Source: Paenibacillus lycopersici (lineage in GTDB: Bacteria; Bacillota; Bacilli; Paenibacillales; Paenibacillaceae). From it: a stretch of 64,000 nt of DNA. How positions within the stretch are numbered: position 1 is the stretch's first letter; every line of letters begins with the position of its first letter. The stretch covers positions 5,685,001 to 5,749,000 of the forward strand of contig NZ_CP048209.1 of NCBI RefSeq assembly GCF_010119935.1. The letters run 5' to 3'. The notes under the pieces were generated by a model. The model was not told the DNA's origin. It ran no database searches and was given only the letters and a program-made list of their open reading frames with translations. The translations under genes and the position numbers were made by a program. Positions 1 to 64,000 of this stretch are shown here, one piece after another.

Positions 1-133
1 TGACGACGAGAATAAGCAAGTCCAGCCCGTCGATCAGCGGATTGTACGGAAAAGGATTATCGATTGCCGCCAAGCTGACCAGACCTTCATGATGCTCGTA
101 TATCGCTTTAATCTGAGATTTAATATGTTCCAC
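1..133 (-). CDS. Nucleotidyltransferase-like protein, N-terminal part only (YgxA-like)
   Basis: The reading frame runs off the left edge of the window. It begins at a GTG at 133, preceded by GGGGGA at a six-base spacing. The visible N-terminus reads VEHIKSQIKAIYEHHEGL and continues in frame to base 1. The adjacent ygzB and nearby perR recreate the perR-ygzB-ygxA neighbourhood of Bacillus subtilis, where ygxA encodes a nucleotidyltransferase-fold protein. The assignment rests mainly on this synteny; about 44 residues are too few to show catalytic motifs. It is divergent from ygzB. Confidence 0.55.
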   Translation of the reverse strand, partial: MEHIKSQIKAIYEHHEGLVSLAAIDNPFPYNPLIDGLDLLILVV

Positions 134-271
134 GTCGATCCCCCGTAGCTTTCATGCTTACATTTAGCTATAATTATTTCGCAGTTGTTAATTTCTTGTT
201 CGACAATGTCCGCCCGATTTCCTGCCTAGCGCAGCAGAAACAACTGGGAAGTATCAGAAAGGATTGAATTT

Positions 272-646
272 ATGTTCGGAAAATCAAGCAAAATCAATGA
301 GTTCCGGCTGTGGGGGCTGCTGTTCACCCTGTTCGGAATGGGTCTAATGATATTGGGTACGGCCGGGATCGTCTTCTGGGGACAAGCCGGCAAAGTGTTC
401 GCGGCCATCTTCATGGTCATCGGCATGATCGCCATGCTGCTCAGCGTGGGCGTTTATTTCTGGGCCGGCATGCTCTCTACCAGCGCGACCATCCTTATCT
501 GCCCGGAGTGCAATCGCCATACGAAAATGCTCGGCAAGACCGACCGCTGCATGTACTGCAAAACGAAAATGACGCTCGATCCGAAACAAGCGACCGATCT
601 GGACGAAACGGAACCGGCCCAAGAGACCGTTCAGCCGCATGCCTGA
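272..646 (+). CDS. ygzB: YgzB-like zinc-ribbon membrane protein (DUF2614)
   Basis: This 124-residue protein matches the YgzB family along its length. Two transmembrane segments (about residues 13-35 and 42-63) are followed by the family signature VYFWAGMLST. A cytosolic zinc ribbon follows, with CPEC near residue 77 and CMYC near residue 93. The start has AAAGGA eight bases upstream. In Bacillus the gene lies next to perR and ygxA, as here. The biochemical role is unknown; a small zinc-binding inner-membrane protein is all that can be said. A strong bidirectional terminator follows. Confidence 0.9.
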   Translation: MFGKSSKINEFRLWGLLFTLFGMGLMILGTAGIVFWGQAGKVFAAIFMVIGMIAMLLSVGVYFWAGMLSTSATILICPECNRHTKMLGKTDRCMYCKTKMTLDPKQATDLDETEPAQETVQPHA

Positions 647-662
647 CTTATGCACCACGACA

Positions 663-700
663 AACGCCCTGCGCGGGAAATCCCGTACGCAGGGCGTTTT
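663..700. terminator. Bidirectional intrinsic terminator between ygzB and the GH18 gene
   Basis: Arms AACGCCCTGCG (663-673) and CGCAGGGCGTT (688-698) form an 11-bp perfect stem that can extend inward through CGGGA/TCCCG. T-rich sequence follows on the plus strand and TTTG on the minus strand. It separates convergent genes, so it can serve both. Confidence 0.85.
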
Positions 701-722
701 CTTGTTGACACTCGATACCTCA

Positions 723-2450
723 TTACGGAAGCTTGGTTAGAGACTGATGAATGATGCCCCAAATGTCGTCGGATTGAAATTGGCGCTGCCACGTCGCAGC
801 CCCGGCAAGCTGATATTTCTTGACCAATGCGATTCTGGCTTTCACGGATAACGAGTCTTCGATCCAGATGCGCTGCAAAGCTCCGTCCTGCGTATACTCG
901 ATGTACCGCTGTCCGGATTTCTCGTCGTACACCGGCGTCAGCCCGCGCTCCTTGATAATCTTCTGAACCGACTCCATGCCGAGCGTCTTGGACGAGACGG
1001 CGACTTTGCCGTCCGCGCCCTTCTTCTCCGTCCACTGCCGCGTGTACAGCGGCATGCCGAGCACGACTTTGCCGGGCGGAACCTTGTCTTCCGTCAAAAT
1101 CTTCTTCACGGCCTGCTCCGTCCACGGCAGCGAGGCAACGGATCCCGAATTCGGGCTGGATGCCCAGTGCTCGTCGTAGGCCATGATCATCATATAATCG
1201 ACGACCTTCCCGAGCTCCTCGCGGTCAAGGAACAGCGACCACATCTCGCTGTTGGATTTCGGCGTGACGTCGATCGATACGACGACGCCCATCTCGTGCA
1301 TATACGGCGTCAGCTCGCGGACAAACTGGACGAGATTCGCTTTATCCGCGGTATAGATATTTTCGAAATCCAGGTTGATGCCCTGGAGCTTGTACATTTG
1401 CGCAAAAGCCGCCAGCTGCTGGATCATCTTCAGTCTGGAGGCGGTGCTCGAAAGCGCCTTGGTCGTCAGATCCGGATCGAAGCTGTTGCTGAAGACCGCC
1501 CAAATCTGCATTTGCTTCTTATGCGCCCAATTGACGTAGGCCATGTCGGCTTTGCCTTTGATGCCGCCGTCTCCGTCCGTCAGCTCGAACCAGGTCGGCG
1601 AAACGACGTTGACGCCGGTCAGGTCCCCGATCGCATCCGGATTCGGTGCTTTCGCGTACACGGCTTCCCAGGTCAAGTTGATTTTGGACCCGATCGCCTT
1701 CCACGCCGTGTAGGCGGGCTCGTCCTTCGGCGGCGTCACCCGCTCCATGCCGGTCAGAACGACGGAGGACTTGTCCGCATAGCCTACAATGCCGTCCGGA
1801 GCTTGGACCAGGTACCATTTGTCCGCTTCGCTCCAAACCCGGACCTCCTGCTTCTCCGCGACGCGTTCGTAAATCGGCTCCTTGATCGACGGGCCGCGCC
1901 GGATCGTCAGCTCGCCCTTCGGCTTCGCCCCCAGCTGGACGGCATCGCCGGCGGATAGCACGGAAACCGTATTGGTATCCGCATTGTATCGTACCTGCAG
2001 GCCGAACAGCTCCTGCAACGGCTGCACCGGGATATAGGCGACTTTATTCACGACTTCGGCGGCGATCCGCAGCTGATAAGGCGACTCGTTCAGCTTGGCG
2101 GTCAATGCGTTCGTCTGCATGCGCAGTACCTTGTCGGCCGTCGTGAGCACGATCGAGCCTGTCTTGCTTTCGTAGTACACTTCTTCTTTCAATCCCAGCT
2201 GCTCTTGCACGAACGAAATCGGAAGGCGAATCTGCTCTCCGTCCAGCAAGGCGCCTTGCTGGATGACTTGTCCATGGTAGAGCAGCGGATGCTCCGCGCC
2301 GTAATCGGGCTTCACGACTGTATTGTTAGGGGCGACTCTGTCCCAACCGATCCAAATGACCGCGAGCATGGTGGCGATCCCGCATGCGATCACGAGCCAT
2401 TTCAACCCTCCCCCGCGCTGGCGCTTCGGCCGAAATCGAACCGTTTCCAC
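723..2450 (-). CDS. GH18-family cell-wall hydrolase with copper-amine-oxidase-type and SH3 domains (spore germination type)
   Basis: The 575-residue protein starts at GTG 2450 with GGAG 11 bases upstream. A basic N-terminus and one signal-anchor helix (about 17-36) place the rest outside the membrane. Next come a copper amine oxidase N-terminal-type substrate-binding domain (about 55-165), a bacterial SH3 domain (about 175-232) and a GH18 barrel (about 250-575). The family motif reads GINLDFEN, giving candidate catalytic residues D361 and E363. Relatives (YdhD, YvbX, SleL classes) cleave N-acetylglucosaminyl bonds of spore cortex or peptidoglycan. The exact substrate is inferred. It is a single gene downstream of perR and behind a terminator. 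Confidence 0.85.
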   Translation of the reverse strand: METVRFRPKRQRGGGLKWLVIACGIATMLAVIWIGWDRVAPNNTVVKPDYGAEHPLLYHGQVIQQGALLDGEQIRLPISFVQEQLGLKEEVYYESKTGSIVLTTADKVLRMQTNALTAKLNESPYQLRIAAEVVNKVAYIPVQPLQELFGLQVRYNADTNTVSVLSAGDAVQLGAKPKGELTIRRGPSIKEPIYERVAEKQEVRVWSEADKWYLVQAPDGIVGYADKSSVVLTGMERVTPPKDEPAYTAWKAIGSKINLTWEAVYAKAPNPDAIGDLTGVNVVSPTWFELTDGDGGIKGKADMAYVNWAHKKQMQIWAVFSNSFDPDLTTKALSSTASRLKMIQQLAAFAQMYKLQGINLDFENIYTADKANLVQFVRELTPYMHEMGVVVSIDVTPKSNSEMWSLFLDREELGKVVDYMMIMAYDEHWASSPNSGSVASLPWTEQAVKKILTEDKVPPGKVVLGMPLYTRQWTEKKGADGKVAVSSKTLGMESVQKIIKERGLTPVYDEKSGQRYIEYTQDGALQRIWIEDSLSVKARIALVKKYQLAGAATWQRQFQSDDIWGIIHQSLTKLP

Positions 2451-2611
2451 GATGTAAAACGCTCCTTTCCTATAGAAATGCTATTCCCGGAAACGGAAAA
2501 ACATGCAAGACCGCGGCATTCGGCAGCCTGCGCCGATACCGGCAGACGGCCGCCGATCGTCTTCAAGCGGCTGCAGCAAACGGGGATGTCCCTCATTTGC
2601 CCAAAATAAAA

Positions 2612-2650
2612 AACGCGCCTGATGTCGAGCTTGCTCAACCCTAGCGCGTT
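2612..2650 (-). terminator. perR terminator
   Basis: Read on the minus strand, AACGCGC (2650-2644) pairs with GCGCGTT (2618-2612). An inner GTTGAGC/GCTCGAC stem strengthens it, and a run of T residues follows. It lies 30 bases beyond the perR stop. Confidence 0.75.
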
Positions 2651-2680
2651 CGTTCGATTCCCGGCCGTTATCGGACTTGT

Positions 2681-3118
2681 TCAGTTTGCTCGTTGCGGCG
2701 AGGCGCAGCTGGCACACTGTCCGTAAATTTCCATGCGATGACCTTCCACCTTGAATCCGGTTTCCCTGGAGGCCGCTTCCTCGACATCCGTCAATGGCGG
2801 ATAATCGAAGTCGACGATCGTGCCGCAGGTCCGGCAAATCGCATGATAATGCTCAGAGAGATCGGCATCGAATCTGCTGGAATCGTCCCCGTAGGTCAAT
2901 TCCCGAACAAGACCCGCTTCGACGAAAAGCCGCAGGTTGTTGTATATGGTCGCCACGCTCATGCTTGGAAATGACGGCGAGAGCGACTTGTAAATTTCGT
3001 CCGCAGTCGGATGAGTCATGGAATGCATGAGAAAACTTAAGATAGCGTGACGCTGCGGGGTCATACGGACGCCGGTACTTTTCAACTGCTCCAAAGCTTG
3101 TTCCACGGTCGCACCCAT
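2681..3118 (-). CDS. perR: Peroxide-responsive Fur-family repressor PerR
   Basis: The 145-residue protein aligns with Bacillus PerR from end to end: an N-terminal winged helix (RMTPQRHAI, MSVATIYNNL) and a C-terminal dimerisation domain. The regulatory-metal ligands are all present: H36, D84, H90, H92 and D103. The last corresponds to Asp104 of B. subtilis PerR, which separates PerR from Fur. The structural zinc is held by C95xxC98 and C135xxC138. By family knowledge it represses peroxide-defence genes and is inactivated by iron-catalysed histidine oxidation. It is monocistronic, with its own promoter and terminator. Confidence 0.95.
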   Translation of the reverse strand: MGATVEQALEQLKSTGVRMTPQRHAILSFLMHSMTHPTADEIYKSLSPSFPSMSVATIYNNLRLFVEAGLVRELTYGDDSSRFDADLSEHYHAICRTCGTIVDFDYPPLTDVEEAASRETGFKVEGHRMEIYGQCASCASPQRAN

Positions 3119-3152
3119 GCCCTACACGTCCTTTCTGCAATAGTTTAGAACC

Positions 3153-3182
3153 ATTGTACGTGGATCGTTTTCAATTTGTCAA
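3153..3182 (-). promoter_or_regulatory. SigA-type promoter of perR
   Basis: On the minus strand, TTGACA (3182-3177) and TACAAT (3158-3153) are separated by 18 bases. They lie about 35-65 bases before the perR start. No convincing PerR box (TTATAATNATTATAA-like) could be aligned beside it. Confidence 0.65.
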
Positions 3183-3199
3183 TGAAAGCGGGAATCATT

Positions 3200-5185
3200 T
3201 TATGACTTGTAATGATTTACCGCGATGCTGCTGTTGGCGTCGATGTTGATGCGGAATGCGCCCGATCCGACGGTTCCGCGGATCGTCTTCTTGTTGATCG
3301 CGAGCGGCAAATCGCTCGTTACGTCGCCGAACGTCACGGATCCGTTGACGGAATAATTGCCGGATTCGGGAATCTGCACATGGATCTCGCCGATGGAGCT
3401 GTTAATGTCCCAGTCGCCGCCGACGATGGCGCTCGCAATGCGGATATCGCCGTTCAGCGTGTCGGCCCGCACGGCGCTTTGTGCTTCTTGGATGCCGATC
3501 TGGCCGTTCTTCGTGTCCGTGTCCACATCGCCCGTTACGCGCTGCAGATCGATACTGCCGCTGATGGTCGAGCCGTCGAACGCCCCGGTAATGTCTGCCG
3601 CTTTGATGTCCCCGTTGTAGGTATCCAATGTCACATTGCCTTCCAGCATCATCGCAGTAATGCTGCCATTCTTCGTCTCTGCGTCCACCGGCCCGCGCAT
3701 ATGATGGACGGTTATTTCGCCTGATGTCACCTTAATGGTCAACCCGCCGGCAAGCGTGAGATCCGCCGTGTCGACGGAACCGTTGACCGTGTCGATGCGA
3801 AGCTCGGTCTTGGGGGGCTCTGGCGTATTAGACGCAGTATTCGATGCGGAAGTTGCGGCGTTGTTGGTGCCGTTGATGTTCGTACTGCCAGTGGCTGTAT
3901 CGGCATTGCCGCTGGCTGTATCGGCGCTGCTATTGGCTGCATTGGCGCTGCCGTCGCCGATGTCTGCACCGTTCGAGGCCGGGATGCTGCCATCGGTTTC
4001 CGCGGATGCAGAAGCATCGTCGCTAGAACCCTCAGGCTGGGCTTCCATGGCAAACGACGAGCCGGCCGGAATGGTGACTATCATATTCATACGCGGCTCC
4101 CGTTCTCCGTTAGTACCGTACGGATGGCCTTTCGCTTTGATTGCGAGCGTGGCCCCGCCGTTCACTTCGACCGTCGATTTCTCGGCCGCTGCGTCCGCTT
4201 CGGCGCGATTGGCCGTGTCTACCCACATGACCGTCTCCACGACGACGTCGTCGACCTCGCCTTTCTTGACCGTCACGTTCCCGTTCGTATTATCGATGGC
4301 AATCGCGGTTGTCTCCGGAAGCAGCGGCTGATGGATCGTCGCCTTGTCGTACCGGAAGCCCTTCTCTTCGCCAAACCCGCTCGTGCCGGTCAAATTGACC
4401 TTGAATTCGTCCAGCCAGCGAAACGGCATGGCGGCATATTGGGTGACGGCAAACGCCGTAATCGCAACGACGACCGCCAGAAACGCGCCTCCGATGTCAA
4501 AGGACGGCCGCCTCGCGGTCTTGCGATAGGCGATGCTGGCAATCACGATTTCGACGCCAAGCAGCACGAAGGCCGCCGGCCACCACTGTCCGATGAGCCC
4601 CATATCGTTGCGGCCCTTGAGCTGATCCCACAGCAGCAGTCCGCCTACTGCGACGAGAACGGCCGCCACCGTGTACCGGCCGATTTTGAGCATGGAATTC
4701 GTCCCCCTTAACACCAACAGAACCGCAAGCAGGAGAAGCAGCGATCCGGGCGCATACGTTCCGAACGGCTCGATCAGCGCGGAGAAGTCGATCGACGTCT
4801 GTACGAGGATCAGCAGAACGCAGCTCAAACCGATAGCCGCAATCCCTTGCAGGATGAGCTTGGCGCTCACGGCCCCTTGCCGCTCTTCGTCCGCCCGGCG
4901 CCTTTCCCGGCGAAGCCTGGATGCCAGCTGGAGCGTGCCGAAGACGCTGTAGAACCAAAAGCACGGCACGCCTAACCCGAGGAAAATGATGAACAACGCG
5001 AATTGACCGCCGCTTTCGTCGGCCAAACGGATCATGGCTGCGATGTCGGTCAGCGTTCCGAGCAGGAGCAGCAGCCCCGGCAAGGTATACCCGAGCAGCA
5101 CATGCCCGCCGCCGGGGATAAGGAAAGCGATCAAGGGCGCCAGATAGGTGATGAAGCTTGACGTCTCTCTAGATGGTTCGCGCAT
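3200..5185 (-). CDS. Polytopic membrane protein with C-terminal DUF4097 adhesin-like beta-solenoid
   Basis: The 661-residue protein is best started at ATG 5185 (MREPSRET), since GGAGG lies six bases upstream and abuts the alternative GTG at 5191. The N-terminal half (about 1-265) holds some eight hydrophobic helices. The C-terminal half is a DUF4097-type repeat region with recurring turns such as DTVNGSVD, ETKNGSI, DTYNGDI and DTKNGQI. It is interrupted at about residues 385-460 by a Ser/Ala/Asn/Thr-rich linker. DUF4097 proteins are presumed surface beta-helices; their function is unknown. It has no obvious operon partner. Confidence 0.75.
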   Translation of the reverse strand: MREPSRETSSFITYLAPLIAFLIPGGGHVLLGYTLPGLLLLLGTLTDIAAMIRLADESGGQFALFIIFLGLGVPCFWFYSVFGTLQLASRLRRERRRADEERQGAVSAKLILQGIAAIGLSCVLLILVQTSIDFSALIEPFGTYAPGSLLLLLAVLLVLRGTNSMLKIGRYTVAAVLVAVGGLLLWDQLKGRNDMGLIGQWWPAAFVLLGVEIVIASIAYRKTARRPSFDIGGAFLAVVVAITAFAVTQYAAMPFRWLDEFKVNLTGTSGFGEEKGFRYDKATIHQPLLPETTAIAIDNTNGNVTVKKGEVDDVVVETVMWVDTANRAEADAAAEKSTVEVNGGATLAIKAKGHPYGTNGEREPRMNMIVTIPAGSSFAMEAQPEGSSDDASASAETDGSIPASNGADIGDGSANAANSSADTASGNADTATGSTNINGTNNAATSASNTASNTPEPPKTELRIDTVNGSVDTADLTLAGGLTIKVTSGEITVHHMRGPVDAETKNGSITAMMLEGNVTLDTYNGDIKAADITGAFDGSTISGSIDLQRVTGDVDTDTKNGQIGIQEAQSAVRADTLNGDIRIASAIVGGDWDINSSIGEIHVQIPESGNYSVNGSVTFGDVTSDLPLAINKKTIRGTVGSGAFRINIDANSSIAVNHYKS

Positions 5186-5245
5186 GTGCACCCTCCGTTC
5201 GGTTATCGGTCCTTATCCGTATTGTACCATATACCGGATGCGGCA

Positions 5246-5280
5246 AAGAGGCATGTCCGCGCTTGGCGGACATGCCTCTT
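5246..5280 (-). terminator. gatCAB operon terminator
   Basis: A perfect 15-bp stem is formed by 5246-5260 and 5266-5280 (core GCATGTCCGC) around a five-base loop. It is followed on the minus strand by a short TTT. It lies just beyond the gatB stop at 5322. Confidence 0.75.
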
Positions 5281-5321
5281 CGCTATGCCGCGCATCGCTG
5301 CGCGTGCAAATCGCTGCATTA

Positions 5322-6764
5322 TTATTGATTGAGGCGTGCGAGCAGCAGCTTGTTGACGAGCGCCGGATTCGCTTTGCCCTTCGTTTCTTTCATGACTTGA
5401 CCGACGAGGAAGCCGATCGCTTTCTCTTTGCCGGCCTTGAAATCCTCGACCGACTGCGGGTTCGCGCTTACGATCCGGTCTACGACTTCGGCGATGGCGC
5501 CTTCGTCGCTGATTTGAACGAGTCCTTGCTCTTCGACGATCTGCTGCGGACGCTTGCCCGTCTCCAGCATCTCCTTGAAGACGGTCTTCGCGATCTTGCT
5601 GCTGATCGTGCCCTTCTCCATCAGGCCGATCATTTCGCCGAGACCTTGGCCCGTCAGCTTGATGTCTTCCAATTCCAGTCCGCCCGCGTTCAGGTATCCC
5701 AGCAGGTCGCCCATGATCCAGTTGGACACCGCTTTGGCATCCTTCGTGTACTGCAGGCTCTCCTCGAAGAAATCCGCCAGCTTCTTGGACGACGTAATGA
5801 CTTCGGCATCGTAGGAAGGGAGTCCGAATTCAGCCGTATACCGGGCTTTGCGGGCATCCGGCAGCTCCGGGATGGACGCGCGGACGCGGGCCTTCCACTC
5901 ATCGTCGATATGGATCTGCACGAGGTCCGGGTCCGGGAAGTAGCGATAATCATGCGCTTCTTCCTTGCTGCGCATCGTGAACGTCTTGCCCTGCGTCTCG
6001 TCCCAGCGGCGCGTTTCCTGCACGACTTTGCCGCCGCTGTCGAGGACGTCGGCCTGGCGCATCTCTTCGTACTCCAGACCGCGCTGAACGCCGCGGAAGG
6101 AGTTCATGTTCTTGAGCTCCGCGCGCGTGCCGAATTCCTCCTGGCCGTATGGACGGATACTGATGTTGGCGTCGCAGCGGAGCGAGCCTTCTTCCATCTT
6201 CACGTCCGATACTTCGCAGTAGAGCATGATCGCCTTGAGCTTCTCGAGGTACGCCTTCGCTTCCTCGGGCGTGCGGATATCCGGCTCCGATACGATCTCG
6301 ACCAGCGGCGTGCCCACGCGGTTGAAGTCGACCAAGGAACCGAATCCGCCGTCGATGTGGGTCAGCTTGCCCGCATCCTCCTCCAGATGGAGGCGCGTGA
6401 TGCCGATGCGTTTGGTCTGGCCGTTCACTTCGATGTCGATCCAGCCGTGCTCGCCGACCGGCTTGTCGAATTGGGAAATTTGATACGCCTTCGGCGAATC
6501 GGGATAGAAATAGTTCTTCCGGTCGAACTTGCTGATGTCCGCGATCCGGCAGTTAAGCGCCATGGCGGCTTTCATCGCGAATTCGAGCGCCTGCCGGTTC
6601 AGGACGGGCAGCACGCCCGGGTGTCCGAGACAGACCGGACATGTATGGGAGTTAGGCGGCGCGCCGAAGGAGGTGGAGCAGCCGCAGAAGATTTTGCTCT
6701 TCGTGTGCAGCTCGACGTGGACCTCCAGGCCGACGACCGTTTCGTATTTGTTCGGTTCAAACAT
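5322..6764 (-). CDS. gatB: Asp-tRNA(Asn)/Glu-tRNA(Gln) amidotransferase subunit B
   Basis: The 480-residue subunit matches GatB: the N-terminal kinase-like domain opens with [24 protein letters not shown]. The CxC...C motifs (FCGCS near 29-32, CPVCLGHPG near 43) can bind structural zinc. The helical tail YqeY-like domain ends with NPALVNKLL. GatB phosphorylates misacylated Glu-tRNA(Gln) or Asp-tRNA(Asn), and the amide is then supplied by GatA. It is the last gene of gatC-gatA-gatB, 29 bases after gatA, and followed by a terminator. The length is normal for the family. Confidence 0.97.
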
Positions 6765-6793
6765 GGTTTCGCCTCCTGCTTCCTAGCCGCCCG

Positions 6794-8251
6794 CTACAGC
6801 TGCGGACGTTGTTTGTGATGCTCGGTATGCTGCTCGTATGCGTGCGCGGCGCGGAGCACCGTACGCTCGTCGAACGCTTTGCCGATGATTTGCAGCCCGA
6901 CCGGCAGGCCGTTCGCGAAGCCGCATGGCACGCTGATCGCAGGCACGCCCGCCAAGCTGACCGGAATCGTGCAAATATCGTTCAGATACATCGTCAGCGG
7001 GTCGCCGACCTGCTCGCCGATGCGGAAAGCCGTCGTCGGCGCCGTCGGCCCGATGATGAGATCGAAGTTCTGGAACACGTTGTCGAAATCTTGCTTGATC
7101 AGCGTGCGCACCTTCTGCGCCTTCAAGTAATAGGCGTCATAGTAGCCGGAGCTGAGCGCGTACGTGCCGAGCATGATGCGGCGCTTCACTTCCTGGCCGA
7201 AGCCTTGGCTGCGCGACTTGCGGTACAGGTCGAGCAGGTTGTCCGGGTTCTCGGCGCGCACGCCGTAGCGGACGCCGTCGAAACGGGCGAGGTTGGAGGA
7301 CGCTTCGGACGATGCGAGCAGGTAGTACGTCGCGACCGCATATTCGGTATGCGGCAGGGACACTTCCTCCCACGTCGCGCCGAGGCTCTCGAACTGCTTG
7401 AGCGCGGCGAGCACCGCTTCTTTCACCTGCGGATCGATGCCTTGGCCCAAGTATTCCTTCGGCACGCCGATGCGGAGTCCTTTCACGTCGCCGGAGAGCG
7501 CGCTGACGTAGTCGGGAATTTCCACGTTCGCGGACGTCGAGTCATTCGGGTCGTAGCCCGCGATCGCTTGCAGCACGTAGGCCGAGTCCTCGACGTTCTT
7601 CGTCAGCGGGCCGATCTGGTCGAGCGACGAAGCGAACGCCACGAGGCCGAAACGCGATACGAGGCCGTACGTCGGCTTCAAGCCGACGATGCCGCAGTAG
7701 GCGGCCGGCTGGCGGATCGAGCCGCCGGTGTCGGAGCCGAGCGCGAAATAGACTTGTCCCGCCGCGACGGAAGCTGCGGAACCGCCGCTCGAGCCGCCCG
7801 GAACATAGTCCGTGTTCCACGGATTGCGCGTCGGGCGGAAGCTGGAATTCTCGTTGGATCCGCCCATGGCGAACTCGTCCATGTTCAGCTTGCCGATCGT
7901 AACCGCTTGCGCCGCCTTCAGCTTCTTCGTCGCCGTTGCGTCATAGATCGGATCGTAGTTGCGCAGAAACTGGCTTGCGCATGTCGTCAGCAGGCCCTCG
8001 GTAACGATATTGTCCTTGATGCCCGCGGGCAGGCCGAACAGGATGCCCTGCTCTCCGCCGTCCGCCAGCGCCTTGTCCAGTTCCGCGGCCGCGGCGCGCG
8101 CGCCTTCTTCGTTCAAGGTCAAGAACGATTGAATGGAAGCGTCCGTCGCGGCGATGCGCGAGAACGAAGCGTCCACCAAATCGGCGACCGACAGTTCTTT
8201 CTTCCTTAACTGATTATGTACTTCCTGCAGGCGTAAATCGAAAAGTGCCAA
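6794..8251 (-). CDS. gatA: Asp-tRNA(Asn)/Glu-tRNA(Gln) amidotransferase subunit A (amidase)
   Basis: The 485-residue amidase-signature protein hydrolyses glutamine to feed ammonia to GatB. The start is TTG at 8251, with GGGAGGAA eight bases upstream; no ATG fits the family N-terminus [11 protein letters not shown]. The catalytic triad regions are visible: the Lys in GIKDNI, the cis-Ser in the Gly/Ser-rich [10 protein letters not shown] segment and the nucleophile in [12 protein letters not shown]. Length and domain content are those of a complete enzyme. It lies 35 bases after gatC in the same operon. Confidence 0.97.
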
Positions 8252-8286
8252 CAGCCGTTCCTCCCTTCATGTCCTTGCAAGCGAAT

Positions 8287-8574
8287 TTATTCCAGCACGG
8301 CCGGTACTTTGAACTGGCCGTCTTCATCGTCGGGCGCATTGCGCAGCGCGGTCTCGTTCGATACGGACTCGCGAATGACGTCTTCCCGCATGACGTTATA
8401 CACCGGCAGCACGTGGCTGGTCGGCTCCACGTCATCGGTATTCAGCTCGTTCAGCTTCTCGGCGTATTTCAAGATCGCGTTCAGCTGGCCGGCGAATTGT
8501 TCTTTCTCTTGCTCGGAAAGCTCCAGCCGGGCCAGATTGGCCACATGCTCAACATCTTTGATCGTGATGCTCAT
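8287..8574 (-). CDS. gatC: Asp-tRNA(Asn)/Glu-tRNA(Gln) amidotransferase subunit C
   Basis: This 95-residue helper subunit stabilises the GatA-GatB contact. The start at 8574 (MSITIKDVEHVANLARLEL) matches the family N-terminus; an in-frame ATG eight codons upstream would add an atypical extension. Conserved elements are HVANLARLELSEQE and the C-terminal RED(D)V and DDEDGQFKVPAVLE. It is the first gene of the gatCAB operon. Confidence 0.95.
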   Translation of the reverse strand: MSITIKDVEHVANLARLELSEQEKEQFAGQLNAILKYAEKLNELNTDDVEPTSHVLPVYNVMREDVIRESVSNETALRNAPDDEDGQFKVPAVLE

Positions 8575-8630
8575 CGTCTCATGTCCCGTCCTTTCCATCC
8601 ATCATGCATACAACTGCACACATTCTACCT

Positions 8631-8660
8631 ATTATAACGCAAGGCCGGAAACAAACTCAA
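8631..8660 (-). promoter_or_regulatory. Probable gatCAB promoter
   Basis: On the minus strand, TTGAGT (8660-8655) and TATAAT (8636-8631) are 18 bases apart, about 57 bases before the gatC start. The -10 is a perfect consensus and the -35 matches at four positions. Confidence 0.6.
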
Positions 8661-8785
8661 TGGAATTGCGACGGTTTGCCCCCGGGAAGCGCGCCGAAAA
8701 GCCGAAATCGTTCATTGCGTTCGAAACGAATTTCTCCTGGGCGCAATTCGGTACGCGTCGGCCCCATGGAGAGCAAACGTGAAAA

Positions 8786-8807
8786 CCTGCCGGGCAAACC
8801 CGGCAGG
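8786..8807 (-). terminator. Terminator of the SLH protein gene
   Basis: CCTGCCGGG (8786-8794) pairs perfectly with CCCGGCAGG (8799-8807) around a four-base loop. TTTT follows on the minus strand. It lies about 50 bases beyond the stop of the SLH gene. Confidence 0.85.
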
Positions 8808-8855
8808 CACGGACCAAACGCAGTATAGTCTCGATTCGGATCAGAGACGCGTGAA

Positions 8856-10613
8856 TTACGGGATGATCGGAAAAGGACCTGGTTCCACGATCGGACCGCC
8901 AGGAATATTCTCGCTCGCGGTCGTAAACGTGAGGCTTGCAACATCCGAGTTCGCGCCATTCGAGCGAGCGATCATATAAACGGTGTATTTCGTACCGGCT
9001 TCCAATCGATCGATGTAATATAAATTCGGTGTTCCGGCGGTGTAAGTGGACAAGCCCGACTGCACGAGATTCGGGATCGTAACGGGAGGAACAAGCTGCG
9101 AAGCCTCCACGCTTTGATCGTCCCCCGCCAGAACAACATAGTAGATCCTATCCGAAGGATCCGTAATGTCGGACGTTATGGAGAACGAGACGCCATCGGC
9201 ATACGCGAAGACATAATCCGTATCGATCGTCAACGTCGGCCCAGTCACGACAGGCGTCGTCGGGTCCGTCGGCGTTGTCGGGTCCGTCGGCGTCGTCGGC
9301 TCCGTCGGCGTCGTTGGGTCCGTCGGCGTTGTTGGGTCCGTCGGCGTCGTCGGGTCCGTCGGCGTTGTCGGGTCCGTCGGCGTCGTTGGGTCTGTCGGCG
9401 TCGTTGGATCAGTCGGTGTCGTTGGGTCCATCGGCGTTGTCGGGTCCGTCGGCGTCGTTGGGTCTGTCGGCGTTGCCGGGTCCGTCGGCGTCGTTGGGTC
9501 CGTCGGCGTCGTTGGGTCCGTCGGCGTCGTTGGGTCCGTCGGCGTCGTTGGGTCCGTCGCCGTCGTTGGGTCCGTCGGCGTCGAAGGCGTTGTCGGCGTC
9601 GATGGGACTGATGGTGTCGTTGGCGCCGGCGTCGTTGGTGCCGATGGCGCTGCCGTTACGGTAACCGGAAAGGGCTTCGTCTCGTCGTTCTTCACTTCAT
9701 TGCCGAAAATCGTCTTCAACCCCGCGATATCGATCGTCGGTTTCTTGGACGAATCCATCGTGAAGCCTTCGTGGAGCGTAATGATAATCGTCTTCTTATC
9801 GTCGGACAGCACGAAGCTGTCCAGCTTCGGGTCCAGCGCGACGCCGTTGATTTTCACGTTCGCCAAGTCAATCGACTTGGGATCGAGCTCCTGCGATACA
9901 GTCAGTTCCAGCTTATTGTCCTTGGCAAAATCGGCGCCCGTCACTTGAAGCGGCGAGGATTGCTCTCTCGTCTGCGCCGTCTGGAAGGCGCCCGTGAGCA
10001 ATAAATCGCGCGTGGCGTTAGACTGCCCGCCGAACGCGCCTTCCGCCCCGCCGGATAGCAGCTTCAATCGAAGCGCCTCCGCAACATAGCCTTGCGCCCA
10101 ATCGGACACGCTCTTGTCATTCGCGCCCGGCAAGGACTTGGCATCGGCGTCTTTACCCAGAATGCGAACAAGGAACGCCGCCAGCTGCTCCTTCGTCACC
10201 TTGCCGGCAGGATCATATATGCCGTTCCCGTAACCGTCCGTAATCCCGGCATTTTTGAGCGCTTCGATATACGGGAGCGCATAGCCGTTTGCGGCATCGT
10301 CTGCGCTGACGTCCTTGAAGCTCGAAGACAGCAAATTGCTATTCACGTCCAAGCCCATGATCAGCGCGGCCACTTTGGCGAATTGGGCCCGGTTCATCTC
10401 GTCCTTCAAGCCGAACGAGGTATCCGACACGCCTTCGAAAATACCAGCGCTGATCATCGCATCGAATTTGGCCTTCGTAGCCGCGTCCAAATCCTTCAAA
10501 TCGCTGAAATCGGCGGACGTCTTCGCCTCGGCGCCGGCTTCGGCGGCAAACGATGCGGCAGATGCTAATCCCAGCAGCATGGCGGTCGTCCATTTTAACG
10601 TTTTAAACTGCAT
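8856..10613 (-). CDS. SLH-domain surface protein with Pro/Thr repeat linker
   Basis: The 585-residue exported protein starts at ATG 10613 with GGGAGGT upstream. It has a Lys-initiated signal peptide (to about residue 25), then three SLH repeats (about 40-200; for example FEGVSDTSFGLKDEMNRAQF and ITDGYGNGIYDPAGKVTKEQLAAFL) that anchor proteins to pyruvylated wall polymers. A beta-sandwich of Ig/SLAP type (about 215-325) and a linker of TPTDPT hexads (about 340-455) follow. The C-terminus is a fibronectin-like domain. A surface structural or adhesion role is inferred. It is divergent from the secreted repeat protein gene and has its own terminator. Confidence 0.85.
   Translation of the reverse strand: MQFKTLKWTTAMLLGLASAASFAAEAGAEAKTSADFSDLKDLDAATKAKFDAMISAGIFEGVSDTSFGLKDEMNRAQFAKVAALIMGLDVNSNLLSSSFKDVSADDAANGYALPYIEALKNAGITDGYGNGIYDPAGKVTKEQLAAFLVRILGKDADAKSLPGANDKSVSDWAQGYVAEALRLKLLSGGAEGAFGGQSNATRDLLLTGAFQTAQTREQSSPLQVTGADFAKDNKLELTVSQELDPKSIDLANVKINGVALDPKLDSFVLSDDKKTIIITLHEGFTMDSSKKPTIDIAGLKTIFGNEVKNDETKPFPVTVTAAPSAPTTPAPTTPSVPSTPTTPSTPTDPTTATDPTTPTDPTTPTDPTTPTDPTTPTDPATPTDPTTPTDPTTPMDPTTPTDPTTPTDPTTPTDPTTPTDPTTPTDPTTPTDPTTPTEPTTPTDPTTPTDPTTPVVTGPTLTIDTDYVFAYADGVSFSITSDITDPSDRIYYVVLAGDDQSVEASQLVPPVTIPNLVQSGLSTYTAGTPNLYYIDRLEAGTKYTVYMIARSNGANSDVASLTFTTASENIPGGPIVEPGPFPIIP
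9247..9606 (-). repeat. Tandem 18-bp coding repeats (TPTDPT)n
   Basis: About 20 tandem 18-bp units (plus-strand sense GTCGTCGGGTCCGTCGGC with variants) encode Thr-Pro-Thr-Asp-Pro-Thr hexads in the linker of the SLH protein. Units differ by synonymous changes and by a few substitutions (A, M, E), which argues for slippage followed by drift. Confidence 0.9.
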
Positions 10614-10814
10614 CTCTTTTCTTACCTCCCGTTGTTTCGTAATGAATAAGCGATAAACAAGCAGGCTACCTGTTCTGATGTACGAAAGCATAATCAATTC
10701 ATATATCGGTTTAACTGTTCGCCTGCGAAAGATCCTCCCAAAAAAAGTAAAACAAAAAAATAAAACGAATATGAAGCGAAATTTCATCCGGCGCTAATGA
10801 AACGCTAAAAGCCA

Positions 10815-10847
10815 TTTAAGCTTCCTTTAAGGTTGGCTGCCCATACT
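10815..10847 (+). promoter_or_regulatory. Promoter with OmpR-family direct repeat TTTAAG-N5-TTTAAG
   Basis: TTTAAG occurs at 10815-10820 and again at 10826-10831, an 11-bp period. Ten bases later a -10-like CATACT lies at 10842-10847. There is no normal -35 hexamer, as expected of a promoter activated by a response regulator sitting in its place. The repeat and its distance from the -10 match the site described for streptococcal CiaR. It should drive the downstream secreted protein gene. Confidence 0.6.
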
Positions 10848-10901
10848 GGAAAACGAAACCAGCGGGTTTCGCCCACTACAACTCTATTGGAGGGAATTCA
10901 G

Positions 10902-11762
10902 ATGAAGATGAACAAAACGATGAAATCGTTGACGATCGCGGCTGCGCTTGCCGTCATGATACCGTTAAGCGCATATGCGGCTGCCGATTCGACGACCGCG
11001 GGTTCGGGAGCTGCGAGCAGCGCGGCCGCGACGCAGAAGGCGGACGCCAACGGCCCGAAAATGCATAAGGAAGGCGTGCGCGGCGGCGCGATCGGCCAGG
11101 AGGTGCTGGATCTGTTGAAGCTGGATGCCGCGGCGGTGAAGGAGAAGCTGGCCGCAGGCAAAACGCTTGCGCAAATAGCGGACGAGCAGGGCGTGTCCCG
11201 GGATGCGCTGAAAGCCGCGATGACGAGCGCGTTCGATAAGCGGCAAGCGGAACAGAAGCAGCAGTTCACGGACAATCTCGATAAAATGGTGGATGGCCAA
11301 ACGAGCTTAGGGCAAGGCCGGGGCAAAGGCATGGGCGGCCGGGGCGGCATGATGGGACATGGCGGCTTCGGCATCGGCTTCGGCAAGACGGATCTGACCG
11401 CCTCGGCCAAGCTGCTCGGCATGAGCGAAGAAGACTTGCAAACCGCGCTGAAGGCGGGCAAGTCGCTGGCCGACGTAGCCAAGGAGAAAGGCGTCGACGT
11501 GCAAACGCTCATCGACGCGCAGAAGCAAACGATCGTCGACAGCCTGAACACAGCGGTTGCGGCAGGTAAAATGACGCAGGAGCAAGCGGATAAAGCGATC
11601 GCCAACGCAGCCGGTATCGCCGAGAAAATCGTCAACGGCAAACTGCCCCAAGCAGGTCAAGACGGCGCGAGGCTAAAACACGGCGCCGGCAAAGGCGGCG
11701 GAACGAAATCCGGGGCAGCTTCGGGGACGACTTCGGATTCCAGCGCGACGACCTCTGCTTAA
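10902..11762 (+). CDS. Secreted low-complexity protein with duplicated helical domain, function unknown
   Basis: The 286-residue protein starts at ATG 10902, seven bases after GGAGGG. A signal peptide ends near AYA-AADST (about residue 26). Two related helical units follow: LLKLDAAAVKEKLAAGKTLAQIADEQGVS (about 70-105) and LLGMSEEDLQTALKAGKSLADVAKEKGVD (about 175-210). They are separated by a Gly/Met-rich stretch (about 140-160). Each unit has the pattern of a short helix-turn-helix-like repeat seen in exported Gram-positive proteins. The tail is Gly/Ser/Thr-rich. I cannot assign a function. The promoter suggests envelope-stress-type control. Confidence 0.75.
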   Translation: MKMNKTMKSLTIAAALAVMIPLSAYAAADSTTAGSGAASSAAATQKADANGPKMHKEGVRGGAIGQEVLDLLKLDAAAVKEKLAAGKTLAQIADEQGVSRDALKAAMTSAFDKRQAEQKQQFTDNLDKMVDGQTSLGQGRGKGMGGRGGMMGHGGFGIGFGKTDLTASAKLLGMSEEDLQTALKAGKSLADVAKEKGVDVQTLIDAQKQTIVDSLNTAVAAGKMTQEQADKAIANAAGIAEKIVNGKLPQAGQDGARLKHGAGKGGGTKSGAASGTTSDSSATTSA

Positions 11763-11859
11763 GCAATGAACGAAGCATAACCGCGCTGGCTGCAGCGCAG
11801 CGCTCTCCTCGCAAAGATGCACATAGCGTGCAGCCGGCGCAGCCTCATAAACGAAAAAA

Positions 11860-11899
11860 GCAAGAAGCCTTCTTCCCGCTTGGGAAGGAGGCTTCTTGC
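11860..11899. terminator. Bidirectional terminator after the secreted repeat protein and the IDEAL-domain gene
   Basis: A GCAAGAAGCC/GGCTTCTTGC stem extends inward through TTCTTCCC/GGGAAGGA to about 18 bp around GCTT. An A-run precedes it on the plus strand, so it ends transcripts from the minus-strand IDEAL gene best. It lies between convergent genes. Confidence 0.85.
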
Positions 11900-11991
11900 T
11901 TGATGCCTAATATTGCAGCATGCTGCATGCCGCTTGGCGCGTAATGCGTAGCGGCGAAAATCAGCTTTTGCCGCCGTTTGGATTGAAGCGG

Positions 11992-12375
11992 TTAAATCCA
12001 CGCCTTCAAACGAACCTGGCGCATGAAGTCTTCCTTCGACTGCGGCTCGCCGTTGTCTTCGTTATCCGCTTCATCCGGTTCCCGATCCCCGTTCATGATC
12101 CGCTGGAACAGCTCTTCGTTATGCGTAGCGAGCGCGAAATCGATAAGCGCCTCCCGCTCCAGCTTGTCGACCTCCAGCTTGATCAGCACTTCCTCAAGCT
12201 CGACGTCGGCTGCCGGCACGTAGAAATTCCGGTTCGCCTTCGGCACGCGGATCACATAATCGAATGCGTTGTCGGCATTCCGGTCGTACGCAATAATATA
12301 GCCATACTCCCCGATCGGGAGGTTTTGTTCGAACTGATCGGACATGATGATGATGCGTTGCCCCAATTTATACAT
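11992..12375 (-). CDS. IDEAL-domain protein
   Basis: The 127-residue soluble protein starts at ATG 12375 (MYKLGQRIIIM). The N-terminal half resembles a small beta barrel (GEYGYIIAYDRN...YVIRVPKANRNFYVPAADVE). The C-terminal segment KLEREALIDFALATHNEELF fits the IDEAL domain, a short helical motif of Firmicute proteins. The tail is acidic. IDEAL proteins have no agreed function. It is a single gene with a terminator just downstream. Confidence 0.65.
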   Translation of the reverse strand: MYKLGQRIIIMSDQFEQNLPIGEYGYIIAYDRNADNAFDYVIRVPKANRNFYVPAADVELEEVLIKLEVDKLEREALIDFALATHNEELFQRIMNGDREPDEADNEDNGEPQSKEDFMRQVRLKAWI

Positions 12376-12551
12376 ATTGTCAGCTCCTGTCACCCAATAG
12401 CCGTTACTCTATGAATCTATCCTACTAAAAAATAAACAGGAAGTCCAATGATGCAGGGCTAAAATCGCTAGAGCGCAGCGCATATGCGAAGGGCGTTTGC
12501 GAAGGGCGAAAGCCGCGCTTTCCGCTGCCGCGTCAGCGCGCCGACATTCCA

Positions 12552-16945
<4,394 letters not shown>

Positions 16946-16953
16946 CTAGCGAA

Positions 16954-17766
16954 CTATCCTTTAATCCCCGTGCTTGCGATGCCGCCGACGATATAGCGCT
17001 GCGCGAAGAAGAAGACAGCGAGCGGCGGAATCGAAATGAGGCATGTAATCGCCATGATGGACTGCATATCGACGCCGAACATGCCCTTGAACTGCGACAA
17101 GCCGAGCGTGAGCGTGTACTTCGACTGGTCGTTCAGGAAAATGAGCGGCCCCAGGTAATCGTTCCAGCAGCTCATGATCTGGAACACGGCGACGAGAATG
17201 AGCGAAGGCCCCATGAGCGGCACGATGATTCGGACCAGAATGCCCAGCTTGTTCGCGCCGTCGATCGTTGCCGCTTCATCCAGCTCGCGCGGCAGCGTCA
17301 GAATGAACTGCCTCAGCAGGAAGATGAAGTAAGCCGACCCGAACCACGATGGAACGATCAGCGGCTTGAGCGTATTGATCCAGCCCAGCTGGTTGAACTC
17401 CATATACTGCGGAATCATCGTCACTTCCCAAGGAATCATCATCGTCGCCAGGACTATGAGGAACAACGCGTTGCGTCCCTTGAATTCGAACCTCGCGAAC
17501 CCGTATGCGACAAGGGTACAAGAGACGAGCTGGCCAAGCGTCGACAGCGCCGTCACGATGAGCGTATTCTTCAAGAACAGATTAAAGGGCTGTATCGTCC
17601 AGGCATCCTTGAAGTTGCCGAACTTCCATATCGAAGGAATCCACTTGGGCGGAAAAAGGTACAGCTCCGATTGCGATTTCAGCGCCGTGGTCACCGCCCA
17701 GAATAGCGGAGCGGCGAACAGCAGCGAGAAGAAGATCAATAACGCGTAGACCGCGGTCCGTTTCAT
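16954..17766 (-). CDS. Carbohydrate ABC transporter permease, MalG type
   Basis: The 270-residue protein has six membrane helices and the ABC permease loop (EAA-like) ELDEAATIDGANKLGILVRIIVP cut as ELDEAATIDGANKL at about residue 160. It overlaps the preceding permease gene by four bases. With that permease it would form the CUT1 heterodimer. No ATPase gene is present in the locus, so it probably uses a shared MsmX-type ATPase, the rule for CUT1 systems in Bacillus. Confidence 0.92.
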   Translation of the reverse strand: MKRTAVYALLIFFSLLFAAPLFWAVTTALKSQSELYLFPPKWIPSIWKFGNFKDAWTIQPFNLFLKNTLIVTALSTLGQLVSCTLVAYGFARFEFKGRNALFLIVLATMMIPWEVTMIPQYMEFNQLGWINTLKPLIVPSWFGSAYFIFLLRQFILTLPRELDEAATIDGANKLGILVRIIVPLMGPSLILVAVFQIMSCWNDYLGPLIFLNDQSKYTLTLGLSQFKGMFGVDMQSIMAITCLISIPPLAVFFFAQRYIVGGIASTGIKG

Positions 17767-18752
17767 GCCGATTTCCCCTTTCCGCCGGACTTCGTTTTCT
17801 TCTGCGGCCCCCGCTTCATCTCGCCTTCATAGAACACCCAAGCCTCGGAGGACTTGAATACGATGAAGGTCAACGCGAGCACGATGAGGAACATGAACCA
17901 TGCGTTGGCTGCGGAATAGCCCATCTTGAAATATTTGAATGCGTTCTCATACATGTACATAGCGTAGAAATACGTGGCCTTCATCGGCCCGCCGCCCGTA
18001 AGCAGCAGCGCTAGTGTCAGCTGCTGGAACGCCGCAATAATCGACGTAATCAGGTTGAACAGAATCGTCGGACTGAGCATCGGGACCGTGATGCTGAAGA
18101 ATTTCCTGACCGTGCCCGCCCCGTCCATCGAAGCCGACTCGTAGAGATCCTTCGGTATGCCCTTGAGTCCCGCGAGGAAGACGAGCATCATGGAGCCTTG
18201 TCCCCACAGGCTGGCCACGACCATCGCAACGAGCGACCACTTCGTATCATTCAGCCAGTCGGGCCCTTGAACGCCGAAGATCGACAGGATATAGTTCAGA
18301 ATGCCGTAATCTCCGCTGTACACCCATGACCAGATCATCGCCAGCGCAACGCCGGAAATGACGGAGGGCAGATAGAACGCGGTACGGAATATCGCATTGC
18401 CGCGCGTGCCCTGGTTGAGCAGAACGGCAAGTCCGAGCGCGACGATAATATTGAGCGGAACGAACAAGGCCGCGAACTTGATGGTGACGCCGAACGACTT
18501 CCAGAACAGCGGATCGTCCGTGAACATCGACGCGTAATTCCCCAGGCCGATGAAATGCACCTGGCCGACGATCGGCCAATCAAAAAACGAGATAATAAGC
18601 GAGAACAACAACGGGCCTAGCGTGAAAACGAGGAATCCGAAGATCCAAGGGAAAATGAAGAGGTAGGGCGCAGCCCCACCCCATCCGCGTTTCCTTCTAG
18701 GCTTGAAGCTGGCCACGTTGTTCCCCAGTGTGTGCCGGTAGGTCTGAGCCAT
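17763..18752 (-). CDS. Sugar ABC transporter permease, MalF type
   Basis: The 329-residue permease has a basic N-terminal tail, six membrane helices and the loop DLYESASMDGAGTVRKFFSI near residue 205 that couples to the ATPase. It sits between the binding-protein gene and the second permease; all are on one strand with tight spacing. The substrate is probably a beta-galactoside, inferred from lacZ downstream. Confidence 0.92.
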   Translation of the reverse strand: MAQTYRHTLGNNVASFKPRRKRGWGGAAPYLFIFPWIFGFLVFTLGPLLFSLIISFFDWPIVGQVHFIGLGNYASMFTDDPLFWKSFGVTIKFAALFVPLNIIVALGLAVLLNQGTRGNAIFRTAFYLPSVISGVALAMIWSWVYSGDYGILNYILSIFGVQGPDWLNDTKWSLVAMVVASLWGQGSMMLVFLAGLKGIPKDLYESASMDGAGTVRKFFSITVPMLSPTILFNLITSIIAAFQQLTLALLLTGGGPMKATYFYAMYMYENAFKYFKMGYSAANAWFMFLIVLALTFIVFKSSEAWVFYEGEMKRGPQKKTKSGGKGKSA

Positions 18753-18781
18753 CTTCTAACCTTCTTTCCGAAGCTGTGATG

Positions 18782-20062
18782 TTATTTCAGATAACGCTCG
18801 CTGTCTTGGACCGCCTGGTTCAGCGCGTCCTGCGCGTTGCTGCCGTGCATGACCGCTTCTACCGCTGCCGATAGCTGCCGATTCACTTCATTCCACTTGG
18901 GATTAAGCAGGAATGCCGGCGTATTGTCGGAACGCTCGAGCATCGAATAATACGGCTTGTACAGCGGATCCTGGTCCTTCTTCAGCTCGTTAACGACGCT
19001 TACGCGCACGGGCAGATCGGCTACGCGCATCTTGATGGCTTCATCGGAAACGTAGTATTTGATAAACGCCCATGCGAGCTGCTTCTGCTTCGAATCCTTC
19101 GCAATGGACAAGGCCGATTCCGCGACTACGCCTTTCACCGGCTTGCCCGGGAAGGCCGGCATCTCGACCGTACCGACATCGACGCCTGCTGTCTTGAACG
19201 ATTCGAGTGGCCAGATACCGCTCTCCCACATTGCGATCTTGCCGCCCTTGAAGATGTCCTCGCCGCTTTGCTGGCCTTTGCCGCCCGCCAGAACCGCCGA
19301 TCCGCCCTTCAGCATATCGCCGAACATTTGAATCGCATCCGATGTTTCCTTGCTGTTCATATAGCCGTCGATCTTCGTGCCGTCATCGGAAATATAAGAA
19401 CCGCCGTTGCTCCATACGAACCCTTGCAGATCGTACGTATCGTTCTCGGCGCGAACGCCGAAGCCGTACTGCTTCTTCGACCGGTCCGTCAGCTTCTTGG
19501 CGATGTCCTTGAAGTCGTCCCACGTCCAACCGTCCTTCGGATAAGGGAGGTTCGCGGCATCGAACAGCTTCTTGTTGTAGTACACGACGCGCGTCGTGAA
19601 GCCTGCCGGGATGCCGTACAGATTGCCGTCGATGGTCGCATAATTGAACAGCCCGCTGTAGAAGTCGTCCTTGTTCAGCTCCTTATCTCCGTCCGCGTAG
19701 CTGTTAAGCGGCTCTAGCGACCGGTGATACGTCGGGAAATCCCACATGTACATCACGTCAGGCGGGTTCGTAGCGCCGAAGCCCGCCGCCAGCTTCTGGT
19801 CGAAGCCGTCGGCGTACGCTTCTACCTGAATCTTCGTTCCAGGGTGGCCCGCTTCGAACTTCTTCGCGATATCCTGCTCGATCTTGAGCGCATCTCCGGT
19901 ATCCCATGTCGCGAAGCGAAGCGTCTTCGTCTCCGCCGAGCCATTGCCGTTCGCGGATGGCGATATATCGCCGTTCGAGCCGTCCGTCTTGCCGCCGCAT
20001 GCCGTAAGCATCGACATCGCCATTATGGTCGTCAGAACAATAATAGTGCTTTTCTTTTTCAT
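18782..20062 (-). CDS. Sugar-binding lipoprotein of ABC transporter
   Basis: The 426-residue extracellular solute-binding protein family 1 member has a lipoprotein signal peptide ending in MLTACGG, so Cys22 should be lipidated. A Ser/Gly-rich spacer follows and then a two-lobe periplasmic-binding fold (FEAGHPGTKIQVEA, GIPAGFTTRVVYYNKKLFD). GGGGAG is nine bases before the ATG. It heads the transport-lacZ-MFS operon and lies just downstream of the YesM/YesN-type regulator genes, which probably control it. Confidence 0.92.
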   Translation of the reverse strand: MKKKSTIIVLTTIMAMSMLTACGGKTDGSNGDISPSANGNGSAETKTLRFATWDTGDALKIEQDIAKKFEAGHPGTKIQVEAYADGFDQKLAAGFGATNPPDVMYMWDFPTYHRSLEPLNSYADGDKELNKDDFYSGLFNYATIDGNLYGIPAGFTTRVVYYNKKLFDAANLPYPKDGWTWDDFKDIAKKLTDRSKKQYGFGVRAENDTYDLQGFVWSNGGSYISDDGTKIDGYMNSKETSDAIQMFGDMLKGGSAVLAGGKGQQSGEDIFKGGKIAMWESGIWPLESFKTAGVDVGTVEMPAFPGKPVKGVVAESALSIAKDSKQKQLAWAFIKYYVSDEAIKMRVADLPVRVSVVNELKKDQDPLYKPYYSMLERSDNTPAFLLNPKWNEVNRQLSAAVEAVMHGSNAQDALNQAVQDSERYLK

Positions 20063-20099
20063 TTCCGGCAGCTCCCCTTAGCAATGAGGTATATAATAA

Positions 20100-20139
20100 T
20101 TGAACCGCTTTCATCATATCGAAGATGAAAGCGGTTCAA
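20100..20139. terminator. Strong 16-bp hairpin between response regulator and binding-protein genes
   Basis: The arms 20100-20115 and 20124-20139 are perfectly complementary (core GAACCGCTTTCATC) with an eight-base loop. Only a weak T-rich tail follows on the minus strand (AATTATTATA). It could end the two-component transcript, or act as an operator or attenuator for the sugar operon that starts about 40 bases later. Confidence 0.5.
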
Positions 20140-20182
20140 AACGGACAACTATTCGAATATAAGTGTGTTTTTGTTCGATTGC

Positions 20183-21397
20183 TTACGTCCGGCGGCCATC
20201 TGTTAGAGACGCGCCGTCTTTTTGTTGGGCGCGGTAGTGGCTCGGCGTTTCTCCCGTGCAGCGCTTGAACCATTTGCTGAAATATTTGCTGTCGCCAAGC
20301 CCCGTGCGCTCGGCGATTTCCTGCATGGTCAGATGGGTATCTCGCAATAATCCATAGGCCAGCTTGAGCTTCCGTTTATATTGAAAGGCGACGAAGCTGT
20401 CCCCGACCGCCTTCTTGAACAGGATCGAGAAGTGGCTTCGGCTGAGGCCGACCTGCTTCGCCACGTCGCTGACCGACCATTCGGCAGCCGGGTTATCGTG
20501 GAGCAGCTTCACGGCGCGCCAGATCGGCTCGGGCCAATCTGCCGCGGATACATTGTAGACTTTCTCCATTTCGGCCTCTTTATGCAGTGCCATCCAGGCT
20601 TCAAGCCGTTCTTCTGCGCTCGCAAGCGGTCCTCTTCTCGCCCATTGCAGCTTCGCGAACCTGCTCTTGTTCTCTACGAGCAGGCTTTCCATCGCATTCA
20701 GTCCCGACTCCGGCACGATGCAATAGCAGCGCTCGTCCCCATATGGAATCACTGCCCCCGCAACGGGCTGCTGCGCGTCATCGGCGGCTTCCGACAGCAG
20801 CTCCTGCCAGGAGCATTCACAGCCTGACGTCTTGATCAGATAGAGATAGACGGCTTCTCCGCCGAAGGACCATTCCGCGCCGGTTCGCTTCTCCAGCTCG
20901 TCGATGAATTTATCATGATGGCCGCTCAGCCAAGCGTACAGCAGCGTACTTAGACGCTCACCCTGATCGATTGCACCATCCTTGGCAGACGGCGGCTCCG
21001 AAGCCGCCGCGAGCTCGCTCTGAAACTTCGCGAGCATGCCCTCCAGCTCTTCGTCCTCGAAGGCCGTCTTCAGCAGATAGCCCGACGCGCCTAAACGTAT
21101 GCCTTGCTGCGCGTACTCGAAGTCCCGGTGGCAGCTAAGCAAAATAATTTTCGTATCGGGCGCCGTCTCCTTGATTCTCCGCGACAATTCTATCCCGTTC
21201 ATCTCAGGCATGACGATGTCCGTGATCACTACCTGCGGCCGATGCGCAAGGAAGGCCTCCCACGCTTTGCGGCCGTTGGGAGCGTCCGAGACGACCTCCA
21301 TCCCGTACTTATCCCAAGGGACGGTCGACCGCAGTCCTTTGCGGACGATGCTCTCGTCGTCCGCGATTAACACTTTAATCAGGTTGGTTGTTTCCAT
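20183..21397 (-). CDS. Response regulator, receiver plus AraC-type DNA-binding domain (YesN family)
   Basis: The 404-residue regulator has an N-terminal receiver with acidic pocket ADDE (12-15) and phospho-acceptor D60 in VVITDIVMPEMNG. A middle region without clear homology (about 135-290) precedes a C-terminal double helix-turn-helix AraC domain (about 300-395) ending in RCTGETPSHYRAQ. It overlaps the histidine kinase gene by 23 bases. Such pairs usually control a neighbouring sugar transporter, here the binding-protein/lacZ operon. Confidence 0.92.
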   Translation of the reverse strand: METTNLIKVLIADDESIVRKGLRSTVPWDKYGMEVVSDAPNGRKAWEAFLAHRPQVVITDIVMPEMNGIELSRRIKETAPDTKIILLSCHRDFEYAQQGIRLGASGYLLKTAFEDEELEGMLAKFQSELAAASEPPSAKDGAIDQGERLSTLLYAWLSGHHDKFIDELEKRTGAEWSFGGEAVYLYLIKTSGCECSWQELLSEAADDAQQPVAGAVIPYGDERCYCIVPESGLNAMESLLVENKSRFAKLQWARRGPLASAEERLEAWMALHKEAEMEKVYNVSAADWPEPIWRAVKLLHDNPAAEWSVSDVAKQVGLSRSHFSILFKKAVGDSFVAFQYKRKLKLAYGLLRDTHLTMQEIAERTGLGDSKYFSKWFKRCTGETPSHYRAQQKDGASLTDGRRT

Positions 21398-23120
21398 GCC
21401 CGCTCTCCTCCTTCTTGGGCCATTCGATCGTAATCGCAGTCCCGGCGCCCTCCGTCGACTGCACCGTTAAACCGAATTGCAGGCCGAATTGCAGCTTGAA
21501 TTTCTGATCCGCATTGCGCACGCCGAGCCCGCCCCTTCCCGCAGGCTTGTCCGCGTTCGGCGAGAGCAGGCGCGCCAATCGTTCCGGCGGAATGCCTGCG
21601 CCGTTATCGGTCAGAGTGAGCAGCAGATGATTGCCCGCTTCGCGAATCCATAACCGTATCTCGCCTTCGCCGTCCTCGAAGCCATGGAAGAAAATATTCT
21701 CGAACAGCGGCTGCAGCGTCATACGCGGAATCAGAAAGCGCTTCAGCTGCTCGTCGCATTCCAGCTTATACGTGAACACGGGTCCGTAACGAATTTCCTG
21801 GATGTTCAGAAAATGCTCGATGATGCGCAGCTCTCTGCCGAGCGGGATCAGCTCCTGCGAAATATCCAAATTGCCTTCGAGCACCATCGTCAAATGGTAC
21901 AGCATCTGTCGGATATCCTCCGCGCCCTGCAGCCTCGCCTTCCATTGGATCGAGTTCAGCGTATTGAACAATAAATGCGGATTGATTTGATAATGAAACG
22001 CTTTGAGCTCCGCTTCCCGCTTCAACCGCTCGCTCCGCTCGATCTCGCCGATCAGCGACTGCACGCCGCTAACCATATTATTGAAGCTGATATCCAGGCT
22101 TCCCAGCTCATCCTTGGCCGCGACCTGCGTCCGCGTATGCAGCTTGCCGAAGCTGACCTTCTGCATCGCGTCCTTAAGGCGGCGAATCCGTGCCGTGAAC
22201 CGGAAGGCGAACAAGTAGGCCAGCCCGAAGGCGAGCGCGCAGGAAGCAATGGCGACGATAAACGTATTCGATCTTATGATGCTGGAAGAACGATAGAACG
22301 ATGCAGCGGGCAGCCGGGCCTCGATGCTCCATCCGTTCAAGCCGATCGTCCTGGTCCAGGTAACGTCGCTCGCGTGCGGGGAGAAAGCGGCTGCCGTCTC
22401 GTAGATCACCCGTCCGTCGGGAGCGTTGATTCGCAGATGGGCCTTCGTATCGCGCTCGAACAATTGAAACATATGAAGCAGCTCACCGGCATTCTCTTCG
22501 ATGAGGATTTTGCTGCCTCTTAGCGCTCCGTAGGGATTGTTGATCGGAACGGCCAGCCCGAGCACGGGTATTCCGTTATCGGCATTATCCCCTATACCGT
22601 GATTCCGCGCGTAGAACCCGAGCCAGTACTTGCCTGCCTCGGAATCCCGCATCGCCTGCCAGGCGGGGATGTTACCGAGCTTGGACACGTCCAGATTATT
22701 ATCCCCGTAATAATAGCCCGAATCGGTAATGATGTAGATGCCGGTCGTCCGATCGGTTTTAAGCGCTTTCAACAAGGCTTCGAAGTCATTCTTATCCATG
22801 ATGTCGGAGTAGGCTGCAGGTGCCCGGTCCCCCAAATCCGCGCGCGCGGGATCAAGCAAATACGAATAGATCGTCTCCGTCGTCTGGTTCATTCGATTCA
22901 GATAGGAGCTTGTCTGCTGTTCCAGCTGCGCCACGGCATTCTCGCCGTATTTGCCGAACTGGGAATTAATGACCTTCGCGGATTGGTAATAGGATAAGGC
23001 GCCCAGCGAGAGCAGCGGAATAAGGGTCACGACGAGAAAGCAGAAGAGCAGCTTGGTGCGAATGCTCCGGTAAGAGCCGGGAAGAAGGCGAATGTTGAAA
23101 AGCTTATGCAATACGTCCAT
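21375..23120 (-). CDS. Sensor histidine kinase (YesM family)
   Basis: The 581-residue protein, started at ATG 23120 (MDVLHKLFN) with GGAGGG upstream, has a membrane helix at about 20-42, an extracellular sensor domain (about 43-285), a second helix (about 286-307) and a HAMP domain (about 308-360). The kinase region has the phospho-acceptor motif FHYQINPHLLFNTLN followed by a HATPase with DNGAGIPPERL and GRGGLGVRN. An upstream in-frame start at 23213 would add 31 atypical residues. It is co-transcribed with the response regulator and probably senses an extracellular sugar. Confidence 0.9.
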   Translation of the reverse strand: MDVLHKLFNIRLLPGSYRSIRTKLLFCFLVVTLIPLLSLGALSYYQSAKVINSQFGKYGENAVAQLEQQTSSYLNRMNQTTETIYSYLLDPARADLGDRAPAAYSDIMDKNDFEALLKALKTDRTTGIYIITDSGYYYGDNNLDVSKLGNIPAWQAMRDSEAGKYWLGFYARNHGIGDNADNGIPVLGLAVPINNPYGALRGSKILIEENAGELLHMFQLFERDTKAHLRINAPDGRVIYETAAAFSPHASDVTWTRTIGLNGWSIEARLPAASFYRSSSIIRSNTFIVAIASCALAFGLAYLFAFRFTARIRRLKDAMQKVSFGKLHTRTQVAAKDELGSLDISFNNMVSGVQSLIGEIERSERLKREAELKAFHYQINPHLLFNTLNSIQWKARLQGAEDIRQMLYHLTMVLEGNLDISQELIPLGRELRIIEHFLNIQEIRYGPVFTYKLECDEQLKRFLIPRMTLQPLFENIFFHGFEDGEGEIRLWIREAGNHLLLTLTDNGAGIPPERLARLLSPNADKPAGRGGLGVRNADQKFKLQFGLQFGLTVQSTEGAGTAITIEWPKKEESGHGNNQPD

Positions 23121-23242
23121 CTCGGTAAGCGCCCTCCGTATGCTGCAAGAGTATAGGTATTGTATTGTAGCATGGACCATTTTGCCGAACAATGTCGCGC
23201 GCACCCCGTACATTCCTTAAGTAGGATCCCCGAAACGACAAA

Positions 23243-23288
23243 AGCACCTCCACGAAGCCGAATTCGGAACGGACAACGTGGAAGTGCT
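23243..23288 (-). terminator. Terminator of the (alpha/alpha)6 glycoside hydrolase gene
   Basis: Minus-strand arms AGCACTTCCACG (23288-23277) and CGTGGAGGTGCT (23254-23243) pair with one wobble and are followed by TTTTG. It lies six bases after the hydrolase stop and separates it from the kinase gene. Confidence 0.8.
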
Positions 23289-23293
23289 GACGC

Positions 23294-25000
23294 TTATGAA
23301 GTTGTATACTCATGTCCCAGGATAAGAAATACGCTCGACGTCCAGGTAAACGCCCGATCCCGCAAGCCCTGTCCCGTCATCGCGTCGAAGTTCTCCGCCA
23401 TTCCGCCGCGGTCCAGCATCGCGCAGAACCGGCGCGATACTTCCTCCGCCAGCTCGCGGTCGCCCGCTGCGGCGACGCCCTCGACGAGCAGCATCGTCGA
23501 CGGTGCCCAGATCGGCCCCCGCCAATAGCCGTCGGGATTATAGAATCGGCTGCTCACGCTCTCCGTCGCCCAGCCGTTCGCCGTCAGAAATCTGCTCTCG
23601 TCTCTGAGCCCTGCCAACAGCGCCGTTCGGATGGACTCCGGCAGACGCTTGCCTAACAGAATCGGAACGAACAAGAGCAGGCTGTCCCCTTCGGATGCCT
23701 CGTGCGTGCCGGAGCGGCAAGCCATGAATTGGCCGTCATGCCAGAAATGGGCGATCATCTTCTCCAGTGTGCCCGCAGCAAGCGCCAGCCATTCGAGCGC
23801 TTCTTCCTTCAACCCAAGCCGCTCGGCGATCTCGGCCAATACTTCCGCTTGCAGAATCAGGAAGGCTGCCAGATCGGGACTCTCGACCGGTATGCCGTTG
23901 TTGAACGCCGTGCTGTTATCCCAGCCGGAATCATTGCCATGGTTGTACTGCGGAATGCCGTCGCCGTCCGCGTCGCGGTAACGGAACCACCACATGGTCC
24001 ATCGCGATAGCGGTCCGTACGCCTCCCGAAGCTGCGCCTCTTGAATGTAATCGGTCCGGGCCATCATCCAAGCCAGCGTCCAGCCGTGAATCGGCGGCTT
24101 GTTGCAATTCCACAGCTCATACTTGTCATTGATAAAATCCGGAATAAGCCCGCTCGCATCCTGCCGGTCGAAGAAAATCATGAATTGGTCCCATGCCAGC
24201 TTCGGATCGTGGCGGACGAGCGCCATGGCATTGAAGCAGTGGTCCCAGCTCCAAATATTCGTCATCCAGTTCTTCGACATATACATCGCAGGACGCGTAA
24301 GGCAGCCCTCGGCCGGAACGAGGCATGACCATGTAATATACGCGGCAAGCGCACGGCTGTCTTCCCAGCGCTGCGGCATGGATAAGCTATTGTTCAGCCA
24401 TTGGCCGAACTCTTCCCTCGCTTGCCGAATGATCTCGTCGAACGGTTCCCACGCCGTTCTCGGCTCCCATACGGTGCGGAATTCTTCAATGGCGAATTCC
24501 GAGCTCCCTGACGATTGCCCGGGCAAGAATTGGGCAATGACATAAGCGCTCTTGATGGCATCCCACGGCACTTCCATCTGCAGCTCGCCGACGATTGCCG
24601 TCAGCATGAATCGGCATTCATGGGTGAAGCTGTTCACTTCCCAGCTGCCTTGCGACGCCTGGCAGGCATAATCGTATGCCGCCGTACGGAAGGTCAGGCG
24701 GATACCGCAGCCATGCGTCCGGACGCGGAATGTCCGGCTGTCGGCGATGCAGATCTCCGCCGTCAGGCCGCCCTCCGATTGCAGCCGAACGCGATCGGGC
24801 GATGCCTCGGCCGCGAACGGAACGACATGGCCGTGCCCATCCAGCATATCGATCCGGAAGGCCTCTCCGAATTTATCGTCGCCGCCGCGGACGGTGCGCA
24901 TATAGAGGCCTTGCTCTCTATCTTGGGCCTCAGGCAGGATCGAGATCGCCAGGAACGATCCCCTTCGGCTGAACGGTACGGTATTCAAGTCAACGTTCAT
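23294..25000 (-). CDS. Glycoside hydrolase with (alpha/alpha)6 barrel (MGH1/GH63-like)
   Basis: The 568-residue protein starts at ATG 25000 (MNVDLNTVPF) after GGGAGGT; a longer frame upstream is only open repeat DNA. An N-terminal beta-sandwich (about 1-165) precedes a helical barrel with WSWDHCFNAMAL (about 260), NCNKPPIHGWTLAW and the C-terminal YWRGPIWAPSTMLL. This pattern is that of the mannosylglycerate hydrolase/GH63 clan. The candidate acids are the Asp of WSWDH and a C-terminal Glu, but I cannot fix them. It is cytosolic, with no signal peptide. Substrate unknown; the sugar locus downstream suggests oligosaccharide processing. Confidence 0.8.
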   Translation of the reverse strand: MNVDLNTVPFSRRGSFLAISILPEAQDREQGLYMRTVRGGDDKFGEAFRIDMLDGHGHVVPFAAEASPDRVRLQSEGGLTAEICIADSRTFRVRTHGCGIRLTFRTAAYDYACQASQGSWEVNSFTHECRFMLTAIVGELQMEVPWDAIKSAYVIAQFLPGQSSGSSEFAIEEFRTVWEPRTAWEPFDEIIRQAREEFGQWLNNSLSMPQRWEDSRALAAYITWSCLVPAEGCLTRPAMYMSKNWMTNIWSWDHCFNAMALVRHDPKLAWDQFMIFFDRQDASGLIPDFINDKYELWNCNKPPIHGWTLAWMMARTDYIQEAQLREAYGPLSRWTMWWFRYRDADGDGIPQYNHGNDSGWDNSTAFNNGIPVESPDLAAFLILQAEVLAEIAERLGLKEEALEWLALAAGTLEKMIAHFWHDGQFMACRSGTHEASEGDSLLLFVPILLGKRLPESIRTALLAGLRDESRFLTANGWATESVSSRFYNPDGYWRGPIWAPSTMLLVEGVAAAGDRELAEEVSRRFCAMLDRGGMAENFDAMTGQGLRDRAFTWTSSVFLILGHEYTTS

Positions 25001-25140
25001 ATCTAACCTCCCTCTCGGAATCGTATGCGCATTCGTATGCGCTTTCATTGTACCGAAAGGAGGAATCGGGCAGAACCGACAGTTGTTCTGCGATGGGGAG
25101 GGATTTTGTTGCGCAATCGGCCCGCGCGGGAATGGAGGTG

Positions 25141-25240
25141 GACATTTGTTCGATGGAAGGCGTGATTTTGTTCGATGGCGCGGTTGTGTTCGATGGATGA
25201 CGTGGTTGTGTTCGATGGATGACGTGGTTGTGTTCGATGA
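25141..25240. repeat. Degenerate 22-bp tandem repeats
   Basis: About four to five units centred on TTCGATGG with GACGTGGTT recur every 22 bases. Two adjacent units are identical (GTGTTCGATGGATGACGTGG plus TT). The stretch lies in the roughly 350-base gap between the glycoside hydrolase start and the small membrane protein stop. All three frames are open by composition only; no gene is supported here. Confidence 0.7.
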
Positions 25241-25248
25241 AAGGCATC

Positions 25249-25295
25249 GCTGCCCCAAGCGGCCATCAGGCATCAGGCATCAGGCGTGGGGCAGC
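25249..25295 (-). terminator. Possible terminator of the sigma-factor operon
   Basis: GCTGCCCCA (25249-25257) pairs perfectly with TGGGGCAGC (25287-25295). The 29-base loop contains three CATCAGG direct repeats. There is no T-run, so termination is uncertain. It lies about 55 bases beyond the last gene of the operon. Confidence 0.4.
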
Positions 25296-25349
25296 ACTCC
25301 TTTCGCGAGGAGATCTGTGCGCGGATTGCGTCATGAAGCGAAGGGAGGA

Positions 25350-25565
25350 TCAGTGCAGTTGCCCGTCCCGTTGGTTCCTGCGGTGCTTGGGCCAGCGGAC
25401 GATCAGCAGATAGAACAGCAGCGGCATCGGACATTGAATGAGCCCCCATATTCCCCAGAACCAGGGGTAACGGCTGTGCTTCTTCGCATCCGCGAACAGC
25501 CAATTGGCCTGGCACAGCAGGATGGCGATGGCGGCGAGGACAATGATGAGTTCCCGGCCGGTCAT
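25350..25565 (-). CDS. Small membrane protein of the ECF sigma operon (YxlE-like position)
   Basis: The 71-residue protein starts at ATG 25565 (MTGRELIIV) and overlaps the upstream gene by four bases. Two membrane segments (about 4-21 and 36-54) flank a short loop ADAKKHSRYPWFW. In the B. subtilis sigY operon, small membrane proteins (YxlD, YxlE) follow YxlC and restrain SigY. The position and topology suggest the same role here, but sequence similarity is weak. Confidence 0.6.
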   Translation of the reverse strand: MTGRELIIVLAAIAILLCQANWLFADAKKHSRYPWFWGIWGLIQCPMPLLFYLLIVRWPKHRRNQRDGQLH

Positions 25566-25903
25566 AAGCGCTGCCTCCTTGCTTTGCCGAATTTGAACGC
25601 GCCGGCAATTAACGCCGCGCCGGCTGCGCCGAACACGCACATCTGCAGAACGGCGAACCACACCAGACTGCTCTGCCAGACGAGCAGCAGACCGCCAAGC
25701 ACGATCACGCTCACCAGCCAGAACGCGTACCGCTCCAGCCTGCGGCGGCGGCGCGATTGTGCCTTGCCGTCCCGCACCAGCCGCACGAAAGCTTCATCCC
25801 CGATAGGAGGCGGTTCAATCGACGCATCCCATTCCTCCACATGCTCGCCCAGCAGCTCTTGATACGCTCGCTCGAGCTCGGCGTCATCCTTGCGTTGCTT
25901 CAT
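25562..25903 (-). CDS. Membrane protein next to ECF sigma factor, probable anti-sigma component (YxlC-like)
   Basis: The 113-residue protein has a cytosolic N-terminal half rich in acidic residues (EEWDASIEPPPIGDEAFVRLV), a basic stop (RRRRRLERY) and two membrane helices (about 58-78 and 82-102). It overlaps the sigma gene by 20 bases and the next gene by four, so the three are translationally coupled. An anti-sigma role is inferred from this arrangement and its similarity in layout to YxlC of the sigY operon. Confidence 0.65.
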   Translation of the reverse strand: MKQRKDDAELERAYQELLGEHVEEWDASIEPPPIGDEAFVRLVRDGKAQSRRRRRLERYAFWLVSVIVLGGLLLVWQSSLVWFAVLQMCVFGAAGAALIAGAFKFGKARRQRL

Positions 25904-26441
25904 CGTTCTGCAACTCCTTCTTCAGTTTGATCAGCCCGTTGTGCAGCCTGGACTTCACCGTTCCGACGGGAATGTCCATCCAGGCGGCGATCTCCTCGTA
26001 GCCGTAACCGTAGTAATGTTTCAGCAAGATCGGAACGCGCATATCGTAGGACAGCCCGCCGAGCGCATCCAGCGCATCCGGCCAATCCTGCTGCCGCAGC
26101 GCCGCCTGGAAGCGGATCCCTTGCAGCGCCTGCTGCTCCGTCTGCCATCGGCGCAGCCGCTTCTCCTTGCGCATCTCGTCGATGTAGCGCCTTGTCGCGA
26201 TGGCGATCAGCCAAGTGGAAAATTTACTCTTGCGCTGGAAGCTTCCGATCCGCTCGATCGCCCGCAGCATCGTGTCCTGCACGAGATCTTCCGCCATGGC
26301 CTTGTTCATCGTAATTTTGAGCATGTATTTGTAAAGCATGCCGTAGTGACTGCGAAGCAGGCTTGCGAGCGCTTCGTCGTCGCCGCGTACGGCACGCGCA
26401 ATCAGATGTTCGTCTTCCGCCGTCGGCGCTGCGCTGGACAT
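25884..26441 (-). CDS. sigY: ECF-type RNA polymerase sigma factor (SigY-like)
   Basis: The 185-residue sigma-70 factor has region 2 (about 10-90) with AEDLVQDTMLRAIERIGSF and FSTWLIAIATRRYID, and region 4 (about 120-180) with YYGYGYEEIAAWMDIPVGTV, the recognition helix-turn-helix. GAAAGGAG precedes the ATG. Two small membrane proteins follow as in the sigY-yxlC-yxlD-yxlE operon. A candidate ECF promoter lies upstream, suggesting autoregulation. Target genes are unknown. Confidence 0.85.
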   Translation of the reverse strand: MSSAAPTAEDEHLIARAVRGDDEALASLLRSHYGMLYKYMLKITMNKAMAEDLVQDTMLRAIERIGSFQRKSKFSTWLIAIATRRYIDEMRKEKRLRRWQTEQQALQGIRFQAALRQQDWPDALDALGGLSYDMRVPILLKHYYGYGYEEIAAWMDIPVGTVKSRLHNGLIKLKKELQNDEATQG

Positions 26442-26450
26442 GCGAAGGCT

Positions 26451-26506
26451 CCTTTCGGTGTCGTGGGGATCTTTTAAAATCGTTTGGAACCTTTCGGTGT
26501 CGTGGG
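26451..26506 (-). repeat. 17-bp direct repeat in the sigma-factor leader
   Basis: CCTTTCGGTGTCGTGGG occurs at 26451-26467 and exactly again at 26490-26506, a 39-base period. On the minus strand each copy holds GAAAGG; the proximal one forms the ribosome binding site of the sigma gene. Confidence 0.8.
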
Positions 26507-26554
26507 ACTCATTCGGTTTCGCCCGGTACCGATTAGTTTCGGTATCGCCTATAC

Positions 26555-26580
26555 GACGACGGGGTATTCCCTTTTGTTCA
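26555..26580 (-). promoter_or_regulatory. Candidate ECF-sigma autoregulatory promoter
   Basis: On the minus strand TGAACA (26580-26575) and CGTC (26558-26555) are separated by 16 bases, the usual TGAAC-N16-CGTC pattern of ECF promoters. It lies about 115 bases before the sigma gene start and nothing else on this strand intervenes. Confidence 0.55.
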
Positions 26581-26590
26581 CGCTCCGCTC

Positions 26591-26612
26591 AAAAAAAACG
26601 GCCGCCCCCGTT
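26591..26612 (-). terminator. Terminator of the uxu cluster
   Basis: On the minus strand AACGG and CCGTT form a short stem around GGGCGG, followed directly by eight T residues. It lies about 50 bases after the SDR stop and just upstream of the ECF promoter. Confidence 0.6.
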
Positions 26613-26663
26613 ATTCGGGAACGAACCGTTCGCTGACATGCATATTGGCGTTATTGGCTGCCG

Positions 26664-27437
26664 TCAAATCGTCATGGCGCCGAAGCCGCCGTCCACGCGG
26701 ACCAGCGAGCCCGTCACGTAACCGGAAGCCGCTTCCGACGCCAGCCAGACGGCCGCGCCCTGCAGCTCCTTCGCATCGCCGAACCGCTTCATCGGCGTAT
26801 GGCCCATGATGCTCTCCACCCGCTCCGGCGAGAGGATCGCGCGGTTCTGCTCCGCCGGGAAGAAGCCGGGGATGATCGCGTTGACGCGAATGCCGTGCGG
26901 CGCGAATTCCCTGGCCAGAAACTGCGTCATGCTGTTGACCGCATGCTTCGACGCCGAATACGTGAACACGCGCGAAAGCGGCGGTCCCGCGGAAACGGAG
27001 CTGATCGTAATGATGCTGCCGCCATGGCCGGCGTCGATCATCGATTGGCCGAACACCTGGCAGGCCAGCATAACGCTCTTCGCGTTCACGTCCATGATGC
27101 GGTCCCATTCTTCTTCCGTAATGTCGAAGAACGGAGTCGCGCTGTTCGTACCTGCCGCATGCAGCATTATATCGCTTCGGCCGTTCGGCGACCAGGCGTT
27201 GATCTCGCCCGCCGCGCGCTGCAGGTCGGCTTTGGATACGGCGTCCGCCCGGAATACGGCCGCTCGGCCGGAAGCGAGCAGCGGCTCCAGCTTGGGCGCG
27301 GACTTCTCCGGATCGCGGACGACGAGCGCCGCATGCGCGCCATGGCCGATCAGCGCCTCCGCCATCACGCTGCCGAGCGTGCTGCCCGCGCCGATAATGA
27401 CCGCCGTGCGGCCCGTTAAATCAAATAACGTACTCAT
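26664..27437 (-). CDS. SDR oxidoreductase, probable D-mannonate (fructuronate) oxidoreductase
   Basis: The 257-residue short-chain dehydrogenase has the nucleotide motif GAGSTLG (16-22), NAK near 118 and the catalytic S147, Y160 and K164 (YSASK). Its C-terminal half (GIRVNAIIPGFFPAEQN, TPMKRFG, SGYVTGSLVRVDGGF) closely follows the SDR-type mannonate oxidoreductase YjmF/UxuB of B. subtilis. Mannonate dehydratase uxuA heads the same cluster, so fructuronate-mannonate interconversion is the best call. It is the last gene before a terminator. Confidence 0.75.
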   Translation of the reverse strand: MSTLFDLTGRTAVIIGAGSTLGSVMAEALIGHGAHAALVVRDPEKSAPKLEPLLASGRAAVFRADAVSKADLQRAAGEINAWSPNGRSDIMLHAAGTNSATPFFDITEEEWDRIMDVNAKSVMLACQVFGQSMIDAGHGGSIITISSVSAGPPLSRVFTYSASKHAVNSMTQFLAREFAPHGIRVNAIIPGFFPAEQNRAILSPERVESIMGHTPMKRFGDAKELQGAAVWLASEAASGYVTGSLVRVDGGFGAMTI

Positions 27438-27471
27438 TGTTGCCAGTCGCCTCCAAGGGCGGCGAAAGAAG

Positions 27472-28347
27472 TCAGGCCCCGCTTTCGGCCGAATGCTGCA
27501 GCATGCGCCGCCGGTACGATTCCGGGCTCTCGCCGACGGTCGTCTTGAACAGCCTGCTGAAATGCGGCAGCTGATGGAAACCGACGGCGCGGCACACGTC
27601 GGACACCGATTGGCGCGGCTCCAGCCGAAACATCATTTTGGCCTGATTAATGCGCCGATTGTATAAATATTTGAACACGGTCGTGCCGGTTACGTCTTTG
27701 AACAGATTGGATAAGTACGGTTTCGTCAGATGGAGCGCGCTTGCGATGTCGTCAAGCGTGATCTCCATGGCGTAATGGTCCTCGAGGTAGGAAATGACGC
27801 TCTGCACATGCTGCTCCTTCAGCGACCGGTGTTCCCGCTCGTTGACCGGCGCGACGCACCAGTCCCGAATCAGATGCAGCAGCTCGATGACGCGGATCAC
27901 GAACCGATCGTATGCGACCCGGACGCCCGCTTCGTTCGTGCGCACGTACAGCCGGTTCATCTCGCCCAGCAAGGTCTCCAGCTCCGCCTGATCGCCGGGA
28001 CTGAGCGAGATGCGGAAATTGCGCAAATTCTCGAACGGCTTCAGCAGCATCGCCGCCGTATCGGGCTGAAGAATGCGGTGCACGTAAGCAGGATCCATAT
28101 GGATGATCGTGCGGACATACGGCTTCTCCGGCGACGGGTTCGGACAATGCAGCGTCATGCCATGCATCAGAATCAGATCGCCCGGCTGCAGCGTGATCAG
28201 CTTGTCGCCGATCAAATAGTTGCATTCGCCTTCCTGAAAATAATACATTTCATAGAACGCATGCGAATGGAACTGCGCGCCCGGCATCGGCGAATCGTTG
28301 CGGTACATGAGTTCAATCGGCTGCTGCCATTGCATAGTGAGCGACAT
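27472..28347 (-). CDS. AraC-family transcriptional regulator with N-terminal cupin
   Basis: The 291-residue regulator starts at ATG 28347 (MSLTMQWQQ), eight bases after GGAGG. An N-terminal cupin (HSHAFYEMYYFQEGECNYLI, LQPGDLILM; about 25-100) probably binds a sugar acid. The C-terminal double helix-turn-helix (about 190-285) includes ITLDDIASALHLTKPYLSNLF and VCRAVGFHQLPHFSRLF. It sits inside the uxu cluster and probably regulates it. Confidence 0.88.
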   Translation of the reverse strand: MSLTMQWQQPIELMYRNDSPMPGAQFHSHAFYEMYYFQEGECNYLIGDKLITLQPGDLILMHGMTLHCPNPSPEKPYVRTIIHMDPAYVHRILQPDTAAMLLKPFENLRNFRISLSPGDQAELETLLGEMNRLYVRTNEAGVRVAYDRFVIRVIELLHLIRDWCVAPVNEREHRSLKEQHVQSVISYLEDHYAMEITLDDIASALHLTKPYLSNLFKDVTGTTVFKYLYNRRINQAKMMFRLEPRQSVSDVCRAVGFHQLPHFSRLFKTTVGESPESYRRRMLQHSAESGA

Positions 28348-28435
28348 TTCGGCTCCCTCCAAATGGTTGCCCGTGTCCGGGCGAGCTATTGAACCCATTG
28401 TATCATGCGCTCCCTTCCAAGCCCATAGCGGATGG

Positions 28436-29521
28436 CTACAGCCGAACCGCTTTATTTTGCGCCGCGATGCACAGCTCCGCGGCCTTGAACGCGTGCGCCT
28501 GCGTCATCGCGTTCTCCGTCCGGTTCAGGCAGTCGAGAATCAGCTCGCCGAAGAACGGGAAGCCGACTTGGCCGCCGACGGACAGATGATGCTCGCCCTC
28601 GTGATTGACCAGATAGACGTGATCCCCGCTGCGGTCGCGCCCGACATCGATGTACTTGCGCAGCTCGATGTAGCCGTCCGTGCCGAGAATGATCGTTCGG
28701 CCGTCACCCCATGTGCCGAGCCCGTTCGGCGTCAGCCAATCGACGCGGAAATAGTTCGTCGCCCCGTTGTCGCCGATCAGCGTCGCATCCCCGAAGTCCT
28801 CTAGTTCCGGCACGTCCGGGTTGTTGTAATTCGCTACCTTGCTGCTCGCCACCGCGGCGTCCTTGCAGCCGGCGAAATACAGAAACTGCTCGATCTGATG
28901 GCTGCCGATATCCGTCAGGATGCCGCCGTACTGCGCCTTGCGGAAAAACCAGTCCGGCCGAGACGGCTTGTTCAGCCGGTGCGGGCCGGTGCCGATGACC
29001 TGCACGACGCGGCCGATGGCGCCTTCCTGGATGAGGCGGCCGGCATAGATGGCGCTCTCCACGTGCAGCCGCTCGCTGTAATAGACCATATATTTGCGCC
29101 TCGTCGCCTCGGCGGCCGCGCGCGCTTCGGCCAGCTGCTCCAGCGTGGTGAACGGCGTCTTGTCCGTGAAGTAATCTTTGCCGTGCCGCATGACCCGGAC
29201 GCCGAGCGGCCCCCGGTCGGACGGAATCGCCGCCGCCGCCACGAGCTTGACTTCGCCGTCCTCCAGAATGACCTCGGGCGAGGACGCGGCCTGCGCCTGC
29301 GGGTACGCCTGGATGAACTGCGCGACTTTGGCCGGATCCGGGTCGTACACCCATTTCAGCGTCGCGCCCGCTTCCAGCAGCCCGTTCGTCATGCCGTAAA
29401 TATGCCCGTGATCCAGTGCCATCGCCGCGAATACGAATTCGCCCGGCCCGCAGACCGGCGACGGCTTCACGATCGATACGGGCGCGTAGTTCATGCCGTC
29501 GCCGCGATTGACCGCCGCCAT
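28436..29521 (-). CDS. Gfo/Idh/MocA-family oxidoreductase (second of two)
   Basis: The 361-residue protein has an N-terminal Rossmann domain (to about 130) and a C-terminal alpha/beta domain typical of the family. FTDKTPFTT replaces the usual EKP motif, with lysine kept in DKTP. YYSERLHVESAIYAG and DIGSHQIEQFLYFAG mark the catalytic face. ATG 29521 overlaps the stop of the preceding dehydrogenase gene (TGATG), so the two are coupled. Substrate unknown; context points to sugar acids or glycosides. Confidence 0.82.
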   Translation of the reverse strand: MAAVNRGDGMNYAPVSIVKPSPVCGPGEFVFAAMALDHGHIYGMTNGLLEAGATLKWVYDPDPAKVAQFIQAYPQAQAASSPEVILEDGEVKLVAAAAIPSDRGPLGVRVMRHGKDYFTDKTPFTTLEQLAEARAAAEATRRKYMVYYSERLHVESAIYAGRLIQEGAIGRVVQVIGTGPHRLNKPSRPDWFFRKAQYGGILTDIGSHQIEQFLYFAGCKDAAVASSKVANYNNPDVPELEDFGDATLIGDNGATNYFRVDWLTPNGLGTWGDGRTIILGTDGYIELRKYIDVGRDRSGDHVYLVNHEGEHHLSVGGQVGFPFFGELILDCLNRTENAMTQAHAFKAAELCIAAQNKAVRL

Positions 29522-30666
29522 CAGATCTTCACCTCGGCCGGCTGCGTCCGTTTGAATTTGGACGTCGCGATCCGCTTGTTCAGCTCCGCCTCGTGCAGCG
29601 CTTCGTCAAGCGGCAGGTCGACCCAGTCGTCCAGCCACGTGGACAGATGCATCGCGTTGGAGAGCGTCAGGCCGTAGATGCCCTCTTCCCCCGGCGCGAC
29701 AAGCGGCGTGCCGTGCAGCACGGCGTCGGTGAAGTTCTGGAGAATGCCTGCATGCTCCGGGCTCGGGCCCGCTGCCGGCAGCTCGATCTTCCATACTTCC
29801 GGGGAAGCGAACGGTTCTTTGTTGCGCGCGTTGAACGCCGCTTCGTCCTCGCGGAGGCGGTAGAGCGTCATGCGGTCGTCTTCGATGACGATTTTGCCGC
29901 GGCTGCCCGACACCTCGAGCCGGTTCGTGCCGGGCGCGTCGGAGGTGGACGTAATGAAGACCGCCGTCGCGCCGTTCTCGTATTCCGCGTACGCCGTAAC
30001 GTCGTTCTCGACTTCGATGTCGCGGTTCTTGCCGAACTGGCAGAACGCGCGCATGCGCTTCGGCATCATGCCTGTCGTCCACTGCCACAGGTCCAGCTGA
30101 TGCGGGCATTGGTTGATCAGCACGCCGCCGCCTTCGCCGCCCCAAGTCGCCCGCCACGTGCCGGAATCGTAATACACCTGCGTCCGGTACCAGTTCGTGA
30201 TGATCCAGTTGATGCGGCGGACGTCGCCGATTTCGCCCGATGCGATCAGCTCGCGCAGCTTCTGATAGAGCGGGTTCATGCGCTGGTTGTAGACGATGCC
30301 GAACTTCTTGCCGCTCGCCGCCGCCGCGTCGTTCATCTCCCGCACCTGCTTCGCATAGACGCCCGCGGGCTTCTCGATCAGCACGTGCACGCCTTTCCCG
30401 AGGGCCCCGATCGCTTCCGCCGGATGATCATAATGCGGCGTCGCCACGATGATCGCGTCGACAAGGCCGGAATCGATCATGTCGGACGCGTTCTCGAATA
30501 CGGCCACTTTGCCGGCGAAATGTTCTTTTGCCCATTCGCGCTTGCTCTCGAAGCCGTCGCATACCGCGGTCAAGACCGCGCCTTTGATTTTGCCGGAAGT
30601 GAGAATTCCCGCATGTCCCGAACCCATGTTGCCAATGCCGATAATGCCGTACCTTACTTCGCTCAT
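29521..30666 (-). CDS. Gfo/Idh/MocA-family oxidoreductase (first of two)
   Basis: The 381-residue protein starts at ATG 30666 (MSEVRYGIIGIGNMGSGHAG) with GGAGGA upstream, overlapping the preceding isomerase gene by four bases. The dinucleotide motif GIGNMG and the EKPAGV motif (lysine donor) are intact, followed by YNQRMNPLYQKLRELI and a C-terminal beta-sheet domain. The family oxidises or epimerises sugars with NAD(P). The substrate is not known; the mannonate pathway context suggests uronate or alduronate chemistry. Confidence 0.85.
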   Translation of the reverse strand: MSEVRYGIIGIGNMGSGHAGILTSGKIKGAVLTAVCDGFESKREWAKEHFAGKVAVFENASDMIDSGLVDAIIVATPHYDHPAEAIGALGKGVHVLIEKPAGVYAKQVREMNDAAAASGKKFGIVYNQRMNPLYQKLRELIASGEIGDVRRINWIITNWYRTQVYYDSGTWRATWGGEGGGVLINQCPHQLDLWQWTTGMMPKRMRAFCQFGKNRDIEVENDVTAYAEYENGATAVFITSTSDAPGTNRLEVSGSRGKIVIEDDRMTLYRLREDEAAFNARNKEPFASPEVWKIELPAAGPSPEHAGILQNFTDAVLHGTPLVAPGEEGIYGLTLSNAMHLSTWLDDWVDLPLDEALHEAELNKRIATSKFKRTQPAEVKI

Positions 30667-31538
30667 TGGATTTCCTCCATCCATAATTTCATTTGATGCG
30701 CATACGTCCGCAGCATCGTCCGCGTATCGAACGTCCCGCTGAAATCTTCTACGCCGAACCAGCCGTCGTAACCGACCGCCTTCAAATCCGTCAGCACCTG
30801 CTTCCACGGCACGACGCCGTTCGCGATCGGCGCCCAGCCGCTCTTCCAGTCCACCGGCTTCAAATGATCGGCCGTCTCGCCCGGCGACGACGACTGCCAG
30901 CCCGCGTTCTTCACATGCACATGCGCCAGATACGGTCCCAGCAGCTCCATGCCCATCCGGTAATTCTCGAAGCCCTCATGCACCATGTTGCCCGGGTCGT
31001 ACAGCACGCCGATCGCGTCCGGGTTGAACGGCGCAACGAGCCGATGCGCCAGCGACGCGCTCGGAGCGATCGTCACATGATGCGTCTCGACCAGCGCCTT
31101 GATGCCGAAATCGAGGGCGAGCCGCTCGACTTCCCTTAAGTAGTTCGTCGCCTGCACGAACAGCTCGCCGTACGGGCGGCTTCTGTCATAGGTCGGTACC
31201 CCGACGCGAACCATCGAGGCGTCGAGACGTTTGGCGAGCCGCATGACTTGCTCGGTTCCTTCGACGTCGCCGCAGTTTAAGTAAGGCGTGACCGCGATCG
31301 CCTGCCGGTTATGGCTGGCCGCGGCGCCGCGGAAACGGTTGATTTCTTCCTCGGCCGCATCCGGCGAGATCGTGCATTGATTGTTGCCCCAGAAGGAAGG
31401 CCGTTCCTTCCGCACCTCGTCCGGCGTGTCCTTGCAGCGCCATTCAAGACCCGTGATGCCTGCGGCTGCAGCCGCTTCGCAAAGCTCTTCGGGCGTCATG
31501 TCCGGCGCCGCGACGGTAAATACGGATAGTTTCAACAT
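30663..31538 (-). CDS. Sugar phosphate isomerase/epimerase, xylose-isomerase-like TIM barrel
   Basis: The 291-residue protein has the AP_endonuc_2/xylose isomerase-like barrel: LEWRCKDT, ALVETHHVT (metal Glu near 151), VLYDPGNMVHEG (Asp), YLAHVHVKNAGW (His) and WFGVEDFSG (Glu). It is placed between uxuA and two dehydrogenases and overlaps the next gene by four bases. A sugar or keto-acid isomerase for the same catabolic route is inferred. Confidence 0.85.
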   Translation of the reverse strand: MLKLSVFTVAAPDMTPEELCEAAAAAGITGLEWRCKDTPDEVRKERPSFWGNNQCTISPDAAEEEINRFRGAAASHNRQAIAVTPYLNCGDVEGTEQVMRLAKRLDASMVRVGVPTYDRSRPYGELFVQATNYLREVERLALDFGIKALVETHHVTIAPSASLAHRLVAPFNPDAIGVLYDPGNMVHEGFENYRMGMELLGPYLAHVHVKNAGWQSSSPGETADHLKPVDWKSGWAPIANGVVPWKQVLTDLKAVGYDGWFGVEDFSGTFDTRTMLRTYAHQMKLWMEEIQ

Positions 31539-31548
31539 GCGGTGATGC

Positions 31549-32595
31549 TCAGCTCCTTGTCTTCGATATCGCTTCCCAGATGCCGTTCAAATACGTCGCG
31601 CCGAGCGCCCTGTCGAACAGTCCGTAGCCCGGGCGTCCCTGCTCGCCCCAGATCATCCGGCCGTGGTCGGGACGAAGCGGGCCTTCGAAGCCGGTTTCGT
31701 GCAGCGCCCCGAGCACCGCCGTCATGTCGATCGAACCGGCCGAGGAGAGATGCGCCGACTCCTGGAAGGAGCGAGGACCCGTGCGCAAAATATTGCGCGT
31801 ATGGGCGAAGTGCAATTTGCCCTTCGAGCCGAAATGGCGGATGATCGCCAGCAGGTCGTTGTCCGCGTTCGCGCCGAGCGAGCCCGAACAGAAGGTAATG
31901 CCGTTCGCCGGGCTGTCGACGTGCTCCGTCAGGCGGCGGAGCTGCTCCATATTGCTGACGATGCGCGGCAAGCCGAAAATCGGCCAAGGCGGATCGTCCG
32001 GGTGGATCGCCATGACGACGCCGGCCTCTTCCGCAACGGGAATGACGCGCTCCAGGAAATAAGCAAGGTTCTCGAACAGCTTCTCGTCCGTTATATCCGC
32101 ATAGGCGTCGATCAGCTGGCCCATCTCTTCCTTCGTGTAGCTGGAGTCCCAGCCGGGCAGCGACAAGTCGCCGAGCACGGGGTCCATGCGGGAAATCGTC
32201 TCGTCCTCGAACGTCAGCGTCGTCGAGCCGTCCGGCAGCACGTAGGCCAATTGCGAACGGGTCCAGTCGAACACCGGCATGAAATTATAGCAGATCACCG
32301 GTACGCCGGCCTCGCCCAATCGGCGAATCGTTTGACTGTAATTTTCGATCAATCGGTCGCGCGAAGGCCGTCCGAGCTTGATGTCCTCGTGGACGGGCAC
32401 GCTCTCGATCACGGCCAGCCGCAGCCCTGCCGCTTCGATCGTTTCCTTCAGCGCCGCGATGGATGCCGCCGGCCACGCTTCGCCGACCGGCACGTCGTAC
32501 AAGGCGGTCACAATCCCATGCATACCGGGGATTTGACGAATGTTCTGCAAGGTGACGGGATCGTTCTGCCCAAACCACCTGAACGTCATTTTCAT
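31549..32595 (-). CDS. uxuA: Mannonate dehydratase
   Basis: The 348-residue UxuA converts D-mannonate to 2-keto-3-deoxygluconate in hexuronate breakdown. Its N-terminus [24 protein letters not shown] cut as [20 protein letters not shown] is typical, as are [19 protein letters not shown] and LHFAHTRNI (metal-binding His and Asp/Cys regions, CSGSLGAN). It is the first gene of the cluster. AGAGGTG precedes the ATG and a catabolite-control-like site lies about 30 bases upstream. Confidence 0.95.
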
Positions 32596-32621
32596 CGCAT
32601 AAGCACCTCTTATTATGTATT

Positions 32622-32635
32622 TGTAAAGGCTTACA
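32622..32635 (-). promoter_or_regulatory. Candidate cre (CcpA) site before uxuA
   Basis: Minus-strand TGTAAGCCTTTACA fits the cre consensus TGWAANCGNTNWCA with one mismatch (C for the central G). It lies 27-40 bases upstream of the uxuA start, where binding would block transcription. Confidence 0.45.
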
Positions 32636-32837
32636 GGCGAAATGCAGCATAATCACGTTTCATTGTAGCATAGCGCCGTCCGAATATTGTCGGCTCCTCG
32701 AAGGAGATTAATCAGAGTTAAATGAAAGCTATGATTCGTTCGTTTGAATCAAGGCGGGTTATCGAAACGGACGATCGAACAAACCTACCCTAAGAAAAGG
32801 CCACCCCGAAAAGACCGGTTAACCTGATAATACGAAA

Positions 32838-32882
32838 AAGCTGTCCGCCGGCATGCATGGCATGCGCCCCTGCGGACAGCTT
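32838..32882 (-). terminator. Terminator of the M24 peptidase gene
   Basis: AAGCTGTCCGC (32838-32848) and GCGGACAGCTT (32872-32882) pair over 11 bp, with an inner GCATGC palindrome in the loop. TTTTTC follows on the minus strand. It begins 16 bases after the peptidase stop. Confidence 0.88.
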
Positions 32883-32897
32883 CAATGACGCGTGCCG

Positions 32898-34136
32898 TTA
32901 AAGCACGATAAGCCCTTCGGGCGATCGGGTCAGCGGCCTGCAGCCGGCGTCCGTGACGAGATAGCTGTTCTCGATGCCGACCACGCCGCTGCCGGGGAAC
33001 GTAAACTTCGGCTCCACCGCGATGACCATGCCAGGCTCCAGCGGATTGCCGAAGCCCCGGGCCAGCACGGGCCATTCGTCGACCTCCAGCCCGATGCCGT
33101 GGCCGAGAAACTTGACCTGGTTGATGCCGTGGCCCATGAAATGGTCCGCCAGGCCGGCTGCCGCGGCATCCGCCAGGGACGCGGCGTATATGGCGTCGCA
33201 TGCCGTTCCGGGCGCCATCAGCCGCTCGGCATGCCGGATGATGCGTTCCGCCACGGCATACGCCGCCGCCAGCTCGTCGGGCAGGCTGCCGATGACGGCC
33301 GTCCGCGTCTGGTCGATGACGTAGCCGTCGATGCAGCAGCCGATATCGATCAGAATCGGCTCATTGCGCCGAATCGGCTTGCGGCTCGCGCTCTGCGGGA
33401 CGGAAGGTCCGAGGCCGAGCCCCCCGGCAGGACCGTCGAAGGCGCTCGGAATGGCCGCGGCGGATCCCGAGCCGAGCATGCCGGTCATGATCTCCATATT
33501 GTAGCTGCGCGTCCGCATTACGCCGATATGGCCGCGAATGCGTATTTCGTACTCGATGCGGGCAAGCAGCTCAAGCTCCGTCAGCCCTTCCTTCACGATC
33601 GGAAGCGAGGCCGTCAAGGCTTCCGCCGCCACCGCTGCCGCCGCTTCGATCCGTCCGATCTCCCACGGCGACTTGATCATGCGCACGCCGCGGACGAGCG
33701 CCGATCCGTCGACAAGCGCGCAGCCCGTCTGCCCGCCTGCGATGACCTCGGCCAGCTTCGCGAAGGCCGCGGCCGGCAGAACGTCCATTTCGGTCGCGAT
33801 CGCGATCGGCTTGCCGGCCGGCCGGTCGCCGCCGAATACGGACGGATGCCCCGCCGCCAGCTGGGCGCGGAACCCGCGCATGGAAGACATCGCCTCCACG
33901 GCGATCGCGGATTCCAGCCCCGCGCGCTCGATGCTTCGCCTTACGTAGAACACCGGCTCGCCCTCGGCCGGGATGAACGCATACCCCGCCTGCATCGAGC
34001 CCGTGAAATAATACAAGTCCACATGCTGCGTCACGAGAAACGCGTCGACGCCTTCTTGCACGAGCCGCGCCTGCAGCCGCTTCACGCGCGCTTCGATTTC
34101 TTCCTGCTCCACCTTGCCGATCTCCATGCCGTTCAC
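32898..34136 (-). CDS. M24-family metallopeptidase (Xaa-Pro aminopeptidase/dipeptidase type)
   Basis: The 412-residue protein has a creatinase N-terminal domain (about 12-150) and the pita-bread peptidase domain. All metal ligands are visible: Asp in LIDIGCC and in VIDQTRTAV, His in FLGHGIGLEVDE, Glu in IAVEPKF and Glu in VGIENSYLV. By family it removes residues before proline in the cytosol, but related creatinase-like enzymes exist. It is monocistronic with its own terminator and is not coupled to uxuA. Confidence 0.85.
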   Translation of the reverse strand: MNGMEIGKVEQEEIEARVKRLQARLVQEGVDAFLVTQHVDLYYFTGSMQAGYAFIPAEGEPVFYVRRSIERAGLESAIAVEAMSSMRGFRAQLAAGHPSVFGGDRPAGKPIAIATEMDVLPAAAFAKLAEVIAGGQTGCALVDGSALVRGVRMIKSPWEIGRIEAAAAVAAEALTASLPIVKEGLTELELLARIEYEIRIRGHIGVMRTRSYNMEIMTGMLGSGSAAAIPSAFDGPAGGLGLGPSVPQSASRKPIRRNEPILIDIGCCIDGYVIDQTRTAVIGSLPDELAAAYAVAERIIRHAERLMAPGTACDAIYAASLADAAAAGLADHFMGHGINQVKFLGHGIGLEVDEWPVLARGFGNPLEPGMVIAVEPKFTFPGSGVVGIENSYLVTDAGCRPLTRSPEGLIVL

Positions 34137-34242
34137 GTCTTCCCGCTCCTCGCTTCTTCAAAGGTCGCTTGCAAAGCATAATCAAACTATAGCCTTTCTT
34201 AGATGGAAAGGGAAGGCGGATGCATCGGCTTCGGAAGGGGCG

Positions 34243-34417
34243 GATCGGACGGCCTGAGGAAGTGATGGACGGCTTCAGGCGGGCAGATCGGACGGCTGAA
34301 GAAGTGATGGACGGCTTCGGGCGGGTCGGATCGGACGGTCTGAGGAAGTGATGGACGGCTTCGGGCGGGTCGGATCGGACGGTCTGAGGAAGTGATAGGC
34401 GGCTTCGTGCAGCCGTA
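34243..34417. repeat. 44-bp tandem repeats between the peptidase gene and uraA
   Basis: Four copies of a 44-base unit (GATCGGACGGTCTGAGGAAG then TGATGGACGGCTTCGGGCGG plus GTCG), the last partial. Copies two and three are nearly identical and the outer ones are diverged. They fill much of the roughly 450-base gap between the two divergent genes; no gene is supported here. Confidence 0.8.
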
Positions 34418-34508
34418 CCGGACCGGCCGCTACTCTCTCCGCAGCGGGGATTCGGCGGCCATACAACTTTCCGGCCACGCGAATCTCAAACCCGGATTGA
34501 GATTTCTC

Positions 34509-34537
34509 TTGTCAAGTTACAATAGTCTATGTAGAAT
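34509..34537 (+). promoter_or_regulatory. uraA promoter
   Basis: TTGTCA (34509-34514) and TAGAAT (34532-34537) are exactly 17 bases apart, a good SigA-type promoter about 50 bases before the uraA start. The short leader has no room for a full PyrR attenuator. Confidence 0.7.
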
Positions 34538-34589
34538 CGATTGGAGCTTCGGAACTATTTCGACATGATCATGGAGGATTGGATACGCA

Positions 34590-35897
34590 ATGAAACAACC
34601 AGAAATCGGCGTGCTCGACAGGCCGCCACTCGCGCAGAGCCTCATGCTCAGCCTGCAGCATTTGTTCGCCATGTTCGGCTCGACGGTGCTCGTCCCGAAC
34701 CTGCTCGGCGTCGATCCGGCGATCTGCCTGCTGATGAACGGCATCGGAACGCTGCTGTACTTATTTACCGTGAAAGGCAAAATTCCCGCGTATCTCGGAT
34801 CCAGCTTCGCCTTTATCGCCCCTGCGGGCGCGGTCATCGGCAACAATGCCGTACACGCGGAAGGCTACGCGGCCGCGCTCGGCGGCTTCATCGCGGCCGG
34901 CGTCGTATTCACCGTCATCTCGCTCATTATTAATGCGGCCGGGACCGGCTGGATTCACGTGCTGTTCCCGCCGGCCGCCATGGGCGCGATCGTCGCCGTC
35001 ATCGGACTCGAGCTCATTCCCGTCGCGGCGGGCATGGCGGGCTGGATCAAAGCCCCGAGCGCACCGCCTGAAGAGCTCTGGTCGCCGAATGCGACTTCGA
35101 TTACGATCTCGATCGTCACGCTGCTGATTACCGTGCTCGGCTCCGTGCTATTCCGCGGCTTCATGCGCATCATTCCCATCCTCGTCGGCATCGTCTGCGG
35201 GTATCTGCTGGCCTACGCGCTCGGCGCCACTTCGTTCGGGGACGTCGCGAAGAGCGGCTGGCTGGCTGCGCCGACATTCACGACGCCGACCTTCGAGTGG
35301 GCGGCCATTCTGACGATCGTCCCCGCCTCGCTTGTCGTCGTCGCGGAGCATATCGGCCACTTGATCGTGACAGGGAATATCGTACGCAAGGACTTGTCCA
35401 AGGATCCCGGCCTGCATCGCTCGATGCTCGGCAACGGGGTGTCCACCATCCTGTCCGGATTCCTCGGCTCGACGCCGAACACGACATACGGCGAGAACAT
35501 CGGCGTGCTCGCGATTACCCGCGTCTACTCGACGTTCGTCATCGGCGGCGCGGCCGTGTTCGCGATCGTGCTGTCGTTCCTGGGCAAGTTCTCGGCGCTC
35601 ATCTCCGGCATTCCGGAGCCGGTCATGGGCGGCGTCTCGCTGCTGCTGTTCGGCGTCATTGCCGCTTCCGGCCTGCGCATGCTCGTCGAATCGAAGATCG
35701 ATTACAGCAAGCCGACGAACCTGTATTTAACGACGGTCGTGCTCGTAACCGGCTTGAGCGGCGCGAAAATCACGATCGGCGATTTCTCGCTGTCGGGCAT
35801 GGCGCTCGCCACGGTAACGGCGATCTTGCTCAGCCTGCTGTTCAAGCTGTTCGAAATCACGCGGCTGTCCAACGATGCGGACGCCTCGGAGCACTAG
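34590..35897 (+). CDS. uraA: Uracil permease, NCS2 family
   Basis: The 435-residue transporter matches UraA over its full length: SLQHLFAMFGSTVLVPNLLG at the start, KIPAYLGSSFAFIAP, the substrate/proton Glu in VVAEHIGHLIVTGNI and the NCS2 signature GGVSLLLFGVIAASGLRMLV. About 14 membrane segments are expected. It takes up uracil by proton symport. GGAGGA precedes the ATG. It is alone between a promoter and a terminator, unlike the pyr-linked pyrP. Confidence 0.95.
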   Translation: MKQPEIGVLDRPPLAQSLMLSLQHLFAMFGSTVLVPNLLGVDPAICLLMNGIGTLLYLFTVKGKIPAYLGSSFAFIAPAGAVIGNNAVHAEGYAAALGGFIAAGVVFTVISLIINAAGTGWIHVLFPPAAMGAIVAVIGLELIPVAAGMAGWIKAPSAPPEELWSPNATSITISIVTLLITVLGSVLFRGFMRIIPILVGIVCGYLLAYALGATSFGDVAKSGWLAAPTFTTPTFEWAAILTIVPASLVVVAEHIGHLIVTGNIVRKDLSKDPGLHRSMLGNGVSTILSGFLGSTPNTTYGENIGVLAITRVYSTFVIGGAAVFAIVLSFLGKFSALISGIPEPVMGGVSLLLFGVIAASGLRMLVESKIDYSKPTNLYLTTVVLVTGLSGAKITIGDFSLSGMALATVTAILLSLLFKLFEITRLSNDADASEH

Positions 35898-35916
35898 GTT
35901 TCCCTCAACGAATGAA

Positions 35917-35956
35917 GTCAGGCTGCGCGGAACGATAGTCCGTCAGCCTGACTTTT
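35917..35956 (+). terminator. uraA terminator
   Basis: GTCAGGCTG (35917-35925) pairs perfectly with CAGCCTGAC (35944-35952), followed by TTTT. It lies 20 bases beyond the uraA stop. The converging Tad locus ends just after it. Confidence 0.85.
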
Positions 35957-35994
35957 CGTTATATCGCCTTACCCGCTCCGCTGCCGCTTCCCCG

Positions 35995-36480
35995 TTAAGC
36001 CGCCGTCAGCTCGGCCGTCCCCTTAATCGTCCATTCGATCGGATCGATGACGTTGAACAGGCGCGGATAGACGATCTTGGCGATAAGCACGACGCCCGGC
36101 CTGCGAAGCGTCACTTCATAATCGTACGCATCGTTCCGGTATGTATAGGGAAACGTCCGATCATCGTTAATGACGGTGAAGTCGACGATTTCGACCTTGT
36201 CCCTCAAATACGCTTCGGGCAACGGATTTCCTTCCGCATCGAGCTGCAGGTTCCGCTGCAAATAGCGGCCCGCCTGCCCGCGGGCGGCCGCCTCGTCGAT
36301 ATGCAGCCGCCCGTCGCCCAGCGCCGCGGCGTCGACCTGCTGCGCGGCGGCATGGGCGGCGCGGTTCACCGCGTGCTTCCCTTGAAACAAGGCCGCGACG
36401 GCCATTTCCTCATCGGTCTGAAGCGCATGCAGCAGCATCCAAATGACCCCCATCAGCATGACGAGCAGTAGCTTATACAT
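35995..36480 (-). CDS. TadE/TadG-like pseudopilin of the Tad locus
   Basis: The 161-residue protein starts at ATG 36480 (MYKLLLVMLMGVIWM). One N-terminal membrane helix is followed by a helical stem (VNRAAHAAAQQVDAAALGDG) and a beta-rich extracellular head. This is the general layout of TadE/TadG minor pilins, though similarity is low. It is the last gene of the locus. The long mature stem with Ala/Gln resembles proteins of the archaeal/TadG kind that line conjugated pili. The call rests on topology and context. Confidence 0.55.
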   Translation of the reverse strand: MYKLLLVMLMGVIWMLLHALQTDEEMAVAALFQGKHAVNRAAHAAAQQVDAAALGDGRLHIDEAAARGQAGRYLQRNLQLDAEGNPLPEAYLRDKVEIVDFTVINDDRTFPYTYRNDAYDYEVTLRRPGVVLIAKIVYPRLFNVIDPIEWTIKGTAELTAA

Positions 36481-36631
36481 CGTAGTCGATCCTTTCCCGC
36501 GATTGCTGCCAATAGCCGCGCAATAACACAACAACCGCCGCTAAATCGCCGTTCTACGGCACTGCTTCTGGCAGGAATCGGCGCTCATTCGTTCTCGCTG
36601 TCAATCTCGCCGCCGTCAAGCAACCGTCTGC

Positions 36632-37057
36632 TCAGGGGACGTACTCGCTCATTTTCGTACCGGCTGCCTTCAATCGCGTATTGGCCGAGGGCGGCGCCAC
36701 GCCGATCAGCCGGTCGATATCGAACAGCCCTTCGACGGGGTAGCTGGCCGTTACCGTCAACGGAGCGCCGCGCGGCAGCGGGCGCGCCGGATTCGTCGCG
36801 TTCGAGCCGTTGTCCGACGTGATCTCGAACGTAACCGACGCCGGATTCAGGCCGTAAGCGGCAAGCCGTTGCTTGGACCGCTGCAGCATCGCGGTGTCGA
36901 TGTAGCCGTACTCGCCGCTCGCCCCGACCTCCAGCAAATAATCGACCTCTTGCTGCAGCACGGCTTGGCGGACGATGAGCACATGCTTGTAGATCGGCGA
37001 AAACATGAACCAGCACATCAGCGCGGCCAACAGCACGAACACCAGCAGGCTCTTCAC
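36632..37057 (-). CDS. Tad-locus membrane-anchored protein (TadE-like)
   Basis: The 141-residue protein has a membrane helix at residues 3-21 and a short stem with VLIVRQAVLQQEVDYLLEVG, then an extracellular beta domain. The conserved-looking segment SVTFEITSDNG and PLTVTASYPV resembles the head of TadE-type pseudopilins. It overlaps the preceding 48-residue protein gene by four bases. A role in the pilus or secretion apparatus is inferred from context only. Confidence 0.55.
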   Translation of the reverse strand: MKSLLVFVLLAALMCWFMFSPIYKHVLIVRQAVLQQEVDYLLEVGASGEYGYIDTAMLQRSKQRLAAYGLNPASVTFEITSDNGSNATNPARPLPRGAPLTVTASYPVEGLFDIDRLIGVAPPSANTRLKAAGTKMSEYVP

Positions 37058-37200
37058 GGACTCATCCTCCGAATGCCGCCGCTCATATGCCGGCCGGACA
37101 ATTCCAGCTGCCGGTTCATGCCCTTATCGCCGCCGGCTACATGGTCGTAAATTAGAATAGCGACGACGATGAGCAGCAGCGTCATCAGCAGCGAACGCAT
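37054..37200 (-). CDS. 48-residue single-pass membrane protein of the Tad locus
   Basis: The start is ATG 37200 (MRSLLMTLLLIVVAILIYDH) with GGGGG upstream. A single helix (about 3-19) is followed by a basic hydrophilic tail of 28 residues (GMNRQLELSGRHMSGG). It overlaps the next gene by four bases, which supports real translation. It could be a small pilin-like subunit or an assembly factor. No family recognised. Confidence 0.6.
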   Translation of the reverse strand: MRSLLMTLLLIVVAILIYDHVAGGDKGMNRQLELSGRHMSGGIRRMSP

Positions 37201-37234
37201 GTCAATGCCCCCTTCTTCTTGCGCGCCGCGCCGT

Positions 37235-37393
37235 TCAAGGCGCTGTCGAAAGCATGGCGCCGATCTTCGTGTTTGCGCTATCCCCTTGCGTTTGGATCTG
37301 CGCTTTGGTGCCGGTCGCGTCCTTGGAAACGATGGCATTGAAGAGCAAAACGACGACAACGAGCATCATCACCGTGATCAGAATATTGCGCAT
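37235..37393 (-). CDS. 52-residue membrane protein, candidate Flp-type pilin subunit
   Basis: This short frame begins at ATG 37393 (MRNILITVMMLVVVVLLFNA) with GGAGGTGAACGCGG upstream, a near-ideal ribosome binding site, 15 bases after the tadC-like stop is reached. One N-terminal helix (about 3-22) and a Thr/Gln/Ala-rich tail (DATGTKAQIQTQGDSANTK) match the size and topology of Flp pilins. The typical Flp Glu-Tyr processing motif is absent. It may be the structural subunit; it is otherwise unrecognised. Confidence 0.6.
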   Translation of the reverse strand: MRNILITVMMLVVVVLLFNAIVSKDATGTKAQIQTQGDSANTKIGAMLSTAP

Positions 37394-37408
37394 CCGCGTT
37401 CACCTCCT

Positions 37409-38311
37409 TTAATTAAGCGACTGAAAGAGCGTCTGCCCTTCCCTGACCCAGGGGTAGATAAATATTTGAAACGTGTACAGAATCGGAATGCCCGCCAGGA
37501 CGAACAGCAAATACGACGTCGTTTCCTTCCGGCTTTCCTTCGCCAGCTCCAGTTTTTCTTTATAATCCTGAATCCGTTCGCGCAGCAGCATGTAATACTG
37601 CTCGCTCTCATGAAGGCGAAGCGAGTCGATCGTCTCCACGAAGCTCAGCCCCTCTTCCGTGCCGAGCCGCAGCTTCAGCCTCCGGAGCGCCCCCTCGGCG
37701 TCGTGATACCATTCGCCGAGCAGCGTCTGCAGGTCCCTTCGCATCGCGCGGGTAAACGGCAGACAGCGCATCAGCTTCGTATGAAGATGGAGCGAGGAGC
37801 CGGATAGATAGAGCAGCTGATTGCTGACGATGTAGATTTCCTTGGTCATCCGTTCGGCGCGCGTCTTGCGCATCGCTTCCAGCCAAGGCTGATCCCAGAT
37901 AAGGAGCAGCAGCATGACGGCCAGCGCTAACGGCGCCGCGACGGCGGCCAGCCTCGCGACAGGCAGCGTCGACAGCCCGTAGGCCGCCGCGCCCCATAGC
38001 GGGGTTCCCGCCAGAATCGCTCTGCGCAGCAGCATGTACTGCGCCGCGTCCCCCGTAAAGCCGCAGCCTGCCAGAAGGCGTTCCCGCTCCTTGAAAGCCG
38101 GAGAGCCGCGGTTCAGTCCGGCTATTCGTAACCAGCGATCGCTCACCGCATGCGTCCGCCATTTCAATAACGCCAGATGGGCGAAGCGCTGCCGTCTGAA
38201 CGTGAAGGTCTTCAGCAAGAAGAAGACGAGCACGACGCCGAGCGCGTATTGGACGGCGAGCGCGGCCCACATAAGGAGGCTGCCCAGTTCATTGCTCATA
38301 TGGGGCGTCAA
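37409..38311 (-). CDS. Tad pilus inner-membrane platform protein (TadC-like, type II secretion F domain)
   Basis: The 300-residue protein has an N-terminal helix (about 11-31), a cytosolic region, two helices (about 110-150) and a C-terminal T2SF-like helical domain (LYLSGSSLHLHTKLMRCLPF, LRLHESEQYYMLLRERIQDYKE) before a last helix. It lies six bases from the tadB-like stop. With TadB it forms the platform on which the ATPase acts. Divergent but clear by order and topology. Confidence 0.75.
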   Translation of the reverse strand: MTPHMSNELGSLLMWAALAVQYALGVVLVFFLLKTFTFRRQRFAHLALLKWRTHAVSDRWLRIAGLNRGSPAFKERERLLAGCGFTGDAAQYMLLRRAILAGTPLWGAAAYGLSTLPVARLAAVAAPLALAVMLLLLIWDQPWLEAMRKTRAERMTKEIYIVSNQLLYLSGSSLHLHTKLMRCLPFTRAMRRDLQTLLGEWYHDAEGALRRLKLRLGTEEGLSFVETIDSLRLHESEQYYMLLRERIQDYKEKLELAKESRKETTSYLLFVLAGIPILYTFQIFIYPWVREGQTLFQSLN

Positions 38312-38317
38312 CTCCCT

Positions 38318-39253
38318 TCACATTTTTTTGCGCGACAGCCACAATCCCATGACGAACGACAAGAAGATCATCACGCCGGCGTTCAAGAGCATATTCCGGC
38401 CGCCGGGATCCAGCACGTAATACCGGTAGGCATTCTCGGGACTATAATGGAAGTTGATGCCGATGAACAGCGCCAGGAAGAAGACCGGCGTGAAATTCGC
38501 GAGCCGGATTTCGAGCAGCTTGTTGCGTTCCTGCTGATTGGCTCTACGCGCTTTCCTCATATCCGTGATGAGATCCTTCAAATTGTCCGCGATCGGATGC
38601 CCTTCCGCCAATCCGGCGCGCACGATATTAACGAAATAATCCGCCCACACATGGCCGAGCGACGCCGCGAAGATGCGCAGGCTCGCTTCATCGTCCCCGC
38701 GAACGGATACGTTCCGGTACAGCTGCTCGAACACGGCCTGCATCGGGCCCAGCAATCGTTTCTCCTCCACCGTGCGCTGGAGCGCCGAACGGATTTGCCT
38801 GCCGCCGCTGACCAGGCTGCATTGATAGAACAGCTCGATGGCCGGCAGGAAGTCGATCCGCGTCTTCATCTGCCGATGCACCTGCATCGTGCGGAGCAGC
38901 AAATACGGCATCGTCCCCAGCACGCCGCCCAAGAACAACAGCCCCTTCAAGCTGCGGAAGAACAGGATGCCGAATGCCGCGCCGGCGAGCAGCAGCAGCA
39001 GGCTGAGCACGACGATGGAGCCGGGCCGCAAGCCGGATTGCAGCGACTCCAGCAGCTCGTCCAAATGGCGGTAGGCCTTGTCGTAGCGCTGCAAATAGCG
39101 GGCAAGCCGCTCCCCGAAGCGCCGCTCTCGCCGATAGCTCAGTCTGCCGGCCATCTGCTGGCGTTGGAACCAGATGTCAAGCAGGCTGCGCACCGCGACG
39201 AACAACGAACAGAACAAGGCCGTGCCGACGATAAGCAGCATGAGAATCGTCAT
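38318..39253 (-). CDS. Tad pilus inner-membrane platform protein (TadB-like, type II secretion F domain)
   Basis: The 311-residue protein starts at ATG 39253 (MTILMLLIVG), which overlaps the ATPase stop by four bases. Helices at about 1-20, 80-120 and two at the C-terminus surround the F-domain segment ELFYQCSLVSGGRQIRSALQ and FVNIVRAGLAEGHPIADNLK. It is the partner of the TadC-like protein; paired F-domain proteins are a Tad hallmark. Confidence 0.8.
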   Translation of the reverse strand: MTILMLLIVGTALFCSLFVAVRSLLDIWFQRQQMAGRLSYRRERRFGERLARYLQRYDKAYRHLDELLESLQSGLRPGSIVVLSLLLLLAGAAFGILFFRSLKGLLFLGGVLGTMPYLLLRTMQVHRQMKTRIDFLPAIELFYQCSLVSGGRQIRSALQRTVEEKRLLGPMQAVFEQLYRNVSVRGDDEASLRIFAASLGHVWADYFVNIVRAGLAEGHPIADNLKDLITDMRKARRANQQERNKLLEIRLANFTPVFFLALFIGINFHYSPENAYRYYVLDPGGRNMLLNAGVMIFLSFVMGLWLSRKKM

Positions 39254-40725
39254 GTCGCCATCCACGCTCCCCTGTCTTGAACGACGAGCGCCGGACGAGG
39301 CAAGGCCGAGGCGGAGACGGCGCTCTTGCCGATTTCCGGCCAAGCAGCCGTCCATCCCTGCTGCGGCTGAGCCCCGAGCTTCAATCTGCTCAACGCTTCG
39401 GCCGACGGAAGATGGGGGTATCGCCATTCGCCGGCTTCTTCATCGAAAACAGCCCAATCCCGCACTGCCGTCTCCCCCTTCGCCCAGCCGATCTCGGCTA
39501 GCCGCACCAGACGGCGGCGTCCGCCGACCAAACGCATTTCGATGCCGATTTGCGTAACGTACTCGGCGATCCGTTTCGTCAGCCGGTCGGAATTGAGCAC
39601 CCTGCCGTCCAAGAGGCACATATCCGCAATCGCCTCCGGGACGTCCTCGAGCGTATTCGCGTGCAGCGTCGTCATGCTGCCGGCATGGCCGCGGGTGCAG
39701 GCGCGCACGTATATATTCGCATCCTCGTCCCGGATCTCCGCATGGACGATCCGCTGCGGAGATTGCCGCAGCGCGAGCTTGAACGCCTGAGCCGAACGGT
39801 GCAGCGGATCCTCTTCGTCGACCTCGTATTCAATGACGTTCTTGCGCGGGAAGTCCCGCTGCAGCATCAGCTCGTGCCGGCCTTCGATCGTCACGAGCCG
39901 TTCCTCGTCGGGCAGCTCGCCGATCAGCGCCTTGATCAGATTCGTCTTGCCCGAGTTGGTCGGGCCGATAATGACGAGATTGAATTTCGCTTCCAGCACG
40001 GCAAGCAGCATGAGACGCAGCCTGTCGCTGATCGTGCCGTACTCCGGCTCGGAGAGCTGGGCTAGCCGGAAATGGCGAACCGTATAGAACCGCAGCGTCA
40101 GCGTCGGTTTCGCCGTAAAGCCGAAGCCCGTCATCGTCACCCGCGTGCCGTCGCGGAGCATCACCTCCGCCCAGCGCTTGCGCGGATTGATGCGGTCATT
40201 GTTGTACAGCACGAGGTTCTGCTGAATCCGCTCCACCTCGCGATGCGATGCGAAAGCATAAGCGGAAGGGCGGGCGATGCCCTCCCGGACCTCGAAAACC
40301 GCCGTGCCGACGACCTGGATCTCCTCCAGTCCGTCCCGCTCCCGGAGCACGAGCTCCAGCACGTTCATCCCGATGACTTCCGCGAACAAGGCTTCCGCAA
40401 GCGTCGCATACGGATGACGGTAGCCGGGCAGCTCATGAATCCGCTGGCGCAGCAGCCTGTCCGCGATGACCGCCAGCACCCGCTCGCGGTCGTCGGCGTA
40501 GCCCAGCACCGCGCGGTTCAGACACTCGTTGTACTCCCGCCGTTCTTCCTCCGTCTCGCCCCTGGGCTGCGCCAAGTACGACCGGATATCTTCCGCCAGC
40601 CGGCGGAAATCCCGCATCGGCTCGGCCGCGGCGACCGCTGCCGCCGGCGCGTCCGTCCGTTCTTCCGCTTCGCGCAGCTTCGACGAGAACGCCGCCGGCG
40701 AGAACCGTCTCTGCTCCTGCGTCAT
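39250..40725 (-). CDS. tadA: Secretion/pilus ATPase of the TadA/CpaF family
   Basis: The 491-residue ATPase has an N-terminal helical domain (about 60-130), Walker A GPTNSGKT (254-261), an Asp box near ERLVTIEGRHELM, Walker B in RIVHAEIRDED and the His box RGHAGSMTTLHANT. These are the CpaF/TadA/VirB11 signatures. As a hexamer it powers assembly or secretion through TadB and TadC. It overlaps both neighbours by four bases. Confidence 0.92.
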   Translation of the reverse strand: MTQEQRRFSPAAFSSKLREAEERTDAPAAAVAAAEPMRDFRRLAEDIRSYLAQPRGETEEERREYNECLNRAVLGYADDRERVLAVIADRLLRQRIHELPGYRHPYATLAEALFAEVIGMNVLELVLRERDGLEEIQVVGTAVFEVREGIARPSAYAFASHREVERIQQNLVLYNNDRINPRKRWAEVMLRDGTRVTMTGFGFTAKPTLTLRFYTVRHFRLAQLSEPEYGTISDRLRLMLLAVLEAKFNLVIIGPTNSGKTNLIKALIGELPDEERLVTIEGRHELMLQRDFPRKNVIEYEVDEEDPLHRSAQAFKLALRQSPQRIVHAEIRDEDANIYVRACTRGHAGSMTTLHANTLEDVPEAIADMCLLDGRVLNSDRLTKRIAEYVTQIGIEMRLVGGRRRLVRLAEIGWAKGETAVRDWAVFDEEAGEWRYPHLPSAEALSRLKLGAQPQQGWTAAWPEIGKSAVSASALPRPALVVQDRGAWMAT

Positions 40726-41588
40726 GAGCCGACCCCGCCCCGATGCGTCAACAGCTTCTTGTACCAGGGCTGCATGACGAGCTTCCGCTTGCGCTTCAAG
40801 CCGCTGGCCTCCGAAATGGCCTTCGCGGGTCCCAGCATCGCTTTCTTGCCCCGCTCGTTATCCGCCAGCCATTCCTCCAGCGTACCGCTGTCCAGCTGGG
40901 CGAGCATCGGTTCCGTTAACGCATGCTCGCCGAGCAGCGGCACGCCGAGTTCATTGCAAATATCTCTCACGTGAAATCCTCCCTTTCCCCATGGCGTCTG
41001 AATGACAAGGCCTTGAAACGAATCTGCGGGAATCCCGTAAAGCGGGGCCAATTGCTTCACCCAGCGCTGGCCGTCCTCCTGGAAATGCGACAGCGCGCTG
41101 GTTGTGACGACGATGCGCATGGTAGCCCGGCGCAGCGCGCACAGCGTCGCGGCGTTATCCCAATAGGCGCCGACATCGGCCACGACAACATCGAAGACTT
41201 GCGCAGCGACGTCAAGCAAATGCCCGATCTCTTCCATCGCGAAGAACTCCGCCTGATCGCGCAGCATATTGCCGAACAGCACATGCAGATCGGAATGCCT
41301 GCGGCAGCGATGCATGGAACGAAGCAGCTTCTCGGGGTGCAGCGCCTGCGTTGCCAGCTCCGGCCGCAGCGAGTCGAGCGTCACCGACGGCTCGTCGATG
41401 CCGAGATAGCGGTGCGTCTTCGCGCTCTTCAGGTTGAGGCACAGAAACCCGACACTGCTTCCGCTCTCCTCCGCGATCCTGCAGGCCGCCGCGAACGCGG
41501 CCGACGACGTCCCGATATTCGGCGTCGTGCCAACGAAGGCCACGAGCGGCGATGCGGCATCCAGCCAAGCTGCCGACTCCCTTGTCAT
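40722..41588 (-). CDS. CpaE/TadZ-like P-loop-fold protein with altered Walker A
   Basis: The 288-residue protein has the MinD/CpaE-like fold: FVGTTPNIGTSSAAFAAACR near residue 18, then VVADVGAYWDN (Walker A' Asp region) and RIVVTTSALSHFQEDGQRWV. The P-loop position reads TTPNIGTS in place of KGGxGKT, so the usual lysines are missing. TadZ/CpaE proteins place the Tad machine at the pole. The start and stop each overlap a neighbour by four bases. Confidence 0.78.
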   Translation of the reverse strand: MTRESAAWLDAASPLVAFVGTTPNIGTSSAAFAAACRIAEESGSSVGFLCLNLKSAKTHRYLGIDEPSVTLDSLRPELATQALHPEKLLRSMHRCRRHSDLHVLFGNMLRDQAEFFAMEEIGHLLDVAAQVFDVVVADVGAYWDNAATLCALRRATMRIVVTTSALSHFQEDGQRWVKQLAPLYGIPADSFQGLVIQTPWGKGGFHVRDICNELGVPLLGEHALTEPMLAQLDSGTLEEWLADNERGKKAMLGPAKAISEASGLKRKRKLVMQPWYKKLLTHRGGVGS

Positions 41589-42313
41589 GGCACTTCACCC
41601 GCCGGGACGGCACTGCCGACATCGAGCGATTCCGGCGAGTAGGCAATGACGACTTTGCTCTTGCCGCCCTTGCACAGGGCGTCCAGCTGCAGCCACTGCG
41701 CCTCCGTCAAATTCAAATTGATGTAGTCGATCATGCCGATGGCATCGCGCCGGGAGGCGTACATCGCTTCCTTGTCGCCGCTTGCCATCGACATCAGGCT
41801 GGAATTCTTCGCATCGTCGATCTCCATGTTGCCGGCCGTCTTCACCGAAGCGACCGTGACCGCTTCGTCGAACAACCGCTCGGAGGCAACGGTATCGCCC
41901 GATGCGTACACCATCACCTTATCGCCCGCACGGATGCCGTTCGATACGGACAGCACGTAGTCGCGCGGGATGCCGAAGGTCGACTGGCTCTTGCTCGGCA
42001 GCAGACGGAATTTGTCGACCTTCCAGCGAAGCAGCGGTTCGTTCGCGCCGAGCGGAACGACGACCTCCATGCCCTCCAGCCCGTCTGCGGCAAGCAGCAT
42101 CTCGTCCGAATAGGACGCCTTGGCGATTTGCTTCACTCCCAGCAGCTCGTTCGTCAGCCGCTCCCCCGCCGCGACGAATCTGACGGGCGCGACGACGTCG
42201 ACCGTCTCCTGGAATTTGACCTGCCGCAGCTGCAGCATGTAAATGCCGTATACGAGCAGCCCCGACAACAACGCGGCCATGACCGAAATCAGCGCATTTC
42301 GTTTGCGATTCAT
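41585..42313 (-). CDS. SAF-domain protein, CpaB/RcpC-like
   Basis: The 242-residue protein starts at ATG 42313 (MNRKRNALISVMAALLSGLL), with GGAGGGATG upstream. A signal anchor (about 7-26) is followed by a SAF domain (about 38-105: VRFVAAGERLTNELLGVKQI, EVVVPLGANEPLL). The C-terminal part (SVSNGIRAGDKVMVYA) is typical of CpaB/RcpC, the pilus assembly periplasmic protein in Gram-negatives. In a monoderm it would act outside the membrane. It is the first gene of the Tad operon. Confidence 0.8.
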   Translation of the reverse strand: MNRKRNALISVMAALLSGLLVYGIYMLQLRQVKFQETVDVVAPVRFVAAGERLTNELLGVKQIAKASYSDEMLLAADGLEGMEVVVPLGANEPLLRWKVDKFRLLPSKSQSTFGIPRDYVLSVSNGIRAGDKVMVYASGDTVASERLFDEAVTVASVKTAGNMEIDDAKNSSLMSMASGDKEAMYASRRDAIGMIDYINLNLTEAQWLQLDALCKGGKSKVVIAYSPESLDVGSAVPAGEVP

Positions 42314-42353
42314 AATCCCATCCCTCCGCAGCAAGCATCGACCATAAACAAAA

Positions 42354-42393
42354 AAGAACGCAAGCCGGGCATATTGCCCAAGCTTGCGTTCTT
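42354..42393 (-). terminator. Terminator between the bactofilin pair and the Tad operon
   Basis: AAGAACGCAAGC (42354-42365) pairs with GCTTGCGTTCTT (42382-42393), a perfect 12-bp stem with an inner GGGCA/TGCCC stem. It is followed by T residues on the minus strand. It ends bactofilin transcripts; the likely Tad promoter lies before it. Confidence 0.85.
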
Positions 42394-42436
42394 CGCATAG
42401 CGGTCGCTAGTGATCTGCTCATATATGATTGAGATC

Positions 42437-42465
42437 ATAATAGCAGACATTATATGCACTGTCTA
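42437..42465 (-). promoter_or_regulatory. Candidate promoter of the Tad operon, upstream of the terminator
   Basis: On the minus strand TAGACA (42465-42460) and TATTAT (42442-42437) are 17 bases apart, with an extended TGC before the -10. It reads toward cpaB, but the 12-bp terminator hairpin lies between it and the first gene, leaving room for attenuation. Confidence 0.5.
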
Positions 42466-42505
42466 CAATAAATTCTAAAATTAGACATTTCAGGACATCG
42501 CATCC

Positions 42506-43180
42506 TTATCGCTTCACGACTTCGTTCACTTGCGATCCGCCGATCCGTCGCAGCTGCTTGCTGTATTCCACGCGGCCGATGCTGCAGCCGGGACCGATCG
42601 TCACATTGGTGCCGCGCACGATGTCGGCCGTCGTGTTCTCCAAGTAAACATAATCGCCCTCGATCAGCTCGGCCGTCAGCGTCATGGCGCCCTGGCCGGA
42701 GAACAACTGCTTCAGTCCGCCCCATTTGCTCTGGCGGGCGACGACCCGGCCGCCGGCAATTTCTCTGGCCCGGCAAGGTCCCCATGTGCGAATGTCGACT
42801 TCGCCGGCGCTCAGCCGTCCGTGGATAGCGAATCCGCCCCGCGACTCGAAACGATAGGCCTCGCAATCGCCGCCGCGAACGTCGAGCTGGCCTCTCAGTT
42901 TGACCGCGCGGCCGCGAATGGCGCCCGTTATGTCGAGCTGGCCCAGGATGTCGAGCTGGTTGCCGATCAGGTCGCCGCGTATGACGGTCTCGCCGACCTG
43001 CCGGTAATGCCTTGCCTCCAGCGTGCCCGTAACGTTAAGCGTCCCCATGCTGCGGAAGGAGTCGCTGTCGAGCGAACCGAGGATTTCAGCCTCGCCCATA
43101 ATGCGGACGTTCTCGAAGCTGCCTCCGTTCGTAGAGCCGGTGCCGGTAATCTTCATATTGCGCTTGATGGCGGTATGCAT
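42506..43180 (-). CDS. Bactofilin-like polymer-forming protein (second paralogue)
   Basis: The 224-residue protein is a run of short beta-strand turns (DSDSFRSMGTLNVTGTLEAR, RQVGETVIRGDLIG, ILGQLDITGAI) typical of a right-handed beta-helix. A conserved C-terminal part (IEGDYVYLENTTADIVRGTNV, IGPGCSIGRVEYSKQLRR) is shared with the next gene. It fits the BacE/BacF pair of B. subtilis (YhbE/YhbF). Such proteins form cytosolic filaments. The start is 23 bases after the first paralogue. Confidence 0.8.
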   Translation of the reverse strand: MHTAIKRNMKITGTGSTNGGSFENVRIMGEAEILGSLDSDSFRSMGTLNVTGTLEARHYRQVGETVIRGDLIGNQLDILGQLDITGAIRGRAVKLRGQLDVRGGDCEAYRFESRGGFAIHGRLSAGEVDIRTWGPCRAREIAGGRVVARQSKWGGLKQLFSGQGAMTLTAELIEGDYVYLENTTADIVRGTNVTIGPGCSIGRVEYSKQLRRIGGSQVNEVVKR

Positions 43181-43203
43181 GTTCGTCTCTCCCTTCTTCC
43201 TTG

Positions 43204-43893
43204 TTATCCTTGGATTTGCAATCGCGAGCGGACTTGCGCCTGCGGATGCACGACGAGATCCGCGACGTATTCCACGCGGTCGATATCGCTGCCCGGGCCG
43301 ATGACGACCGTCCGGCCGCGTACGAGCTCCGCCGTCGTCTCTTCGACGTCGACGATGTCGCCTTCGATCGTCCGGGCTTTCAGCTGCACCTGCCAGACCG
43401 GAAGAAGCGATTCGATGAGGCGCCGCAATCCGCCTTTGCCGTGATGCCGAACCGTGATATGCCGCGATTTGATGCCTTCCGCATGGAACGGGCCTTCAAG
43501 CTTGACTTCGAGCTGGCCGGCCGTCAGCCAGCCCTCGACGGACAACGCGCCCCGGACCTTGAAGTCGCTTGCATCGGCGTCGCCTTTCACTTTGACCAAA
43601 CCGTTCATCTCGGCGCGGTCCGCCTCGAACGGTCCGTTAACGGTCACTTGGCCCTCAAGCTTCACATTGCCTCCGACCATGCCGCCGTGACAGCTAAGCT
43701 TGCCCGAGACTTCAAGCTGCTCCTCCGCCATAATGCCGCCGTTTACCGTCGTTAATCCATTCGACTTGAAGGCGAAGCAGTCGATCGCATCGCCCACCTT
43801 GCACACGCCTTCCATTTTAACGCTGTGATACTGCCCCCCAGCCGCGCTGCCGATGCCCGCGATTTCCAGATCCGGCCGACTCGTTGCTCTCAT
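43204..43893 (-). CDS. Bactofilin-like polymer-forming protein (first paralogue)
   Basis: The 229-residue beta-helical protein is a paralogue of the neighbour: both carry repeats of about 20 residues and the C-terminal TIEGDIVDVEETTAELVRGR and VIGPGSDIDRVEYVADL. They differ in the middle. B. subtilis bactofilins BacE and BacF are also an adjacent pair and affect flagellar assembly. A role with the nearby Tad apparatus is possible but unproved. Confidence 0.8.
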   Translation of the reverse strand: MRATSRPDLEIAGIGSAAGGQYHSVKMEGVCKVGDAIDCFAFKSNGLTTVNGGIMAEEQLEVSGKLSCHGGMVGGNVKLEGQVTVNGPFEADRAEMNGLVKVKGDADASDFKVRGALSVEGWLTAGQLEVKLEGPFHAEGIKSRHITVRHHGKGGLRRLIESLLPVWQVQLKARTIEGDIVDVEETTAELVRGRTVVIGPGSDIDRVEYVADLVVHPQAQVRSRLQIQG

Positions 43894-44088
43894 CGTTCAT
43901 TCCTCCGTTTAGGTTTCGTATGGCTTCATTATGCGCTTCGAACGAAGGCCGAGACAGCGGCGTGAGATGGAACTTCGGCTCCGTCGGAAGACGGATGGGA
44001 CGCGCGAATCGGAGCATTCACGACGGCAGCGCCGAATGCGCCGGTCCTTCTTCCATGAATGCCCGGCAGCCGGCGAACAATGCAAAAA

Positions 44089-44127
44089 GGCAGGCCGCGA
44101 ACGCTTGAATTGCGTTCACGGCCTGCC
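44089..44127 (-). terminator. ndoAI-ndoA terminator
   Basis: GGCAGGCCG and CGGCCTGCC enclose an inner CGAACGC/GCGTTCA stem, and five T residues follow on the minus strand. It lies about 60 bases beyond the ndoA stop, in the gap of about 290 bases before the bactofilin genes; nothing else is recognised in that gap. Confidence 0.88.
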
Positions 44128-44184
44128 ATATGGCGGCTATATCAGCTTGTGCAGCAGCCGGGTCAAGCTTATGAAGTCAAGGAT

Positions 44185-44535
44185 TTAGAAATCGATAAGA
44201 CCGACGCTAATCTGCAGCGCTTCGTCTACTTTGCGCATCGTTTCGTCGTCGAGATGCGTGATTTTGTCGGTAAGCCGCTGTTTATCTATCGTCCGGATTT
44301 GCTCAAGAAGCAGCACGGAATCCCGGTCGAACCCGTGGGACGCCGCATCGATCTCGACATGCGTCGGCAGCTTCGCCTTCTGAATCTGGGCCGTAATGGC
44401 CGCCACGATGACCGTCGGGCTGAAGCGGTTGCCAATATCATTTTGAATGACCAGAACAGGACGCACGCCGCCCTGTTCGGAACCTACGACAGGTGACAAA
44501 TCCGCAAAAAACACATCGCCGCGTTTAACGATCAA
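44185..44535 (-). CDS. ndoA: Endoribonuclease toxin EndoA/MazF
   Basis: The 116-residue toxin is nearly identical in pattern to B. subtilis Ndo[32 protein letters not shown] and [20 protein letters not shown]. Catalytic Arg in GGVRPVLV and Thr in AAITAQIQK are in place. MazF cleaves single-stranded mRNA at specific short sites. It follows the antitoxin gene by two bases. It is downstream of alr as in other Firmicutes. Confidence 0.96.
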
Positions 44536-44537
44536 GC

Positions 44538-44819
44538 TTACACCCCGCTTACGAGTCGGCCGAGCGTATCGCCGGCATCTTCCTCCGCTTGAAAAGCTTC
44601 CGAAGCCATTACCAGGTTAATCTTGGCCATCTCCAGATAGCCCCGCTGCATTGAATCCCGAATCTGACGCTTCTTCCGTTCAATCAAATACAGTTTCATA
44701 GCCTGACGAATAAATTCGCTTCGGTTCGAGTTTTCTCTGGCGACGATTCCGTCGACTTCCTCCAGCAAATGATCCGGTAAACTGATCATAATCCTTTTGG
44801 TATTTTGCAAATTGGCCAC
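44538..44819 (-). CDS. ndoAI: Antitoxin EndoAI (MazE-like, ribbon-helix-helix)
   Basis: The 93-residue antitoxin is best started at GTG 44819 ([16 protein letters not shown]), nine bases after GGAGGT; the longer frame up to 44870 runs into repeat DNA. The N-terminal ribbon-helix-helix (about 5-45: [32 protein letters not shown]) gives DNA binding and dimerisation. The acidic C-terminus binds NdoA. It probably represses its own operon. The upstream leader is a tandem double-hairpin repeat. Confidence 0.93.
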
Positions 44820-44848
44820 CGAACTCGCACCTCCAAAACATTTCCAGC

Positions 44849-45044
44849 AAGGTGAAACGGCTCTTGCCATCCTTAGGCGGCAGGGCGCGTTTCATTCCGA
44901 AGAAATATAAGATGAATTATAAGTCGAAACCTTATAAATTCTTATATTTCAAGGTGAAACGGCTCTTGCCATCCTTTAGCGGCAAGGCGCGTTTCATCCC
45001 GGAGAAATATAAGCCTACCAATAGGTAAAAAAGGCTTATATTTC
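44849..45044 (-). repeat. Two tandem copies of a ~100-bp double-hairpin repeat upstream of ndoAI
   Basis: Copy A (44849-44950) and copy B (44951-45044) share GGTGAAACGGCTCTTGCCAT and the flanking ATATAAG motifs. Each carries a GAAACG.../...CGTTTC dyad (GAAACGGCTCTTGCC against GGCAAGGCGCGTTTC) followed by a GAAATATAAG...CTTATATTTC dyad. The core differs by about 6 of 62 bases between copies. They lie in the leader of ndoAI on the minus strand. Confidence 0.8.
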
Positions 45045-45079
45045 AAAAAACAGTAACAGTATGTCATTGTTTGGTCCGT

Positions 45080-45085
45080 ATTATA
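45080..45085 (-). promoter_or_regulatory. -10 box of probable ndoAI-ndoA promoter
   Basis: A consensus TATAAT on the minus strand, with no good -35 at 16-18 bases. It lies upstream of both repeat copies, so the transcript would contain them. Confidence 0.35.
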
Positions 45086-45228
45086 CACCCTCATATGTAT
45101 GCAACCCGTATATCAAGTATGCTGCATCCATAGATTCCGTACGCGACCCCATTCCTATACGCTAACTAACAATATTCGAGGCCAGACGATAAAATCCTTT
45201 ATCTCCAGCCGACATCTGCGGAAGAAAA

Positions 45229-46422
45229 TTATACCTCGTCGGTCAGCAGCGGGTTGACCGTCGACACGATGTCCGTCCCCCTGGTATATACGCGCGGTAT
45301 ACGCGTCGCGACCATGCAGGTTACTTCGTAATTGAGCGTGCCGAGCTTGTCGCCGATTTCCTCCGCCGAGATGAACGCATCGCCCTGCGCGCCGATCAGC
45401 ACGACTTCTTCGCCGTTCTGTACCGGGCTCCCGCCGACGGCGGCTTCGTCCAGCGCGATCATGCATTGGTCCATGCAGATCGTGCCGAGCACCGGCACGC
45501 GGCGGCCGCGGACCAATACTTCCGCCTTGCCCGTCAGCATGCGGCTGTAACCGTCGGCATAGCCGACCGGGAGCGTGCCGATCCGCTCCTTCCCGGACGT
45601 GAAATACCGGGTGCCGTAGCTGACGCCCCAGCCCGGCGGCGCTTCCTTCACCATGACGACTTCCGTCTTGAGCGTCATGACCGGCTTCAGCCCGATCCGC
45701 TTGTCGTTGACCTCTGTCGACGGATACAAGCCGTACATGCTGATGCCGAGGCGCAGCATGCCGCCGCCCATCTCCGGCGTGTCGATGCCCGCGGCGCTGT
45801 TCGCCGCATGGATGACCGGGATATGCAGGCCTTCCGCCGCCAGCTGCTTGACGACGCCGGCGAAGCGCTCGTGCTGCAAGCGCGTATAGCTCTTGTCAGC
45901 CTCGTCGGCGCGCGCGTAATGCGTGAACATGCCTTCTACGAAGAGGTTCGGCTCCTGCATCGCGCGCTTGATGAACGGCAGCGCGTCCTGCTCGGGCAAG
46001 CGGCCGAGACGGCCCATGCCGGTGTCGATCTTGACGTGCGCCGTCAGCTTGCGGCCGTTGTCCGGCAAAGCCGCGGCCGCTTCGATAATATCGTCGCGGA
46101 ATAACGAGATCGCAATATTATGATCCCGCGCTATCGCCAGTCCCTCCGGTGGGACATAGCCGAGCACCAGGATCTTCGCGGTCAATCCTGCCTGCCTCAA
46201 TTGCAGCGCTTCATCCAGGAAAGCGACGCCGAGGAAATCGACGCCGCAGCGTTCCGCTTCCCGGGCGACTTCAACGGCACCGTGGCCGTAAGCATTCGCT
46301 TTGACGGATGCCATGAGGAGCATCCCTTCCGGTATTGCCGCGCGGAAAGCCTGCAAGTTATGCTTCAGCGCATCCAACGATATTTCAGCCCGCGTCGGGC
46401 GGTAATAGTTCGTCGAATTCAT
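45229..46422 (-). CDS. alr: Alanine racemase
   Basis: The 397-residue fold-type III PLP enzyme makes D-alanine for peptidoglycan. The PLP lysine is K41 in VKANAYGHG and the opposite catalytic base is Y269 in GVSYGTRYF. SMYGLYPS and LGTICMDQCM are conserved substrate and dimer motifs. It lies between ydcC and ndoAI as in B. subtilis. No lipobox or signal. Length and motifs are complete. Confidence 0.96.
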   Translation of the reverse strand: MNSTNYYRPTRAEISLDALKHNLQAFRAAIPEGMLLMASVKANAYGHGAVEVAREAERCGVDFLGVAFLDEALQLRQAGLTAKILVLGYVPPEGLAIARDHNIAISLFRDDIIEAAAALPDNGRKLTAHVKIDTGMGRLGRLPEQDALPFIKRAMQEPNLFVEGMFTHYARADEADKSYTRLQHERFAGVVKQLAAEGLHIPVIHAANSAAGIDTPEMGGGMLRLGISMYGLYPSTEVNDKRIGLKPVMTLKTEVVMVKEAPPGWGVSYGTRYFTSGKERIGTLPVGYADGYSRMLTGKAEVLVRGRRVPVLGTICMDQCMIALDEAAVGGSPVQNGEEVVLIGAQGDAFISAEEIGDKLGTLNYEVTCMVATRIPRVYTRGTDIVSTVNPLLTDEV

Positions 46423-46449
46423 GTTGCTCCACCTTCATTTCCCAAATTA

Positions 46450-46481
46450 AAACGCCCGCCGCGATGAATGGGCAGGCGTTT
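46450..46481 (-). terminator. Terminator between ydcC and alr
   Basis: Minus-strand AAACGCC-T-GCC pairs with GGC-G-GGCGTTT, followed by TTTTAATTT. It lies in the gap of about 220 bases between the ydcC stop and the alr start, close to alr. Confidence 0.65.
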
Positions 46482-46644
46482 CTATTCTCCGGAACGAAAC
46501 GAGCCGTACGATCGATTCAGACCGTACGGGCCGCTTCACCTTGTTACCCCATAACCTTTATGTTATACGTTAACGCTTAACGCTGTCAATGAAGGCAAGC
46601 CTTAAACAACGGGGGCAAGTGTTGGAAACCCGGCGCCCTTGCCG

Positions 46645-47991
<1,347 letters not shown>

Positions 47992-48219
47992 GAGATCAAC
48001 CCCTCATCACAATTTTTAAACGTATCCGGAGTTGTACGGCAGCCGGTGCGGATATCGCGCACAGGTCGCGTACGGGACAAGAGCCGTTTACGCTTGACTT
48101 GTACCATTTGTATGAGGGGACTTGGACGAATATGCAGACAAGTTACGGCTTGGACAGGAGACAAGTTTAGATAAGGTGTTTCCGAATTTGCGGATGATAT
48201 TACAATCGATGCCGCCGGC

Positions 48220-48591
48220 TTGCACCGTTTCGATGTGCTGGACTTGTTTTTCGAGAAAAAAGGGCTGACCCCTTACTTCATCCTAGCGGACGGAGTAATG
48301 ATCGGATTCATTCTCATTCAGAGCGGTCCGTACACCAATCCAGACCATGCGGATTATGTGCTGAATTCGTTTTTCATTTTGCGAAGATATCGGGGTAAAG
48401 GAATCGGGACCGCGGCTGCCTCCTCGTTCCTGGCTCTCTATCCTGGCAGATACTGCTGCGCCCAGTTGAAGCGCAATGAGCCGGCCGTACGATTCTGGAA
48501 GAGGGTCTACGCGCACAATCGGTTCGACGTATTTGAACTGGAGCGAGAGGACGAAGGGAATGTGCTCCTCGAACAATACTTCAAGATATAA
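48220..48591 (+). CDS. GNAT family N-acetyltransferase, probably 5'-truncated
   Basis: The frame reads a GNAT core: GFILIQSG, then the acetyl-CoA loop RRYRGKGIGTAAASSF (about 54-69) and NEPAVRFWKRVY. The open frame extends upstream to a stop at 48172 (VSEFADDITIDAAG) without an ATG; TTG 48220 is a nominal start. The family usually has about 25 more residues at the N-terminus (strand 1 and helix 1), which are missing. The gene may be a remnant. The terminator at 48614 follows directly. Confidence 0.5.
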   Translation: MHRFDVLDLFFEKKGLTPYFILADGVMIGFILIQSGPYTNPDHADYVLNSFFILRRYRGKGIGTAAASSFLALYPGRYCCAQLKRNEPAVRFWKRVYAHNRFDVFELEREDEGNVLLEQYFKI

Positions 48592-48613
48592 TCGCGATAC
48601 GGTCGCGCACACA

Positions 48614-48658
48614 CAAGAAACCTCCGCTTCGCGTCGTCCGCGATTCGGAGGTTTCTTG
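48614..48658. terminator. Bidirectional terminator with nested palindrome
   Basis: CAAGAAACCTCCG and CGGAGGTTTCTTG form a 13-bp stem, with an inner CGCG-GACGA-CGCG-type hairpin. It is located between the converging GNAT and PHP genes. Its core (TTCGCGTCGTCCGCGATTCG) recurs at 63313. Confidence 0.8.
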
Positions 48659-48772
48659 CGTGTCATATCGCTGCTGCCGAGACAGCATGCCGTGTTCTGA
48701 AGCGCCCTCTCGCACGGCCCCACCGATCATTCGGTTCCAGTCCTCTCGGCCGCCGTGGATTCGATGTAGCCA

Positions 48773-49639
48773 CTAAAGAACGCTCCGAATCCGCTCCAAA
48801 CCATCAAGATCAATCCCGCAATCCCCCGGCAGATGATGCGGCGGATTGCCGTAGCGCCCGTGGAAGTCCGTCCCTCCGGATACCGCCAGTCCATAGCGTT
48901 CCGCCAGCTCCAGCGCTCTCGCCGTATGCGCCTCGCTGTGCGAAGGATGATAGGCTTCGATGCCCTGCAGCCCTGCCTCCGCCCACGCTTCCACGGCTTC
49001 AAAGTTGCCCATCTGTCCGGGGTGGGCAAGAATCGGGACGCCGCCGGCTTGGCGAATGGCCGCAATGGCGTCGAATGCGTCGACGTAGGTCATCGGCATA
49101 TACGCGATGCCGGGTTCTCCGTTCTCCGCCCGCTTGAACAGCTTGTCGTACACGGGGCCGTAAATGCCGTCCGCGTACCCCTCGTCAAGCAGCGCATGCA
49201 TGATGTGCTGCTTGTAGACGCCGGTACCTTCCCTGGCGTAAGCCTGTACTTGCGGCCAGGAGATGCGATAGCCTGCCGAGATCAGCCGATCCACCATCCG
49301 GCGAGACAGCTCGTCGCGCATGCGTACGGTCGGTTCGCATAGTTCGTTCAACGCGAGATGCCCCGGCGTGACGAACAATCCCACGATATGAGCGCGTCGC
49401 CTGCGTTCGAAATCGTAAGCCGATATTTCAATGCCCGGAATGACCGCGATGCCCAGTTCCTCACCTAGACGGACAGCCTTTTCCAAGCCTGCGGTCGTAT
49501 CGTGGTCGGTAATCGCGAGATGGGTCACGCCTCGCTCGCGAGCGAGGCGCAGCACCTCCTCGATCGAATGGTCATTATCGGACTTCCACGTGTGACAATG
49601 CAGATCGACGGCGAATTTCCCGCTGCTTCCGCTGCTCAT
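48773..49639 (-). CDS. PHP-domain phosphoesterase of the phn operon (PhnPP-type cyclic phosphate dihydrolase candidate)
   Basis: The 288-residue protein starts at ATG 49639, overlapping the stop of the upstream gene by four bases. PHP metal motifs are intact: DLHCHTWKSDNDHS near residue 12, LAITDHD, VIPGIEISAYD, the His in ILAHPGQMGN and the C-terminal SGGTDFHGRYG. A PHP protein in the Eggerthella lenta phn operon opens 5-phosphoribosyl 1,2-cyclic phosphate and releases phosphate. This gene is the last of the phn operon and no PhnP-type gene is seen, so the same job is likely. Confidence 0.8.
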   Translation of the reverse strand: MSSGSSGKFAVDLHCHTWKSDNDHSIEEVLRLARERGVTHLAITDHDTTAGLEKAVRLGEELGIAVIPGIEISAYDFERRRRAHIVGLFVTPGHLALNELCEPTVRMRDELSRRMVDRLISAGYRISWPQVQAYAREGTGVYKQHIMHALLDEGYADGIYGPVYDKLFKRAENGEPGIAYMPMTYVDAFDAIAAIRQAGGVPILAHPGQMGNFEAVEAWAEAGLQGIEAYHPSHSEAHTARALELAERYGLAVSGGTDFHGRYGNPPHHLPGDCGIDLDGLERIRSVL

Positions 49640-50574
49640 ATCGCGATCCCCTGCGCCGCCGCCAGCAGCGACTGCTGCAATCTCGGCCATTCGTCTTCAT
49701 ACATCCCGCGTATCTCGTGAATCAGATAGCCGTCGATCTGGGAGCCCAGCTGGCGGGCGATCCGATCCATCGGCACGTCGCCGAAGCCGATCGGCATATG
49801 CATGTCGCCGCGGCCAACCGGCAACATATCGAATTGATTCTTCTCGAGCGAGAACGACGGTCTGCCGAAGTTATCATGCAGATGCAGATGCACGATATGC
49901 GGACGGAGCCGTTCCACTGCTTCTTCCACGCTATAGGGCAGGTCCTGCATCGCCAAGTGCAGGTGACCTACGTCCAGCGTAACGCCGATGCTTGGATGAT
50001 CGACCCGCTCCACCTGCTCGGCCAGCGCGATCGGATCCGTCGAATAGCAATAATCCGGGTTATCCAAATAAGGCCGCATGTTCTCCATGCCGATCCGGAG
50101 TCCGATCTTCCTCGCCTCGTCGCCGGCCTGCCTCATCCAATTCCGCTCCCGCTCGAGCAGCCGCTGCTTGTCCGCTTCCGAATACTGCGGCCAGAAATTC
50201 CGATAGGTCAGCATTTCTTCCGTCACATACCGGCCGGGGTGATAGACGAGCGTCTCCGCCCCGACGGCGCCGCACACGCGGATGGACTGCAGGAGCAGCG
50301 CGAAGTGCCGCTCCCCATCCGCCTGATCGAACAAGTTAATCGAGAAGGGGGCATGCATCGTATACTTGAGCGGGTACTGCGACAACAGACGCACGTAGCT
50401 GTCGAGGAGGGGCTCGTTCAGTCGGCCGTTCAACAGAACGCGCATCCCATGAATCGGCAGTTCTATCGTATCGAACCCAATCGCCAGGGCTTTATCCAGC
50501 TTTCCTTTTAACACATCGCGCTTTGCGACCACGTCGTCGGACATGATGCTGACTCCGATTCCTCTTCCCTTCAC
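49636..50574 (-). CDS. TIM-barrel sugar phosphate isomerase/epimerase-like protein in the phn operon
   Basis: The 312-residue xylose-isomerase-like barrel starts at GTG 50574 (VKGRGIGVSIMSDD) after GGGGGAG; an ATG within is also possible. Metal-ligand segments are GIENM-like GMENMRPYL (Glu), GVTLDVGHLHLA (Asp), VHLHLHDNFG (His/Asp) and YLIHEIRG (Glu). It lies between phnM and the PHP gene with overlap on one side. Its role in C-P lyase catabolism is unknown; an isomerase for the ribose phosphate product is a guess. Confidence 0.75.
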   Translation of the reverse strand: MKGRGIGVSIMSDDVVAKRDVLKGKLDKALAIGFDTIELPIHGMRVLLNGRLNEPLLDSYVRLLSQYPLKYTMHAPFSINLFDQADGERHFALLLQSIRVCGAVGAETLVYHPGRYVTEEMLTYRNFWPQYSEADKQRLLERERNWMRQAGDEARKIGLRIGMENMRPYLDNPDYCYSTDPIALAEQVERVDHPSIGVTLDVGHLHLAMQDLPYSVEEAVERLRPHIVHLHLHDNFGRPSFSLEKNQFDMLPVGRGDMHMPIGFGDVPMDRIARQLGSQIDGYLIHEIRGMYEDEWPRLQQSLLAAAQGIAI

Positions 50575-50591
50575 CTCAGACTCCCCCTTTC

Positions 50592-51785
50592 TTACGTCGC
50601 CGCCACGGCGGAACCCAGGTGATACGTCATCTGGCAGATCATCTCGCCGCCGGCCCACACGCGCTCGATGAACGGCTTGCCGTTATGTTCGTTCACCATC
50701 AACAAGTCCGCTTCTTTGCCCGTTTCCAGCGAACCCGTGAAGGAATCGATGCCAAGCGCCTTCGCCGGGCCCAGCGTGACCAATCGGACCACCTCCGACA
50801 GCGGATAGCCTTGGCGATGCAGATTGAATACGGCCTGCATCATCGCCGGCGGGTAATAATCGGAGCATAGAATATCGACGACGCCTTCGCGAATCGCTTC
50901 GAGCGCAGATAGATTATTGCTGTGGGAGCGTCCCAGCATCACGTTGGGCGCGCCCATAACGACGCAGAGACCGCGCTTCTTCGCTTCGATCGCGACATCC
51001 AGCGAGATCGGGAATTCGCTGATCAACGCCTGCCAGCCCGTCACCTGATCCAGCTTCGCGATCGTATCGTCATCGTGCGAGGCGAGCGCGATGCCCTTGC
51101 TGCGCGCGAGCGCAGCCAATTCCCTCAGTTCGGCGTCGCTGACCTTGGGCATCTGCTTGCGCTCTTCCAGCATCGCGAGCACTTCTTCCCGGGACTTCTT
51201 CTGTTTCTCCATAATAAACTTCAATTGCACGTCGGAGTCGCGATACTGCCCTTGACCGGGCGTATGGTCCATGAACGAGAGCTCGTCGACGACGCCTTGC
51301 TCCAGAAGCGCGCGCACGTAGGGAAGCCCGGATAGATTGGTGATCTCGAACCGCAAATGCACATTGTGGCGAATCATATGGCGCTCCTCGCGCAGCTGGG
51401 CGATTTGCGCAATATACGAGGCGACCGCTTCATTGCGGCGGGCTTCGTTGCGTTGACCGCCGCGATCGTCGCCCCACATGCTGAAGGAATGATAGATGGT
51501 CGTAACGCCCTGCCCGGCCAGCTTGCGTTCCAATTCGTAGAAGGACCGCTCCAGCGGAAAATAGCTGGTCGGACGCGGGAACATCTCGTGCTCGATGGCG
51601 TCGCTGTGCGTATCGATCATCCCCGGCATCACCAGGCGGCCATCGGCTTCGATGGTGACGTCGCCCATCCGGCGAGTCGTGCCGATCTCCGTGATCAGCT
51701 TCCCCTTGATGACAATCGTGCCGTTCTCGATGACGCCATCAGGCGTAACGATGCGAGCGCCATTGATGACCGTATGCTTAGACAT
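50592..51785 (-). CDS. phnM: Alpha-D-ribose 1-methylphosphonate 5-triphosphate diphosphatase
   Basis: The 397-residue amidohydrolase removes diphosphate from PhnI product. Metal motifs: MPGMIDTHSDAIEHEMFPRP (HxD), SFMDHTPGQGQYRD (His), ASHDDDT (His) and the Asp in DILCSDYYPPAMM. All are characteristic of PhnM. It overlaps phnL by eight bases. Confidence 0.95.
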   Translation of the reverse strand: MSKHTVINGARIVTPDGVIENGTIVIKGKLITEIGTTRRMGDVTIEADGRLVMPGMIDTHSDAIEHEMFPRPTSYFPLERSFYELERKLAGQGVTTIYHSFSMWGDDRGGQRNEARRNEAVASYIAQIAQLREERHMIRHNVHLRFEITNLSGLPYVRALLEQGVVDELSFMDHTPGQGQYRDSDVQLKFIMEKQKKSREEVLAMLEERKQMPKVSDAELRELAALARSKGIALASHDDDTIAKLDQVTGWQALISEFPISLDVAIEAKKRGLCVVMGAPNVMLGRSHSNNLSALEAIREGVVDILCSDYYPPAMMQAVFNLHRQGYPLSEVVRLVTLGPAKALGIDSFTGSLETGKEADLLMVNEHNGKPFIERVWAGGEMICQMTYHLGSAVAAT

Positions 51786-52572
51786 GCACGGTTCCTCCTT
51801 CCGCCTTGCGCGATGCAGACGCTGCCAAGACGTCTCGAACCTGGCCGGAGCCTTTGCCGTCCATCACCAGAATATGATCCGACAGCCGCTCCATCACTTC
51901 CCAATCGTGGAATACGCCGATCATCGTCGTCCCTTGGCGCTTCATATCCTGGAGCAGTTCGATCACCGCTTCGGTCGTCCGACGGTCGAGCGAAGCGGTC
52001 GGCTCATCCAGAATCATCAGCCGCGGACGCACGATGAACGCGCGCCCCAGGTTGATGCGCTGCTGTTCGCCGCCGCTGAACGTTGCCGGGAAGCCTTCCC
52101 ACAGCTTCTTGTCAATGTTCAGCCGCTCCAGCATTTGCCGGGCGGCCATGCGGGCTTCTTCGCGCTCCACGCCGGTGGACATCAAGCGCTCGGCGATAAC
52201 GTCCGTCGCGCTGACCCGCGGAATGACCCGGAGAAACTGCGATACGTAGCCCATCTCGTACTTGCGCAGATGGGTGATCGTGCGTTCGGAGGCCGCCGCC
52301 AGATCAATCTCGCCGAACAGCTCGGATTGATAAACGATCGAACCGGAAGAAGGGGTATATGTCCGATAGATGCTCTTAAGAATGGTCGATTTGCCGACGC
52401 CGCTCGGGCCCGCGATACCGAGGAAACGGCCTTGCTCGATGTCGAACGAGACATCCAGAAGGGGGGTGACTTCCATCGGACGGGCGATTCGCAAATCAAA
52501 CTGCTTGCCCAGCTGTCTAACCTGTAAAATGGGAATCCCCTCTTTTGCTCGTAGATTTATGCGATTGCGCAT
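51778..52572 (-). CDS. phnL: C-P lyase ABC-type ATPase PhnL
   Basis: The 264-residue protein has Walker A GPSGVGKST, the signature FSGGEQQRINLGRA and Walker B LMILDEPTAS. PhnL binds the C-P lyase core. The start is uncertain: ATG 52572 is used, a TTG at 52596 is possible, and AGAGGGG before an ATT codon about 40 bases further in suggests that the real start could be shorter. It follows phnK by about 40 bases. Confidence 0.92.
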   Translation of the reverse strand: MRNRINLRAKEGIPILQVRQLGKQFDLRIARPMEVTPLLDVSFDIEQGRFLGIAGPSGVGKSTILKSIYRTYTPSSGSIVYQSELFGEIDLAAASERTITHLRKYEMGYVSQFLRVIPRVSATDVIAERLMSTGVEREEARMAARQMLERLNIDKKLWEGFPATFSGGEQQRINLGRAFIVRPRLMILDEPTASLDRRTTEAVIELLQDMKRQGTTMIGVFHDWEVMERLSDHILVMDGKGSGQVRDVLAASASRKAEGGTVHV

Positions 52573-52610
52573 TTGCGATTCTGTATAGCAATTCAAGGCA
52601 GCGATCCGAA

Positions 52611-53516
52611 TTAAAGCAGGGAGTGTACCAGCAGCTGCGTATACGGATGCTGCGGGTCCTCCAATATTTGATCGGTCAGCCCGGTCTCCACCACGCGTCC
52701 TTGCTTCAGCACCATCGTGCGGTCGGACAGCATGCGGATGACGCCGAGATCGTGCGAGACGACGATCATGGAAACGCCGAGCTCCTGCTGAATGCTGCGA
52801 ATCAAATCAAGCACTTTCGCCTGAACCGACAGATCAAGACCCGTCGTCACTTCATCAAGCAGCAGAAGGGGCGGATTATTCGCAAGCGCTTTGGAGATCT
52901 GCACGCGCTGCTGCATGCCGCCGCTGAAATTGCTCGGACGCTCGTCCATCCGCTTCAGCGGAATCTCGACGCGCTCCAGCAATTCCTTCGCTCTGTCGCG
53001 AATGCTGCCGACATGGAAGCTGCCGGCCGCGAACAGCTTCTCCGCGATGTTGCCGCTGCTGGAGAAATTCATGCGCAGACCGAGATACGGATTCTGATAC
53101 ACCATGCCCATCAGATGATTGCGGATATAGCGCTTCTGCTGCGAGGACGCTTCGAACAGATTGACCTGTCCGTCCCGATAACCGGCGAGCGTCATGCTGC
53201 CGGACGTCACTTCATCGTCGAAATACAAACTGCGTACCATCGTACTCTTGCCGGAGCCGCTCTCGCCGACGACCCCGAGAATTTCGCCGGGGTACAGCTC
53301 GAAGCTGATTCCCGCGCAGCCGAGCACGCTGCCGCATACCGGACATTGATTCTGCGGACGCGCGGATTCGATATCGCTCTCTTCGTCGCCTTGAAGGTTC
53401 TCGATCTGCTGGCAATAGGAGCAGCCCTTGCCGAACCGTTTGACCAAGTTGTCGACCTGAAGCAGCGGCGTCTCGGACAAGAGAGCATTCCCTTGTTTGG
53501 GCTCGTTTACGTTCAT
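52611..53516 (-). CDS. phnK: C-P lyase ABC-type ATPase PhnK with zinc-ribbon insert
   Basis: The 301-residue protein has Walker A GESGSGKS (84-91), the signature FSGGMQQRVQISKA and Walker B LLLDEVTTGLD. PhnK forms a dimer on PhnGHIJ. About 45 residues near the N-terminus carry C32xxC35 and C58xxC61, absent from E. coli PhnK (about 250 residues). It abuts phnJ (stop of phnJ overlaps or joins its start within one base). Confidence 0.94.
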   Translation of the reverse strand: MNVNEPKQGNALLSETPLLQVDNLVKRFGKGCSYCQQIENLQGDEESDIESARPQNQCPVCGSVLGCAGISFELYPGEILGVVGESGSGKSTMVRSLYFDDEVTSGSMTLAGYRDGQVNLFEASSQQKRYIRNHLMGMVYQNPYLGLRMNFSSSGNIAEKLFAAGSFHVGSIRDRAKELLERVEIPLKRMDERPSNFSGGMQQRVQISKALANNPPLLLLDEVTTGLDLSVQAKVLDLIRSIQQELGVSMIVVSHDLGVIRMLSDRTMVLKQGRVVETGLTDQILEDPQHPYTQLLVHSLL

Positions 53517-54374
53517 CTAGCTCATCCCGCCTTCCGCCCGCTTCCGGCAATAAGCCGTATCGGAGCATTGATGTAGTGTCTGGCCGCGATCATCCGTGAT
53601 TTCATCCAAATACGAGTCGGCGCTGCCGCAGAAACGGCATTTCAATCCCTGGAACGATTCCACCTTGAAGCGATAATCCTCGAATTGGAGCGACTCAACG
53701 CTCGTATACGGCGGCACGGCGTAGATCTTCTTCTCCCGGCCGGCCCCGAACAGCGTCAGATTGTCCGCCATGTGGATCTTCGGATTATCCCAACGAGGGA
53801 TCGGCGTCGGCTTCATGATGTGACGGTCCTTGACCATCACCGGATAATCCGCTCCGAGCGTAATGTCGCCATACTGAACGACGCCCTCGTACAGCGTCAG
53901 CCACATCGGGCTGTAATCCATCTCGGCATGCATGCGCTTCGTGACGCGCTCGCTCCGCTCGACTTGACGAAGCGGCTCCGGCTGCGGCACTTGCAAAATC
54001 ATGATCTGATCGCGCGTCAGCTTCTCTTCCGGAATCCGGTGCCGCGATTGAATGACGGTCGCTTCTTGCGTAACTTCCGTGGTCGCGATGCTGCTGGTAT
54101 CCTCGATCAGCTTGCGGATACTTACCGCGTTGACGCTGTCGTCGCTGCCTTGGTCGATAACCTTGACGGTATCGGACGGACCGATGACGGAGAGCGTCAA
54201 TTGAAGGCCGCCCGTGCCCCAGCCGCGTCCGATCGGCAGCTCGCGGGAAGCGAAAGGCACCTGATAGCCCGGAATCGCCACGGCCTTCAGCGTCTTGCGG
54301 CGAATCTCGCGCTTCGAGCCTTCATCGAGAAAAGCAAAGTTATAATGCGAGTGCTGCGCCAGGTTCAAACTCAT
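53517..54374 (-). CDS. phnJ: Carbon-phosphorus lyase catalytic subunit PhnJ
   Basis: The 285-residue radical-SAM enzyme cleaves the C-P bond of alpha-D-ribose 1-alkylphosphonate 5-phosphate to the 1,2-cyclic phosphate and alkane. Four C-terminal cysteines C246, C249, C270 and C276 (CRFCGS, HQCSDTAYC) correspond to the cluster-binding and thiyl cysteines of PhnJ. The N-terminal NFAFLDEGSKREIRRKTLKA is typical. It overlaps phnI by four bases. Confidence 0.97.
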   Translation of the reverse strand: MSLNLAQHSHYNFAFLDEGSKREIRRKTLKAVAIPGYQVPFASRELPIGRGWGTGGLQLTLSVIGPSDTVKVIDQGSDDSVNAVSIRKLIEDTSSIATTEVTQEATVIQSRHRIPEEKLTRDQIMILQVPQPEPLRQVERSERVTKRMHAEMDYSPMWLTLYEGVVQYGDITLGADYPVMVKDRHIMKPTPIPRWDNPKIHMADNLTLFGAGREKKIYAVPPYTSVESLQFEDYRFKVESFQGLKCRFCGSADSYLDEITDDRGQTLHQCSDTAYCRKRAEGGMS

Positions 54375-55513
54375 AGCAGTTCCTCCTGCTCTTTCTTCTC
54401 TGCCGAATGGCGGCGGACTTGTCGGATCCGATCCAGCGATGACGAGAATGTAATATAATGGGGCAGCTTCAAATGGGAGACGAAGCCGGACGATTCGACG
54501 CTATCGATATGCAGCAGCACGAACTCCTCGTCCTGCGCCGGCGCAGTGCCGGGAATCTCCAAGCTGCGCTCCAGAATCGCCATCGCGATGCCTTTCACTT
54601 CGTTCTGTCCGAAGCACAGCCCATATCCCATGACGAACTGGATCTCTCCGGTCTCGGGGTCGGTCTTGAACGAGTTGATCGCTTCGACTTCCGTGACGAG
54701 CAGCTCGCCGATGTAGAGCGAAGCTTCCTCTCCCTCCTGCGCATACGGATGGCGGATGTGCACGTCGACATAGCCGACTCTCAATTCGCCGATGTTCGGG
54801 TGCACGGCCCCATAGCCGCGCATGCTGCTGTAAGCGATCGCCGTCATCGCGCCCGTCTCGCCGCGCGCCAGCATCTGAAGACGCGCCGACCGCGGCATCG
54901 GGAAGACGATCTTCTGTCTCGTTATATCGTAAGGAGGCTGTTCGGCCACATCCGTTTTCTTCTTCATCAGACCTTGCTCGCGGAGCAATTCGGCTACCTT
55001 CGGAAGAACGCTCGGGATTTCCTCCGCCGCGTCGTCCTCGGCCGCTTCCACGGCCTCGCCTTCATGGAGGAAATGCCGGATGAACTCCCGCACGCTGCCG
55101 TCGTCCTCTTGCCGAAGCGCAAAGTTCAGCAGACGATGCGTATAATCGTACGTCGGACCGAGCAATTGACCGCCCGGAATATCGCGAAATGAAGAAGAGA
55201 TGCGGCGGATCACCCGCATTTGACTCGTGTCGATCATCTCCGAGACATGATTGCGCTGCAGCGTGGAACGGAACGCGCGCAGCAGGAATCCCGCTTCGAA
55301 GGGATCGCCCTCCGCCTGCTTCAATGCCAGCGCCGCGTAAGCCGGCGCATACAGGCCGCCTTCGCCCATCAGCTTGTCGATCAGCAGACGAAGCTGCTTC
55401 TCGATATGATCCAGGGAGATCGAGCCCTCCGATTGGCCGAGCCGATAATAACGAACCAGATCGACGGCATTCTCGATCGCCTCTCTACCGCCTGATACCG
55501 CAACATATGCCAT
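54371..55513 (-). CDS. phnI: C-P lyase complex subunit PhnI
   Basis: The 380-residue subunit, with PhnG, PhnH and PhnL, displaces adenine from ATP to form the ribose 1-alkylphosphonate triphosphate. MAYVAVSGGREAIENAVDLV, SEGSISLDHIEKQLRLLIDK and DFGQ-like GYGLCFGQNEVKGIAMAIL are family motifs. An acidic stretch (AAEDDAAEEIP, about 168) is inserted. It overlaps phnJ by four bases and follows phnH by four bases. Confidence 0.96.
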   Translation of the reverse strand: MAYVAVSGGREAIENAVDLVRYYRLGQSEGSISLDHIEKQLRLLIDKLMGEGGLYAPAYAALALKQAEGDPFEAGFLLRAFRSTLQRNHVSEMIDTSQMRVIRRISSSFRDIPGGQLLGPTYDYTHRLLNFALRQEDDGSVREFIRHFLHEGEAVEAAEDDAAEEIPSVLPKVAELLREQGLMKKKTDVAEQPPYDITRQKIVFPMPRSARLQMLARGETGAMTAIAYSSMRGYGAVHPNIGELRVGYVDVHIRHPYAQEGEEASLYIGELLVTEVEAINSFKTDPETGEIQFVMGYGLCFGQNEVKGIAMAILERSLEIPGTAPAQDEEFVLLHIDSVESSGFVSHLKLPHYITFSSSLDRIRQVRRHSAEKKEQEELL

Positions 55514-55517
55514 GCCG

Positions 55518-56138
55518 TTACACTCCTTTAACTTGGGTCGTGCGCGGCAGCGCCGCTAACTGGCCGCCTGCCGTGAAGAGAATCATGTCCACGCCCGTCG
55601 GGTATTCTTCATTCCAGCCGTCGCGCGCCGTCAGCCAGCGGCGGTCGAGGCCGCCAACCTGCAGATGCGCAGCATCCCGGATGCCCGGTCCTGCAAGCGT
55701 CAGCGTTAGAGCATCCGCCTGTGCGACGGCCAAGCCAGGTTCCAGCGAATCGATCTGCAGAATGACGGTCGCTCCCGTCTCCGGCTCGCTGAGCGTTCCC
55801 TTGCGGAGCCTGCTCGCCCATTCGCCGGGAGCGCAGGCTCCGTCAGCGAAGATATAGTCGGCCGATTCGGCGGACACGGGACGGGACAGCGTGCGCAGCC
55901 GGATATTCGCGGCCAGCTCGGGCAGGCTGTCGATATCGACGCAATAGCCGACCTCGCTGTCGAGCAGCGTGAACGCGAGAGCCAGCGCCATATCGCCCGC
56001 GCCCGGCAGCACGCCGATCTTGCTCGCGGAAGAGACGGCTTGGCCGACCTCGCCCGGACGAGACATCAGATTAAGCAGCAGCCGGTAGATCGTCTGCGTA
56101 TCATGGACAATGGAAAAAGGGTTATCGATTGCGCTCAT
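55518..56138 (-). CDS. phnH: C-P lyase complex subunit PhnH
   Basis: The 206-residue PhnH-fold subunit carries IVHDTQTIYRLLLNLMSRPG at the N-terminus and GPGIRDAAHLQVGG and YPTGVDMILFTAGGQLAALP in the C-terminus, all family features. It is the dimeric core partner of PhnGIJ. It overlaps phnG by 17 bases and is followed closely by phnI. Confidence 0.95.
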   Translation of the reverse strand: MSAIDNPFSIVHDTQTIYRLLLNLMSRPGEVGQAVSSASKIGVLPGAGDMALALAFTLLDSEVGYCVDIDSLPELAANIRLRTLSRPVSAESADYIFADGACAPGEWASRLRKGTLSEPETGATVILQIDSLEPGLAVAQADALTLTLAGPGIRDAAHLQVGGLDRRWLTARDGWNEEYPTGVDMILFTAGGQLAALPRTTQVKGV

Positions 56139-56565
56139 TGTATTCTCCCATCGTATCGAAGTTCACTTTGGTCCGGCTCACCCTGCGCTGCTCGGTCCGT
56201 CTGCGTTCGGCGATCGCCTGTTCGGCTTCCCGGAGCGGCCGCTCCCACGCGGCCGTCTCCGGCGCTTGGCTGCGAAGCGCCGCGTCGACAATTGCCAGCT
56301 GGTAAGCCTTATCGTCGTGCTCCCCCATCAGGATGCCGTAACCATACGCGTGATTGAGCTCCAGCGTGCATTCCGTCACGAGAATCTCGCCCAGATAGAA
56401 CGGCTGATGCGAGACGGAATCGCGGGATTGCGACATCACCAGACTTCTCTCGGGGGCGCGAACCACCTTCACTTCATACTGCCGTTCGATCTCCGACGCG
56501 AACCGGGCCAGCAGCTCGCCGCCGCTCTCGATCAGGATTTTGGTAACTTGAGCTGAATTGAACAT
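56122..56565 (-). CDS. phnG: C-P lyase complex subunit PhnG
   Basis: The 147-residue subunit has the family core APERSLVMSQSRDSVSHQPF, YLGEILVTECTLELNHAYGYG and GMGEHD-like MGEHDDKAYQLAIVDAAL. It is the first core gene, 12 bases after the second permease. It binds in the PhnG2H2I2J2 complex. Confidence 0.95.
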   Translation of the reverse strand: MFNSAQVTKILIESGGELLARFASEIERQYEVKVVRAPERSLVMSQSRDSVSHQPFYLGEILVTECTLELNHAYGYGILMGEHDDKAYQLAIVDAALRSQAPETAAWERPLREAEQAIAERRRTEQRRVSRTKVNFDTMGEYNERNR

Positions 56566-56577
56566 CTGCCTTGCCTC

Positions 56578-57429
56578 CTACTTCAGTTTCATGCGATTCT
56601 TATACCAATTGCTCAACATCTCGACCGAGAATACCATGACGAACAGGACCAGTCCGACGAAGCACGTCTCCGGCAGCAGGAAGGATCTCATGTTGTTGGA
56701 GAATTGATAGCCGATACCGCCCGCGCCGACTACGCCCAGAATCGCCGATTCGCCGATATCGATCTCCAGCCGATAGACGCTCCACGAGATGAAGTACGTC
56801 GTTACGCAAGGCAGGAAGCCTTGGAAAATGATCTGCAGCTTGCCTGCGCCCGTCGCCTTCAGCGCCTCGTGAACGCCCTCGTCCACTTCTTCGATCGACT
56901 GGGAGAACATCTTGATCAGACCGCTGCTGGCATGGACCGTGATCGCCATAATCCCGGGAACGGGTCCCATCCCGACAGCGACGATGAAGATTAGCGCCCA
57001 CACCAAGGTCGGAATCGTCCGCAGCAGCGCGGCAGCGTTCTTGACGACCATGCCGAGCCGCGGGAACAAATTGACCGCCGCAAGGAAGCCGAAGACGAAA
57101 GCCACGATAATCCCGATCGCCGTGCCGACCAGCGCCACCTGCAGCGATTGCAGCGCGGCTCTGAGCACGATCCGCCAATCCGCCGGATTCGGCGGGAACA
57201 TCTTGGCGATCAGTTTGAACATATCCCCGGTTCCATGCGCCAATTGGCCGTAATCGAAGTTCAGCTGCCAGAGGCTGAACAGGAAGAATAGAGGGAAGAA
57301 CCAGGCAGCGCCGACAAGCCAGGGGTCCCTCCTCGGTTTCATTGGACCGGTCGGTTCGACGACATGAAGCTTCATCTCCCGGTCATAACGACCGTCGTTT
57401 GCTGATTCTGTTGCCAATTCTGGGTTCAT
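56578..57429 (-). CDS. phnE: Phosphonate ABC transporter permease PhnE (second)
   Basis: The 283-residue permease has six helices and the coupling loop EVDEGVHEALKATGAGKLQI near 190, then the family ending GAGGIGYQFSNNMRSFLLPE. It overlaps the first permease by four bases and has 40 extra N-terminal residues. Together with the first permease and PhnC it forms the uptake pore. Confidence 0.93.
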   Translation of the reverse strand: MNPELATESANDGRYDREMKLHVVEPTGPMKPRRDPWLVGAAWFFPLFFLFSLWQLNFDYGQLAHGTGDMFKLIAKMFPPNPADWRIVLRAALQSLQVALVGTAIGIIVAFVFGFLAAVNLFPRLGMVVKNAAALLRTIPTLVWALIFIVAVGMGPVPGIMAITVHASSGLIKMFSQSIEEVDEGVHEALKATGAGKLQIIFQGFLPCVTTYFISWSVYRLEIDIGESAILGVVGAGGIGYQFSNNMRSFLLPETCFVGLVLFVMVFSVEMLSNWYKNRMKLK

Positions 57430-58220
57430 ATGACTTTCTCCCTAATTTTATTCGTGAAAAACTCCGTCACGAGGATCAGGACGAGCATCACGAGGATCGC
57501 CATGCTGACGTTCTTGAATTGGAATAGCTTCAGACCGTTCTGAATGTAAAAGCCCAGCCCCCCGCCGCCGACCATGCCGACGATCGTGGATGCCCGAATG
57601 TTAATTTCCAGCTTGTACATGGACCATGCGACGAAGCCCGGCAGGAACTGCGGGATGACCGCTTGACTCAGCACCTTGATGTAGTTCGCACCGGTCGCCC
57701 TGACCGCTTCGACCTGACCTTGGTCGATCTCTTCCAGCACTTCCGCGAAGGAACGCGTCAACGTCCCGACGGAGAAGATCACAAGCGCCAAGGTGCCGAC
57801 CAGCGTACCCAAGCCGTATGCGTAGGCGAGCACCAACGCCCAGATCAACGCCGGAATATTGCGCAGCACGGATGCAAGGCCGCGGGCGGCGATGAGCAGG
57901 GAACGGTGAGGCGTCGTCGTCGATGCCGCGAAGAAAGAAAGTACGGCCGCGATGATCGATCCGACCACCATGCCGACGACACTCATATAGATGGTATCAA
58001 GCGCCGGTTCGATCAAGCTCGACAGGGCTTCGGGCTTCGGCGGCAGAAAATCGCCGAAGACCAGCTTGATACTCTCGCGAAATCCGCCGAACAAGGACAT
58101 GACGCTGAACTGCGTCTCCACAGCCGACCATACGACCAGCGCGACGATGAGAGCGACGAGCGTCAACGTCTGCACCCGCTTTTGCCGGCGAATCCTCTGC
58201 AATTGAGCCTCCACTGCCAT
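57426..58220 (-). CDS. phnE: Phosphonate ABC transporter permease PhnE (first)
   Basis: The 264-residue permease has six helices and the coupling loop EIDQGQVEAVRATGANYIKV, followed by GGGGLGFYIQNGLKLFQF. It starts at the base after the phnC stop (TAGATG). Two PhnE-like permeases in tandem are common in Firmicutes. It overlaps the second permease by four bases. Confidence 0.93.
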   Translation of the reverse strand: MAVEAQLQRIRRQKRVQTLTLVALIVALVVWSAVETQFSVMSLFGGFRESIKLVFGDFLPPKPEALSSLIEPALDTIYMSVVGMVVGSIIAAVLSFFAASTTTPHRSLLIAARGLASVLRNIPALIWALVLAYAYGLGTLVGTLALVIFSVGTLTRSFAEVLEEIDQGQVEAVRATGANYIKVLSQAVIPQFLPGFVAWSMYKLEINIRASTIVGMVGGGGLGFYIQNGLKLFQFKNVSMAILVMLVLILVTEFFTNKIREKVI

Positions 58221-58979
58221 CTACTCCTTCACTGGACTTCCGCCGTAGATATGAGCGATCGCTTCGTCCGTCAGCTCGTCCGGCCGGCCGTTGAATACGA
58301 TCTTGCCTTTGTGCATTCCGATGATTCGCGTCGCATAGGATTTGGCCACGTCCACCTGATGCAGATTGACCATGCATGCGATGCCGTCTTCACGACAGAT
58401 ACGGTACAGATAATCCATAATCACTTTGGAAGTGAGCGGATCGAGACTGGCGATCGGTTCGTCCGCGAGCATCAGCTTCGGCTTCTGGCAGAGCGCCCGC
58501 GCGATGCCGACCCGCTGCTGCTGGCCGCCGCTTAATTCGTCGGCCCGCTTGTAGATTTGCTGCTCGAGCCCCAAGCGTACCAGTAACGCTTTCGCTTCCT
58601 GTTTGTCATGGTTCGAGAACAAACCGAGCGCGCCGCGAATCGGATCCATATAACCGAGCCGGCCGTGCAGTACATTGTGGAGCACGCTGACCCGTTCAAC
58701 GAGATTGTAGCCTTGGAAGATCATGCCTACCTGGCGTCGCAGCTGCTGCACCTGGCGGCGGTTAGCCTTGTCGGAGTGAATGTCGTCGAACAGCACGCTG
58801 CCCTCGGTCGGCTCGACTAGCCGATTGATGCAGCGAAGCAAGGTGCTCTTCCCCGCGCCGCTCGGTCCGATGACGGCGACGAACTCGCCGGGTTCAAGAG
58901 AGAAGGTAACGTCGTGGAGCGCCGCCGTTCCGTCGGCATACTGTTTGCTAAGCTTGTCAATTTGCAGAATCGCAGCCAT
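58221..58979 (-). CDS. phnC: Phosphonate ABC transporter ATP-binding protein
   Basis: The 252-residue ATPase has Walker [10 protein letters not shown] (38-46), signature [15 protein letters not shown] and Walker [13 protein letters not shown] with switch His NLHQVD. It lies 12 bases after phnD. The ATPase drives phosphonate import with PhnE and PhnD. Confidence 0.95.
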
Positions 58980-58991
58980 GATCTCAACCCT

Positions 58992-59960
58992 TTACTTCAA
59001 TAATTGGTCCGGGCTCATTTGCAGCGTATCGGCCGTATCCCGAACGACCTGGAAGTCGCCGTCGCCGATCGGGAACATGTGATTGCCCTGCAAATAGGTA
59101 TCGTTGGTGTAATTCAGAATGAAGTTCTTGATCGCATCTACCAGATCGGCGGGAAGATCGTTGCGATAAGCATAAGGGGAGCTCGGAATGGGATCGGACG
59201 TCCCGATGACGCGATAATCGGTCGTCTTGACCAACCCTTTATCCACGATCTTCTGAATGCAGGTATCGCAGACGCCGGCCGCGTCGGCTTGTCCTTTGGA
59301 AATCGCGATAATCGATTTGTCATGACCGCCGGAATACGAAACGTTCGAGAAGTACTTGTCGATATCCGGACCTTTCAAGCTGAACTGTTTGCCGAACATC
59401 ATTTCCGGGAACAAATGCCCGGACGTGGAAGCCGGATCGGCGAACAGCATCGTCTTGCCCTTCAGATCGGCGAGCGTCTTCGCCGGGGAGTCGGCAGGCA
59501 CGACGATCAGGCTGTGATAGAATTTGGTATCCTCGCTCTTCGCGCTTGCCGCGAAGGCTTCGGCGCCGCTGCGCTCATGGGCGATGATGTAGGCGAACGG
59601 TCCAAAGAGCGCGACGTCGATCTTCTTCGTGCGCATGGCCTCGACGACAGCCGTGTAGTCTTCGCCTTCGTACAGGTTGACTTTCATGCCGAGCGCTGCC
59701 GACATATCCTTCGCGAGCGTCGCCCTCGGGTCGTTCTGCTTGCCGTCCGTCTCGCTCGGAATGAACCCGAAATTCAGTTCTTTCGGCCAATCCTTGTGAT
59801 CGTCCGCCGCCGCCGCGGCATTCGAACTGCCCGCATTGTCCGAAGCGCCGGCATTGCTTGCTGCCGTATTCGTTTTCTCGCCGCACGCGGACAAGGCCAC
59901 GATGGATGCAATAGATAGAAGCATGAGAGCCGTTTGACTTTTTTTACGGATATTCAGCAA
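58992..59960 (-). CDS. phnD: Phosphonate-binding lipoprotein
   Basis: The 322-residue binding protein is best started at TTG 59960, seven bases after GGAGGA; GTG 59975 is the longer choice. The signal peptide has a lipobox IVALSACGE. The mature part shows the PhnD family elements NFGFIPSETDGKQND, VALFGPFAYIIAHE and VSYSGGHDKSIIAISKGQAD. It binds phosphonates outside the membrane. It heads the transport genes behind phnF. Confidence 0.95.
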   Translation of the reverse strand: MLNIRKKSQTALMLLSIASIVALSACGEKTNTAASNAGASDNAGSSNAAAAADDHKDWPKELNFGFIPSETDGKQNDPRATLAKDMSAALGMKVNLYEGEDYTAVVEAMRTKKIDVALFGPFAYIIAHERSGAEAFAASAKSEDTKFYHSLIVVPADSPAKTLADLKGKTMLFADPASTSGHLFPEMMFGKQFSLKGPDIDKYFSNVSYSGGHDKSIIAISKGQADAAGVCDTCIQKIVDKGLVKTTDYRVIGTSDPIPSSPYAYRNDLPADLVDAIKNFILNYTNDTYLQGNHMFPIGDGDFQVVRDTADTLQMSPDQLLK

Positions 59961-59988
59961 GAAAATCTCCTCCACTCATATGCGCTGC

Positions 59989-60726
59989 TTATTCGAGACT
60001 GATGGATATTTTGCACAAATCTCCACGATACTTCGCCGACGTATACTCGAGACGCCGATTCGCTTCGTCCCGCATGACGCTGTCGATCTGAAGCAGATTC
60101 GTACTCGGCTGGATGTTCAACAATTGCGCTTCCTGCAGCATGGGATAGGCGATGCGGAATGTAGATCCGATTCGCGTCAGCTGAATCCCGTACTCCTGCT
60201 GCAAGATCCCGTAGAGCGAATGAAACAGTTCGGTGTGCTCCAGCAAGCCGGGGAAAATATCCGCGGGCAGCCACGTGACATTGAACGATAAGGGGACATC
60301 GTCTGCCGTTCGCAAGATTTCCAGGCGATAGACTTGCCGGCCCGGAGACAGCGCCAACACTTCCGCGACATCCGAAGGCGGGACGACGATCTCCTGACGG
60401 ATCAGCTCCGCGCCCGGTCGTCTCCCCAGCTTGCGGATGAGGTCGGAAATTCGGGTGACCGGCGATATCGTGTATTCGATATCGAGCGGCTTCCCGCAGA
60501 CGTAATAGCCTTTGCCTTGATGCGATCGAATCAACCCGATTTGCACCAGCAGATCAAGCGATTGCCGCAGCGTGTAGCGGTTGACTTTGAAGCGTCGGCA
60601 CAGCTGCTGCTCCGATGGAATGCGATCGCCCGGACGGTAGACCTGCTGCTCGATTTCACCATGCAGGATATTGGCGATGGTTTGATATACCGGTATATCC
60701 GCATCGACAGAATGTCCCGTTCTCAA
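59989..60726 (-). CDS. phnF: GntR-family regulator PhnF (HutC/UTRA type)
   Basis: The 245-residue regulator has an N-terminal winged helix (PSEQQLCRRFKVNRYTLRQSLDL near 40) and a UTRA ligand domain (about 80-240). TTG 60726 is chosen since GAGGTGG lies just upstream; a TTG at 60747 is alternative. It precedes phnD with a 28-base gap and presumably controls the operon. Phosphate-starvation control may be added by PhoP. Confidence 0.9.
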   Translation of the reverse strand: MRTGHSVDADIPVYQTIANILHGEIEQQVYRPGDRIPSEQQLCRRFKVNRYTLRQSLDLLVQIGLIRSHQGKGYYVCGKPLDIEYTISPVTRISDLIRKLGRRPGAELIRQEIVVPPSDVAEVLALSPGRQVYRLEILRTADDVPLSFNVTWLPADIFPGLLEHTELFHSLYGILQQEYGIQLTRIGSTFRIAYPMLQEAQLLNIQPSTNLLQIDSVMRDEANRRLEYTSAKYRGDLCKISISLE

Positions 60727-60959
60727 CTGACCACCTCTTCTCTTCAAATTTCGGCCGACCTAAACGTAACTTGTCAACAACAGAAGAATGTCATCGAAAT
60801 ATTAAATACACATTTATTTATGTTCATAACGGCGACCGAGGCTGACAGCCATCATGCGCCTTCGCACTTCGCGCAAGAAGCTGCGCGGAGTGCCGAAGGT
60901 ATCCGGCCGCCAATGAACGGCCGCAAGCAGATGGCGTTCGTTCCCGCTGTCCGATCGGC

Positions 60960-61607
60960 CTAGGTCGCATCATACTTGGCAATAAATCGATCCAAATCGT
61001 AGAAGTCGGCAAAACGTTCCTCCAGCTGCTCCCTCGTCCAGTCCCACCAGGCGATGCGCTCGAGCCGCTCCGCCGTCTCCTTCGGAAAACGCTCGCGGAT
61101 CGGCTTCGCCGGTACTCCCGCGACGATGCAGTACGGCGGCACGTCCTTCGTCACGACCGCGCCGGCCCCCACGACCGCGCCGTTGCCGATCGTGACGCCG
61201 GGCATGATCGTCGCCCCGTGTCCGATCCAGACGTCGTGGCCGATCGTTACCGGATGCGAGCGCCGCCAGTCGAAGAACTCCGCGTCGTCCGTCTCGGCGA
61301 AGCCGTAGGACACCCGGCGATAAGTCGCGTGATGCAGGGTGACGCGCCACATGGGATGATTGCCCGGATTGATGCAGACATGCGAAGCGATATTGCAGAA
61401 CTTCCCGATTTGAGCGTAATGGATGATCGCCTCGTCCACGCAGTAGCCGTAGTCGTCCATGGTGCTTTCCAGGATGCGGCTTCTTGCGCCGACGGCCGTC
61501 CATTCGCCCAGGCGGCTGTGCTGTACGACCGCCGTTTCGTCGATGTTCGGCTCCCGGGTCAAGCGTCCGCGGCGCTTCGTTTCTTGATGGACGTATGTTA
61601 ATGCCAT
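60960..61607 (-). CDS. Hexapeptide-repeat acetyltransferase associated with phosphonate operons
   Basis: The 215-residue protein starts at ATG 61607 ([10 protein letters not shown]) after GGGAGA. It folds as a left-handed beta-helix with hexapeptide repeats ([40 protein letters not shown]) and the xylose/xenobiotic acetyltransferase active His near HASD-like HPMWR. It matches the transferase hexapeptide repeat proteins found in phn operons. The gap of about 230 bases to phnF holds a TTGACA but no convincing -10; it may contain the phn operon promoter. Confidence 0.8.
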
Positions 61608-61862
61608 GCTTGTCTCTCCCTTCTTAACGTTCTTGTTCAAGCTTATCTTGTCGATATGTAGCTGGGGTTAAGGTATTTTGAAGTTCATGTAACGGTCGTG
61701 AAAGAACGCGGCGGTCCGCATCATCGCGGATGGATGAGACGATATGAGGGTAAGACGATATGAGGGTAAGACGATATGCCCGTTCCGCTCGGCATGCTGG
61801 ATCTGCTATGATGGCACTAGACAATTAGCCCTTATCTTCCATATAGAAAGGAGGCGTTCACG

Positions 61863-62357
61863 ATGTACGATTTCATCGAAGCGTTCCGCGCGGATCTGGA
61901 GCGCTATGCGCCGGACAGGCTGGTACGCATCGCCAAGCCCGGCGGCTGGTCGCTGGGTCAGCTTCATGACCACTTGATCGAGGTGGCCTTGGAATATCTG
62001 GGCCATGTCGCCGTCTGCGCGCAGGCGACGGAAGAACAGCCCTCCGGCAAAACGGAAGCCGGCGAAGGCGTGTTCCGGCGCGGTGGGTTTCCGCCGATCC
62101 GCATCAAGCTGCCGGATACGCCGGAATTCACGCCGAGCAACGCCTTGAGCAAGGATGAGCTGCTCGCCGGACTCGACAGGGTCGATCGCGACATGCGCGC
62201 ATGGGAGCCGCGGCTCGCCGCCGTTCATCCGAACATGAAGGTGCGCCACGACGGCTTCGGCTGGCTGAACGCGCGGGAATGGTTCGACTTGATCGGCATG
62301 CATTTCCGCCACCATCTCCGGCAGAAGGCGGAATTGGAGGCGCTTACGGAGGCGTAG
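61863..62357 (+). CDS. DinB-like four-helix protein
   Basis: The 164-residue protein starts at ATG 61863 with AAAGGAGG upstream. Helix 2 has GWSLGQLHDHLIEVA with the first metal His, and the last helix ends with GMHFRHHLRQKAEL with a second and third His. These fit the DinB/YfiT-type metal-binding fold. Family members include thiol transferases, but most have no known reaction. It is the only gene on this strand in the right-hand end. Confidence 0.75.
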   Translation: MYDFIEAFRADLERYAPDRLVRIAKPGGWSLGQLHDHLIEVALEYLGHVAVCAQATEEQPSGKTEAGEGVFRRGGFPPIRIKLPDTPEFTPSNALSKDELLAGLDRVDRDMRAWEPRLAAVHPNMKVRHDGFGWLNAREWFDLIGMHFRHHLRQKAELEALTEA

Positions 62358-62402
62358 AGGCAGGGGCGAAGGCGGGGAGCTAGGGGGCGCTGCTTGGCGC
62401 AG

Positions 62403-62502
62403 CAAAGGCGTTGCAAGGGCAAAGCTAGGCGCTGCAAGGGCAAAGCTAGGCGCTGCAAGGGCAAAGCTAGGCGCTGCAAGGGCAAAGCTAAGGCGCTGCA
62501 AG
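62403..62502. repeat. 21-bp tandem repeats
   Basis: Four to five copies of GCGCTGCAAGGGCAAAGCTA plus G in tandem, beginning about 45 bases after the DinB-like stop. Copies are almost identical; one is a base longer. Because the unit is a multiple of three it is open in several frames, but no start or ribosome site supports a gene. Confidence 0.85.
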
Positions 62503-62527
62503 GAGTATTCGCGGTAATTTGTAAAGA

Positions 62528-63293
62528 CCTCTGCTTGAAAAGTTGCCCAAGCGGCAACTTTTTCGGCATAACTGCCGGTCTCCGGCTTGAAAAGTTGCCC
62601 AAGCGGCAGCTTTTTCAGCGGCATTGCCGGTCTCCGGCTTGAAAAGTTGCCCAAGCGGCAGCTTTTTCAGCGTAATTGCCGGTCCCCGGCTTGAAAAGTT
62701 GCCCCGGCGGCAACTTTTTCGGCGGCATTGCCGGTCTCTGGCTTAAAAAGTTGCCCAAGCGGCAACTTTTTCGGCATAACTGCCGGTCTCCGGCTTGAAA
62801 AGTTGCCCCGGCGGCAGCTTTTTCGGCGTAATTGCCGGTCTCCGGCTTGAAAAGTTGCCCAAACGGCAACTTTTTCGGCGGCATTGCCGGTCTCCGGCTT
62901 GAAAAGTTGCCCCGGCGGCAACTTTTTCGGCGGCATTGCCGGTCTCCGGCTTGAAAAGTTGCCCCGGCGGCAGCTTTTTCGGCGGCATTGCCGGTCTCCG
63001 GCTTGAAAAGTTGCCCAAGCGGCAGCTTTTTCGGCGTAATTGCCGGTCTCCGGCTTGAAAAGTTGCCCAAGCGGCAACTTTTTCGGCGGCATTGCCGGTC
63101 TCCGGCTTAAAAAGTTGCCCCGCCGGCAACTTTTTCGGCGTAATTGCCGGTCTCCGGCTTGAAAAGTTGCCCCGGCGGCAGCTTTTTCGGCGTAATTGCC
63201 GGTCTCCGGCTTGAAAAGTTGCCCCGGCGGCAACTTTTTCGGCGGCATTGCCGGTCTCTGGCTTAAAAAGTTGCCCAAGCGGCAGCTTTTTCA
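62528..63293. repeat. Array of ~15 terminator-like hairpins, 52-bp unit
   Basis: A 52-base unit is repeated about 15 times. Each holds the dyad AAAAGTTGCC...GGCAACTTTT (G/A variants) around CAAGC or CCGGC, giving a stem flanked by T runs on both strands. The link between hairpins is GGCGGCATT, GGCATAACT or GGCGTAATT followed by GCCGGTCTCCGGCTT. The unit is not a multiple of three, so long open frames appear in all minus-strand frames; none is taken as a gene. Confidence 0.92.
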
Positions 63294-63312
63294 GCAGCCA
63301 GGTAGCAAGCTA

Positions 63313-63368
63313 CAAGCAAAAAACCCTCCAGATTCGCGTCGTCCGCGATTCGGAGGGTTCTTTGCTTG
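63313..63368 (-). terminator. Terminator of the heme-monooxygenase-like gene with shared palindromic core
   Basis: On the minus strand AACCCTCC and GGAGGGTT form a stem with an inner CGCG/CGCG hairpin around GACGA, followed by TTTTTT. It lies about 65 bases after the gene stop. The core TTCGCGTCGTCCGCGATTCG is identical to that at 48614. Confidence 0.85.
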
Positions 63369-63434
63369 TCCTGATAACAGCCGGAATGCCGGAGCATCCG
63401 GCCGGGTTCTTCATTTCCGGAAGTACGGCCCTTC

Positions 63435-63935
63435 TCAGGTGCCGGCTTCCGCAGCGGCGGCCTCGGCCGGCAAATGCGAGACGACGACGTTGTACGTCGT
63501 GACTTTGCTGCTGATGACCGGGCTGTTCGCCGGGGCGCCGCTGGATGCATGGCCGCCCTGACTGCTGCCATGGGCAGCATGTTCCGCCCCGCTTGCTTGG
63601 GCGCCGTGACCTTGCGCCGGCGCGGCATGGGCCTGCGCGTGCTGCTCCTGCTGCGGGAATTGCTCTTCCGCGCGGGCAGCTCCGCCGGCCGCTTCGCCGC
63701 GGCGGGTATGCGCCTGACGGAACGCGTCGCTGTTCGTCCACGCATTGAACGCTTCCTCGCTCTCCCAAGCCGTACAGATCCGCACTTCCTCCGTTTCGTC
63801 CGAAAGAACGGCATGCAGCACTTCCATGCGGACGAAGCCCGGGAAGGTGTGCACGCTCTTCGGCGAACGGAAACGATCCACGACCGCATCCGCCGCGCCC
63901 GCCCTAATCTCGAAACGGTTCTCTACAATAATCAT
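63435..63935 (-). CDS. Antibiotic biosynthesis monooxygenase-domain protein (HmoA/HmoB/IsdG-like) with His/Gln/Ala-rich insert
   Basis: The 166-residue protein starts at ATG 63935 (MIIVENRFEIRAG) after GGAAGGAG. An ABM fold (about 1-85) carries VENRFEIR, FVRMEVLHAV and CTAWESEEAFNAWTNSDAF, like HmoA-type heme monooxygenases of Bacillus. From about 95 to 140 the sequence is rich in His, Gln and Ala, and the tail SSKVTTYNVVVSH ends in a beta-strand that would complete the barrel. Heme degradation is inferred, not shown. Confidence 0.75.
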   Translation of the reverse strand: MIIVENRFEIRAGAADAVVDRFRSPKSVHTFPGFVRMEVLHAVLSDETEEVRICTAWESEEAFNAWTNSDAFRQAHTRRGEAAGGAARAEEQFPQQEQHAQAHAAPAQGHGAQASGAEHAAHGSSQGGHASSGAPANSPVISSKVTTYNVVVSHLPAEAAAAEAGT

Positions 63936-63968
63936 GCCGCTTGCTCCTTCCTTCGCTCTCGACAACTA

Positions 63969-64000
63969 TTATGCCGTCTCGGCCTTCGCCTCATGCCTTG
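63969..64000 (-). CDS. Possible C-terminal end of an upstream gene, cut by the window edge
   Basis: One minus-strand frame from the right edge reads RHEAKAETA then stop at 63969. It could be the 3' end of a gene preceding the heme-monooxygenase-like gene. Only ten codons are visible, so this is a weak call. Confidence 0.2.
   Translation of the reverse strand, partial: RHEAKAETA

Follow-up and report, generated by a model that had tools for sequence, protein, structure and literature searches.

The window analyzed here is a 64,000-nucleotide stretch of the Paenibacillus lycopersici genome, in which a tandem array of 52-bp units lies between the stops of two convergent genes (positions 62357 and 63435), encoding a DinB_2 superfamily protein and a protein with an antibiotic biosynthesis monooxygenase (ABM) domain, respectively (Table 1). 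TRF assigns the array a period of 52 and 14.6 copies, with 90% matches, 0% indels, and a score of 1177. The hairpin past the array is predicted to fold at -30.5 and -34.9 kcal/mol (z -7.3 and -8.5). Tandem repeats also occur elsewhere in the window, i.e. an 18-bp repeat (21.6 copies, 9253-9638) within a 643-aa ORF on the minus strand, where it encodes a Pro/Thr-rich (PTDPTT) linker, and a 44-bp repeat (4.2 copies, 34226-34407) between divergent ORFs at 32898-34136 (-) and 34590-35897 (+).

Table 1. Features at the array locus, in positions of the window.
Feature	Position	Strand	Basis or remark
DinB_2 superfamily protein gene, flanking	61863..62357	+	ORF, domain match
21-bp repeat AGGCGCTGCAAGGGCAAAGCT, 4.6 copies, directly preceding the 52-bp array	62406..62503		TRF
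52-bp tandem array (15 dyads, 62539-63289)	62533..63292	+	Orientation matches IS-borne arrays
Hairpin 1 of the first unit, AAAGTTGCC-CAAGC-GGCAACTTT, recurring every 52 bp	62539..62561	+	Fold, dyad positions
Strong hairpin, terminator-like in both directions, immediately past the array	63315..63366		Fold
Antibiotic biosynthesis monooxygenase (ABM) domain gene, flanking, convergent	63435..63935	-	ORF, domain match

Each unit contains a hairpin made of a AAAGTTGCC arm, a 5-nt loop, and a GGCAACTTT arm (hairpin 1), and the 15 dyads are spaced by exactly 52 bp in 14 of 14 cases, which confirms the unit of 52 bp repeated some 15 times that an earlier note on this DNA had described. The same note called the dyad conserved; it is present in all 15 units, but conservation is not complete, as in 7 of them GGCAGC faces GTTGCC, a T.G wobble on the plus strand. 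Similarly, the two loop variants named there, CAAGC and CCGGC, are both found, together with a single CAAAC and a single CCGCC, while the three linker types, shuffled among copies, are borne out by the units themselves. Folding of the linker allows a second hairpin (CGGCA/TGCCG) or an alternative GCCGG/CCGGC pairing. Overall, 13 of the 15 units are distinct, with a mean identity of 87%.

The array is a real repeat. Long repeats can be misassembled, and the array was judged from the assembly, without reads; however, the 6.74-Mb genome is a single contig and such arrays recur at many sites with different variants, including 35 related arrays with separate consensus sequences. An assembly artefact is therefore unlikely, and we consider it scarcely credible that the array arose in this way or as a chance repeat.

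In the array's own genome, blastn returns at least 33 matches to it, itself among them, with 40 of the 47 candidates scored; no match at E<=0.001 comes from 58 other genomes. The search for the unit elsewhere that had been proposed thus finds related arrays in the same genome, in line with the suggestion of a spreading satellite. We covered 1.11 Mb of own-genome sequence (~16%, picked in part for arrays), which holds 35 related arrays of at least 3 units and a total of 273 units, with the largest arrays reaching 18-21 units. The spacing (n = 238) is 52 bp in 210 cases, 51 in 19, 50 in 4, 53 in 3, and 104 in 2. All 35 arrays lie clear of called genes, which, together with 52 not being a multiple of 3, rules out a coding repeat. 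Mean identity is 0.58-0.95 within arrays compared with 0.48-0.72 to the window array, the nearest relative of which is array 922480 (0.72), and as such the arrays have been homogenised separately. In an evenly spaced 800-kb sample of the genome, 7 of 21 intergenic array rows (period >=30) have a period of 52, 155, or 259, three of these seven rows forming one compound locus, and no other period occurs twice.

The gene context of the arrays differs from that of background gaps of >=150 bp. Specifically, 12 of 34 arrays lie between convergent and 3 of 34 between divergent genes, compared with 21 and 37 of 163 background gaps; these are plain counts over the 34 arrays with both neighbors called, and two gaps contain two arrays each. 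The arrays are thus commoner between convergent genes and rarer between divergent ones, which fits tolerance at gene ends and also a role there.

Many of the arrays terminate in ...GTGTGTAAGGTTCTTTGCAAGGCTACTG, the right end of an insertion sequence (IS), an association with an IS4-family element that goes beyond what the earlier note had envisaged. A degenerate pattern of this right end finds 31 sites and its reversed control 0. By alignment (one orientation per array), 28 of 35 arrays adjoin the right end, and not one of 3000 control windows attains any of these 28 scores. Of 33 right ends, 11 have an exact 9-mer duplication upstream at offset 0, and L045 has another just past the scanned span, while most of the 33 have no exact duplication. 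Control offsets give 0 duplications from -6 to -3 and 0-11 at other offsets, because many of the targets are tandem arrays themselves; the clean 9-bp duplications are therefore those of L033, L038, L044, L045, and L052.

The most complete copies reveal how the element is built. In L045 and L047, a CTGCAG/CAGCAG-CTTTGCAAACTACC end is followed by a degraded transposase gene, 4-7 units, and the right end, and the copy is flanked on both sides by CCTAACGAT at L045 and by TCCCGAAGG at L047. L033 has both ends, no transposase, and 17-18 units, with CCATACTCA at either side. Two more transposase copies, at L184 and L185, each have 4 units beside the gene, i.e. 52-bp units lie beside the gene at 4 of the 4 transposase-bearing places found in the genome. 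The array is upstream of the transposase gene, in the reading direction of the transposase. A 197-aa fragment of this protein matches the IS4-family model NF033592 with E 6.4e-20 and 71.5 bits (the full-length cut-off is 115), and its relatives in two congeners (G007 and G013) are above the cut-off (1.3e-58 and 1.1e-71). Matches to the transposase at E<=1e-10 are found in 4 of 22 genomes of the genus, those in the three genomes besides this one being at 33-36% identity.

On the evidence of these ends, duplications, and protein matches, the array carrier is an insertion sequence of the IS4 family that duplicates 9 bp of its target. PMC2266710 describes IS4-family elements with CA-starting ends and with target duplications close to one helical turn in length (8-13 bp, depending on the subgroup), and the carrier resembles these in its transposase family, its CA-starting ends, and its 9-bp duplication. 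It differs in having a tandem hairpin array between its outer end and the transposase gene, the word "tandem" being absent from PMC2266710, and in a left boundary that differs among copies. No intact single-ORF transposase was seen among the four own-genome copies, one of them read only in part: L045 and L047 have a frameshift or stop, and the remaining two are missing query residues 1-31. The element may therefore be immobile at present.

The variation in the left boundary is such that some copies with duplications start inside or beside the array. For example, the duplication GCGATACGC of L038 is followed by TGTCTGAGGGAGGT, the duplication CATTTCCGC of L052 by TGGTCTGCAGCGGAT, the duplication CGTTAATGT of L044 by GGA, and the duplication CGAAATCAC of L054 by an internal end-like CAGGCTCTTTGCAAAGCTACTG. 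In the second array of L027 the duplication, AAGTTTCGC, is 27 bp ahead of the first arm, and that of L051 has one mismatch. Four copies start inside the unit linker, i.e. L038, L052, and L051 at 14-16 bp before the AAAG arm and L044 at 3 bp before it. The 9-mer match is less telling for several copies because they are seated in or near other tandem arrays, and the clean cases of a variable left boundary are L038, L044, and L052. End choice, one-ended transposition, or later loss combined with a chance match may account for this variation. A bolder proposal is that a tandem array forms the right part of an IS whose 52-bp units serve as alternative left ends, such that transposition cuts, spreads, and resizes arrays, with 51-52 bp (about five turns of B-DNA) being the spacing at which a protein binds successive dyads on one face; we view this as possible but not likely.

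The window array itself has no convincing IS end at its edges when aligned against control windows. The best scores (p=0.0097 left, p=0.0133 right) come from matching letters in the 21-bp repeat and in the downstream hairpin, not from the array edges; the window array may be an IS copy with eroded ends, for which these scores are weak. A convincing right end is also lacking at arrays 846491 (p=0.0073), 899124, 922480, 3871623, and 1013898 (p=0.0013), while array 6193841 is the other part of an array that has been divided by an additional insertion, which carries a 395-aa ORF (L023:3437-4624), presumably IS256-like. When rows of 51/52-type period are considered in the same 1.11 Mb, partly chosen for arrays, they occur at 48 loci, 27 with an IS end (by regular expression on both flanks) and 21 without; among the latter, two are the L184 and L185 copies, one overlaps a gene, and some others are parts of IS-bearing loci.

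Comparison with relatives reveals that the arrays were gained in this lineage at the three loci compared. At the window locus, two relatives (G009 and G016) have the same convergent pair, with protein matches 217 and 116 bp apart (the stop-to-stop distance here is 1078 bp), and neither gap contains an array by TRF; both gaps also hold a simple hairpin that is similar, by eye, to the one past the window array. At the acyl-CoA dehydrogenase-ligase locus, which carries array 922480, the gap is 955 bp here and 19-22 bp in 7 of 19 relatives, and a 51-52-bp array is found in 0 of the 19. At the glycerate kinase locus (array 3871623), 2 of 5 relatives (G009 and G006) are syntenic and have no such array, and in the remaining three no partner gene was located. 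Given their absence from syntenic relatives (2, 19, and 2) at three loci, the arrays are lineage-specific gains. In addition, the acyl-CoA dehydrogenase-ligase gap holds other arrays in 5 of the 19 relatives, with periods of 12; 65; 7 and 66; 45; and 49 bp (L219, L220, L221, L231, and L232, from G009, G016, G004, G014, and G013), so that different tandem repeats recur at one or more of these gaps.

Separate hairpin arrays, with a 51-bp unit, occur in two congeners. In G009, one such array has matches at 9 places of the genome, of which 7 give TRF periods of 51-53 or 101-102; these arrays are mostly built around ATGTAnTGTAC-GTACAnTACAT, and one also has a 53-bp AATTCCTGC/GCAGCTTTT unit. G006 has one place matching the G009 array, with a period of 153 (3 x 51). 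Three of the G009 arrays (L189, L191, and L192) adjoin a common hairpin around AAAGTCCGCTGGACTTT, as judged by eye, which is perhaps an end module. In P. lycopersici, L022, L025, and L070 hold a different 51-bp repeat with a GTGCACTACATTGGCG motif, which by eye partly resembles the G009 arrays. Samples of five further congeners (G013, G014, G001, G005, and G010; 200, 200, 140, 140, and 120 kb) contain no intergenic array of 51-52 bp, and G001 has one 51-bp row (L088) that is not called intergenic. Genes were called with a home-made codon-usage script that takes some 51-bp arrays for coding (those of L070 and L151 are absent from the intergenic lists), and negative samples may therefore miss 51-bp arrays.

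Beyond the species, a scan of contigs from 84,980 species, which possibly left out records close to the P. lycopersici genome, found the GTTGC array pattern in only two MAGs, with four contigs coming from a single Saprospiraceae MAG and the fifth from an Elusimicrobiota one; with tandem periods of 42, 82, 126, and 55, these were taken as unrelated. The titles and abstract openings of the literature searched include no description of such arrays.

The stems of the units vary among arrays in a compensated manner. An alignment of 52 units from 31 arrays has two-sided changes in 6 of 15 pairs, amounting to 36 cells compared with 18.0 (sd 3.5) in shuffles, and 89.1% of its cells are paired, so that the compensatory changes suggested as a check are indeed present. 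This alignment omits arrays 846491, 899124, and 1013898 and two units of array 3871623 (uncertain orientation), as well as one duplicate, and it includes two units of array 922480 added by hand, one of which has an incorrect letter in a column outside the pairs. For hairpin 1 alone, machine-picked units give 23 cells compared with 12.7 (49 rows) and 14 compared with 6.9 (30 rows, one per array); in recounts on 49, 30, 34, and 57 rows, two-sided cells always exceed shuffles, of which 0-1 in 1000 reach them, while the number of doubly changed pairs in this stem (2-3) is not above shuffles. Variable pairs change from T-A to C-G or the reverse, and half-steps of either type occur. Since stem changes are compensated between arrays, the dyad has been kept, and both array relatedness and hairpin-templated repair could contribute to the compensation.

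Compensation of this kind, together with the fold of a two-unit piece (z -3.27 on the plus and -3.63 on the minus strand), would be expected of a transcribed structural RNA made of repeated hairpins. We judge this very unlikely for the window array: wobble cells have no clear strand bias (39 on plus and 61 on minus, of 780), which leaves no sign of an RNA-strand preference, a scan finds no promoter-like site in 62300-63500, and copy number is free to vary among arrays. Searches against Rfam give no match at the gathering score in 61000-64000 of the window (two weak ones fall below it) or in L016, L017, L169, and L170, which speaks against a known RNA family for these sequences.

The compensated stems could also reflect binding by a nucleoid, partition, or regulatory protein, the dyads being about five helical turns apart and thus on one face of the DNA. 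The 52-bp spacing in 210 of 238 cases is consistent with this, as are the 51-bp arrays with other dyads in the two congeners and the 51-52-bp period common to free arrays with quite different linkers, although these free arrays were themselves selected by period. By contrast, no binding protein is known, the arrays are absent at the syntenic loci and in the samples of five congeners, and the period could be fixed by common descent with few indels. On balance, a protein-binding array appears doubtful.

The position of the array between convergent genes raises the question of transcription termination, and every unit had been described as resembling an intrinsic terminator on both strands. The window units do look terminator-like, as the stem is followed on the plus strand by CTTTTTC in 15 of 15 units; on the minus strand the tail is CTTTTC in 12 of 15 and CTTTTTA in 3 of 15. 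A consensus scan of 62300-63500 scores 13 terminator-like sites compared with 4.3 (sd 2.2) in shuffles, but all 13 are on the plus strand and none on the minus, and the description as two-way is therefore not borne out by the scan. Among 258 units of other arrays, a CTTTT tail is present in only 33% on plus and 44% on minus, i.e. terminator-like tails are constant within the window array and not across the family.

The window array could still be a functional multi-copy terminator or insulator that separates transcription of the two genes, each unit adding termination, as the excess of plus-strand sites, the invariant plus-strand tail, and the enrichment of family arrays between convergent genes would predict. 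Like bidirectional intrinsic terminators, the window unit has an A-rich stem foot, a short loop, and a T-run on the plus strand; unlike them, it is repeated 15 times beside a stronger hairpin already in the gap, and tails are not kept in the family. Relatives have such a hairpin alone. Furthermore, sister array 922480 (10 units) lies between two co-directional genes whose counterparts are separated by 19-22 bp in 7 of 19 relatives, a position that would be odd for a strong barrier. Together with the lack of minus-strand sites in the scan, these observations make a dedicated terminator or insulator unlikely in our view.

With dozens of arrays in the genome, mostly attached to decayed IS, the window array is best read as spreading, largely dispensable DNA and not as a dedicated switch. 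It probably belongs, as a "free" array, to a family of tandem hairpin repeats in intergenic DNA. Most other arrays of the family found in this genome make up the right part of an IS4-family element, upstream of its transposase gene, or of transposase-less derivatives; the window array would have lost its ends or would belong to an older stock, and its effects on transcription would be incidental. This reading is based on unit homology, the right end at 28 of 35 arrays, the 9-bp duplications, the transposase family, and the absence from syntenic relatives at three loci, all of which are features of the sequences compared. Under this reading, transposition with a fixed right end and several left boundaries would have scattered array-bearing copies into intergenic DNA, and unequal crossing-over, slippage, or conversion would then have lengthened and homogenised each array separately. 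The window array may derive from a copy that lost its ends, or from older free stock from which the IS took the repeat. The pairing of hairpin arms may be maintained by selection acting on DNA or RNA hairpins or by repair templated from the hairpin, and any effect on transcription would be tolerated downstream of genes. Counting against this reading, the window array has no convincing IS end, no intact transposase was seen, and the orientation bias at gene ends also fits a role; moreover, the 51-52-bp period common to free arrays with different linkers is not explained by mobility alone. A host function is most likely absent or incidental.

REP/BIME sequences are intergenic palindromes present in many copies. 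The family described here shares these traits when the two are set side by side by description, and differs in forming regular head-to-tail arrays of 52-bp units, up to 21 in number. Another comparison is with the BOX elements of Streptococcus pneumoniae, which PMC3049150 describes as MITE-like, 67-637 bp long, with boxA and boxC ends and a variable number of tandem boxB modules, and as thought to be parasitic and moved by an IS. On these descriptions, as opposed to sequence, both are intergenic and MITE-like, with fixed ends around a variable count of hairpin-forming modules. Unlike BOX, the family has a 52-bp unit and arrays of up to 18-21 units, ends that are those of an IS4-family element duplicating 9 bp of target, and an array in its transposase-bearing copies; end modules are absent from the window array, and the fixed right end is found at 28 of 35 arrays. 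The window array is best read as mobile, self-homogenising repeat DNA that resembles BOX elements and affects transcription incidentally at most.

These findings carry a warning that terminator-like arrays should not be taken as regulators without comparative data. They also provide a testable system, in which one repeat design, i.e. a dyad every 51-52 bp, is repeated across many arrays, is joined to an IS4-family element, and has been gained at gene gaps that in related species are empty or hold other tandem repeats. With this system, one could test directly how satellites of bacteria originate, reach new sites, and keep their units alike, and whether internal repeats can act as ends for an IS.
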